64,000 nt of DNA from Brachionus manjavacas (Eukaryota; Rotifera; Eurotatoria; Ploima; Brachionidae). The stretch is taken from positions 930,001 to 994,000 of the forward strand of contig JAHQIY010000009.1 of assembly GCA_019054805.1 (NCBI GenBank). Reading direction: 5' to 3'. Positions 1-64,000 of this stretch are shown one piece after another. Each line of letters starts with the position of its first letter. The first letter of the stretch is position 1. The notes beneath the pieces were generated by a model. The model searched no databases, was not told where the DNA came from, and saw nothing but the letters and a program-made list of their open reading frames with translations. A program made the position numbers and the translations under genes.

Positions 1-3000
1 GATTACAATTAAAAATTATTCTTTTATTAAATTGTTGAAATTAATCAAAAAAAATCCTACAATCTGAAAAATGCTATAATTATTTTTTGGTATCAAATAT
101 TCAATTCATTTATCAATAAAGTCTTAAAAAATGTTAAAGTCAAAAATGATTTTCGCTAGTAGAGAAAAACTGGATAAATAAAAAAGTTTTTTAGAAATTT
201 TGATTTCAAATATTTAAATAATAGTCAAAACTTTTAATTAACTTTAACAATGTTTGGTATTTGAATATACATATCGATTCGTTTCTTCTTAATTCCACAC
301 ATATTAATTAATTAAATTTAACTTTTAATTAATAAACTACAAAATTTATTATAGTTCAAATTTTTTTGTCATACTACCAATATAGAAATAAATCAAGAAC
401 TTTTCTTTGTACTCTACTAATTCTTTATCATTAATGCATTAAAAGAGCACTTAAACGAAAATTTCTACATTCGAAACTCTCTTGTATAATTTTCTAATTA
501 TTTATTAAGATAAAAAAATATAAAATTATATACTTTCATTTATCTAAATATAGTTTGAGATAAAATTTCAGGTTTTTTTAAATTAATCCTTCTTTCCTGC
601 TTGAAAGAAAAAAATCATAAAAATAATAACTTAGTTAAATTTTTTACTGTTAAAAAAACACTACGATTAATTTTTCTTTTAACTTTAAATTTAATCGATT
701 ATTCTGGGACTTGAACTCATATCCTCAGGTGCCATTAGCTGAACTTTAAAATAATTAAAAAAATGACTCAATCAAGTGTTAAAAACAAATAGGCAACCTT
801 TTTGTTGTTTTTCCAAGAGGTTCCCGTTCAAGTCTAATAATTTTAATATAAAATAAAAAGTACTTATTTTTGAATATGAAAAATGTGGCTGAGAAAATTG
901 TGTGGCAAATTTTTTATTTTATAAATGAGCGCATATGAGAATTGTTATTTAGACCGCAGACTAAATAAACTTTGGGTTACCTTATAAAAATGATTATAAA
1001 AATTAAGATTAAAGTAAAAGTTTATTTAATGCTAAAATGCCTTTAAACTAATGCAATTCGATTAAACAAAGATTATTTTAATTAAGTAAAAGATTATATC
1101 GCCAAGAATAAACTATCCGTAAGGCGATCTATCTATTCTGTTCATTAATCTAATCGATACATGCTCGAACAATATTTCAAATTTTATTACAATTTAAATT
1201 AATAAAACTAGAACATTAATTAACAAATTGGCCTTTGGTTATTGATTTTATTGCTTCGTTTCGTATCGCCTACATTCATCTCTAAATTGACAGAAAATTT
1301 TACAATCATTCAAGGACCACTGCAAATAACACTAGAATTTTTGTTCTGTTTAGCTGTCCGAAATATTGATCGTGGCATTTGTATGAAACTTAAATGACAA
1401 AGTAAATAAATTATGTTTTATCTATCTATTGATATGATCATAATTTTGCATGATATTTGCTTTTTATCCTGAAATAATTCGATTAAATACTCAAAAGGCA
1501 TTCGAATTGAAATAAATCGATGCCGGAAATTCTAAATTTAAATATTTAATCTAGATAGACATCAATAAAGAAAAAGTTATAATTTCAATTAATCTAATCT
1601 TTGAATTCCACAAGTTTCATGACTGCCTAGGGCTCATTTGCCTACGTAACAATTGCTGTTCATGTGTTCTTTTAAAAGTTTTTTTTGTTAAATTTAAAAT
1701 TTTTTAATTTAATTAAATCTAATTAAAATAATATTTTCTACAATTTTTTTTAATATTGTTATATCAAAATAAATCAAAATAAAATGTATTTATCATGTAA
1801 TAATTGAAAAAAAAATTCTACACTCGAAATATTAAATTTATGACTAATTTTTAAAATAATCAAAAATTAAATAAAATCACTTCATTAAGTCAACAATTGA
1901 AAAAAGAATAAATTTTATTAATATTTTTTCTTTTCTAGGAAGAAACTAAATTTTGTAATTTTTTTTCTAAATAAATAAAATAATAGACAAATATTTAAAT
2001 TTCATTTTTAATCCTCTTTTCTATAAAAATTTTTAATTTAATAAATTATTTTTCAAAATAGATCAAAACAAAATGGCCTCATTAAGCAATAATTAGAAAA
2101 AAAAGAGATTATATAAAAGGAATTTAAATTTTATTGTCGAAATTTTATACCAAAAATTTCTAGATTTTCTTTCCGGCTAAAATTTTCAGAAAAATTTTAA
2201 GAGAATTTTTTTACCGACTTAAAGCCACTTAAAACCCTCGTTTCCTTAATCAAATAACATAAAAAAATTCTTTAAATCATTGCCATCGCTTTGGAGACAA
2301 ATTGTTGTTCGAAAATAAAAGTTTAGTCTAAATATTGGCCAAGAAATTAATTAGCAAAATTCGAATGAGTCTAGCTCGGCAATTTTGAGTAATGGACCAC
2401 ATCTATCTAGCAAAATCCATTTCTAAATTAAGAAATATTCGGCATGCAAGAATTACGTACTTAGTACTCAATTAGGATTTTTAATCAGGCTCTTAAGAAC
2501 TCTTGTAAATTAGTAATTCATTTGATACAATTAACTAGCTAAATAAATAGAATTGGATGGATGGCACCAAGATCCATGAGGAAAAGTTTCGCTCTGAAAG
2601 TAACTCAATTTGAAAGTCTAAACTAAACTCAAAGATATCGGGTTTTACAAAAGTCATAAAAAATTCAAACATATAAAATCAAAATTAATTATTTAATTCG
2701 TTTATATCACATAAATTAGAAAATTGATTTTTTCCTCGTCGCAGACCCCTAATGACAATTTTTCTTCAGAAATAAAAGCTAACAGAATAAATTATTTAAA
2801 ATGAAACCAAAATAAAAAGAAAAAAAAGCAAAAAGAAACTTTTGAGAGAAATTGAATTTTCCAAATTTGCAGTTGAAATCGATTGTTTTTAAAAATTAAA
2901 ATATATCTTAAATAGGATCGCTTTTCTTCCATAACTTTTCGACAAAATTCAGCACTCATTTTGCCTGCAGGGTCCTAATGCGGAATTAGAACAATTGAGG

Positions 3001-3803
3001 AGAAATAAATTGAAAATTTCAACAATGAATAATCTAATTTTGAAGAGGCTTTATGCCGATGATAATTAACCAAATTAACAAGCTCTTACGTTCACAGCCA
3101 AAACTTGCTAGAACTAAATTCCAGCTTTATAAATTTAAATCGAAAATTTGATCGCTACATGTCTAGAAAATTAAGAAATAAAATGCAAATTTTGAATTAA
3201 ACACTTTATTCATTTGATGACCAAACACATTCCTCACTTAATAATCCTATTCTCTATTTACACTTTAATATCCGATTCACAAGATCTTGTCAAGATAAGA
3301 CACATCACTTATCAGTCTCAAGAGATATTGAAAATTTTTTCAAACTCGAGCAAAATCAATTTGTAGAATAAACAAAATACCAAGCATTTGAGAAACTTTA
3401 TTCTCAAGCACTTGACCCTAATGAACATTTGCACTTAAGCCATGAGGAAATAGCAGTTTGCTAGATTAAAGTAAACAATTTTTAACTAATTGTTTCAGGT
3501 GTAAGATTTTATCAAGTGTTTTTTGTTTTGCTTTGTTTTTTTTTGAATCTCAAAAGCTTTAAAAAGAATAAAATTGCTCTTTTAAAGAGTCTGTAAATGA
3601 AAGGGACACCAATGGCATAGTCAGATTTTATTTCTCTAAATTATTGATTAATTTAGCCACAAGGGCTTAAGTATTTTCTGAAAATCAATTGAAAAAAATA
3701 AAATTTAAATTATCACAATCTCAGTAGGAAATTTGATATTTGGCACAGATTAAATTAACTCGATCTATGAACAACAGGATGTAATCACAAAATCAGTACT
3801 TAC
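1..3803. other. Gene-free stretch downstream of the last visible LAR exon
   Basis: No open frame here reaches convincing exon quality on either strand. Because the LAR-type gene on the minus strand is not finished at 3804, this is most likely intron, or holds very small exons I cannot prove. One exon-like signal, an 18-nt piece at 3090-3107 flanked by an AG and a GTAAGA on the minus strand, fits the required phase. Confidence 0.5.
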
Positions 3804-3830
3804 ATTTATCAGCGTGGTCACTTCGAAGAT
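3804..3830 (-). other. Lar: 27-nt LAR microexon
   Basis: A pyrimidine-rich acceptor ending CCAAAG and a perfect GTAAGT donor enclose 27 bases that keep phase 1 and extend FN3-3 with LRSDHADK. Vertebrate LAR-family receptors are known to use alternatively spliced microexons that change ligand choice. That this one is alternatively used is inference. Confidence 0.65.
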
Positions 3831-6800
3831 CTTTGGTAAAAAAAAAATTAAAAAATTTTTTTTTTAAATTTTTAAATTAAAGTTTTACCCAAAGTTGTGA
3901 AGTATAATGTTTGGCTGATTTGGCTTTCGATGTTGTAAAGCCTTGCGGCTATTTCAAGCGCATACGACTTGTTTGGCTCTAGATTGGTCATGTTGTACTC
4001 GAATGGAAGCTGGTAGGCCAAGTAATTCTGAATTTGTCTTGTGAATAAACGCTTAAGGCCGACTTTTCTAGTTAAATCGAGAGCGGCAACTCGCCGAAAT
4101 GCCTTAAGCGCTGGCCAAAATTTATCTTTTTTTAAATAAATTTCAAATTTTAAATTTTTGATAATGTCATTTTCTTCCGAGTGTCTGTACGCTGCCGATT
4201 CATGATTTATATTCAAATTGTTGTATTGTCTATAAAAAGATTTGAGGACGTCTAGGTTAAAATTCCATTTGAGTATAGTGTATGTTGAATTTATGGACAA
4301 TGCCTCGAAATTATAGGGAGAGTCAAATTCTTAAAGAAATTTTTTAATTTTGAATAAAATTTGTTAAAGGAATTATTTATTTTGACTTTTCAAATTTTAT
4401 TGTTTTTTTGATGATAAAACTTTCGAAAATTTAATTGTCCCAAGTTTTTGCTTAAAGAATAAAAATTGAAAATAATTATTTGTTTCAGATATCTGGGTCT
4501 AACAGAGAGGTCCATACCTTAAACTAAAATTTTACTCAGTTAACATTGGAATATAAATATAATTTTAAAAAAATTTATTTTTAAAATTAGATATTTAAAG
4601 ATAACTGTAGTACAAATTTATCTTAAATTCTGCTAAAATTTGCTTTTTTTTATCAAATTGAAATTTCCGGAAAAATCATTTATTTTGGTTTCCGGGAATA
4701 AACAAGGTTAAAAAGTAAAAAAATTTATAAAAATCTTGTTTTTGAAGAATTTAGATATTTGGAAAAATTACGAAAAAGAATATTTTCTTAATATAAAATA
4801 GAGTTTGAAATAGAAAAAGTAAAAATATGCCTTTTTTATTCCTTCGAGAGTGGCTTGATGGAATTTATTTTCTTTTGTTGATAGGCATACCTGCGTAAAT
4901 AGGAGCTCAATATCTTCTAATCAGAAGTATCTTTTTTCCAAGTATGAGTTCTTAAATGTTTAAGTAAAGTAATATATCATTAGACTGTTAAAGGCTAAAG
5001 AGTAAGAGTAAAACGATTACCCTCTTGAAAAAATTGAGGTTTTCGAGGTCGTAAATTAAAGTCGTGAAGTATACACTGACAAAATCAGAAATCTCTTTGA
5101 AATGGAAAGTTTTGAATCCATATATATAAATTTATATTATTAATAGACTGTATCTAATAATTCACTAATTTTTAATTTTTAAATTAAAGTATTTACTTTT
5201 TTTTACAAATAACTACTAGGCTTTTTTTCAAGAAAATAGGCCTTTATAATTGATAAAATAAAGATAAGTTTTTCAATTGAAAATTTAATTTAAAGTAAAA
5301 TTTTAAAGTTTTGCAAATTAATAATGATTGAAATCTCCAATTTTTTCCAATCAACTTAGTAAAAACCAGTATGGACAAATATTTTTAAAACAGTCAATCT
5401 TTTTTAATGGAAAATGAAAAAAAATTGGGTTCGAGATCACTATTTTTAAAGCTTTTTCAAGCAGAAAATAACGTAAATGTACGTTAAGTTTTGTAATCAT
5501 AAAGATAACATAAAGCGATCTTATTGTTAAATAAAGATGCATGCTGGATTGGCAAAATGGAAATCTCAGACTTTTTCCAAAGCTAGACAAAAAAAATTCT
5601 TTTTAATTTAGAATACTAAATCACTTTTATTTAGAAATTAAAACTTAAATTTGTACTGAAATGTAAATAAACCAAAATGATTTTGAAAGAATTATCTTTA
5701 TTTTTTAAACAAATCTTTAATTTTGAAAATTTGAAATTTCAATTGAAATTTAAAATTTGTATAGTTTAATAAAAAATTACTTTTATCGAAGCGTTTTAAC
5801 TCAACGATTTGAGAATAAGGTCCTTCGCCAAGCTGTTGATTAACAGCAGACATCCTTAAATAGTAGGAGCCGAATTCATTTGAAGCTAATCGTGAATTTA
5901 TGCTCAATAAATAAGGCATATCATGGACGGGAACTTTAACTGTATTCCAATTCCGGATCGGATTAGTCACTTGATTTGTGTGATAAATCACAAAATGCTA
6001 AAATTTAAAAAAAAATTTTTTTTAAACTTATAACAAAAATAAAAAATTACAATCAATTTTCCATTAGCTTCATCTGGTTCATCACATTTAATCAAATATA
6101 AATTATCATTTTGAAATGAATATCTAATATTTTTTACATTTCCAGGCTCTTAGTACCAAAATTAAACAATTTTTTTTTATTATTTTCACTTTATCTTACT
6201 TGCGGCGGCTGTTCTGACCACCAGTGAACCAGTAGGCGAACTTCTACCAAGTTGATTTACTGCGATCACGCGGAATTCATACAAAGTGTAAGGTTTTAGT
6301 GAATTTCCGATTTTGACTCTGGTACTTGTAGTATTAAAGATTAAATAATCGGATCTAGTATCGATGTCATTATCTTCTAATTCCTTTTTATCCGAAGAAA
6401 CTTTTCTATATTTGATCAAGTAGTAGCTAATTTCGGATATTCCGCCAGGTTTCCACTCTAATTCAATTGAATTGAAGTAAATTGTTGTCACATTGGGACC
6501 AATTGGGGTCTCTGGTCTTGCTGAAAAATAATTTAAAAAATTTTAATATTTATTTAAATTAATTTAAACATTTAACATTAAATAAAAGAGTGCATTTAAT
6601 GTTCCATTCTAGGCAAATTAGGAAAAGGATGCTCAGATTGTCGGAAGTAAACTAATAGATGGCTTTTATAATTTTTTTTTAAATTAGCCAAAAAATAAAA
6701 GTCGGATATGAACATTTAACATGCTTAAAGATGATCAAGTCTAAAAGACTAAGAGTTTCCAGGAAACACTAAAAATGAAAAATATTTGCCTTTAATCAAT

Positions 6801-9257
6801 AATGTTAGATTAAAAAGAACAAGTCCAAACGAGTTTTGAGCTTGACAGGTAAAATTTTTTGACTGAGTTAGATTTTTCAATTGTAAAATGTCTATATTAG
6901 TTGGTAAATATCTTTTGTTCATGGTGATATAATTAGTTCTAAGGTGATGTTTGGCAGCAAGCATGCGGTCTCTCAGATCCGGTATTTGATTCAAATTTCC
7001 TATTAAAGCAAGCAAAACAAGCGTTAAGTTAAAAATTTTATTTTTTTTCAGTCAAGGATTTAATTTAAGAAAAAAACTGAAAAGCTTTTTTCTTAAATTA
7101 CTTTTACAACACGGTTTAAAATCATGCCGACATAAAAACACACCTTCAAGCCATTTAACTATTGGTCTGGGCATTCCATTTGCATCACAAGTCAAGTTAA
7201 TCGAAGAGCCATAATCCAGTTCAATTAGAGATCTCTTAGGAGAAACAAAGCTTGGTGGCATCAAGCGGTCTAATTTTTTTAATAGCCAGGGTTAGTAATT
7301 AATTTATAATTTATATCAAATGAAGCCAAAAATAAAGCCTAGCTAAACTAAAAGATTTTCGGAACTTACTTCGAAGCATTATGGATGTTTCAGCCGAATA
7401 TGTTCCATATGAATTGGTCGCAGAGCATAGAAAGTCAATCTCGATTGAGTCGAAAAGCTCCGATGACAAAGACAGTCCATTTACATATAAGTTATGTTGA
7501 ATTGTATCTAGAAAAAATAGTTAGTTTTATAGAAAAAAATTTTTTTATTTTAAAAAATATTTGGCGAAACTGCCTCAGAATAAATATTTATAAAAAATGA
7601 TTAAGTAAAAAAAAACTCCACAAAAATACAATAATTTTAAATTAAGATCTAAATTAACAGAAAAATAAATTTTTTGTAAAATTTTTTAATCAAAATTTTT
7701 TTTTTTGGGAATCTAGAAATAAATTAAATTCTACTGATTATCGAAAATTTTTATCTTTGGAGATGTCAAGTATCGCCTCTGGTATTTTTAATCTAATTGC
7801 ATGAAATGACACGAATATTTTCAAAATTTGATTGATTATTTAAAAAAATGTCTAGTTCTTTGATTAATAATTGATTAAGGCTAGTAAAAAAATGTAATTT
7901 TAGCTTTTGATTTAATTCAGAAAATGAAAAAATATTTTTCTAAGCATTTTATACTATTAATTACATTTGAAAATTATTAAGAATTTAGAGAAACAAATAT
8001 GAAAAATTTAAATTTATTAAATTCTAATTTTACAACTTTTTTACCTCTTTGACTCAAAGAACTAATTAAAATCTAGACATCCTAAAAATCTTGAGTTAAA
8101 TTTGAGTTCAACATCTGTAAATAAAGAAATTTAAGCTTTTAATAGATGCAATTAAATATTTATCTAAAATAATCTTCTTACTCAAATTTTCAGTATCAGT
8201 AAACTCAAAAGCGTATAAGAATAAACCGAATAATTCAATCAAAATTTTGAATATAATTGAATATTAAAAAATACTAAAATTTTTTTTTAATTTTCTTTTC
8301 TAATTTAAGTTTAAAAAAAAAAAATTTATTTTGGAAAGATTTAAATTACATGAAAAAGATAAGAAATTTTAAAAACTCTTGTCGTACGTAATTAAAAAGC
8401 ATAATTGGCTCTGATTAATTTTTTTAGTAATTAAAAAAAAATATTTCTGTTTTTAAATGCTTTAAAAAGTAGGTCCTTTAAGAATAAATGAAAAGGATCA
8501 TTTGTTTGATTAATTTCTAGCTATTTTTAAAAAAATTTTGTAATTTTTTTTCATCACGTTTATGCTGAGAACGGTCAGTGAATGTAAGCCCTAAAAATCA
8601 CTTGATGTGCAAAAAAAATATTTTCCATTTTAAATATTCCCACAGATTTATTTAAATTTTTCCCCCAAGGACATTATAGAAAAAATTCTTACTATCATCT
8701 ATGATTGAAAAATTGCTAAAATATTTGCTATTTCCGAAGATAATTGGTTTGTTCGATTGATACCATTGAACGCCCATGGGCGAATTCAAATTGGTCACAT
8801 TGCACTCTAGCTTGAATAGAGTATCAGGCTCCACTGATTTTGGATAGGTAATTTTTGCGAATGGGAAAAAAATTGGTTTTTCTCGTTCCGGAAGTACACT
8901 TAGTACAACATTTTGCTCATCTTTACCAATTATATTCTCAGCCAAACAAGCTATGTCCATTTTGGAATTACTAGCGTCAATTACGCGCAGATAACTCACG
9001 TTTGTTCCGTGTATAATACGAAATTTTTTGTGATTTTCGCTCAATTTTTTGCTATTTTTCTTCCATGATATTTGCGCCAGCGGAAAGCTTTGCACTCTAC
9101 ACTCGAACACAATGTCGCCCTTGATCAGCACACTCGCGTTTCGGGGCCTGACACTAAGAATTACCGGCGCTGATTCTCTAAATGAACAAGTGATCGATGC
9201 TGTAACAAAAAACAAAAAAACTAGCACTAAAATGACCCGGTCCATTGTTGTTTGCAT
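3804..9257 (-). CDS. Lar: LAR-type (type IIa) receptor protein tyrosine phosphatase, 5' half
   Basis: This encodes the ectodomain of a LAR/PTPRF-PTPRD-PTPRS family receptor, a neuronal and synaptic adhesion receptor that binds heparan- or chondroitin-sulfate proteoglycans outside the cell and dephosphorylates tyrosines inside. Nine exons join in phase: 9257-8693, 7507-7370, 7269-7144, 6999-6790, 6520-6200, 6148-6051, 5997-5781, 4329-3889 and 3830-3804, about 714 residues. Domains in order are signal peptide (1-24), Ig1 (about 31-121), Ig2 (130-235), Ig3 (240-345), FN3-1 (350-455), FN3-2 (457-560) and FN3-3 (562-705). Each Ig has its Cys pair and core Trp. Ig1 carries the basic loop KKNSKK, matching the heparan-sulfate site of LAR, and FN3-2 contains EPDEANGKLIHF, close to fly and vertebrate LAR. 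The start is the first ATG before a clean hydrophobic signal. The later FN3s, the membrane segment and the tandem phosphatase domains are not seen. The intron between 6790 and 6520 has a GC donor. The family call is from recognised motifs, not from a search. Confidence 0.85.
3889..4329 (-). other. Lar: LAR exon 8: third FN3 domain with an insertion
   Basis: The exon codes for 147 residues. It starts as an FN3 domain (DSPYNFEALSINSTYTILKW) and ends as one (YNMTNLEPNKSYALEIAAR), with the usual Tyr/Leu core positions. The stretch between is roughly 45 residues longer than in other LAR FN3-3 domains and is basic (KAFRRVAALDLTRKVGLKR). Both splice sites are canonical and keep phase 1. Confidence 0.75.
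4330..5780. other. LAR intron, 1.45 kb
   Basis: A low-complexity AT-rich intron with no conserved coding piece on either strand. I see no transposon signature in it. Confidence 0.6.
7508..8692. other. LAR intron, 1.2 kb
   Basis: The intron splits Ig2. It is AT-rich with long A and T runs. No coding or repeat structure was recognised. Confidence 0.6.
8693..9257 (-). other. Lar: LAR exon 1: signal peptide, Ig1 and first half of Ig2
   Basis: The ATG at 9257 opens a frame beginning MQTTMDRVILVLVFLFF, a typical signal peptide. Ig1 follows with its Cys in FECRV and its partner in DIACLAEN, and Ig2 opens with KLECNV. The exon ends at a GTAAGA donor in phase 1, and the rest of Ig2 is in the 7370-7507 exon, which ends the domain with DFLCSATNSYGTYSAE, the same motif seen in LAR Ig2. 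Confidence 0.85.
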
Positions 9258-10737
9258 TCATTCACAAGGATCCGATAAAAACATCGTATTGTATCTGAAA
9301 AAATATTCTAAATTAAAAAAGTAAGAAAAAAATTTATTAAAATTTGTCAAATCATAGTTCGGTTGATTGATTGTTAAATTCATCACATCCCATTTCCTTT
9401 TTTTCTAAATTAATGATTTTATCTTTGAAAATTTGGTCAAAACATGACCATGCAAAAGAAAATTAATTAATTTTTTTAGATTCTCGATGAAATGTTTTGA
9501 TATATCATGAAATTAGTGTATAAGAAAAGAATTCTATGTTTTCCTAATCATGATTCAGTTCAACAGAACAACTCGAACTAGTGGGCTTTCTTGGCTGTCG
9601 ATTCAAATGAACAATTCTTGTTTGTGGACAAGTGATGCTTATTAAATGCTGAATACTATTCAATTGCTTTTTTAATTAAAATAGATAAACATTGGCATTT
9701 TGGGCCGTAAATAAATTATATAAAAATATAAAAACCTTTTTTTGTACTAAGATTACTTGAAGCAAAAATGCCTTGTGTGCCAGCACTAAGAAAAGTAAGA
9801 AAAAAAAGAAATTTTAATTGTTGACTTAGTTGAAGTGTGCCAACTATGGTAAAATTTTAACTTTATGCCAATAGTAAGCTTCCTTAACAAATGCGCTTTT
9901 AAGATATTTTGAATTTATGACAAAGATGACACGAGTTTGTATTTGCGGATATTTAATCGCTTTATAGCTGCTAGAGTAATGGATAAGAACTGGTAGTAAT
10001 ACATGCTATAAAATGATTTAATTAATCTAATAAACTTCCCGATAAATTCATTTTTCATCAGGATATTTCTGTGAAATATGACTAGAACTAATTTGCTAAG
10101 GAAAAAACATGTTTTTTAAGCTGGTTAGAAATAGTAAAAAGCGTATTTATAATTTTGACAAAAAAATAAGAAATTTATTTAATTAAAACTTGGGATTTTT
10201 TCCTAGTTGAAATTCGAATTCTCAACCATTGTCTTAAATTTATCTCACACAATTTTTAATTACAATCTTGGCCAAATAAAACAAGCTTCACATTGATCAT
10301 TTTAATTGCACTGCTAATATTTAGGCTTGATATCAAAATTAAAGTTTACAATTTATCTATTTAGAATCATTTTGTGTCCTAATGATCTCAAGCTTATCAT
10401 TAACACTTAATTGTATGTTTACTGAATCAAGTATTTATTTGTTTAAAAAATTTAATTCAAGTCAAAAGTCTAATATGCTCTATTCAAAAATTCAATTGAA
10501 AAAAAAATTTGGAAATTTTATTTTTGTTTTCTCGAAAAATAAACCTAAAAATTTACCAAAATTTTTGGACATCATTTTTTGGCTCAAAAGATTTGTATTT
10601 ATTTGGACTTATTTGAGTGTTTGAAAATCTTATGGTTTTAATTTTCGCAAATCGATTAGAAAAATAATTGTATGAGAATTTTGAAAAAAAAAAATTTGAA
10701 AAAAAAAAATTAAAAAATTTACGTAATTCACTTAATT
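9258..10737. other. LAR upstream region
   Basis: This lies 5' of the LAR start codon. A less AT-rich patch near 9550-9650 could be promoter or a non-coding first exon, but nothing in the sequence proves that. No gene is seen. Confidence 0.4.
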
Positions 10738-10985
10738 TAATTATTTATTTTTTATTTATTTATTTGTTTTCTGTACCGAGCTAAAGCTCCTTCAGAATAA
10801 GTTAAAAAATAAAATAAAAAAATAAAATGAAAATAAAATTAAAGTTAATAAAATGAGATAAAAAAAAGAATCAAAACAGAGTAAATAAGCTAAAAAAATG
10901 AAAGTTGAAAAGACATAAATTGGAAAAGATTGTTACATGTTACAATTAATATAATATATTTATTTATATAGCCCTGGAGTTAACT
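10738..10985 (-). mobile_element. 3' tail of a LINE, 5'-truncated copy
   Basis: On the minus strand the sequence ends in a short conserved block, TTCTGAAGGAGCTTTAGCTC, then GGTACAG and an (AAAT)n tail. The same block with the same tail ends the LINE at 24.83 kb, so this is a short 5'-truncated copy of that family holding only 3' untranslated sequence. The left edge is set by the AAAT repeat; the right edge is approximate. Confidence 0.6.
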
Positions 10986-11847
10986 GCTATGAGATCGAGC
11001 TGTCTCTACTTTTAGCAGTATCCAAATATGGTAAACTTATTTCACTTGATTTCTTAAAAAAATAACCAGATAACACTTTTTTCTATTTACATGATTTTAA
11101 AAATAAAAAAAAAACAGAAAAAAATTCTAAAACTAATCAAAAGATTGGTGAAACTGCAATTAATTAATAAATATTTTTCACTAAAAATGATGCTTTACAA
11201 ATTTCTAATTAGGAATCCAAAAGGTTGAAAAAAAAATTTTAAATTTTTCAAAACAAAATTCTCAGAATAATAAAAATTCATTAATAGATTTTTAAGAAAA
11301 TGTTTTTTATTAAACCTTAAAAAAAATTTGCCAAACCAAAATTTATGGATATTTAAAGACTATTCAAATTATTAAAAAAATTAATTCTCAGGATTCTAAA
11401 ATTCGAAAAAAATTAAATTAATAAAATTTAAAAATTAAGAAAAATCAATTGAGCCCTCTGCATTTACTTGATGTTATGATGCACTTTGAAATTTTCTTAA
11501 AATTCTATCTTGTCAAGTCTAAGAAAAATGAATTTAGTGCAATTCTAAAAAAATCCTTTGATATTTTAATAATTTAATTAATTTGAAAAATGCCAAAATA
11601 CTGACTTTAAAAATGAAAATTTTAAAATTAAATTAAATTTCTAAAGTATGTTTCAAAGAATTTAATTGATTTAGAAGAGTGGAAAACCACAAGTCTCTGA
11701 AAAATAGTGTTTTTGAGACAAATTAGCCAGACTTGAAAAAAATAAATCTCAAAAATTAATCAAAGATAGAGTTAATTTAAAAAAAGGTATCAAATTTTTA
11801 TTTTTGCAAGAGTCTACACAAACACCAGAGCCAAAAGCTTTTCAAAC

Positions 11848-11973
11848 ATGAGCAAATTAGTTTCCTGTTTTTGTAAAATATCTAGCCATAGCGAAACTCA
11901 ATCAACAGGGATTGTTTTCGAAATCGATAAGCAGCACTTGAACAGGCAGCGCCACCATCTTTTGTTATTCTAA
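11848..11973 (+). CDS. Possible small ORF, 41 residues
   Basis: An ATG opens a frame that starts MSKLVSCFCKISSHSE and ends HHLLLF before TAA. Its codons use more C and G at third positions than neighbouring noise frames, which is the only support. No domain is recognised, and it could equally be chance or part of an unseen exon. Confidence 0.2.
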   Translation: MSKLVSCFCKISSHSETQSTGIVFEIDKQHLNRQRHHLLLF

Positions 11974-12899
11974 TCCATATCGATTTCACTATATGTGCTA
12001 AATAGTTTTATCTAGTTCCTTTTACATTAATTTTTTCCTATTGACAATGGTCGCACAATTAATTCAGAAGTCTGATAGCTGGAAGTAATCAATTTATTTT
12101 AATTGATTTTTTGCAAAAGATAAAATTGGCTAGATCAATATCGGCCAAACTTGCCTTCCTGTTGCTGCCAAGCAGGTCTATAAATAACCAAAACAAAATA
12201 GCCAGCTGTCAAGTTTGATATCTAACTTTCTCCTACAAATTGATTTAGATATTGATTATATTAAATGAAGCAAAGTTAAAATAGATAAAGTAAAAAACAT
12301 AAACCAAACTATTTATTGCAAGTCTCATTGATTTTGATTGAAATTTAAGATTTGTTGAAACTGACCAAATTGAAGAACTGTCTGCTAGACAAAAGTATTC
12401 GCTGGAATAAACAAAACAAGGCGTTCAATCCGCACACACACATATGGTTGAATGACTTAGTTTTGTGAGTGGGAAATTTAAATAAATTAATGGTTGAGTA
12501 ATTATAAATTTAGTTGTTTATCTTTCGTATCATGATGTTTATTAAAAAAGATGCTAGAGATAAAGCTAATAAAAAGCCAGTCAATTGAGTGAAATAAAAT
12601 CTCTGGTGCTTTTATTTAAATGTTGAAATATTATTTACTGAATATTTATTAATAAACTAATTTTGAGTGTATCAACCGGAGCTTGAGCTTATATGGCACT
12701 GGAGGATCACTTTTTTGAGCAAGAAAAAAATTTTGTTCAGAGACAATTGCTTCTAATAAAACTCGAATTCAAGTCGATGGAAATTTGCCTTTAAAATAAA
12801 AATTACAAAAATTAAACCTGCTAAAAGTTAGTATTATCCAAAAAATCCAAATAAGAAATAATAATATTTTTTGTCACGATTTATATTAAAATCTAATGC

Positions 12900-13145
12900 A
12901 CTTCTTAAATGCAACTATTGACCACTTTTGTTTTATTTGGCTGATTATATTTAGCAATATTTTTTGACATTTGATTTGATTTTTTTACTTAGACTTATAA
13001 ATAAAAATAAATTATGATTTTATAAACCTATTTAATTTAAATAGTACTCAAAATTTGCTTAAAAGAATAAAATTCCCATTTGAGAAATTAGCAGTGAATT
13101 GTGAACATGTTATCACCTGACTAACTGATTTTATTTTTGTTGTAG
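12900..13145. repeat. Direct repeat, copy 1
   Basis: This 240-bp stretch resembles 13845-14080 in order and orientation. Shared blocks include GACCACTTTT, TCCCATTTGAGAAATTAGCA and ATGTTATCACCTGACT. Identity is only around 70 percent by eye, so it is an old duplication or two members of a dispersed family. Confidence 0.55.
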
Positions 13146-13844
13146 AACCACCTCTCTACTGAGGAAAGAATATAAAATTACATAAATGAATTTATGGAAA
13201 AAAATGGGGACAGTTTATGGGTCGTATAGCCCGGAATCATAAATACCAGCAAAAATTAAATTTAAAAGTGATATATCACATGGTAGCAACTTTGATTTGG
13301 ATAATTAAATTTTTCCTCGTTCAGTCTTAGGCTTAGGTGTTCGATCAGCATAATAAAGGTGATATAGAGGAAAAATGTAACCAAGGGAAATTGTTTTAAT
13401 TTGAAAAGAGATTATTAACAAAAAGAATTTTAAAATTTCTTGATTTAATCAAAGAAATTTTTAAATGTAAAATAAATATGTATAAAATATGCCGATTAAA
13501 TAAAATAAAAAAACAGTGAAAATAGAATTATTATTTTTTACTTAAGTCGATTCGGTAGTGGGGTTTGAAAATTTTTTGAAGAAAAATATCTCGTCCTCCC
13601 TCAATGTCAGGCATTTATTTGTCTATCTTTTACTTTTTTTTCCATGAAAGTATATTAAAATAAAATTTAGAATTTTTTTCTTTTTATTTCATTGCTTAAA
13701 TGATAAATTATCTTTTTGAAAAAAAAAATTAAATTAAATAATCTTTGTACCTAAACCAAAAAATATTTTCTATTGATTTTATTTTTCCAAGGCTTTTTTC
13801 TATCAAATCAATGCAAAATCTTACTCTATCAACAGATCCTTCAT

Positions 13845-14080
13845 TCAAGTGCTTTTTAAAATACACTAACTGACCACTTTTATTTTTCAAATTTGACAAT
13901 AAAGCAATTTTAAATGAAATTTGATTTAATTTTTTTACTTTTACTTTTGAAAAAAAATTCAAATATGTTTTTAAAAATCTCTTTAATTTAAATAATACTC
14001 AAAATTCCCATTTGAGAAATTAGCATTGAATTAAGCAAAATAATCACATGTTATCACCTGACTGACTGATTTTTTTGCTG
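13845..14080. repeat. Direct repeat, copy 2
   Basis: The partner of 12900-13145, in the same orientation and about 0.9 kb away. A 77-codon minus-strand open frame (13729-13962) overlaps it. I do not recognise the frame and would not call it a gene. Confidence 0.5.
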
Positions 14081-17000
14081 AAAAATTTGCGAATTTAATT
14101 ATTAAGTCAGTTAGATTGACAATTTTCTATTTCCTTTAACAAAGTAATACAATTTGACTATAAAATTTGATCCTGCGAAAAAAAACTTTATCCTTGTGTG
14201 AAATAGATTGGTTCTATTTAGTCGTCAAGACTTTTAATTAAAATTTTAAAGACAAAATTAAGTTCGCAAGGAAATTCGACCGAGTTAAACAACAATTTTA
14301 AAATTAAATTAAATAAATTTGATCAATTTTTCACGACCAGGTGAGTATAAGCTAGGTGTAGCAATGCGAATTAGAGGGCCCACCATTGTGACTAGAGTTT
14401 TCGTTTATTTTAATACTAGTCGAGCAAATAATCGCGTCAGGAAGTTAATAATTATGTAGTAAAAAATAACAAAACCCTAGAGAATAATACAAAGTTAATT
14501 GCACTTGAAATCGGCTTTCTACATTCAATGAAAAACATAAAAATCGATTTATTTAATGTTATCTGTGGAAATTTAGCTTCAATTAGTCTCAGACCAAAAT
14601 AAAATTTATTTACTTTTATTTTTAAAAACTTTTATTAATTTGAATGCAATTAGAAAAATGCTCTTTTGTGATAAATTGAGTCCATTATGAATTTTAGTTT
14701 TCAAAAGAAAGAAAAAAGGTAAAAAGCTCTCGATTGTTTTTCTTAATTGCGACCAAATAGACTAAATAGAAGAAAAAAAATCTTATTGTTCAAGACTGAT
14801 TTTAAATTTACTCTTAAGGCATCTCTAATGCAATTCCTAAGCCATTTTAATAACCAAACATGATTTTAATTCACTTTAAATTCTAATCGATTTAGATGTG
14901 AAATTTGTGAGCCCAATTTCAAAGCTTAAGTACTGCTTGAAAATTTATAATATTCAAAATAAACTTTCTTATTCATAAGCCTCGGCTCAATCCGCCGAAA
15001 TAATTAGGTTATTTTTTTAGAAATTATTGCTAACAGAAAAAACTCTCACGAACAGAAAAAAAATAGTTTTTTTTTTATATAATAAAAAAATTTAAAAATT
15101 AGATAATTTAAATTTTTGTTTTTGTCGCAATTCAAAATAGAAAATTATCAATAAGTGATTATTTTATTTTCGAAGAGTTTCTTTAAAAAAGGAAACAAAA
15201 AAGAGAAGCTATAAATAAGCAAACAATCGATAGTTAATTACTTATTTCCAAATAGCATATAAATTTCACTCAGAACTCAAGATAAAATAAATTATTTGAA
15301 AAATATAGTCGCTTATCGGATGATCCGAAGAAAGGAAATGGATAAATGTCCAGCAATATGAGCCTAATTTTTGAATTAATACTGAAAAGGGAAATGAAAG
15401 CGATGAATAAATCATTCGAAGCGCGGTCTAAGCCACGTTTATCTTGAAATAATTGGAATAATTATCGATTTAGCTTCACCCGATGTCTAATTGCAACTGA
15501 AAGCCATTTTTTACTATAAATTTGCCAATTTGGCTCAAAGCTAAACATGCCATAAATTTTTAAACAGCAAATAAAAAAGTAATAGATGACAAATTATTCA
15601 TCTAAAGTAAATCCAAGAAAGTTAATGTCAAAAAAGTTGGTTGAAAAGCTTAATTTTATTTTGGAAATTGTTAATTACAAAAAAAACCAAAGCCAAATTA
15701 ATGTTCTCAACGCCATGATAATTTATTCCAACAAGTCTTAAATTTTCAATTAAACAAATAACTCAAAAGAAATTTTTGTTGGTGAAAATTTAATTTTGTT
15801 AAAAATGACAAGCGTTTATTTTCAATGACATATTCTCAATTAAAAAAAAAACACTAAATTGGGTTTATTCAATATTATTTTAATACTCTTAGTCGGTGTT
15901 ATCATTCGACACCATAAATCAAATTAATCTGATATTCCCAAAAATAAAGGCTTCAAGTGACCAAATTATTAAATTTTCTAAATTGCTTCCGCCAATTTTA
16001 TTTCTCTGGGAACTATAGAAACATGTCACCAAAATGCAGTAGAATTTTTGGCTTATCTTTATTTTGAAATTGTGTGAATACTACATGTATCTGGAAAAAA
16101 AATATTTTATTCTAGTTTGGGACAAATCGATACTTGTCTAATTTAGTTTAAATTTTTATCTTGTTCAATCAAGCTGATTATATCCCCAAATGAATGTGTA
16201 ATCTTTAACCTAGAAATTTTCGGAAATCACGATCAATGTTATTTCAGGCTAATAAGAAGCGATTTGGGAAATCAGCGAATTTTGGCTCGAGTCTACTTTG
16301 CATCATTCATTTGACTTAATTAAAATTTCGAGTGTTTAATCTTGTACAAGTTGAAAAACTTGTAATATTTCAAGTCAACAAAATTTCAAGAATGCAACTG
16401 TCAACAAAAAGATTGCAAAATATTCATAATCAAATAGGCACTCTTTCAATTAGTCCTCAGACTTTATTTATCCTAAACTAATAACTATCTGGAATAATTC
16501 TTATTCCTATCGAAATAATTGAAACTCTATTAAAAGATAACTATTCGATTTCATGCTTCAGAAAGCAACAATTGAGTCTGTAAGGCATTAGATATTAAAC
16601 TGGCTTCTTAGACTGGAATAAAACAATTGATTTTTTTTCGGTTCAGTTAAATTTTAAAATTTAATTTTTTAGATAAGAATAGAAAATTTTTTTAATAAAA
16701 AGATAAATTATCTTGTGTTTTATTTTGAAAACAATTCAATCAAGTTCGAACTAATTAATTATTTTGCAAGAACCTGTTTTAAAAATCTGATTTAAAAACA
16801 ACACCAAAAAAAACTGAAAAATTTTATGATTTAGATTTCTAAATATTTTTAGTCGAGAAATTTTTGATTAATCTAAGCGAAGCCAACTGAATAAAATCTC
16901 GACTGCTTTGATGGCCCATTTTATTACATTAAGTAATGCCAACTGATAAAATAAAAAATATTTACTTATTAAATTTATTTCAATTAAAAATGAGTGCATT

Positions 17001-17852
17001 TTTTATATCAACGAGCAAAAAACAGTGGGATATGGACGACAAATCGATTTTTATTTGATTTTGTGCTCATATTCTAGCTTTAAATTTGATTAAATCCATA
17101 TGACAAAAAAACAAATCTTGTACGAAAATAAATAACAGCAAATCTTGTTGTTACCTTTGAATAGCGGATTTGTCATATTTATCAACTGGTGTCTGTGTTT
17201 TGAACAGAATAAAATAGTTCCAAGCTTTTTTAGCTTGCTTTGGACATTTAGATCTAGTTTTTATTTATTTTCTACCGCCATGCTCATTAATTTATTTATA
17301 AATAAAAATTTAGTAATTTTTTAAATTTATTGATTTTAACAAAATTCGATTCCTTCTCTTTTATTTTCATTAACTTTAAATAGAATTCATTAGATTGGGC
17401 TAAAGTTTGTTTTTTTTATTTAAAATAAATAATATTTGAAAAAAAATTTTAGTCACATTTTTAATAATTTCTTTGTTATTTGTTTGTCAAACAATCAAAT
17501 TTATTTTTTAGAATGATTATGATATTATAATTTAAATTTGAATTCTTTAAAAAAAAAAACAAATTGAATATTTATTTTAGTTGTTTTGAATGGAAAATTT
17601 TTCATTTTTATTTTTAATTGAATTTTGAACAAAGAATTGTCAATGCTAAAATTTTTGAAATAAAATTTCATAAAATTCCGAATTAAAAATCTTGTTCCTT
17701 AGTTGGTGGATTTAAAATTTAATTTTATGATCATTGAATTTTTGCTTTCTTTGATTATTCTAAAAAAACGGAATTTTTGTATGAATTATTAAAGCTAAAA
17801 ATATTTCTAGTATTAGTCATTTTATTCACATTTTGTTACTCCATTTCAAAAA

Positions 17853-18338
17853 TTGAAATTTAAAATCAAACAAAGGAAAACTGTGTCTCCCACATATCAA
17901 AGTAATCAAAGATTCAAAGTCCAAAGTTTCAGAAAGAAATGGAACTCAGATTCAGAGGCAAAAATGTATCTGCATTTGAGTTGGCGTTGCATTGACTTTG
18001 AGGATTTGATTTTTGAAGTAAATGGTGACCCTGAAGAAGAAGTTGAATTTTAATCTGATTGTTCAGATACTGAATCCTAAAATTCTAGTTCCATTGCTGA
18101 ATCAGGCTCTATTTCAGACTCATTAAATGTAGATGGTCGTGAAATGATGTATACCAGCTAAATGATAGATGCAATTGAAAATGTAGATGATCTTACCATT
18201 AAAACTTCCTTGGAGTTCTAGTACAATACTTTGACCATTCCACTATATGTTGGCTTTGATGGTACAGACGATGAGTCTGAACCAAAGTATATTTTCCAAA
18301 ATGTTGAGCCAGGATTTAAAAAATTTAAAAATTAAATT
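17853..18338 (+). pseudogene. Unrecognised open frame interrupted by stops
   Basis: A frame starting MKFKIKQRKTVSPTYQ continues for about 160 codons with protein-like composition: an acidic middle (NGDPEEEVEF), a Ser/Asp-rich stretch, then GFDGTDDESEPKYIF. Four in-frame stops interrupt it and no indel is needed to keep the frame. All four are TAA or TAG. It is either a young pseudogene of an unknown gene or mobile-element frame, or foreign DNA using another code. A minus-strand LINE fragment begins right after it. I do not recognise the family. Confidence 0.4.
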
Positions 18339-18365
18339 ATCAAAATTTGCCAAAATTTCTATAAA

Positions 18366-18840
18366 TAAAAATAATAATAATAAAGCTTTATGACTATAAA
18401 CTTTGGTTTAATCCAAAGCTGGAACTCAATTATCTGTTAATAATGACATGTAAAGCTTTTTGAGAACAAAATCGTTCTTTGTTTTAAATGTTTTCTTAAC
18501 TTTACGTAGAGTTCGATTAGCTTTATAATTTCTGCAATGTGCTCATTCTATTTTAAGTCTTTGCTAAAAACAACTCCCAAATCTTGCTCGTTTGGAGAAC
18601 TCTCCATCTCATAATTACCAAGTTAATAATTTAAATTTAAGTTGTTTCTACCATAGTGAATCACCTTACATTTTTCTTTTTTAAGACTCATTAACCATTT
18701 GTTTGTCCATTCCAACAAAGCATCAAGATCTTTTTGAAGTAATTCTGAGTCTTAAAAATCTCTAATACCGACAAAAGCTTTGTATCGTCAGCAAACAATA
18801 AGCTCAAATGAAGAATGAAAAATTGGCAATAATTGTTAAT
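18366..18840 (-). mobile_element. LINE fragment, reverse transcriptase palm region
   Basis: Read on the minus strand this contains FADDTK, the catalytic Asp pair motif of LINE reverse transcriptases, followed after a frame change by KWLMSLKKEKCKVIHYGR and DLGVVFSKDLK, the usual order in CR1/Jockey-type elements. It ends at a TTATTATT repeat tail near 18366. The copy has in-frame stops and at least one frame change and lacks the usual region after the palm, so it is dead. Confidence 0.7.
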
Positions 18841-19186
18841 AAATTGTAACTTAATAAGTTACGGAATGATTAATATTTATTTTGTTTTTTTTTTGAGTTT
18901 TTAGTCCCTCAGATTAAAGAAAAAGTTAAAAATTAATCAATTAATCATTAACTAAACAATTCGGGAATTTTGAATTTTTCAACAAAAATTTAAAGGTTCA
19001 ATATTTTTTTCAAATTACAAGAACCAATTTAGGACTTTTATAAAAAAAATTGAACTTTTAATGTTAGTGCAGTTTTTATGTTTTTAAATTCACAGTCCCA
19101 AAGAAATAGATTGATGTTTGCCAAAGGTTTAAGAATAAGATGGTTCAGAAAAGTATTTTAAAAGCGAGTTAACTTTTCGATAAATC

Positions 19187-19440
19187 TTAATTTGAAGTGT
19201 TCTCTTCCGGAAATATTTCAATCAACTTAAAAAGCAGATTGTAGATTTTTAATAGTTTAAGGTTTTCAAAAGCCTTGGAATGGACAAAGTACCATTTCAT
19301 ATCATTTGTTTTCTTTTGATTTTTTGTCTGACAGTATTTAATTAATTCTTGAATTACAGTGTTCATCGTAATGGTTAATCTTGAGTCATATTTAATTCGT
19401 AAAAACTTCTTTTTGACTTTCAAATTCATTTCCATAAATT
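19187..19440 (-). mobile_element. LINE fragment, reverse transcriptase thumb region
   Basis: An 82-codon minus-strand frame carries FLRIKYDSRLTI, similar to FLGIKFDSKLNF in the LINE at 25.8 kb, where it opens the region after the catalytic palm. No other part of an element is visible next to it. Confidence 0.45.
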
Positions 19441-19879
19441 TTGATTTTGATTTTGAAATTTGTCATCTTTTTAGCATTTTTAGAAATTTAAAAAAAAAAA
19501 AATTTTAATTTTAATTTTTTTTTTAAGTTAACTTATGACTTAAACTTAAAGAAAATTTTAAAAATTTGGCTTTTAATTTTAAGATATTTTCTTATAGATT
19601 TATTTCATTTAGAACATCATCAATAAATATAATAAAAATAAAAAGGAATAACTACTAAGCTTTAAAGAACTCCTGCAGTTGTTAACTATTCAATGCTTAA
19701 GCGACTTTTTATTTTCATTAATGTCATATTAAATATTGTTTTTTTACACCAAATAATTAATAACTTAATTATACTCATTTTTAATTCATGTGATGTTATT
19801 CAAAGCACTGATCCTGAATCGTTTATCATGTATCTTCAAAATAATCAATAATACTGTTAAATTAAATAAAGAGAAAAAA

Positions 19880-20285
19880 TTCATGTTTCAACTAAATTTA
19901 AGCAGAGGGCTAACTTCTTTACGAACAGGGTTGTCAATGAGTGGAATGCTCTGCCTGCCAAGGTCATAACTCCGACTCAGTAAATCAATTAAGAATAGTT
20001 ACGATGCCTTCGTGACCGGTCACCAGGTTTTTATCAGATAAAATTTTTTATTTTAATTTAATTTAATCTAACAATTTCTATTATATACCCCTTTCAATTC
20101 CTTCTAATTTCTTTCTTAACTTCTACTGAAAATAGTGTCAGTTGACTCTAAAAACTTATTAGTTCTTGTATTTTTGTAATTTTCCTTGTATAGCGTAAGG
20201 TGCTACCATAGGCGTCCTCCTAGTAGGGAGCCTCTGCATGCTTGCTTGCCGTAGCGTTTAATATTATTTATTATTATTATTAACT
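19880..20285 (+). mobile_element. LINE 3' end, decayed
   Basis: The plus strand encodes NFFTNRVVNEWNALPAKV, the well-known C-terminal signature of many CR1/Jockey-type LINE proteins. The frame is then broken, and about 250 bp later the copy ends in a (TTA)n tail near 20285. It is a 5'-truncated copy of a family like that at 32.9 kb. Confidence 0.65.
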
Positions 20286-22707
20286 TAAAAAATGTTTTCC
20301 CAACTCTATGGAAAATTAAAGAAGTGATCAATCTCTAAATAAGATTAACTTTGAATTATTGAAAAATTGCTTTATACCAAGGAATTCAAATTTAATTTTT
20401 AAAATTGAGTCATTTTTATCAAAATTTTCCATAGAATAAAAACTCCTCAAAAAGATTCTAATTTTCCGTTTCAAAAAGCCTAAAAATATTTTTTTCCAAT
20501 TAATTTAAATAACTTGGTTAACTAATATTATTTTTTTCAATTAAAAATGCTCTTTGATAACATTCATCTAAAATCATTCATCGAAAAAACTAATTGATTT
20601 TAAAATTAAAAAAGCAAAAAAGAAAGAAAAAATGATGTTGCCTTGACCCAAGTCTTTAGTTAGAATTCAACTCAAAAAAAACTTTTTGATTCGGCCGATT
20701 AGACAGAAGAACGCTGAAATTCTCACTTTTTAGGCTTTTAATTTTTAATAAGAGTAAATAGTTGCACTAAATCTTTCAATCTTTAAAAAATTATCTATTT
20801 GAGTTTCTTTTATCAAATTATCTTTTCATAAAATCTTAATCTTAACCCTAAGCTTAAGTCCACCATTTTTGTAATCATAGAGATGGTAAAACGATTTTAA
20901 GCTATTAAATTAAATTAATATTTCATTGAAAAAAATTTTATTTTAATACAAATTTCATCTTCAAAAATAATAATAAATGAACATAATTAAAGTTAGCACA
21001 AATATTAAAATCTTTATAAAATAATTTAATACACGAAAAAATTTTTTATGCAATTTTTATTTTATTAAAGAAAATCGAAAAAAGACATGAAAATAAAAAA
21101 ATTTATTAATTTACGAATAAATTTTGAATTTTTATGCAACCGAATCAGTCTTTATTTAAATAAAAAAAAATGTTTTTTTTAATTATTTTATTGTAATTTT
21201 AGCCCTGTTTTGATTTTAGTTCGAAAAACTTTCTGGATTCTGGAATCTCATTTTAAAAATTCATTAAAACCCACTTTTGATTAACACTGACTTTTAAATG
21301 TTGTATAATTGTCCTGGTCATTTTAATCAATTGTGATTTTTTTTTGATAGAGCTTCAATTTTTGTCATTTTAAACGCATCCTACTCTTGGACACTCAAGT
21401 ATCCACAAAATCCTAATAAAAGTCAATCGAAAGTCGTTTTTAATTTTAAAAAAATTTGATTTCAATATTTTATTTAAATTTAGCTATATTTGATATTAAT
21501 GTTTTTTTTACTTCATTCTTATCATAATCAGGACGATATTAGCAAACTTATATACCAAAAAATATTTAAAAATCAACCACCCTGAACTACCCTTCATGAT
21601 TTAAAAATTGTTAACAGAATTTTATTAAAAATTGGTCACTGTCCTTTCATTAAATAATCTGAATCTAAAATTAAAATTTTTCCTCTTTTATGAAATTAAT
21701 ATATATTTTTTGAATTTTTTTTTCTTTATTTAAATTTGAATTAAAATTTTTTTAATATTATAAATTTTACTTAAGAAAAGTCCATTAGTCTCTAGTCAAA
21801 CAAAGCTTCCATTAAAATTTGGCAAAATCGATGAATCATTCAAATTCTAAGCTTGGTTTGATCATAGCAGTCCAAAGACTCAGAAAAAATCACTTAAGCA
21901 TGCTCTTAGGGATACCAAGATTGATAAGCAATTGTTGAAAATAATTGATGATCGCTAGTTTTTTTTAATTACAGGGCACAATTAGTCGAAAAGCAAATTA
22001 AAATATTGTTAAATATCAGATGCAAGCCTAGAGTGAAAATGTATGATATGTTTCATGTCAATATTTCATGGACAATTAGTGGTCGAACTAAAGCATCGGA
22101 GACTATTTGGCAAAAAAATTCAATTTTAAAGCAGCTCTCCGAGCTAGACTAAATTAAATTAGCCCAAAGGCAAAGCAAATCTTAAAGCATAAATTAGAAA
22201 AAAAAGTTTTATTTAAAAAATCTTATTAAAATAAAATGTCCACGTTGCACTATCATCTGGCTTGGGATTTAATTAAAATCTTTCAGCACACATGCTCATG
22301 ATTAAGTGGCCCAGGTAACTAGGGTATTTGCATTTAAAACAGCGAGTAATAAGCGCTCAAGCGTGCACTCTGTCTTAATAGCTCCGAGATTAAACACATT
22401 ACTGAATAGATTATAATTTAAATTTTCATTAAAGACAAGGATTAATTTTTTTTTTTATTGGAAAAAAAAAATAAAATTTATTTTTGTTTCTTGACTAGTT
22501 TTCAATTTTGGAAATTAATTAATTGACCATTACGAGTTCCACACACTAAACACAACTCTTTTCTCTCCATTGGATATTTAAATTTGTTGCTAAACTTGCT
22601 CAAATATCCAAAACTATCTCTTGTAGAAAATAAAAAAATTTAAAAAAAAATAAAATAAATTAAAAAATAATTAATTAAAATAGTCGAAAATTAATGAACA
22701 AACAACA
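20286..22707. other. Upstream region of the disordered-protein gene
   Basis: AT-rich DNA. Between about 21790 and 22150 the plus strand has coding-like pieces (for example SLKHALRDTKIDKQ) with stops and frame changes, probably a dead gene or element that I cannot name. The last 400 bp before 22708, less AT-rich around 22260-22400, is the likely promoter and 5' leader. Confidence 0.35.
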
Positions 22708-25700
22708 ATGCCAACTAGCATGACTCAAACGACAAATCTAGCAAATGATATGTACAAAAAGGACGGCGATACCAAGACCAGAGCGAACAATTTCTACCAC
22801 AAACGAGAAACAAACGACACAAAATCGACCAAGAGCTCTTCTGGCCGAAATAGAGATCGCGAAAGCCATCACAGACACTCGTACGACTTATCATCGTCAA
22901 ACGCAAAGACAAGCTATCACACTACAGCCAACGGCCACAATCGTCCAACAATAGCTAGCAAGCAATCTACCACCACAAAATCAAACTCGAACAAAAATCG
23001 ACCATTGTCGCCCAGCTCGGCATCGCACAAAGAATCCAAGTACTTAGACTACGAGAATTTGCTGAAGCAATTCGAAAAGTTGAAGCTAAAAGCGGAGTTT
23101 TTTGCCGACAAAGACCCCGAGTTCGCTGCCAAGCTAATAAATCTAGCCAACAAAATAACCAAATCAGCGCCCAAGATGGACAGCTCTTTCTACCCGAATG
23201 CTTTCTATTCTAGATCGCCGGCCTACTCTAGCCATTCCAACTATCCATCGTCCAACATATACAGTACTTTTAATTCGAGCAATTTTAGCCAATTTGGCCA
23301 TCACCACTATCCTTCTCAGCATCATCATACGCCACCTACAAATCCACCTCCGCCACCTCCACCACGGCCTCCCCCGATTCCGCCACATGTTCACCGCAAT
23401 TCTTCCAATTCAAAGTATCCTTCCGAAGCTTCCAACAGCTACTTTCCCAATGCAAACTTCTCCTCTTTTTCTTACGACAGCTCCCAATACCCTAGCAGTT
23501 CACATTTTAATAGGCAGTCGAGTGCAAATGCGCCTCAGGCCAGCACTTTTGACCACAATGTATACACACAATTTTTCAATTACAGCTATCCCAATGTTGA
23601 CAATTCTTTCAAGTATTCTTATTCGTTTGCTCATGAGAGACCCGAAGACTTGCTCTTGATACTCGAGGACCCGTATGATTCCAATAAACTCACGGTAAGT
23701 TTGTCCAATTTTTTATTTTAATTTATTACAAAATTAATATTCAAATAATTAGTTTATTTATTTTGAGCTCTTATTTAGACTCAACTACTAGAAGGAAGAA
23801 CCTATCCGAGAGTAGTTAAGTTCGTTTTTTCAGATAAATTTAGTAAAAGCAAAAAAAACAAAATAAAGAAAAAATAATAAATTGGTTTAAAAAAAATCTG
23901 TAATGTAAACGTTGCTATTTTTAACAACATTTACATTTATTTATAATTTCGATTTGAAATAGGCACCAAGGGTTCAATAAAATTAATGATTTGAACTTTT
24001 TCCATTAAATTTTAGTGATGATTTATAATTGAATTAATTAAAAAAAAATTCTCCTTAGTTTTATGATAAACTAAACATTTTGATTATTTACATCTATAAT
24101 AAACTTTTTGACCATCAGCACAAGAATTGCTCTACCATTTGGCTCAAAATGGTAAATCTATTAATTGAAGAGCTTCCTTAGTTGTTTCAAAACTATTTTT
24201 TAATACAGAAGGTTCGCACTTATATAGGCCCTAACTTATATCACAATTCAGATATAGCCTCAATTGGGTATAGCCGATAGTGTGATCATAAGATCACCAA
24301 AAGTGTGATCAAAAAGATAAATTTTTAAATAAAAAAGATCACAAAAAAAATTTATTGATCACAAAATAAAGAAAAGATCACAAAAAATCTAAAAATTACA
24401 ATAGTTAATTAAATACTAAATTTTCAAAATTCTTCATACAATTTGCATAGGTATTGATATCTTTGACAATACAATAAAAACTACCAGTATTTTCATTAAA
24501 TTTATATTCATAATACACTCTAATGTATACCAGCAAATCATTTACATTTAGAAACTTATAATATTTCTTTATTTTCGACCCAAGTGACTTTAATGATATA
24601 ATTGAATATAAAATTCCTGGTCTTGTTGAACACCATTTGACCAAACAAAATTTCTCATCAGTCTTCATTTTTTATATAATCTTCTTTTATGACTTATGAC
24701 TAAATAAATAGTCATTTAAAAGCTTATGGAAATAATAAGATTGCAATAAAAAATTTATAATCAAATTTGGAGACGAAAAAATATAATCAAAGAAAAAGAA
24801 ATAGTTTTTTTTTATTCGATTCAATATTTTATTTTATTTTTTTATTTATTTATTTGTTTTCTGTACCGAGCTAGGGCTCCTTCAGAATAAATTAAAAAAT
24901 CCAAATCAAAATAAAGTAAATTAGCTAAAAAAAAATGAAAGTTTAGAAGACATAGATTGTTACATGTGGCAAATGTTTACATAGCTCAGGTTTCAGGAAA
25001 AAAGGAGGAAATAGTAAGGTAGCAATTACACAATGGAGTTGGGTATTCAATATATCTCGATTCGAAACCTTCTTTGTATTCCTCCACCAGCCTTACAACC
25101 AATGGAATAGAATGACTCAGTCCTGTCCCAACATACGAGAATGTTAGTAATTTAAGTTTATTGAAAGCCTCATGATGCACCATGTTGAATGGAGTATCAT
25201 TTTTTAACTTAAAAATAGCTCTGACTGCTGGATTCTCAATTGCTTGTAGTTTTTTGATATTATTTTCTGAAAATGAATTCTAGCAAAAAGAGGAAATAGT
25301 AAGGTAGCAATTACACAATGGAGTTGGGTATTCAATATATCTTGATTCAAAACCTTCTTTGTATTCCTCCACTAGCCTGATTACCAATGGAATAGAATGA
25401 CTCAGTCCTGTCCCAACATATCTAGCACTCAACTCAAAAAGTTGATTTGAGACTGTTAGTAAATTAAGTTTATTGAAAGCCTCATGATGCACCATGTTGA
25501 ATGGAGTATCATTTTTTAACTTAAAAATAGCTCTGACTGCTGGATTCTCAATTGCTTGTAGTTTTTTGATTTTATTTTCTGAAAATGAATTCAAACAAGC
25601 AAAAGAATAGTCTAAAATTGATCCGACTAAAGATTTGTATAAATTTCCTAGTGTATTTTGATTAAGACCCCATTTTTTATTTGACAATATCTTAATAATA

Positions 25701-28700
25701 TTTAGATTTGTATTGCAACGTTCTTTAATTTCGTCTACCAGTATATTAAAGTTTAATTTAGAATCAAATTTTATACCAAGAAACTTGATTTCTTTTTGGC
25801 TCATTATTCTGTTTGCATAAATTTTTAAGTTAATTTTTTTTGATCACTTTTTTTTTATATGATCACATAATTAATAAATTGATCACGAAAAAAATTCAAT
25901 TTTCATAATTTTTCTTTTTGATCAAACTTTAGACTTGATCTCTCTGATCACACTTCTGGTGATCTTATGATCACACTATCGACTACAACCCCTCAATTTT
26001 CTTAAGAACCGATTTCTCCAAATACTTTTACACTATAAAAATGTTAAGCTATTTCACCTTTCGAAAAAAAAGAACAACTCTATTGAACTCGACAAAGAAA
26101 GCTATTGCATTAGATAAATTAAATTAATTTGCATATAATTACCCCGAAATTTCACCCTAAATAAAGAATTATAACCCCTTTTACCCATTTAACTCATTTA
26201 GGAATATTTTTTTTTTAATTTTTCAATAAATTAATTAAGTGATTAGCTAACTGATTATAAAATTATTCTATTGTACAAAATAAACTAAGTTTTCACGATT
26301 TAAATTAGTAAAAAGTTAAAAAAAAAATACGAAAAAAAAAATTGTGAGTTTAAAAGATAATTTAATAAAAGAGGAAAGTAACATATTCAGAATAACTTCT
26401 TCTTGTTTATTAAAAGCTGCTGGACGTCCAAGATCAGATGATTTACAAGTGTTTGCATTGGAATGCAGTAAAAAAAATTCAAAATAAATTGAAATAAACA
26501 ATTTTTTTTGATAAGAGAAAATTTTTTTTTTAATAATTAAAAAATAGCGCCGCTACATTTTAATAGTAGTGGGGGTTAAATGGGTTAAATTGAATAATAT
26601 TAGGTGATTTTTTTAACTTATCGGGCTAAATCTGTTTAACTCTTAAAGGTCTAAAAATTAACCCCCTTTCATTTATCATAAAAAACATATCATAAAATTC
26701 AGAAAATATTCTCTTATATATTTCAACATGTGCTGAACCGAATAGTGGAAACCTTAGAAATCGCTTTTGCCAAATTACTGATTCAAGACTTAATAAAACT
26801 TTAAGAGAAAAAAAATGTAAAAATTTTTTTAAGAACATTTTACACATTTCATTCAATTCCTCTCTTCGAGTTCTTCATGTTAACATATTTTTTAAGAAAA
26901 TATCTATCAATATGAAGGAGATAAAGCAGTTTTCAAATTTGTTTTAATTTTTAAAAAATTATTTAGAATTTCTTTTAAAAGGGGTTCCGAAAATTTTAAT
27001 GGTTTTATTTTAAGTATTTTCGTACAGTCCACTTATTAATTCGACCATAAAATGCCAGAAATTTGTTATACTGAAAAAATTAAAATAATGTCTTATAAAA
27101 TAAATTAAATTTACAAAATTTAATTCCTAAATTTAACAAATTAATCTATCTATATAATCTATTTGCTTAATTCCAAATTATATGTCTAAAAAAATCTGCA
27201 CCGAATACTTTTTAATGGCGTGCAAAATGCAGAAAATTGCTGAGGTCCCTACAGAATTATTTTAATGTATAAAGCAAATTTGCTTAATATAAAGTATTAT
27301 ATAGAACTAAATTAACTCTTCTAGTAAAAAAGTTTCTCAAGTTTTTCTTAATTGAAATAATCGAATTGAAACGAATTTCAATTAGTTTGATTTTAAATTT
27401 GATTTGGACCATGGGTATAATAAAAAGAAAAAATTTTATCTCTTCAAAAAAAATCTTATTTTTCTTTGTATTTTTTAAAAATCTTATATTAATTTAAACT
27501 TTTTAGTTTATTTTTACTTCTTTATTATTTATAAAAACTAATAAAACAAAATTTAAAAAAATTCGTTCATTTTTCAGGTACAAATGACTAGGACCCAAGT
27601 TGGACCTGACGGTGAACAACAAAGAGTAACAATAGAACGTGACTTCAAAAGCGAAATGGAGTTAAATAAATTCCTGAAAGAATTTGAAGAAAATCTGAAT
27701 AAAACAAGCTCATCTGTACCACCGCAGACAGATTCATCCAGTTTTGATAATTTTTTCAATAAAAATCAACCGGCTGAAAGCGAGGATAGCTTTAAACCAG
27801 GGTAATATATAATATTTTTGATTTTAAAACCTTTATAATTTCCTACATTATATGATTTTAAATTCAATTCTTCCCCTAGCATTTAAGAAAATTCCCTAAT
27901 TATAAACAAAGTTTAATCTAAAACTAAATCTATAATAAATAATTAGAAAATATATTGAAAAAAAAAACACTTTAAATATTTAATTGACAACAAATTAACT
28001 AAAATGACAAAAAAAATACACTAATTTTTTCAGACACATACTGAAATACACATTTCAAAAACTAATCATTATTATTTTTTTCAAATTTTATTTTTTGTCT
28101 CGAAATAATAATCTTTCAGATTAAAAAAATTAAATTAAATTATAAAATTATTATTTTCGTTTTATAATTTTTACATCAATTAAAAGGTATCAAAGATAAA
28201 AAAAATTTAGGTACATTGTCTTAAATTAGTTTTCTTTCTTAAAGAAAAATAATTATTTTTATACACAATCATGATAATTTATGAATTAATTTAATAAGAA
28301 AAAAATCAAATTTCATGGTATAAATTTTAATTGTCCAAGTTTAAATGTAAAAAGGATGATAATTTTTTTAGCGCTTTTATTTTTCCGTATTTTGGTTATT
28401 TAGGATCTAGGATTTGATGAGGCGCTGAAGTTTGGAGAAAAAAGCAATAAAAAATATTCTAAAAATAAAAATATGAATTGGTAATTTAGAAAATTCTTAG
28501 CATAGAAATCAATAAAAGTTTTATTTATTAAGAAAAAAGTCAAGATTTATATTGATATATTTTTTATCTTTGATATTTTTGGAATTCTAGCTTTTACTCT
28601 ATTGTTAAAGGTTTTGTAAATTTCAGTACAAAAGAACTGAACAAAATGAAAAAATTTTTCAAATTGAATTTCTTTTTGGGAATATTATTTCAGCACAATC

Positions 28701-31700
28701 AATTTCTGATTAGCACAATGAAAAAAACATTCAACACAATTCGATTTCTTCTAAGCGCAAAAAATTGTATTTAATAAAAGAAATTTTTTTTCAACACAAA
28801 ATAATTTATAATAAAATAAGTTTTAAATTTTATTTTTTATTTAATGATAATAAAATAAATTTCGAAGCTTAAAAAATAATATTAAAAAAAAACTAGTCTC
28901 TAGAAAACCATTTTTCCGCATTTTTTGCTATACCTCTTTTAAGTTTATTGACAAATTGGTCCTTTTTTTAACAGTTCTTTTAATGCCTATAAATGTGCAC
29001 AATATCCTAATTTAGTGAAAAACTTGCAAGAACATTTCTTACTGTTAAGGTTAACTTTATAAAACTTTAGTTGAATGCATCTATTTTATTTTTAATTTTT
29101 GTGCTATAAGTATTTTTTTCAAATTTTAATTTTTTGTTGAGAAGAAATCATTTTGTGCTGAGCGTTTTGAAATTGTGTTGAATGGTTATTTTTTTGTGTT
29201 GAAAAGGTAGACCCTTTCTTTTTTACTAAAATTTCAAAATCAATTCCAAAAATGCAAAATAATGCAACATTCAAACATTGCATTAAACTGTAAAAGTCTG
29301 CTAGTGATGTGCAAAATCTCGAAAAAATGCATCACGCTCGAATAAACTGAAATTTAATTTCTGCTTTACTCTGCAAATTTAGCAGACCTTAATATTTGAC
29401 ACAATTTTGAGTGTTGCATTAATTTGCATTCATGGAACTGATTTAAACTTTTAAAAAAAAAAATTCAACTTTTTAAATTTTTTTCTGATTTTTATTATTT
29501 TATACTGAATTTCACAAAACCATTGGAGAATTAGCATTAAAATTTTTTCCAGACAAAAAAATCAGCTAAAAACACAACTTTGTAAAGAATTATGAAGTTG
29601 AAAAACATAAAATCGAGTGTAAAGAGTTGAAATATTGGGGTAAAGGAGTAGGGGTAACCGAGTTAATTTCTCAAAGCTCTCTTAGTCCTCATCCCATTAA
29701 TCTATCATACAAAATGGGTGAGTCAAAACTTTGGGGCAAAAGGGGATCAGATTTTGCACCTTATTTAAAAAATTAAAAAAATATGTCACACTTTTCAAAA
29801 TAAACACTTTTTAAAGAAAAAAATAATCACAAGTTTTACTCATTTTTTTTGGTAGAAAATGGGTAATTTTCGAAGAACTTTTTATTTAAAAATTAATCGA
29901 ATTTCGATTAAAAAACTTATATCTATATTTAAATATAATTTATTAATTAGAAATTGACGAGTTATTTTTCTCTATCTTTTAATTATCCAAAAAAATATTT
30001 TAAAATTATTTTATGTAATTTTATTTTAAAAATATAGAATTAATCTAGTAAAAAAAATTCAGGTAAATTTGACAAACAGTGGTTCTTCGTTGATCAGTTC
30101 TGGATAAAAATACTAGAAAAAAACTAATCTTTATTTTGACCAATTTTTAAATAAAAAAATACTAATTTACCTGTTAAAAGTGTGGTCGTAATCGAAGAAC
30201 CTGGTGAAGAGCCAATACTTTATAGACAAGATACTGGCGAATTGGTCAGCAATGGTTCATATATAGATCCATTAGTAAAGGAGCAAAATAGCGAGCATTC
30301 GAATGAAGTGCCGGCAAAAAAAGAGGAACAGAAGACAAAATACTACAAGGATATTGACGATATTTTCAAGTGTGAAGAATCGCAGAGCGTCGATTCTTCG
30401 GCTAAAATAATAGACCTGGAAAAATCGTCACTATCAAGCTCATGTCCAAGTCAAAACGAAACCACCAGTGCAGATTTAATAAATTTTGACGACGATATCA
30501 TTGAACCAAAATCAGAGCCAAAAAATTCAAGACCAGAGCCGATCAGAAGAACAGTCCGACGTGCCGAAAGCTTTGTCTTGCCCAAGACTCAAACAGTGAA
30601 CAAAACCTCAGTGAAAAGAGACCTCAATCAAAAAATTCATTTTCGCAGTTCATCAACTTCGATTCGCAGACCCGAAGTTGCTGAGACAGTCCAAAAGCCT
30701 CCACTAAAACCCGATGTCATCAAAAAACAAATAAATACCGAACCACCTAGGCCGGTTCAAGTTAATGAAAAATCCAAGATTAAAGTTTTGAATATAAACA
30801 AAAATTCTAGACAAACTGGCTCGATTAGTGAAAATTTAAACAATATTCAATTGAATAAGCCCTTAAGACCAGAAGTGGCCAGAAAGGAAGTTTCCGAGTC
30901 GGAAAAAATAAAGCCATCCAACCAGTTCAATCATCAGTATGAAAAACCATTGTTGTCCAGCCATGCCAAGCTTGGAGGCGAACCAGCCGTATCTCTAAAA
31001 AGGCACACTTCTTTGCTGTGTCAAAGAACGTCTTTGTTGGAAAAAAATTCCTCTGAGGAAAAAAAAAGCCTGAATATTCCTGTGAGTGGAGCTGAGCCTG
31101 TTTTGCCGAGAGCAAAAAAAAATGAGATCAAGTCGCGATTTTCGTTGAGAGAGACCAGGCCTAATGTCAAGGACAATACCAGGCGCTATTCGCAAATTTA
31201 CCAAAAAGAGTCCGACTCAGAAATCAGCACCATTCACGAGGAAAAAAAAGAAGAGGATTTTTACTCGGAAGCTAATGAGAAAATATTGGATGAGAAAAAA
31301 AAAAAGTTTATTAAAAATCATCGATTGATGATGTCCAAAAAACTGTCGAAATCGGTTGATACTGGTTTGTCCGAAAAGGGTTCAAAATACATGAAGATGA
31401 ACAAAATTGAGGAGAAAATAAGCCAAAAAAATAGGAATAAATTGAGCGCTGAGCGCAATTTCCACCAAGATTTGTCGGACAGTGACCACTACGAAACTGG
31501 AAATGTTGTTTACGGTAACGAGTCGTTCAAAACTTCAAATAATCACCTGAACTATGACTTTTACAGCTATGACCAAACGTATTCAGATGGCTATTACAAT
31601 TTTTTCAATTCAGCACAATCACCTGCTTATTTTCAGCCGGGTTTTTTTAACAGAGCTAAATCGAGGATTCAGGATCAAGAGGCTAATCTTCAAGCGTCGG

Positions 31701-31846
31701 TCACAAATCAACCAACTCAAGCGCAGACCTCCCAAGCACACACTCATTATTATCCAAGTTATTACACATCTTGGTATGGATCGGCGCCTTCGTTGCGCAT
31801 TCAAAATCAACGAGTTGATAATTGTCAAAACATTTACTACAATTGA
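22708..31846 (+). CDS. Large disordered protein of unknown function, three exons
   Basis: I do not recognise this gene. Exons 22708-23694, 27578-27801 and 30181-31846 join in phase (0, then 2) to 958 residues. The N-terminus is rich in Ser, Thr, Asn, Arg and His (GRNRDRESHHRHS). A helical, charged segment lies near residues 114-150 (ENLLKQFEKLKLKAEFFADK), then His-rich and Pro-rich runs (NPPPPPPPRPPPIPPH, about 212-227) and a Tyr/Ser/Asn/Phe-rich stretch. Exon 2 holds the most ordered part, TRTQVGPDGEQQRVTIERD followed by a predicted helix. Exon 3 is Lys/Glu/Ser-rich with a Tyr-rich, prion-like end. There is no signal peptide or membrane helix, so it is probably intracellular; Arg/Ser and Tyr-rich disorder would suit an RNA-granule or scaffold role, but that is inference. 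The ATG follows AACAACA. Introns of 3.9 and 2.4 kb are full of transposon remnants. Confidence 0.8.
23695..24257. other. Start of intron 1
   Basis: The intron opens with GTAAGT at 23695. Nothing is recognised except a short hairpin at about 23787-23820 with the arms AACTACT and AGTAGTT. Confidence 0.5.
24258..24265. repeat. Target-site duplication, left copy
   Basis: CCTCAATT directly precedes the left end of the TIR element, and the same 8 bases follow its right end at 25991-25998. That is the duplication expected of a cut-and-paste transposon with an 8-bp staggered cut. Confidence 0.7.
24405..24668 (-). CDS. 87-residue ORF inside the TIR element
   Basis: This frame starts with ATG and begins MKTDEKFCLVKWCSTRPGI. 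The FCLVKW start followed by a Ser-Leu strand and a second beta-rich half loosely recalls the small SH3/Tudor-like domains often found before BEN domains in invertebrate element-borne proteins, but I cannot prove it. It sits between the left TIR and the nested LINE, so it probably belongs to the DNA element. Confidence 0.35.
   Translation of the reverse strand: MKTDEKFCLVKWCSTRPGILYSIISLKSLGSKIKKYYKFLNVNDLLVYIRVYYEYKFNENTGSFYCIVKDINTYANCMKNFENLVFN
24828..25815 (-). mobile_element. Jockey-type LINE, 5'-truncated
   Basis: The minus strand encodes the C-terminal third of a LINE reverse transcriptase: MSQKEIKFLGIKFDSKLNF, then LSNKKWGLNQNTL and YKSLVGSILDYSF, the order typical of Jockey-superfamily proteins. 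A 3' untranslated part with the block TTCTGAAGGAGCCCTAGCTC and an (AAAT)n tail ends it at about 24828. It is inserted in the TIR element. A 285-bp internal tandem duplication (25006-25282 and 25291-25595) doubles the end of the coding region. Confidence 0.75.
25006..25595. repeat. Tandem duplication inside the LINE
   Basis: The stretches starting AGGAAATAGTAAGGTAGC at 25006 and at 25291 are near-identical for about 280 bp. The first lacks a roughly 33-bp piece present in the second. The copies are so alike that the duplication must be recent or an assembly join. Confidence 0.75.
25991..25998. repeat. Target-site duplication, right copy
   Basis: CCTCAATT, identical to 24258-24265, directly abuts the right inverted repeat of the TIR element. 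Confidence 0.7.
25999..27577. other. Rest of intron 1
   Basis: Apart from the transposon remnant, a 76-codon minus-strand frame at 26626-26856 (with FGSAHVEIYKRIFSEFYDMF) looks protein-like but I do not recognise it. The acceptor TTTTTCAG before 27578 is strong. Confidence 0.45.
26180..26600 (-). mobile_element. DNA-transposon remnant with transposase helix-turn-helix
   Basis: A minus-strand frame within 26316-26501 reads SDLGRPAAFNKQEEVILN and then ends with FKLT, the pattern (GRP, EE, L, F-LT) of the N-terminal helix-turn-helix of pogo/Tc5-type and related DDE transposases. It is flanked by facing copies of TTTACCCATTTAAC (about 26188 and 26565-26585), which may be its inverted ends. Only the DNA-binding piece survives. 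Confidence 0.4.
28610..29215. mobile_element. MITE-like element with inverted CAACACAA clusters
   Basis: On the left (28691-28800) the plus strand carries several copies of CAGCACAAT or CAACACAAT; on the right (29100-29205) the complement, TTGTGCTGAG or TTGTGTTGAA, recurs. Clusters facing each other in this way are typical of subterminal repeats of a non-autonomous DNA transposon. The exact ends and target duplication are not clear. Confidence 0.4.
29244..29437. mobile_element. Small palindromic MITE
   Basis: AATGCAAAATAATGCAACAT at 29251 is matched on the other strand by AATGCAAATTAATGCAACAC from 29430 inwards, and the pairing extends outwards to TTCCA/TGGAA. The arms are about 28 bp with a few mismatches and the whole is about 190 bp. 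It lies in intron 2 of the plus-strand gene. Confidence 0.6.
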
Positions 31847-31904
31847 AAAAGGATCAATTCCTTTTTTTATTTTTTTTATTTAATTATTTGTTTTATTTGG
31901 CTTT

Positions 31905-31910
31905 AATAAA
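31905..31910 (+). promoter_or_regulatory. Poly(A) signal of the disordered-protein gene
   Basis: AATAAA lies about 60 bases after the TGA-terminated frame, in a T-rich trailer. Confidence 0.6.
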
Positions 31911-32859
31911 TATTTTCTCAAATTTTTTCAAATATTTTTAATTTTAAATATAATGTAAGTATATTAAATAAATTAAACGATTTTTAATAAATTGGTCTTT
32001 AGATCGTGGTAAGTTATCGATTTTTCACAAATTTTAATTTCTGACTTATAAGTCTTAAAGTCTAGTTATGTAAAATAATGTGATAAGTTCGAATAAAGCT
32101 TGACATTGACGCTTTTTTTTCAGTTTTGGGTTTTGGTTAGACACAGAAATTCAAACCCGATACTTGTACCCATTACTCTTTTCTTTTTAGGTACGTACCC
32201 GTAGCTTTACTTTAAATTTTTAAAAAAATGTTTTTTTCCAAAAAAAAAAATTTTATTTGATAATTTTATTTGATAATTAATTTAACTTCTCATGAATAAA
32301 TAAAATTTAAACTCAATGAAAACATAAAAAAATTAAAATTTAAGAATTTTAAATATTTGAATCACTTTTTAAATATAAAAATATGAAAAATCCTGATTTG
32401 GTCTTCGTAAAACAGTTATTATGGTTTATATTTAACTCTTGATGGTCATTATTTATACATTTTTTAAAAAGACGAGTGAAAAAAGGACATTTCGAAGTTG
32501 ATGATCAATTCAAAATAACATTCTAATTCAAAAATTTGATCTTTAGATATTAAAATTATTTTTTGATTCAATTTAAACAATTGTAATGTAACATGCTTTA
32601 CATTTTATGTAGATTTTTAAAATAAAAAAAATTATTCTCAAATATATTAACTGATTTTCTCGTAAATTTTTTTATTTCCCAAGTATTTGTATCTAGCATT
32701 CAAAATTAAATTTAAAAAATAAATTCAAATAAATGATAAATTGAAAATAAACTTTACAAAAAATCAGTTTAATCGATTTCATCAATGGATTTAGAAAATT
32801 TTTCAATTTTCTACATAACATGTAAAGTATAATACATTAAAATTATTTAAATTAGTAGA
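31911..32859. other. Intergenic stretch
   Basis: AT-rich DNA between the poly(A) signal and the LINE. I see nothing in it. Confidence 0.5.
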
Positions 32860-33880
32860 AGTAGTAGTAAAAATAGCTGCGACTTGAGCAAGTCGAGTTA
32901 AGCCGTAATGCTGTGGTAGTTGTTTGCAATCACATCAGTTTCTTTGCCATATACTATTCATCTAAACTTGCTTTTAAGGAATTTAACGAATTTGCTTCAA
33001 AAATATTTTTTGGTAAACGATTCCAGGCGTTTACAACCCTGTTTGTGATAAAGTTCAACCGTGATGGAAAATTTTTCTGTAACCATCTTTGCATGACCCC
33101 TCAAAACATAATTATTTTTTTTGAAAGTATCTGATTTCACTCACAATTCCCGGTTTCTGAAAAAAACTGAATCAAATCGCCTCTTCTTCTCGTATTCTAT
33201 GATTTAAGTTTTGTTCTATTCAATCTTTCTTCATATTCAAGATTCTTAAAGGCTCGAATCAACTTCGTAGCACTTGTTCTATTTCTAATTCCTTCTTATC
33301 TTCTTTCAGGTATGAATTCCAAACACTAACTCCATATTCAATAAGAGGTCTTACCAAGAGGTATACAGTAACTAAACTATATTGGCGCCCAAAAATTTAA
33401 AATTTTACCAAATCATTACCAAAATCTTATTCGCTCTGCCAGAAGAGTAGCTAATATGTGCACCCCATTTTTGATCATTTTGATAAAACACACCCAAATC
33501 CTTTGCCAAATTTGTTTTATCTAATTTTTATTAAAAATTTTTAAAAAATGAGGATTTTCATTTCCGATATGCATAACTTTACACTTCTCCACGTTTAAAT
33601 CAGTCGCCCATGTAATCGCCCAGCTTGAAACAGTCTCTATATCGTGCTGTATAGATAAATTATCATTTAGATGTTTAACAGCTGCTAAAGTTCTCATATC
33701 ATCAGCATAGACTTTTGTTTCATTACTTAAAGATTCGGAAAAATCGTTTATGAAAATAACAGAAAGTTGAGGCCCAAGGACCGATCCTTGCAGAGTACAT
33801 CTAGTAACATCAAGCCATTCTGCTTCAACATTACCAGGATCAACTCTTTGAATTGAAATGATTTTTTGAATTGATCAATA
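32860..33880 (-). mobile_element. CR1/Jockey-type LINE, decayed
   Basis: Read on the minus strand the pieces come in element order: the reverse transcriptase motif QGSVLGPQLSVIFINDF, YADDM at the catalytic Asp pair, SSWAITWATDLNVEKCKVMH, then far downstream NFITNRVVNAWNRLPKN at the C-terminus. Several stops and frame changes separate them, so it is inactive. The family resembles the fragment at 19.9 kb. Confidence 0.75.
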
Positions 33881-35030
33881 AATTCAAGATGCCGAATAAT
33901 GAAAAACTAAATATAGAACGAGTACTTTAATAAAACCCAGATAAGATAATTAAAAGAAGTAGACAGGTGAGAATAACGAGATCAGCAGTACAGACATATA
34001 CCCAATGTATTTAAAATTCTGATTCTGAATTAATAATCAAATTAGAGATAGACTAGCTTCAAATGAAGCACCTTTAGCATTAGATAATATAGAGGAAGGC
34101 TCAAATCCAAATGAAATTAAACTAAATTGAATTCAGTGGTGAAAATTTTAGAAGACTAGCCTACTAAAGCATGTTTCCCAAAAAGCTAGTAAAATTAGGT
34201 GAAAAATCTAAAGGGTTTTCACCAGTCTTGCATTTTTTCAATTGTCAAATAAATTTTCCAATACGACCTGAGCAAAAAATTAGATTCACTTAGATTGCAG
34301 GTAATTTATTTAATCTCTTATTAAAAATTTGAAATCTGAAATCTTATATTGAAGGTTTCAGGTTTAAAAAGTTGGCTAGCTGAACAATGGTCAAAAAAAT
34401 ATTTTACAAAAGGACTTGAAGCTCTGAGTGTTGTTGGAAATGATTTCTTGATTTCAAGTAAATATTGATTTAAAAAATTAAAAAAAAATTATTTTTTAAA
34501 AACATTAGTTTTTTGTTACTGAAATTAATTAAAAAAAATATTTAAAATTTTTCTCTTTTTTTTAGCATAGAATTTTCTCGCATTCTCATCCGAAATTTTT
34601 TTGCTCAATATTACAAGATATTTAAGAAGTCTTAGAAATTCTTTGTTTAATTTATTTTCGGGCTGAATCATCAAAACTTAAAATAAAATTCAAAATAGAA
34701 TTTTTTTTTAAAAGCGTATTTTTCTTTTTTATTTTCATTTGAAGAATAAAAAATAGACTTAATAATTAATTTTCCGTATTTTGGTTTTGTTTCCTCCCAC
34801 TTAAAGTCAATTTTCTTAAGAAAGGTTTGCAAAGATTTGTAGATAAAGAACAAAATTTTGTTCTTTCAATGGAAATTTTTTTCTCAATTTTTGGAAGCCT
34901 TAAATTCTCATTCTTTTTTTCTTTTAAAACTAATTTTTTTAAAAAACAAATTAAATTAGCAACTAAAAAATAGCAGGATCCGGAAACCTTAAATAACAAT
35001 CTTATTAAAAATAAGACGAAAACTAAATAT
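33881..35030. other. Intergenic stretch with coding-like scraps
   Basis: Between about 33890 and 34470 the plus strand has protein-like pieces broken by stops, such as RSRQVRITRSAVQTYTQC and LKSWLAEQWSKKYFTKGLEA. They look like a dead gene or element, but I cannot name it. The rest is AT-rich with nothing seen. Confidence 0.35.
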
Positions 35031-35036
35031 TTTATT
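35031..35036 (-). promoter_or_regulatory. Poly(A) signal of the LIM gene
   Basis: AATAAA on the minus strand, about 116 bases after the LIM stop codon. Confidence 0.45.
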
Positions 35037-35151
35037 TGACAATTAATTAGAAAATATAATTAAACAAAATGCTAAATATACATAAGCATATCTTTCTCAG
35101 TTCTAAATAGAAAAAAAATATTTTATGAGAAAACTTTTAAAATTATTGTGA

Positions 35152-35448
35152 TTACTTTATTTCCTCGGGTCTCATTCGATTGTTCCACTTGACCATTAAT
35201 ACTGAACTATTGGTTGGACCGTACACTTGTAGATTACACGCTGAACATAATATTCTTTCAGACTTGAAGCTATATTGATGATATAATTGAATTCCACACG
35301 AATCTAGATTGTTAATTATTACTTAGGCTTAGAGATTTGTAATGGTTTTACCACAGCAGAAACAATATTTGTGCCATTTTCTGCCAAGCATTAGGACTCC
35401 TCCATTAGGGTCATAAATAAATTTCGAGCACTTACTACATCTAATCAT
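35152..35448 (-). CDS. Single-LIM-domain small protein, two exons
   Basis: Exons 35448-35352 and 35303-35152 are joined across a 48-bp intron (GTAAAA to CTAG) in phase 1 and give 82 residues ending in TAA. The product is a lone LIM zinc finger, a protein-protein adaptor fold. Ligands are C4, C7, H26, C29 and C32, C35, C52, C55, exactly the C-x2-C-x18-H-x2-C-x2-C-x2-C-x16-C-x2-C pattern. KWHKYCF and the Gly-Pro after the last Cys pair (QVYGPT) are like CRP/muscle LIM proteins, which carry two LIM domains and Gly-rich linkers; here only one is present. It has a short basic tail and no nuclear-localisation run. Without splicing the frame is broken, which is why the gene is easy to miss. It could be a fragment of a larger gene, but an ATG and a stop bound it. 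Confidence 0.75.
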
Positions 35449-36880
35449 TCTAGTTTTTAACAATAATATTATTTTTCATTTATTTTAATTGAGTAAATTT
35501 TCTATATTCTAAAAGAATGTAAATATTAATTGTTTTGCTTCCGAATGATGTTGGCAACAAGCAATAGTTGTCAAGAAATAATATGACTTCGTTTGAATTG
35601 AACAATTAGTTTATTATTCTAACAAAATGCCGAAGGAAATTTTCTTTTAAGATTTTCGTTTAAGTTTTTATCAATATATAAAACTTTTTTTTAAATGAAA
35701 ATAAATCTAAAAAATTATTTTAATTTTTAAAAATTGTGTATGAAAAATTTTAGCTTATTTAAGCACCAATTCCAAAGAATACCGGCGAGTTGAAAAAAAA
35801 TTTTGAATTTTTTTATAAAAGTTTTAAATGCATTATTTTATATCAATATCCGCTAAATGTTTGATTAGGTTAAAGGTCTTTCCGTACCATGCGTATAGTT
35901 CCTCGAAGATAAGTACTTTTAATAATCCTACTAATTTTGTTTTCATCTCTGAAATTCTCTGTCCATGCATTCAAGGAACAAATGCATTTTTTTTGTTTAT
36001 TATAGTAAAGCTCTACTTTATAGATGTATATTTTTGATCCTGTTTGGCTTTTTTATTACATTTTTTGAATTTCAAAGAAGTAAATTTTTTATCATATAAA
36101 CTCATTGTATAATTGCGTGGCAATGCAGGTCACATCCATTTAACCACCATTTATTAGTTTATGAATTAATTTTAAATAGTTACGAAAGTAAAAAATTCTC
36201 TTTTAATTTATTATATTTGAAGAATATCAGGTAATGCAGATTACTTATTTGAGATAATTGCTAAAAATTTTAAAAATTCACTATTTTCAATCTTGCAATC
36301 GATTTATTCTGAATTTTGTACAAGATTTTATCAAGTGTTGAATAAATTTTTTAATTTAAATTCATTCTATTGAAAAATTGTACATTTCTCCGAAATTAGA
36401 ACAACAAAATAAAGTCAAAGTTCAAAAATAGTTTGCAGAGTTCTCCGAATTCTGCATATCATATTTAGGCCTTAAAAACTTTTATTTGAATTTGTAGCAC
36501 CTTCAGAACAAATTTCAAATTTTTTTTTATTTTCGTCAAAAATAAAGTTAAAAAGATTTTCACTTACGATGCGCACTATATGTTCAATATGGATTTTTAG
36601 TAAAATAAAAATAAACGGTAAAAATTAGTTTATTAAAAGAAATTATTTAAAATATTTTTTTTTCTAAATTTATTTTTTTCTATTTTCCCCAAAAAAAAAA
36701 TTCAGATTATCTAAAAAATTAATCAATTTAAAAAATATGAAGCTTTGTTTTCCTAAATTTTAATTACAAATGTTTTTTTGCTTAAAAAATCAAGCGACAA
36801 ATTTCAGATAAACAAAAATACAAGGCGTAATTTTTAATTGAAAAAGAATTCTAAAATTTTAGTTACAAAATGAGTCAAAT
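35449..36880. other. Intergenic stretch between LIM and PFKFB
   Basis: AT-rich. Near 35850-36010 the minus strand has a coding-like scrap (EELYAWYGKTFNL), but stops interrupt it. No gene is supported. Confidence 0.4.
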
Positions 36881-36886
36881 TTTATT
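36881..36886 (-). promoter_or_regulatory. Poly(A) signal of PFKFB
   Basis: AATAAA on the minus strand, about 70 bases after the stop codon. Confidence 0.55.
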
Positions 36887-36955
36887 ATAAAATTAATTTA
36901 CAAAAATATTTTTTAGCCGTGTTTTTAGCACGTGATTGACAAATAAAAGGCTGAC

Positions 36956-40485
<3,530 letters not shown>

Positions 40486-40535
40486 GAGAAGCCCGGTATG
40501 TAGAGAAACATTTTATGGGAACGTGTCAGGACTCG

Positions 40536-40735
40536 CGAGTCCAGGGGGCTATAAATAATGACGTCGAAAGACGTAAGTAGCGAGTATAAAAAAACTCTGT
40601 TATAAGTAGCAATGCTTCTGCAAGCTTACCGAATATAACTTGTGTTGTTCTACAAGTGTTTGGACTTGTCGCAGAAAACTACTACTACTAATTAATGAGT
40701 TGGAAAAGCGATTATTTATTAATTGCCTCGACTAT
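40536..40735 (+). mobile_element. Possible solo LTR
   Basis: The stretch begins TGTCAGGACTCGCGAGTCC, has a TATA-like GAGTATAAAAA, and is distinctly richer in G+C than its surroundings, as solo LTRs of Ty3-type elements often are. No internal element sequence is next to it. The 3' border and target duplication are not clear, so this is tentative. It would be a fossil. Confidence 0.3.
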
Positions 40736-40787
40736 CCTCCTAAACTTGTATTATAAATAAATAAATCCTTGATAGAATTTATTTATT

Positions 40788-40910
40788 TGTAATTAACCTC
40801 CTTCAGGAAAAGTAAAGTAGAAATAAAAAAAAAAATAAAAAAGAGTTTAAAAATAAATTAAGTTTTGAAAGAGCTCATGCTCGATACAGATATACAAATA
40901 GATAAAATAA
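40788..40910 (+). mobile_element. Degraded LINE 3' tail
   Basis: GAGCTCATGCTCGATACAG followed by an A- and T-rich tail resembles the 3' block GAGCTTTAGCTCGGTACAG of the LINE copies at 10.74 and 24.83 kb, here on the plus strand. Divergence is considerable. Confidence 0.4.
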
Positions 40911-43549
40911 GTAGTAAAGAAAAAAATAGAAATAGAAAGAAAAAATTTAAAATTTAAATTCAATAAAATTTAGTTGACCAAGAAAGGTGAGTTTCTCTTA
41001 GATTCAATAAGTCGGTTTAATAAATTTTTATTAAATTTTTTAATATTAAATTTTATTAATTTATTTAAGTTTTTAAATCTTATAAACAAAATCGTCGCCT
41101 CTTTGAAACAAAAAATGGAATGTTTTTATCTTTACAAAGTTTTAAATGATCTCCTAAGGATTATTTTCAGTATAAGATAAAAAGAATTCAATTTTTATAA
41201 AAAAAATTTTTTCTTTTTTTTTAAATACTTGTCCATGAAACTTTGATTTTAATAAATAATAATAATAATTATCACACAAGTTTCAAATTTAGATTAAATA
41301 TTCACATAATGAGATTGAAACTGACGAAACTAATTTGTCTTTGAAGTGCTGTTTAACATAATCTCACTATATCCAGATGTCATGAATCGACTACATATGA
41401 AGTGCAATGTCGTCAATTAAATGCAAATAAAAACATTTTTTATTGACTTAACAAAAATCTCTAAAAATTTAGAAAGTGATAGTTGCACGGATTTTTATAG
41501 AAGTTTAGAAAAAGAAAGCTTGTGCCATGAACGCGCTCAGTGATGATTTATTGCTCAGACAAAATGTCAATTAATCGGGCTTTTAAAACAAACTGCTTGT
41601 CTAAACATAGTGTTATCACCTTGTCACTTTTTTTTTAATTTTGAGGCGAAATTAGAAACGCGAAATTAAAAGCACTAAACTTTTTGAAAAACTACGACTT
41701 GAAAATTTAATTTAATTAGGTGAACTGAGTAGTTAGAATGTGATCTAGAGCCGTAGGGCGAACTGAGCTAGAAAAATCCAGAAAAGTCCGAATGATTTTT
41801 TTTCAAAAAAATAAATTCCTTATGATTTTGGATTGTTTTAATGAAAATTAGAAAATTAAAAAAAAGCAATTTTGCTCCTATAAATTATTATAATTTTTTT
41901 TAAGTCATTAGTTGAGTTAAGCATGGACTAGCTTCCTTGATAACCACGAGCTGAACGAATGATCGCAAGCCAAAATGCATTCGTTCGAGTTCTGAGAGCT
42001 AATGTTTAATTAGCGAGCAAAATTGAGTGCTTTAAGAATGATCGTCATCTTTTGAATTTATGATTTTTTGGGTGCACATTTTACAGCTTGTGTTCATGCT
42101 AAACTTTGGGATCGGACAATTTTTTTCGCGGCTCCAAAAGCTTGTAATTAAATCCTGAGATTATGTATTTGTTTTTTATTCACCTTTTCAGGTAATACAA
42201 GCTTTTATTATTTTCTAAGACGAAATATTAAAAAAGCCTATTTACCTAATTTTTAATCAAAAAAATTCTTAACTTGATCTACAAAAAATAATGCTATATT
42301 TTTCAATACAGACAGCTAAATAGCTTTTTTTCAATCCTTTTAAGGAAAAGCATTAATCAATAATGTATGCTGATTTGATCCAAATTTTAGATAATTAAAA
42401 AAACAAAATTATTCACAGAAATTCAAAAGACTTATTAAAATTTTCCATTTTGTTGACTAGAATTTTAAATTTCCTTTTAAAAAACTGAGTGCTGATGATT
42501 TTATTTTAAACATACTTTGTAAGTGAATTGAAATCTGGATCTCAAAAGAAATAAAATTTTTTTAGTAAAGTTTGAAAATTGATTATATAAAAAAATTAAA
42601 AAAAATTCACTCGTGTCAAAATTATTTTTTTTAAATCTAAAACTGATTTGAAAATTATTTCAAAATTGTTTCTTGAATTTTTTTAAACTAAATAATAATA
42701 TTGTAATTTTTAAAGAATTAAAAAAAATCAAATTTTGATTTAAATGAGTCTCAATGTAAAAAAAATATTAATTTTAAAACTTGGAGTTTGAGTTAACATA
42801 TCGATCTTGTAGACTTTTTAATTCTAATAATTTTTTAAGATAATTTATGATGATATTCTCATTATTTTTTAATTTTTTATTCGTATTAAATTTTAGAAAT
42901 TAAATTTTAGCTAAGATTTTGCCAAAACTGAAATCTCAATTTAATGCCGACGGTTCAGTGTAGCTTTTTATCTAATTATTTTGATTCAAGCATTTTTAAT
43001 AAAACACAATTAAAAATTTTCAAGAAGGAACTTTAATTTCCTGTAAAAATTTAATATTAATTTCAGATAATAATTAATGTATAGAAAAAAATTAATTTTC
43101 ATGCAAATTCTAATAAATTCTAATTTAAAATTAATAAAACACCGAATAAAATTCCAAGGTCTCTTAAAATCTTATTCCCATTTTAAAATTAATTTTAGAT
43201 ATTTATAAAATTTAAATAACACTGGCAAAATACCAAAAAGGCGGTTTTAAGAATTAAAATCACCTTTTGAGAGAAGGTTTCAACTAAAACTATGATTAAA
43301 TTAAAAATTTGGTTTATTAACATTTAAAAATTGTTTTATTCGAAAAAAAATTAAATCTTCGATAAATTCTAATTTTTCATTAATCTCAAATTAATTGTCA
43401 ACTTTAAATTGAGTATTTTAATCTAAACAAAAAGGGTGTAGAAAAATTACGTAATAAAAGATAACCAAAAATGAAACACATGAACTTATTTCATCAATTT
43501 TTAGCATCGAATGAATCGAATTTAGGAAAAAACATTAGAAAAATGTTAC
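40911..43549. other. Putative PFKFB 5' intron
   Basis: If the upstream exons belong to PFKFB this is intron. A G+C-richer patch lies at 41920-42060 (GCAAGCCAAAATGCATTCGT). No gene is supported. Confidence 0.35.
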
Positions 43550-44029
43550 CTTTTGTTGCAAATGAGTTCAACGTGGCTCTATCTTGTTGCATATCTAGAA
43601 AAATAAATTTTAAATGATAATCAAAATAAGAAAAATCCATGAGGTATTTTAAAAATTAATTTTTTTTTCAAATTAAAACAAAAACTGTTAATTCATATTC
43701 TGGTCTAGCTGCATAAAACGCGATATTTTAGAAGCTAATTCAGTTTGCTTAATCAGCATTTCTAGGTGTTTTCCATAAAGCCTAGTTTATTCTACAATTT
43801 ACATTTTTGATTATAGTGTAATATTTTCTTAAGCTCATTAGCAACGATTAATTCCAATCAAAATTTTACTACCAGAATAAATTTCTAAATATTCCAAGGT
43901 ATTGCAGTAAAAAATTAAAAAAAAATTTGAAATTTTTAAAGATAAATCATGGGGTCATTCGGTTAGTATAAAAACAAAAAACTTACCATTTAGATCTGTT
44001 GAATCATCGCTTTCATCAGTGAGAACCAT
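43550..44029 (-). CDS. PFKFB: Alternative 5' exons of PFKFB
   Basis: Exon 44029-43987 begins with ATG after AGGAAAAA and encodes MVLTDESDDSTDLN, ending at a perfect GTAAGT donor in phase 1. Exon 43594-43550, behind a TTTTTCTAG acceptor, adds MQQDRATLNSFATK and ends in phase 1 at GTAACA. That phase exactly matches the acceptor of PFKFB exon 2 at 39203, so splicing past exon 1 would give a 29-residue Ser/Asp-rich N-terminus running straight into [12 protein letters not shown] and the kinase. Multiple first exons are well known in this gene family. No other downstream exon was found. The link to PFKFB is inference from phase and position; it could instead be the start of a separate small gene. 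Confidence 0.6.
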
Positions 44030-46577
44030 TTTTTCCTATTATACTCGACGAAATTGTGGCGGTTTAATTATTCGATTTTGTTTAGAAATTTAAAGTTCAA
44101 TTCAAATAATAATTAGTTTATTTCTAAAACATTAAATTAAAAATTAAAATAAATTTAAAAATTCTATTTCAGTACTTAAATAAGTGAAGAACGAATTTCG
44201 TAAAGCACAGCTTTAAAATGCGAAAAATACTCTTTCTAAGAGTAAAATACGAACCCTCCGCTTAGTTCGTGATCGTATTTTAATTTTAGAATATTTTATA
44301 AAATTTATAATTATAAGCAATATATAGTAAATTTTAAGTTTGCATCAAGTACAAAGGTTGACTTTACAAAAATTTATCAAAAAAATGCTTCTTTCTCTCA
44401 GCTATCTTTTATATTTTTAATTTTTTAGATAAATAACGCTTAATTCAAACAATTCAATTCAAATATTATGCAATATCTGGCTAAAAATTAATTCTTCTTT
44501 AATCTAAAAGCTAGAATAAAAATGATATTTTACAAATGGTAAAAATTCTGTCTTTAATAGTGATACATCATCTATCTAGAAAAAAAAATTTCTTTGCAAT
44601 TTTCTTCTCAATTGCCACTCATCATATGTCAAAAATTTAATTAAATAAATCTTATCATCAATTACTTTATAAATACACTGTAAAAATAAAATTAAATGTC
44701 CTATATGCCAAGGATTGAACGCCAAATTAAATGACATGTCTCGTTATTGTTTGCGACCAAGACTTTAAAAATATAAAATTTGATCGAGTTTTTAAAAAAA
44801 ATTTATTTAAAAAAAATCTAATTTTTTCCGGTCCTGAACAATTGAAATTTGGAAAAATTGTCTTTTTCCAAAGACGCCCTTGTTCTATAACTTCGCCGAA
44901 AAAGCTGATTTCTAAAATGAATAAAAGAATGGTTTAAAAAAAATTCTATTTATGCCTACATCATTAAATAGCTATAATATGGGCGTGTTGAAACGCTTTT
45001 TTAATAACTTATGAATAAAAATTATTTAAATATTTTAGACAGATCGTGAGGCCTCAATTAGAAATAAAATTGCTACGTGAAAATTAACATAGGACTTATG
45101 ACCAAATAAATTAAATTTTTTTATAATTTTTTTTTCTATTTTGGGCTAATCCTTTAATAAAATATACTTTTTGCGATAATTTATAAATAATTTTGAATAA
45201 AATTTACATAAAATGCCTCTGGAATGAAAATTTAGCCTTTTTTGAAAAAAAATGTGTTTGATTAAATATTAAATTAGAAAAATACGCTTGAAGCTTATTT
45301 AAATGACGTAGCATTAATTTAGTTTATTAGTTAATATTCATGAAATGTTCAATCTATTTTGAAAAAAAATGGTTCTGTCTGCATTGCTCATAATTTAGAA
45401 TGTGAAAACGAAATTTTAGAATATGCTTTGAGTTTGTTCTATGGATGATGAATTGATAAATTTTGGTTAAATTAACATGACTAATGAATTCTATTTAAAA
45501 AAAAAAATTTCGTAATTAGAAATTTGAAAAAAAATAATCAAACAATGGACTACTTTTTTTGGGAAAACTTTTCGAAATATATATATTTATAACTTGACTT
45601 TTTTGATGTTGAGTTAAACATTATCTTTTTAAAAAACGCGCAATTTAATCTTAGAAATTAAAGGGTAAAAAAACAAATTGCGTATTTAATTAGCATTTGA
45701 AAAAAATTCGCAACAAAAAAATCAAATAATTGATATTGAGTTTAAAAAAAATTTAAAATATAAAACTTGTAAACTAATCGATTTTATAATCGAAAATATG
45801 TACACGTACATTTATGGCTATTTTAGGTAAAAAAAGGATTTCTTTAGAAAATTAAAAATTACATTTTTCACTTAAATTGACCAAAAATTCTTCAAAAAAT
45901 TAAAAAAGAATTTGAGATTTTTTTGATTAAAAAAAAACCAAAATATATTTTTTTTCCTTCTTACAGCATATTTCTTTGACCATAAAACCGTAATTTAAAC
46001 AAAAAATAAATACTAATTAACATTAGTTAATTAAAAAAAATTTTCTTTTTTTAAAAAAATTTTAAACAATTAAATTTTTTGGACCTCGAAATTTTGATTA
46101 AATAATAGTTCACAAGAAATTTCAAAATAAAAATTCCAGGTATTATTCTGGTATTTTTAGAAAATAATTTCAAGTACTTGATTGAAATTCAGATATTTTA
46201 ACTTCAAATAACCAAATTTTGTTTAAAATTGAAATGATTTAAAAAGTCTTATCAATTTTTATTTCATATTAATTTCAAAGTACAAAACTATCTTTTACAA
46301 CAACACTACAGTCGAGCCTTTAAGATTATATTATTTTTCGTTCTTAATAAAAAAAAACACCCAAAACATCAATATCTGTGGTTGTTACTGAGCTTCGATA
46401 AATATTAGAATGAAGTTTTAACTCAAATCTAAATATTTGTAAAAAATTAAGCTACTATGATAATTTATTTGAACTTATAAGGTTAAATTGAATCTTGGCA
46501 GTATTGAATAAAAAATGACATAAAATTAATTTAATCAAAAAAATTTTTTAAATTTATTAAGGTTCTTCCATCGCCCC
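44030..46577. other. Intergenic stretch
   Basis: AT-rich DNA. Short open frames here, such as plus 44731-44937, have noise-like composition. Presumed promoter of the alternative PFKFB transcript at its left end. Confidence 0.4.
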
Positions 46578-46694
46578 TCATAAACTTAGTTCGATTAGTT
46601 GTTCTTTTGGTACATTTGCTGAATTTAGCTTTGTCGCTTTTTTGCAGGTCTCCTTTTTTTTGAAGTCATTATTTTTTGTATGATATCTAGCTAA
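46578..46694 (-). other. Possible alternative terminal exon of the MAM gene
   Basis: After a TTAATAG acceptor in phase 0 a 38-codon frame runs LARYHTKNNDFKKKETCKKA to LIELSL and a TGA stop. Phase and Lys-rich character match the last tail exon of the MAM gene just upstream, so it could replace or follow it. The main evidence is only phase and position; chance is possible. Confidence 0.2.
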
Positions 46695-46941
46695 CTATTA
46701 ACAGAACTTTGAATTATCTGACAATATTAGATTTTTATAATAAATCTTGGATCAGTCTGGTTTTAAATTTAAAAAAAAATCGAGAAGGTATAGTAAATTG
46801 ACAAACCTGATCAAACTTAACTCTTCACCCGTTATTTTAAAATTTTCTTGAATGTTTCATTTTTTGGAATAAATTTTAGTGTATTTCTAATACTTATTTC
46901 AGTAAAATCTAATAAAAAGTGAAAATAATTATTGATTAAAA

Positions 46942-46947
46942 TTTATT
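46942..46947 (-). promoter_or_regulatory. Poly(A) signal of the MAM/LDLa gene
   Basis: AATAAA on the minus strand, about 55 bases after the stop codon of the last exon. Confidence 0.6.
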
Positions 46948-47001
46948 ACTATTTAATAAAAAAATTATAAAAATATTAAGTTTTATGAGCTTTAAAGAGT
47001 T

Positions 47002-47287
47002 TTAATTTAATTCAATATTATCCATTGTTGCATATGTTTTGTTTTTCTTTTTGTTCTTTTTCTGGAAAAAAAAAATTAATATTTTATTCATTTAAACAAT
47101 TCAATCAAGCCTACCTTTGGTATAATATCTTCTTCGTCGTCCTTGATTAAAAAAAAAAAATTAAAACACTTATCTGATTAAAAAATATGCTCATCTTACA
47201 TTTATATCAAATATTGGATTTGCTATAGCTATTGAATCATTACTATCACTGTCATTACTCGAATTAGATAGCTGAACCGCTTTAAAA
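47002..47287 (-). other. MAM gene: three cytoplasmic-tail exons
   Basis: Exons 47287-47200, 47141-47115 and 47061-47002 encode FKAVQLSNSSNDSDSNDSIA with NPIFDIN, then the acidic DDEEDIIPK, then the basic KKNKKKNKTYATMDNIELN and TAA. NPIF resembles NPxY/F sorting signals and YATM could be a phosphotyrosine or YxxM/YxxL-type sorting site; both uses are inference. Splicing is in phase throughout. Confidence 0.85.
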
Positions 47288-50200
47288 CTTGAAAAAAAAA
47301 ATATTTAAAAATAAAATAAGCCTAATTTAAATTACTTGAAAATATCTTTGAAATTATTTAATTTCTGATATCTATATATAACAAATCCCATAAACAGAGC
47401 AATTAGCAATCCGGGGATCAATATTCCAACAATGAGCCCTGTATCTTTAGAATTTGAGGTTTTTCCAAGTTTTTCACCACATTTAAAGCCGCTAAAACCA
47501 TTCGCACATTTACACCCAAATCCGAGATCTATCGAATAAAAACAACTACCACCATTGAGACAGAAGTCCGAGGGACATGTTGGAATGGAAGTTTTGTCAG
47601 TACTGACTGTTGTTTTTGTTGTTTGGCCAGAAGGAGGTGTCTTTGTTGATCCAGTTTGCTGCGATGAAGGCTGACTGGTTAAAGTAGAACTTTTACTTGA
47701 TGTTGAAATAGTTTCGTTCTTATTCGGCAACTGATCGAAAACAGGTTGACAACCAGGACTGAATGATGTATCCTAAAAGAAATTCAAAAATAAAAAAATA
47801 AAATAAAATTAGATTTTAATAAATCATACATCGATTGCCATGTCTGATTCGGAACCAAGTCCAACTCGACCGTCAATTACAATCTTTAAAAAAATTATTT
47901 TTATTTTGCTAATTTTTTTCAATAAAAAGTTACTTGGAATGGCTTATCTGTATTGATTGTGACCAGATTACGCTTCCACACATCACCTTGATTTCCAGTC
48001 ATGTTCCTTTAGAAGTTTTTTTTAATTAATTTCTAAAATAGAAGTAATTATCGTATCTTACCACACTACAGGCCAGTTAAAATCATTTAGATAGTTTCTA
48101 AAATAGACTGTCATTGTGCCCATAGTTTCCTTAAAAATGATGATTTAGCATATAAATAAATATCAATTTCTTATGAAATGAGTGAAACTTACACCAAACA
48201 TATGTGAATAGAATAAAAATGTACATTGCTGATTTTGAGCTGGAACATAAATACGACTGTAAACTCGCGCTATCTTGTTTATGTTTCCATAAGACTCCAA
48301 ATAAAGATAAGAGCCAACATCAGTACCAGTTGTGTGATCTAAAAGAAAAACTATTTAAATTTATTATTTTCCAGGCTGATTATTAAATGCCTCTGGTAGG
48401 GCCGGTTTTTGAAGATGGCGATGGCCCACTGTATCGTTTCCATTTTGAGGATACATTCGAGTCAATCATCCAATCGCATAGAGAATGGTCAAAGGTACAC
48501 CTGGTAAAAAATTCCTTTATTTCTAGTTTCTAAAATAAAAACAAGCTACTTTTGGTAAGATGAACAAATTGGTAAAATTTCATCCGAGTAGTCGCCGCAG
48601 TCATCCACAAAATCACAAGTTTTCTCCATAGGCACACAATTGCCTCGTTTGCACTTGAACTCGTTGGGCGAACAAGTGCCACCAGGGAAAGGCAGCGAAC
48701 AGTTTTCAAAGCTAACATCATCAATGACAACAAAACCAAACGAAGAAAAACTTCGTTCACCTTCGAAAATAACCTGAAATTTAGATGACACACTGCCTAA
48801 ATGAATGACATCTTGGACCCATTTTACTAATGGTTGTGTGTTCAATGGTGTATTCTTTCTAAAAATTTTTATTTTCTTTTCATCATTAAGCAAAAGGGAG
48901 GCATCCAAAGAGGCCGTAGATCCTTCAATTCGCGACCAGAATTTTATCTGACATGTTGAACTGGCAAATGGTAAAACTGGAGAATAAAGACTTGCTGGTT
49001 GGTTCAGCGCTCCATTGTTGGTCGTCACAGCCATGTAGTATCCAGATTGATTGTTAAATGTATGGTCAACATTCGGTCCGATATTGGATACAGTTGTTGA
49101 ATTTCTAGTCCTTGTCCATTTAAAGCTACCTGAACTTTTGTCCATCCATCCGCACAAATCAGTATTTTCAAAAGTGCAGCTACCACAATTTTTCTCGTCT
49201 TGCCCATTTGAACAATCGCTTTTAAAGTCACAAACTAAATTCGAGTCTATAAATTGACCATTTCCGCAGTCGAATTGTCCAACAGGGCCTTGACACAGTC
49301 CACTGTAGAGTTTTAGATCATCAATTGCAAGCTGGCCCGTGGCATTATTCGGATTTGATCCAGTAACGCCTTCAATTATTAGACTGTATGGATTGAAATT
49401 GTTTTCCAATTGAACTTCTCTTGCCAACCAAGCATCGCCATACAAATCTGTTGGTAGTGTGAACAACTGCTTAATTTGACTGTTTCGTTTGTCTTTGGAA
49501 TTTATTTTTAAACTAGCTTTGTTATTCTGGTTAATTTTAAGATAAAATTGAAGGCATTGTTTGCCAGAATTTTCGCTCAGTATTTCAGACTCAATTTGAG
49601 CTTTTAGGCCGGCAGGTTTTCCATTGGTATCCAAGAACAAAAATGAACCATATGCGGTTCCAAGAGTATGATCAAATGATGGAATATCCCAGTTGACCAA
49701 AGCCGAGCCAAGCTCTCCATTCAAAAGAACCCAATTAAAGTCATTACCTTTAACATATGTATAGCCACACAGGTTTTCATCTTCGAATGTACACGAAGCT
49801 ATCGGATCACATGAGCTAAAGTCAATGTTTATGTCATCAAGCCACACTTCTCCATCATTGACACCCTGGTCGACTAGTTCAAAAACAATTTGATACGGAG
49901 CCGAGTAGGACAAAGTTGTACGGCCCAACGACCACTCTTTGCCTCGGTCTCCTCTGGCACTGAACATAGCCTTGCTGTTGTAATTGCCAAATGAATAAGT
50001 TCTTATATTGAATTGAATACCGCCCTGGGTTTTGTACCAGAAGTTAACACAAAGAGTGGTAGCTGGATAGACTGGAGATAAAAATCTTGCCATTCGATTC
50101 ATCAGATGTGGACTAATGGACTTGGCAAGCATGTAGTGGCCAGTTTCAGAGCCATAACTGTGATCTAAATCTTCATTTTTGCCTTGCACACGATTCCACT

Positions 50201-53200
50201 GAATAGCAGCACTCAAATCATTCTTATAGCCGCACAAATCCACAGACTCAAAGTCACATGTATTTGTTATTGGACAATTTCCATCGTTGTAGGCAATGTC
50301 ATCCATAGCTATGTCGCCAAGAGCACCTGTACCCACCAAGCCTTCGATAATAAATCTTGTCTTTGTAAAAGAACTCTTTCGTTCTAGATAAACTTGTCCC
50401 AACATCCATTTATCTCCTTTATTGCCTTGTTTTTGCCACACAGCTTTGCCAAAGTCAACATCACTGGCTAATTGGGAATAGACATTCAATTTGTTGATGT
50501 CTCTGCCGAACATGTGATAGAAAAATTTCAAACAACCGCCTGTACTGCTCATTGTAAAATAGGGACCTAGGAGGCGAGCTGTGTTGTTCGGTTGTGCAGG
50601 CGGCGATGTCTCCAGATAGAGGTAATAGCCAAACTCTGTGTCGGTAGTGTGGTCAGCCGATGGTCCAGTCAAGAATGTTTGAGTTCTTCCCTTGTTTGTT
50701 TGCCATTTGAAATCAGCCTCAGAATCATGGGTCCAGTAGCACGTGTTGTTTTGATCAAAGTTACAATCGACCGGATTGGCCGGATAGGTTATTGTGGTCG
50801 ACCTGGTCGAAACGCTGACCGATGATGCTGCTCCACATGGACTTGTCGAATAGGACAGATCGTCCAAAGCTATGTCACCCCGATACCCATCTCCAATAAT
50901 TCCTTCTATATAAATCCTGAATTGACTTGCACTAGTTATGTTGACTAAGATGTGCTGCCAAGCAAAGCCTTGCTCTCCAACGATAACTGCCAATGTTGTG
51001 TTGCTTCCCACAGAATTATTCATGTAAATATTCAATTTGTAAACATCCAATCCATGCAAAAAATACCAAAGACCAAAACAACCATTATCAACTGCATCTA
51101 CATAATCGCTGATCAAAATGGCATTATCATTTAACTTAGCAGGCAGACTTGATTCTAAGAATAAATAAACACCTTCGTCAGTTCCCAAAGTGGCGTCTAT
51201 ATGAGGACCAGTATCGTAGGAGTCAGTTTCGCCCTGGTTCAAAAGCCAATCTAATTTGTCATCTTTTGATTGACTCCAAGCACATAAAGAATATTCTTCG
51301 AAATCACAATCTAACAATGATGGACACTTTCCTGGCAAAATCTTAAGGTCATCGACTCCAATAAGAGCGTTATTCAATTGAGTACTAGACACCACTTGTC
51401 CTTCGAACATTACTGAATAGTCATAATTTGAAACAGCTATGTGGTCTATTTGAATTTGTCCATATCGCCACTCGGCCAATGTGGTTGACATCATTGACCA
51501 TTTTTTGTTCGCTACAGAATTCTGAACCTCATACACTTGAAGAGAAAGCGCATTGGGACTGAATGCGTTGCTCAAAATGTACCAAAATTGGACACATTCA
51601 TAGCTATTGGTTCTAAATTTTGGTCCAACCAACCTAGCCTTGCTATTTTGTCTTAAACTAGTGCTCAGGTCAACATAGACAAAAGATCCGTTTGAAAATG
51701 AAGAATGGTCGGATACAGGTTTTCCTAAGATCCACCTAAGATCAACAGATGAATCACCAAGATTGTCATTTTCATATTCACATGTATCTACATTGAAATC
51801 GCATTCTCGCTGAGGTTGACATTTACCATCATTGACAAATATGTCATCAATAGCTATCTCACCAAGATTTCCATCACCTTTAATAAAAAAAATTGAATCG
51901 GATTGTTTAAAACGAATCCATTTCAAGTTTTAAAATTATTGTGTGTTTTTTAAAATTTGTAAATTTGAAAAATGTTTGTTTCACCGTTTAGACCCTACAA
52001 GTCAAAAGGAAATTACAGCAATTTTTTTTTTATACTCTGCCTTATTTATTAACGCAAATTTAATTATATTTAAGCTTACACAATTTGTGTCAATTGAAAA
52101 AATAGAATTTTAACTAAAAATTAGAATGGACATGAAATTTTAAAATAATTTTTCAAAAAATAGCATGTTCGTAATAACACAAGGCCAATGTTGCTGGTTT
52201 ATTATTTTTTTAAATCTTATTTTTAAATTAAATTTTCTTTATTATGAATTTTTCTTTTTTAGATTTAAACAGAATTGTAAATTTTTGGAGAAAAAAACAA
52301 AAAATATATTAAAAAACTTAAATTGATCCTTGTGGAATTGGTTCTTAAAAAATTATTAGCTATTACACTAAATCTATTACCTTAATCCAGTTTTTAGAGA
52401 AATTTCAACTAAAATTTAATTTCCTAGATTAAAGTAAGGTGAGGATTGAATAAACATATTAAATGCAAATAAAATTACAAAAAGTGAATCGAGCATAAAA
52501 ATAATTTTATTTTTTTAAATTCTTACCAATCACATAGACTTTTTTTTACAAACGATAAGTCAAGTAAGTTAAAAAAAAAGTCAATTAAAACATTGAAAAG
52601 TGTCATTTTAAGTAAAAAAAAAATGAAATAAATTAATCAAGTTCGACCTCAGAATTAACTTTAAACAATACTATTTAACTTTATGTTTTATTTCCTTTTT
52701 TAAAATTTTTGTTTATGTTGTTGTTATTTAGATTCAAATTTTATATGATTTTTCAGTCTCCCTCCAATTTTTAATATGTATTACTTTTTTTAAAAATCCT
52801 TTGCAGTCTGGTATTTTTGTTTCAAAATTCACAATATATTTTAATCTAATTAATTCTATTTTTTTTTAATTTTCATTCTGATCTAATAAAAATTTTCCTA
52901 ACTTAGTTTGTAAAAAAATTTACTTTTTTTTTCTTCACACAAATGATAACTACTAGATTTAAAAAAAATGAATAAAACTAACCTGAAAGGGCTTCTATTA
53001 CCACTCGCCATGGCTTATCGCTATTAACAGTTCTTGTTCCCAAATACCATCTTCTAGCTCTTGATCCCGATTTAGCCCAAACTAATTCTCTGTCAAACCC
53101 AGTTTCCGATGTTAAATTGTTAAATTTATCCAAATAAACATTTAATGTATTGACTTCTAAGCCAAACATGAGATACCAGAACGAAAAGCAAAAGTCTTTA

Positions 53201-56200
53201 TTTAAGCTTTGGGTCTGAATGCTGGATAAAAGACGGCCCTTGTCATTTCTATAATTTGAATAAGTTGGCTTGTAAACAGCATAGTAACCAAGACCAGTAG
53301 TGTGGTCATACAATGGGCCTGTGTTTTGATAATATGCTGATACATTAGCTTTTCGTATCCACTTAATGGTATTGTTTACATCATTGTAATAGGAACAAAG
53401 TCCGCTTTCAAAATCACACCCGAGATCTTCGTCAGTGATAAGGCTATCGGGCGAACAGTCCAAAAATTCCACATCGTCTATAGCTATGTCATAGTAGTCC
53501 AAATCAGTCACATATTCTGGGTAGGCTATTACTTCAAATTGGTAATTGGCCGGCATTTTGCCAATGTCAAAGTTAACATTGAACCAATTTTTATTTCCTG
53601 TTCCCATGATAGATCCAAGCCTCTTGTAGTCATAACTATTGCTGTAGTTTGTATAAAAAAACAAGGCGTTTGAGTCTGAATTGTCCATAAATAACCAGAG
53701 AGAAACGCGGCACGCTGCTCCAGTCTCTTGAAATCTAGGGCCAAGAAGAACCGATTTTGTCCAAGTGACACCGGCATTGGGATCTAATTGAGTAATTAGG
53801 AATGATCCTTTTTGACTGCTTGAAATCAACGTGTGATCGACTTGAGGACCCTGGGGATTTTGGGACGGAGCCTGACGTCTTTTCCACAAAACTTCATCGT
53901 CACTTTGGTCATAGAATCCGCACCACGACGTCTCAAAATCGCATGTTCCGCACTCAGCCTCGTCCGATTTGTCATCACAATCGGCCTCAAAATTACACAC
54001 TTTGCTATCTGGTATGCACACTGAATTCGATCTACACTCAAAATAGCCACTCGGACATTTACTACTTGTTGTTTGAGTAGTCATGGGTGACACGGATGAA
54101 AAAGTGGTGTTTGTGTCCAGAATACAACCAGGGCCAAACGAAATGTCATCAATGCACAAGTCACCAAACGGACCGTCGCCTACAACACCTTCGATAATCA
54201 GCTGGAACGGATCGGCCGAGTTTATTCGAATAAAAGCTCTTTCCCAATAGTTGCCCACCTCTCTGTCTTTGCTAAACAACAATTTCTCATTACCAAAGCC
54301 TGTGCGTGAGTAAACATTCAGCGCTCCGATGTTTATTCCAAAAGCGTGATAGAACACTTTAACCTCACAAGTTGGACTTGATTTAAACACCGAGGATAAA
54401 AGTCTTGCCTTGTTTCCTTTAAGTTGGCCACTTGTCTCCATGTAAATGAATTGGCCTAGCGATGTGCCTGTAGTGTGGTCCCTGCTGGCGCCAGTCGCAA
54501 ATGATGGAGTTTCACCACGGATCAATTTCCACTTTAAGTCCGACTCTGGATCAATTTGCCAGTCACACAGACCGTTCTCAAAATCACATTGGTAGTAGCC
54601 AGTGCAGTTCATCTCGTCGGACATGTCACCACAGTCGTCTATCAAATCACAGCGTTCAATCATCGGAACGCATCCCTTTGACTTGCACTGGAAGTAATCA
54701 TTAGGACAGCCGTTCTCTCTGGGCACTGGGAACTCACAATTCACCAGTCTTATGTCATCGATGGCCAGATCATGATTGTCATAGTCAAAAAATCGAATTC
54801 CATCAAACTCTAGTTGAAATGGACTTGTTATTCTGCCGAGCTGAACTCGGGCCAGTGTCCATCTGTCACCAAAATCTCCGCTGTACTCCTCAAGCACAGT
54901 GTATATTCCATTTTCGTACAAATAAATGCTCAGATCGTCTGAGTCTCCGAACATGTGGTAGTAGAGCTGTAGTTCGCACTTGGAACTGCATGGTTTGAGA
55001 ATTCTGCCAAGTCTTAAGGACGCATAGCCGTAGCCATTGTAGGCGTCTGGATTCAGATCAACTTGGATGTAGTGGCCATCCGGATTTTTTAGAGTGTTGT
55101 CCACACTAGGTCCGTTTAATGAAAGTCTGGCTTTTGTTCGGTTCCATAGCAATGTGTCAGTACTTACATCTTTGTATTGGCATGTGGAATTTTCAAAATT
55201 ACAGTCTCCACACACTTGTTCGTCGCGTCTGTTCGGACAATCGAATCTGAAATCGCAAACGTTGGCGTATGTGATGGTTGTTCCGTCGCCGCAGAAAAAG
55301 CTGGTGCTTGGATCCGGGTTGAATGGATCGTCAGTGATGTCGCTGCATTTTTTGTCATACAAGTTTACATCATCGATTGCCAGGTCCAAAGGTTGGTCCG
55401 AAAATGTGCTCTCGAGATAAATTTCGTAGTTGACACCGTCGCCAGTGATTGGAATGAGAGCTCGCTGCCACTCTGGGTCCATGCTGGGTGTCAGGGTCAA
55501 CTCGGATGTGAGAGTTTGATTTGGATAAATTTTGCGGTAGATGTTCAGACTGCCCGTGTTCGATTGACCGTTCAGTATGTAGTAAAGGCTAAAACACGAG
55601 TCGTTTAGGTAATTTTTGGCAATGACTGTTTCGGAAAAAATTCTAGATGTTTTATTAAGCACTTTCATGTCATAGCTTGGATTCATCCATAGGAAATGAC
55701 CATATCCGCTATTTAGCGTAGTGTCTACTTTGATACTGGTCTGAGGATATAGCTGGGCTAGCTGCTGACCGGTTATTCGAAGCAGACTGAATGGATTTGT
55801 TGGTTCCCCTTGCCAGTTGCACAGCGAGTCTTCAAACGAACATTGGGCTGGTTTTTTACAAGCTCCGCGCGTGTCTATGAATATGTCATCAATGGCTATG
55901 TCACCAGTGTATGATGAACCAACTATGCCCTCGAAAACAACCTGAAATTTCAAAAAAAATTTAATTATTTTACTTAATGAAAATTTTTAAAATAAATTTA
56001 ATTTGTTTATTAAATGAAAATTTTATAAAAAAAATTTGGGTTTTATTAAAAAACTATTAAACAAATTTAGTAAATTTAAAAACGAAAAAAAAGCAAAACT
56101 TTGATCTGTAGACACAAAATTTAAATAAAAGATTAATAAAATTAAATAAGAGTGAGAATAGGAAACAAATAAAAAAAGTGAAATGAAAAAACAGCCCATA

Positions 56201-59200
56201 AAACTGAATCTGTTAAAAAATGTTTAGTATTTTGTTAAATGTTAATCAACATATAAAAATTACTCTTTTTACTCTAACTAAATGCGTTCTTAGCCTTCTT
56301 AATTAATTTAATTTTAATTTTTATGATTTTAACTCTTTACGAATAAACATTTAGATTTAGAAGATGAAAAAAAAATTAAAAAAGTACCTCATAAAGTCCG
56401 TATCACTTTTTATGGATAAATTTTGATTTAAAGAATTAATTTATGAGTTTTATATCATTTGTTAATAACAGTAAATTAACTTTATTAAAGAATTTAATCA
56501 ATTAATTTTTTATATATCAGAATGAGTATTTCAGTCAATTTTAATAATTAAAATTTTATCATTTTGTTTAAAAATAGACTATTTTCCTATTTTAATTTTA
56601 AAGTTTCCAAAAAAAATTACATTAGCAATGAATAACTTAAATAAATTAATTGACATATTTTGAAAATATTTTAGTACATTTAAAAATAGTGGCTATTGAT
56701 TGAGAAATTAAAAATTTGTCTGTATATTTTATCTAATAAAAGTAAAATCTTTTTTTATGAATAGAAATTGTTAAATGATGAGAATTTAAAAAATTAAAGA
56801 CTTACCTCAAAATCCTCATTTTCACTGATAGTAACACTGGTTGTTCTCCATTGATTGCCTTGATTTTTGCTTATTGACCATATTGGCTCGCTTGACAGTT
56901 GATCGCGTTTTCTCGTGTACACGTTTAATGTTCCTATTGATGTTCCATATGCATGATACCAAAAATTCAAACATACTCCATTGGGTGTTTTAGTTACTTT
57001 AGGTGAAATGAGTCTTGCTTTTTCGCCTTGTTTTTGCGGCGATGAAGTTTCTATGTACATATAGTGACCAACCGGAGTAAGATATGTGTGGTCAAATGAT
57101 GGACCTGTTGAAACGCTTACAGTATTCACTTTATTCCTAGACCATTTAAAATCAGCATTTACATCTTGTTGATAGCCACAGATGTCTTCAGTTTCAAAGT
57201 CACAGAATTGAGTGGCTGGACAATCGCCAATTATCAATTTAACTTCATCAATAGCCACATAACCATCGTAAATATTTGCCATATCTCCTTCAAATTCAAT
57301 CCATTTATTCACAGTTAAATTGCTTGGTACTCTAACATAAGCATGACTCCATGTATCAGCTACATTACCAAATCTTTTCCACAGTTCTGTCCTATTTTTT
57401 GCATTCCTAAGTGCAACAGTTAAGCCTGAATTTATTGGACCGTTCAGTTGATACCAAAATTCCAAACATGTATCTTGGGCTTTGTTAAGAACAGGAGATT
57501 TTAGAACAGCAGTTGATAACTGACTGTTATAATTTGAATCTATGTATGCGTAGTAGCCATATGAGCTTTGTAGAGTTACATCAGTTAGAGGTGCTTGTCC
57601 GAACTTTGCATTTTGACCATTTTGACGTTGCCATTGAGCACCTATTGATGGATCGTTTGACCAATCGCAGAAACTATTTTCAAAATCGCATTGCAACTCG
57701 AACGGCTTTGCCTCGGTTGTCGTCGGCTTTTGAGTTGTAGTCGAATTGTAGTATTCACAAGTTCCACCATTTACAAAGTCCACATCATCTAAAGCAATAT
57801 TACCGAGATACCCATTTCCAATAGTTGCCTCAAATACCAAATCAAAGTATTTGTTGTTACTCGGTATGGTCACTTGACCAAGCATCCATTTATTGCCCAA
57901 ATTACCCTTTTTAATTCAATTTAAGTAAAATATTTTTCTAGTTTTTTATTTGATTTTTACTGAAATGTTCCACATTTTTTCCATCGGTGATTCAGCTACT
58001 CTTCTGTAAACATTCAACTGTCCAATGTTTAATCCATTCAGATTGTAGAAAAAGTTAAGGCAGCCTGAATTTGGTGAGAACAAAATTTCACTAATAAGCC
58101 AAGCGGTATCATTGAATTTTTGTGGCGGAACCGGATTTATGTAAGCATAATAGCCTAGCTGAGTCTGTGTGGTATGGTCCACTGTCGGGCCAGTTATTGA
58201 ATATATTGGTCCTTTTCCTCTTAGCCAGTCGAAATTGTCACCCTCTTTTGTATTATAAAATCCGCAAAAACCATCTTCAAAATCGCAGAAAGCTTCCGGT
58301 GCACAAGGACCGGTCTCGATTTCAATATCGTCAACAGCAATATCACTAGAAGAAAATTTTCACATTTTTCTAAATTTTATTTGAATAAAAATTTTACCCA
58401 GTAAATGATCGGCCAACAATTCCTTCAAGAACAACCTGGAAATCAACTATGCTTGAAATAGTTACGTGTCCATATCTCCAGAAATTTCCGAAGTTTCCAC
58501 TTCTTGACCACAGTGCTCGAGACAAAACATTGTTTTGACGTGAGTACACATTCAAAGTGCCAATCGAGTCTCCAAATAAATGATACCAAAATTTGAAGCA
58601 ATCACCCAAAACTGATCTTGGGTATGTGGGACTTATGATTCGAGCCTTTTGGCCAGTTGTTTGCGGATATGATGTTTCTATATAAATATAATGTCCGTTT
58701 GCCGACAATGTAGTGCTAAAAAAAATTTTAATTTTTTTTTTTAATTTTAATTTTTTTGTTACTGATCAAATGAAGGTCCAGTTAAGCTGCTGTTTGTTGA
58801 ACCACTTGATCTAGCCCAATTGAAGTCCGCAGTTGTGTCACTAACCCAATCTTTGAAAAAAATTATTTAAAAAAATTAATTCTCATTAAATTTTATTTAG
58901 CTCACTGCATAGATCCGTTTCGAAATCGCATATACGGGAGGGTGGACATTGCCCGATAGATAATGATACTTTTAGAGAATTAGTATAAAATTTTGGCATC
59001 AAAAACTTCAAAAAGATTACTTTCATCTACAGAAATGTCTCCACGAAAACCAGAACCAGCAATACCATCAATCGCTAGTTTGAAATCATAGCTAATATCT
59101 GTGCTGTCTAATCTCACATTGGCTATGAGCCATTTGTCGAGCTGTGCTCCCACTTTTTTGAAAATGGTCGTCTCATTTTTGAAGTCATTATTTCTTATTA

Positions 59201-62200
59201 AACTGAATTGTAAAGTATTAATATCAACACCTTTAAGATTTGGTTTTATTTTAATATTATTAACAAATAAATTACACAATTACCAAACATATGATAATAA
59301 AAGGTCAAACAGTATCCATCAGCATTGGGCTTAGAAATTACAGGACTAATTAGTCGTGCCAAATCATCTTTTTAAATTAAATTAAAACTAAATATAAAAA
59401 AATTCATTTGATTTTACTTTTGTTAGTGTACGATGTTTCAATGTATACGTATCCTTGGGTTGACAGAGCACCATTTTGAGGGCCAGTGCCAACAGAACCT
59501 GTAGAGCCTGAGTGTAGTGTCCAGTTGAATTGAGTACCGGCGACTTCATTTTGCCAAGAGCATAAAGTGTCTTCAAAGCTACAATCAGCAAATATTGATG
59601 TTTGAATTTGAGGAAGAGCGTTGGCTGGCTGAACTTGACAAGTTTCATATTTTATCTCCAAATCATCCAGAGCCTTAAAATAGTTAGATTAATAAATTGT
59701 TATAAAAACAAATTTAAGTGATTTACAATGTCGCCTGTATAACTTGAGCCTACAATACCTTCGAACATTATTTGGTATTTTACATTTGATTTAAAAGGTG
59801 CTAGACCATGATTCCATGATTGACCTTTAAAAAAAAATAAAAAAAAAATAAATTTATTTTTATTTTTAATAAATATTACCCATTTCGCCAGATAGAGTCC
59901 ATAATAAATCTTTGTTTGTATCACTTATCAAATAAACATTCAATGTTCCTATTGTCTTAAACAAAGATATAATTTTTAGAAATTGTATTGATTTTAAATT
60001 AAAAACAAAAGATGCATACCTTTCCGTACATATGGTACCAAAATAGTACACAGCCATCGCCATTTAGCATCATCGGCTCGCTTAACAAATGAGCTTTCCA
60101 ACCTTCTTTAGCCGGAGAAGAACTTTCAATGTAAATGTAGTAACCTTAGCAAATAGAGCAAGTTTAGAGATTAAAATTTTTTCATAGATTTTTTATAGAT
60201 TTTTTAAAATTAAACCTTTTAAATTAGACAGAGTATGGTCAAGGGAAGGTCCTGTACTAGGAGATGAAGTTTCTCCGTTTTCAAGCCTCCAGTCAAATTC
60301 ATCAGTTCCATTTACATTTATCCAATTGCACAAATCCTTGTCGTCAAAATCACAAATATTTCCGCTATGCGAACAAGACCGATTTCTTAAAATAATATCA
60401 TCCAGAGCAACTAGACCATTTGATGGATTGTAGCCTACGAGCGCTTCAAAAACAATACTGTAGTCAACCAATTTTTTAACATTTACTTCACCCTTCCACC
60501 AATAGCTTGAATGGTCATAATTGCGTGACCAAATTATGCTAGTAGTGCTCAGTGTATTTGTTTGAGCCTTTACATTAAGAGTGATCGAATCTGTGTCTTG
60601 TAGAAAGAAGTAAAACTCCAAACAACGAGCCGATTCGTTCTGAAACAAACTACTCAATGCTGGATACACTCTACTTGCCATTGTAGCTGTATTGTTCAAT
60701 TTGAAACCAGTTGATTTGGCAAACACGTAGCCACTGCCGACTCCGTCAGATGTATGGTCGTTTATTGGCAATGGACCGGCTCTGGGCTCATTTCTTTGCG
60801 GTGAATACAATTCCCATTTAAAATTTGACGAAGCATTGAATGAATAGCCGCATGCATCAGCTGAAAATGTGCACAATTGATCCAAGTCTGAGCCGTCTTG
60901 ACACTCACCATCTGTAAAGAATACATCATCAATTGCAAAAATGTCCGTATCAGCAGCAAATTCAACAGATGTTAATTCCATCAGCACTTTGTAAGATGAA
61001 CCTGATTTTACTGTTACTCTACCCAGTCTCCATAAATCTCCATTCGAATTTGATCTTGACCAAATCGGATATCCAATTTGATCATTTACCTTCACATACA
61101 AATTAAATTTGTAGCCTACATTTGATGCAAAATAGTAATAAAATTCCATGCACTGAGCTTTATTGAACAAATTGTCTGTCTCTATTCGAGCTAGGTCTGT
61201 TTTTCGTTTTCCAGCAGCATTGGCAAATAGATACCATCCATTGGCTAAAGACAGCGTATGATCAGCTTCGATCGGTCCTGTTAGTTGATCGCCCAGAATG
61301 CCCTGCGTTCTAGTCCAGTTGTAATTGCTCTCTTTGCTTGGTGTCCAAATACACAAGTTGTACTCAAAGTTACAATCATTTGGACCAGTTGGTCTAATAC
61401 TTAAAGTTGTTGTCATACTTGTTGTTGTTATTATTACATTTGGATCAGCACTATCTGGAATAATACTACATGGTCTTTCAATAAAATCTAAATCATCAAT
61501 GGCGATATCGGATCTAGCATTGGGTCCTTTAACTCCTTCTATTAATAATCTGAACGAACTAGCTGAATTGATATTAACTTGACCATTTAGCCAAACATCT
61601 CCTTTATTTCCACTTTGGCTCCAAATTAGTGCAGTGTTATTTGCTTTATAGGTATAAATGTTTAGTGTACCCATTCCGGTGCCGAACATATGATACCAGA
61701 AGTCAAAGCAAAGACCATAGCTTGGTGTTGGTAAAAATAGCGTACTTTCTAACCATGCTTTATCGCCAGATTTCAATGGTGCATTTGTTTCTATGAACAA
61801 ATAGGTTCCAGTTGCATCACCATAGGTATGATCAACATTTGGACCAGTCAAAGAAGTTCCAGTTTGATATGATCCTAATTCCCAATCAAAATCGTCTCTT
61901 GAATCTAAAACATTTTGCCAAAAGCAAAGGCCTTCTCCTTCAAATGTGCATCCTCCAAAACTTTGACACGAGCCATACTCAATTTTAATATCATCTATGG
62001 CCATTACTGAACCATATTCTTCAGTTTTTTCGCCCTCGAAAATTAGCGAAAAATTTTTATATTCACCGATTGGCAGTATACTGATCTGAGCAGCATTCCA
62101 TATTTTTCCCACATCTTCACCAAACCTCCACAATAAACCTCGTTTGTCCTGAACTTGAATATAAACTGCTAATTTTCCCATTTCTCTTCCTGACATATGA

Positions 62201-64000
62201 TAAAACCATGTAAGACAATAACCCTCAGGCACAAAATTAAACAATGAAGTTACAACTCTGGCTTTGTCTCCAGTTCTTCTTTGGTACAGGTCCAGTTCCA
62301 AAAAATAGCCCGATATTGAATTTGTCTATAATTAGAGAAATTAATAATAAATTCATATAAAATCTTGAAAAAAAATCAATTACTGTATGATCAAGATAAA
62401 TTCCGAATGAGTTTCTTCCATTAGTTCTAGTCCAGTTAAAATTTCCAGTTAAATCGCTGACAAGGTTACATGAGTCCTGCTCAAAATCACAATTAAACAA
62501 ATCATTGGTGATACAGTAGCCGTCAACAACAGAAACATCGTCAAGAGATATATCACCCTGATGGAAAAAAATAATCATTTAAAAAAAAAACAAATTTAAT
62601 TTTTTATTTACATAATAGCCATTTCCGCGGACTCCTTCAAAGATTACAATAAAATTTTCATTCGATTTCAAATTGACTTGACCTCTGAGCCACTTATTTC
62701 CTTGTGTTCCAGCCTTGGACCATACAACACTCTCGTTTGTTTGAGTTTGAGTGTATACATTCAAACTTCCTATATGTCTACCGCGCATGTGGTAGTAAAA
62801 TGTCAAGCATCTTGGGCTGTTTCCTCCCGAAAAATTTGGTGATAGCAAACGAGCCGAATCATTAGCCGCAGCTGGTGAAGATGTTTCTGAAAAAACAAAA
62901 AATAATAAACTATTTCTATTAATAATAATCATTTTTATTTACCTATATAGATATACCATCCTTCTGGAGTAGCAAGACTTGAAAAAGAAGAATTAAATTC
63001 AAAAATAAAATAAATTTGGCAAAATTACGTGTGGTCAACATCTGCTCCAGTGTCAATGCTTCCAGTTGAGCCCTTATTTCTTTTCCAGATCAAAGCTTGG
63101 CTTGAATCGTTTTTCCAGTTGCAGTAACCGAGCTCGAATGTGCAGTCATAGATTGAAGGCGCGCTTGTCGATTGGGGAGATCTAGTCGTAGTTGTTGTGG
63201 TTGATGGTATCGGAAGACCAGAGCCAACCGCAGCAGATAGAGGACTGATGGAACAATATTGAGCATCTTTGAAAAATATGTCATCAATTGCTACCGAGCT
63301 TTGGGCTGATCCACTAGTTCCCTCAATTATAATGGTATATTCGGAATTGACGTAGAATCCGAATTGTCCATAATTCCACTGGGCACCTTTGTCACTAAGC
63401 CCTTCTTTCCAAATCAACGTGTCGTTATTATTACTCAAATTTCTAACAAATATGGATATTGAACCCGGATTAGTGCCACTTATGTAATACCAAAATGTGA
63501 GACAACGACCTTGAAAATGAATAGTTGAAATGAAATTTTATTATTTTTAGTTTAAACCTCTGTAAGATGTTGGATTTTGAAAGACTTGACTGGACATTAT
63601 GGCTAAATTGCCACTGTTAGCTGACTCAACAAACGCATAGCTTCCATATGAACTTCCAGTACTAGGCACAATTTTTAGAGTTTTAAATTAATAGGAAAAA
63701 AAGATGCTTATTAAAACCTGTGATCACTAAGTGGTCTAAAATTGTCATTAGGGTCTCCAGACGCAACTACCCAATTGGAAGTAAAAATGGCTGAGTCAAT
63801 TGGTTCCCAAGAACCTTGAAAAAGTTTCAAAATTTTAAATTAAAATTTTAACCTAATGATTTTTAAATGATTGATACGCACAGAATCCGTTTTCAAAGTC
63901 ACAGTCTCCTATAGGCAAACAAGAGCCATCTCGAACAAAGACATCATCTATATAAATGTTAAAATCATTTCCAGGTTTATTTGCGGACACATATTCTTCA
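47002..64000 (-). CDS. Giant MAM/LDLa/EGF transmembrane protein, 5' end outside window
   Basis: Thirty exons, about 13.55 kb of coding sequence (some 4,500 residues), run from the right edge to 47002; the N-terminus is missing. It is a type-I membrane protein whose ectodomain is a chain of MAM domains, adhesion modules with four conserved Cys: one partial and 24 complete here, each running from C-D-F-E-x-x-L-C-x-W through D-H-T and LNVY to G-D-I-A-I-D-D-I and a final Cys. Five LDL-receptor class A modules lie between MAM domains in the C-terminal half, followed by a Ser/Thr stalk, one EGF-like module, a membrane helix and a short tail. The layout is closest to MALRD1/Diet1 and MAMDC4 (endotubin) of vertebrates, which have far fewer MAM domains. 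Introns are 47-71 bp except for two of about 1 kb. One exon (58905-58968) carries a base too many for the frame. Ligand and function are unknown. Confidence 0.9.
47336..47772 (-). other. MAM gene: stalk, EGF-like module and membrane helix
   Basis: The exon closes the last MAM domain, continues in a Ser/Thr/Lys-rich stalk (STSSKSSTLTSQPSS) likely to be O-glycosylated, then a six-Cys EGF-like module (CPSDFCLNGGSC to FKC) and the hydrophobic segment GLIVGILIPGLLIALFMGFV followed by YRYQK, which marks the cytoplasmic side. Confidence 0.9.
47830..48500 (-). other. MAM gene: last MAM domain in six small exons
   Basis: Exons 48500-48391, 48338-48193, 48129-48062, 48006-47934 and 47883-47830, with the start of 47772, make one MAM domain: CTFDHSLCDWM, DHTTGTDVGSYLYLES, MGTMTVYFRN, GNQGDVWKR and SESDMAIDD. 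The intron between 48391 and 48338 starts with GC instead of GT. Confidence 0.88.
48550..51877 (-). other. MAM gene: 3.3-kb exon with six MAM and two LDLa modules
   Basis: Uninterrupted frame of 3,328 bases. It ends one MAM domain (GEIAIDDIF), then has six complete ones. An LDLa module with four Cys (FDCGNGQFIDSNLVCDFKSD) precedes the sixth and one with six Cys (CSPNEFKCKRGNCVPMEKTC) follows it. A Thr/Ser linker (SVSVSTRSTTIT) separates the second and third of the six. Confidence 0.92.
51878..52982. other. MAM gene intron, 1.1 kb
   Basis: AT-rich; donor GTTAGT, acceptor TATTAAAG. No coding or mobile sequence recognised. Confidence 0.6.
52983..55941 (-). other. MAM gene: 3.0-kb exon with MAM domains and three LDLa modules
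   Basis: Uninterrupted frame of 2,959 bases: end of one MAM domain, four complete ones and most of a further one. LDLa modules follow the first (four Cys, FFCGDGTTITYANVCDFRFD), second (six Cys, CPNDYFQCKSKGCVPMIERC) and third (six Cys, CPSGYFECRSNSVCIPDSK) of the complete domains. Confidence 0.92.
55942..56805. other. MAM gene intron, 0.9 kb
   Basis: AT-rich, donor GTAAGT, acceptor AAATTTCAG. Nothing else seen. Confidence 0.6.
56806..58715 (-). other. MAM gene: exons 58715-58398, 58345-57961, 57906-56806
   Basis: These three exons hold most of one MAM domain, two complete ones and most of a fourth. They include the linker STTTQKPTTTEAKP between two of them. Introns of 52 and 54 bp cut before GDIAVDD and before GNLGNKW. 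Confidence 0.9.
58763..60144 (-). other. MAM gene: stretch of nine short exons
   Basis: Exons 60144-60020, 59955-59880, 59824-59727, 59673-59418, 59367-59284, 59230-59021, 58968-58905 and 58850-58763 (plus the next) cover one and a half MAM domains with introns of 47-64 bp. Intron sites recur at the same place in each domain, for example before the IGTLNVY strand and before GDI-A/S-V/L-D-D. Exon 58905-58968 has 64 bases where 63 would keep the frame. Confidence 0.85.
58905..58968 (-). other. MAM gene exon with a frame problem
   Basis: The exon must enter and leave in phase 1, as its neighbours show, which needs a multiple of three bases. It has 64. The frame reads correctly to ICDF, then the expected E-x-D-L-C of the MAM start is seen only one base later, at the GG pair inside TTCGGAAACG. 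Either this allele is broken, or one G is a sequencing or assembly error. Confidence 0.7.
60216..62325 (-). other. MAM gene: 2.1-kb exon
   Basis: Uninterrupted frame with the second half of one MAM domain, three complete ones and the first part of the next. A Thr-rich linker (VIITTTSMTTTLSIRP) lies between two of them. It ends at a weak GTTTAA donor. Confidence 0.9.
62384..64000 (-). other. MAM gene: N-terminal-most exons in the window
   Basis: Exons 62557-62384, 62886-62612, 62977-62943 (35 nt), 63509-63029, 63661-63558, 63814-63718 and 64000-63882 (open at the window edge) hold the end of one MAM domain, two complete ones and the first half of the next. A Pro/Thr linker (STTTTTTRSPQSTSAPS) separates two. 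At 63882 the donor is GTGCGT after the T of a Cys codon; only this choice restores the F-C-S-W motif. Confidence 0.85.

Follow-up and report, generated by a model that had tools for sequence, protein, structure and literature searches.

The window analysed here, a 64,000-nucleotide stretch of Brachionus manjavacas DNA (C9:930,001-994,000, from a genome of 114 Mb in 61 contigs), holds the C-terminal half (47.2-63.9 kb) of a giant predicted minus-strand gene, GL, whose 5' part continues outside it to C9:1,008,005. Beyond the window lies a larger, divergent sister gene, GR, in an inverted duplication that is absent from the earlier note. GL and GR appear to belong to a kind of animal membrane protein that is already known; to judge by the literature found, their size is a record and their layout is new. 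We call the kind known because tandem MAM/LDLR/EGF membrane proteins have been published, including coral ones of up to 7,311 residues. Our preferred reading, held with slightly less than even confidence, is that GL encodes one ~0.89 MDa type I glycoprotein, that it and GR arose by inverted duplication of an already giant MALRD1/endotubin-like gene, and that the product is a receptor for endocytosis or capture at an apical membrane, most likely in the gut.

Neighbouring DNA was added up to C9:1,066,000, and positions on the extended scale continue the numbering of the window. Spliced models were computed from DNA alone with our own gene finder, which uses codon bias, splice-site weights and GT-AG introns. 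With a strict intron penalty, GL is a single minus-strand gene from 78,005 to 47,191 (7,699 aa, 50 exons). Easing the penalty recovered skipped short exons and completed partial MAM domains, from 40 of 45 complete under the strict setting to 44 of 44 at -5.5, unchanged up to -4. In its final form the model comprises 7,949 aa over 58 exons, with zero internal stops. The predicted spliced product thus carries 44 MAM and 5 LDLa in 7,699-7,949 residues. The strict model puts the stop codon at 47,191 and the lenient model at 47,088; the last tail exons of both genes shift with finder settings. In controls at the same settings, the best chain on the antisense strand reached 375 aa for GL and 260 aa for GR; window positions 1-46,000 gave 628 and 598 aa on their two strands, and 50-bp block shuffling (one shuffle each) gave 1,391 aa (GL region) and 1,205 aa. 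The earlier note had placed the N-terminus beyond the window, and the neighbouring DNA does provide a hydrophobic, signal peptide-like start at C9:1,008,005, judged by hydropathy alone. A search with a rotifer spliced-leader sequence gave no exact match.

Domains were counted with a profile built from the GL and GR domains themselves, and Pfam served as an independent check. Features of GL in the window are listed below; MAM entries come from the spliced model and the profile, and LDLa entries from an LDLa search and the spliced model unless stated otherwise.

47191..64000 (-), GL, portion within the window; gene model from sequence, 5' end at extended-scale 78,005 (C9:1,008,005)
63262..63903 (-), MAM GL21, last of its triplet (GL20 spans the window end)
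61468..63144 (-), MAM triplet GL22-24
59635..61374 (-), MAM triplet GL25-27
57757..59583 (-), MAM triplet GL28-30
55345..57690 (-), MAM triplet GL31-33
55210..55311 (-), LDLa 1, the weakest (22.4 bits with our own profile); by Pfam it is one of three LDLa stretches in its exon
54736..55203 (-), MAM GL34
54604..54708 (-), LDLa 2
54130..54588 (-), MAM GL35
53950..54060 (-), LDLa 3
50835..53943 (-), MAM GL36-39
49290..50765 (-), MAM triplet GL40-42, in one exon
49185..49286 (-), LDLa 4
48699..49178 (-), MAM GL43
48576..48677 (-), LDLa 5
47749..48499 (-), MAM GL44, spliced
47578..47748 (-), Ser/Thr-rich stalk, from the translation
47488..47577 (-), EGF-like module with six Cys (Pfam EGF 19.6 bits, under the 21.5 cut-off)
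47377..47433 (approx.) (-), single membrane helix IVGILIPGLLIALFMGFVI, a hydrophobic 19-mer of mean hydropathy 2.77
47209..47220 (-), NPIF in the cytoplasmic tail (GR counterpart NPVY), from the translation

Every MAM from GL21 (63,262-63,903) through GL44 (47,749-48,499) is full length in the spliced model, giving 24 complete MAM and five LDLa within ~4,460 encoded residues, with MAM and LDLa alternating at GL33-36 and GL42-44. Pfam recognised MAM in seven of eight translated window pieces (6, 5, 3, 1, 5, 2 and 1 stretches; best E = 1.1e-179, for an exon holding six MAM) and LDLa in two of the eight (2 + 3 stretches). Searched exon by exon without splicing, PF00629 gave at least 22 matches above cut-off entirely within 47,002-64,000 (-), plus one across the window end; genome-wide, 150 of 221 candidates of this unspliced search were scored, so that its counts are lower bounds. 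These results agree with the at least 24 complete MAM, five LDLa and about 4,500 visible residues reported in the earlier note, and its single membrane helix was likewise recovered, in a type I layout. The EGF module that it named corresponds to a six-cysteine EGF-like stretch, for which the eighth piece gave an EGF match alone, below the Pfam cut-off. The predicted structure of GL25 is a clean MAM fold, so that both fold and above-cut-off PF00629 matches place GL in the MAM family; the AlphaFold2 model of triplet GL40-42 was poor (pLDDT 64.9, pTM 0.50; eight alignment rows of mixed registers). Sequence matches in the PDB were to MDGA1, enteropeptidase, scavenger receptor C, neuropilin and meprin for MAM, and to LRP2/VLDLR/LDLR for LDLa.

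The first 33 MAM domains of GL form eleven triplets. A linker of at least 16 aa occurs at all 10 triplet borders, and among the other junctions of GL01-33 just 10|11 (13 aa) is longer than 12 aa. GR01-27 has a like pattern, with eight triplet borders and the corresponding exception at 4|5. Linkers of at least 20 aa are Thr/Ser/Pro-rich (S+T+P 48% in GL, against 21% overall, and 46% in GR), which bears out the Thr-rich linkers noticed earlier. MAM domains within one gene share a mean identity of ~28% (neighbours), and those in the same triplet phase exceed those in different phases by 1.1 points in GL (p 0.0029) and 1.9 points in GR (p 0.0002); the best match lies in the same phase for 15 of 33 GL and 16 of 27 GR domains. 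The identity signal carried by triplet phase is weak but significant, and support for strong triplet ancestry is only partial.

GR is predicted on the plus strand from extended-scale 79,070 to about 115,600, head-to-head with GL. Its length is 9,253 aa under strict settings in a bounded region and 9,507 aa under lenient ones (~1.06 MDa); the protein carries 51 MAM, 12 LDLa and one helix, together with a stalk and an EGF-like stretch. All 51 MAM are complete at the loosest setting, compared with 46 full of 55 matches at the strict one; by hydropathy, the gene model contains no convincing signal peptide. A first GR model that was fused to a downstream DUF268-like gene was dropped after refitting with a bounded region; that DUF268 gene (PF03269, 127 bits) lies immediately downstream of GR (L014:8085-8906). 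The GL and GR start codons are 1.06 kb apart, ATG to ATG (C9:1,008,006-1,009,069; extended-scale 78,006-79,069), and this AT-rich gap is likely a shared two-way promoter. GL07-44 pair in order with GR01-38 as reciprocal best matches between the genes, and the partners are sisters in all 38 pairs in a tree of MAM domains. The proteins are 65.5% identical across 6,653 aligned residues, where 36 introns agree in place and phase, out of 43 in GL and 53 in GR. From these comparisons, the pair evidently arose by an ancient inverted duplication, at a time when the gene was already giant: colinear pairing of 38 domains, combined with ~28% identity within a gene, shows that the array is older than the duplication. 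The protein sequence is under constraint: 21 of the 38 pairs yield a finite dN/dS, which ranges over 0.10-0.38 (16 pairs are saturated in dS and one is identical, and these give no ratio).

In six of the 38 pairs dS is at most 0.13, whereas elsewhere it is at least 0.75. These pairs make up three islands (GL25-27, GL32 and GL40-41) with 98.0-99.1% coding nucleotide identity between GL and GR and exact inverted matches, introns included, of up to 653 bp:

59662..61392 (-), gene-conversion island with GR, 99.1% nucleotide identity in coding sequence, exact inverted matches to 653 bp including introns
55912..57387 (-), gene-conversion island with GR, 98.0% in coding sequence
49773..50921 (-), gene-conversion island with GR, 98.8% in coding sequence

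The plain reading of the sequence is that the islands reflect recent gene conversion between the arms; an assembly slip is possible. One island coincides almost edge to edge with a MAM triplet. It is improbable, and may nevertheless be entertained, that the two genes are the arms of a cassette whose MAM triplets are copied whole from one arm to the other and possibly also from dispersed truncated copies.

GL appears to be one gene because 48 of its 57 introns cut a MAM or LDLa domain, at least 8 aa inside it, and the other nine are short (48-170 nt). The earlier note described one long chain and named two or more separate genes as its refuter. That alternative could draw on the nine introns outside domains and on the bias of the finder toward joining exons, but the nine are just 48-170 nt long, each of the four introns in the 774-1,105 nt range falls within a domain, and GR retains the identical 38-domain order; with intron positions and colinearity both against it, we consider separate genes very unlikely. 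The chance that the locus is a pseudogene or an assembly artefact seems equally slight. Inverted arms that are 98-99% identical in the islands are error-prone for assemblers; however, all 44 GL MAM are complete without a stop, dN/dS is far below 1, and within-gene MAM identity averaging 28% argues against collapsed copies.

The predicted architecture is MALRD1/endotubin-like, with interspersed MAM and LDLa and, by hydropathy alone, a hydrophobic N-terminus and one helix. Endotubin/MAMDC4 is far shorter than GL and is not known to have a triplet layout. This apical early endosomal glycoprotein shares tandem MAM and LDLR modules and a membrane anchor (PMC4890752). Vertebrate MALRD1/Diet1 also intersperses MAM and LDLa and is found in gut epithelium (PMC8804323); it has nine MAM and nine LDLa in 236 kDa (PMC8804323), compared with about 891 kDa, 44 MAM and five LDLa in GL. 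Coral MAM/LDLR skeletal proteins are giant chains too: the two entries, of 5,145 and 7,311 residues, are each marked as a fragment (PMC4043741). In Acropora digitifera the counterpart combines MAM, LDLr and EGF with a membrane anchor but, unlike GL, also has fibronectin and trefoil domains and a place in the skeletal matrix (PMC4890752); an inverted gene pair is not described in the available portions of the coral accounts. Tandem MAM/LDLR/EGF membrane proteins are known in cnidarians and bilaterians, and a review groups tandem MAM+LDLR proteins with endotubin and Diet1 (PMC4890752). Keyword searches of the open-access literature found no report of tandem MAM-domain proteins in rotifers. The contention in the earlier note that known MAM chains are much shorter is true of MALRD1 but not of the corals, so that, on the portions of these sources available, the novelty of size was overstated.

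Related sequences occur elsewhere in the genome. At C13:2,513-2,542 kb (L030-L034) lies a nine-MAM gene with ~six LDLa and a hydrophobic helix downstream; 12 of its 13 MAM pieces match GL/GR domains, with best matches to GR43-GR51 in order. Unlike GL and GR it stops at nine MAM, which is the size of MALRD1; its introns are long, and no EGF was seen in it. Read unspliced, four of the 13 pieces contain stops, which may reflect introns or decay. Copies of GR 97.76-104.24 kb, five long and two short (L019-L029), were located by sequence match:

C11, 17.0-23.6, 24.1-28.8 and 43.4-45.2 kb, GR-fragment copies
C14, 64.3-70.2 and 75.1-81.7 kb, GR-fragment copies
C32, 89.7-91.7 and 94.0-99.5 kb, GR-fragment copies

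The copies are about 99% or more alike mutually and 88.6-92.4% alike to GR, are without the membrane tail, sit close to contig starts in repeat-rich flanks, and have frame shifts between blocks in all four examined. A GL tail query gave 47 matches, with GL first and C4:7,001,260 (31.0 bits, 34%) slightly above GR (30.2 bits, 43%); the remaining ones resemble EGF matches. Among the 150 of 221 MAM candidates scored, an unspliced PF00629 match lies beside the GL and GR tails but beside no other tail match, and tail queries against the C11, C13, C14 and C32 stretches reached a best E of 0.35.

Several other loci were recorded. A dense LDLa cluster at C7:4,548-4,568 kb, with no MAM among the matches listed (150 of 221 candidates scored), is perhaps an LRP-type receptor. 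A 6-phosphofructo-2-kinase gene (PF01591, 93.5 bits) occupies window positions 36956-39537 (-), and two open reading frames, of 337 aa at 22708-23721 (+) and of 554 aa at 30182-31846 (+), had no Pfam match. The mmr-b mate recognition primer (PMC2746195) has three matches at C7:5.02-5.12 Mb (L017, L018), one exact and two with one mismatch. A second published B. manjavacas oligo, the mlh3 guide target (PMC10395877), has a single exact match, and neither pattern has any match when reversed; the two oligos point to a member of the Brachionus plicatilis group, most probably B. manjavacas. The mmr genes are defined as intron-less, with repeats of 87-92 codons and no Pfam similarity (PMC2746195); GL, which has MAM domains and roughly 56-58 exons, lies outside that definition.

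The cytoplasmic tails carry IANPIF (GL) and IQNPVY (GR) at a like position just inside the membrane and are otherwise dissimilar. The endocytic motif of LDLR is FDNPVY, and adaptor-driven uptake by an apical capture or endocytic receptor may be proposed because both tails resemble this motif, with GL having F instead of Y. GL would be a type I membrane glycoprotein with a signal-like start, 33 MAM as eleven triplets, the remaining MAM, membrane-near LDLa, stalk, EGF-like module, helix and short NPIF tail. Its triplets of beta-sandwich domains would project as a long fibre from an epithelial surface, hinged at O-glycosylated Thr/Ser/Pro-rich linkers, and could retain ligands or particles via many weak MAM and LDLa contacts. 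PTB/clathrin adaptors may then recognise the NPxY/F-like tail for uptake or recycling at the apical epithelium, most likely that of the gut. A shrimp scavenger receptor with MAM undergoes clathrin-mediated internalisation (PMC5222524).

A static coat is nearly as likely as an endocytic or capture role. The same molecule could be a barrier or adhesive component of glycocalyx or integument with no endocytic job, as the earlier note proposed, and we hold this as a tentative but serious alternative: extreme length and mucin-like linkers suit it, and coral proteins of like kind occur in skeletal matrix (PMC4043741, PMC4890752), whereas the short tails retain an NPxY/F-like motif despite divergence elsewhere and the LDLa modules sit near the membrane. 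Much less probable is a surface label by which mates or clones would be recognised, with MAM triplets exchanged among inverted arms and dispersed copies. Recent conversion islands, many near-identical dispersed fragments and the function of repeat-bearing rotifer surface glycoproteins in mate recognition (PMC2746195) favour such a label, but known mmr genes are intron-less short repeats without Pfam similarity (PMC2746195) and the islands make copies alike rather than diverse.

Whichever role applies, GL (~0.89 MDa) and GR (~1.06 MDa) would rank among the largest MAM proteins described and exceed the coral examples found. They occur in an animal with CRISPR tools, which would make the function of a giant MAM/LDLa receptor testable by knockout. 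Colinearity over 38 domains shows that the array was already old when duplicated, and the nine-MAM gene on C13 may offer a MALRD1-size stage for comparison. If the cassette reading were true, a megadalton capture receptor would be kept uniform or reshuffled blockwise, and the pair would parallel, in an animal and for a surface receptor, the gene conversion that palindromes drive.
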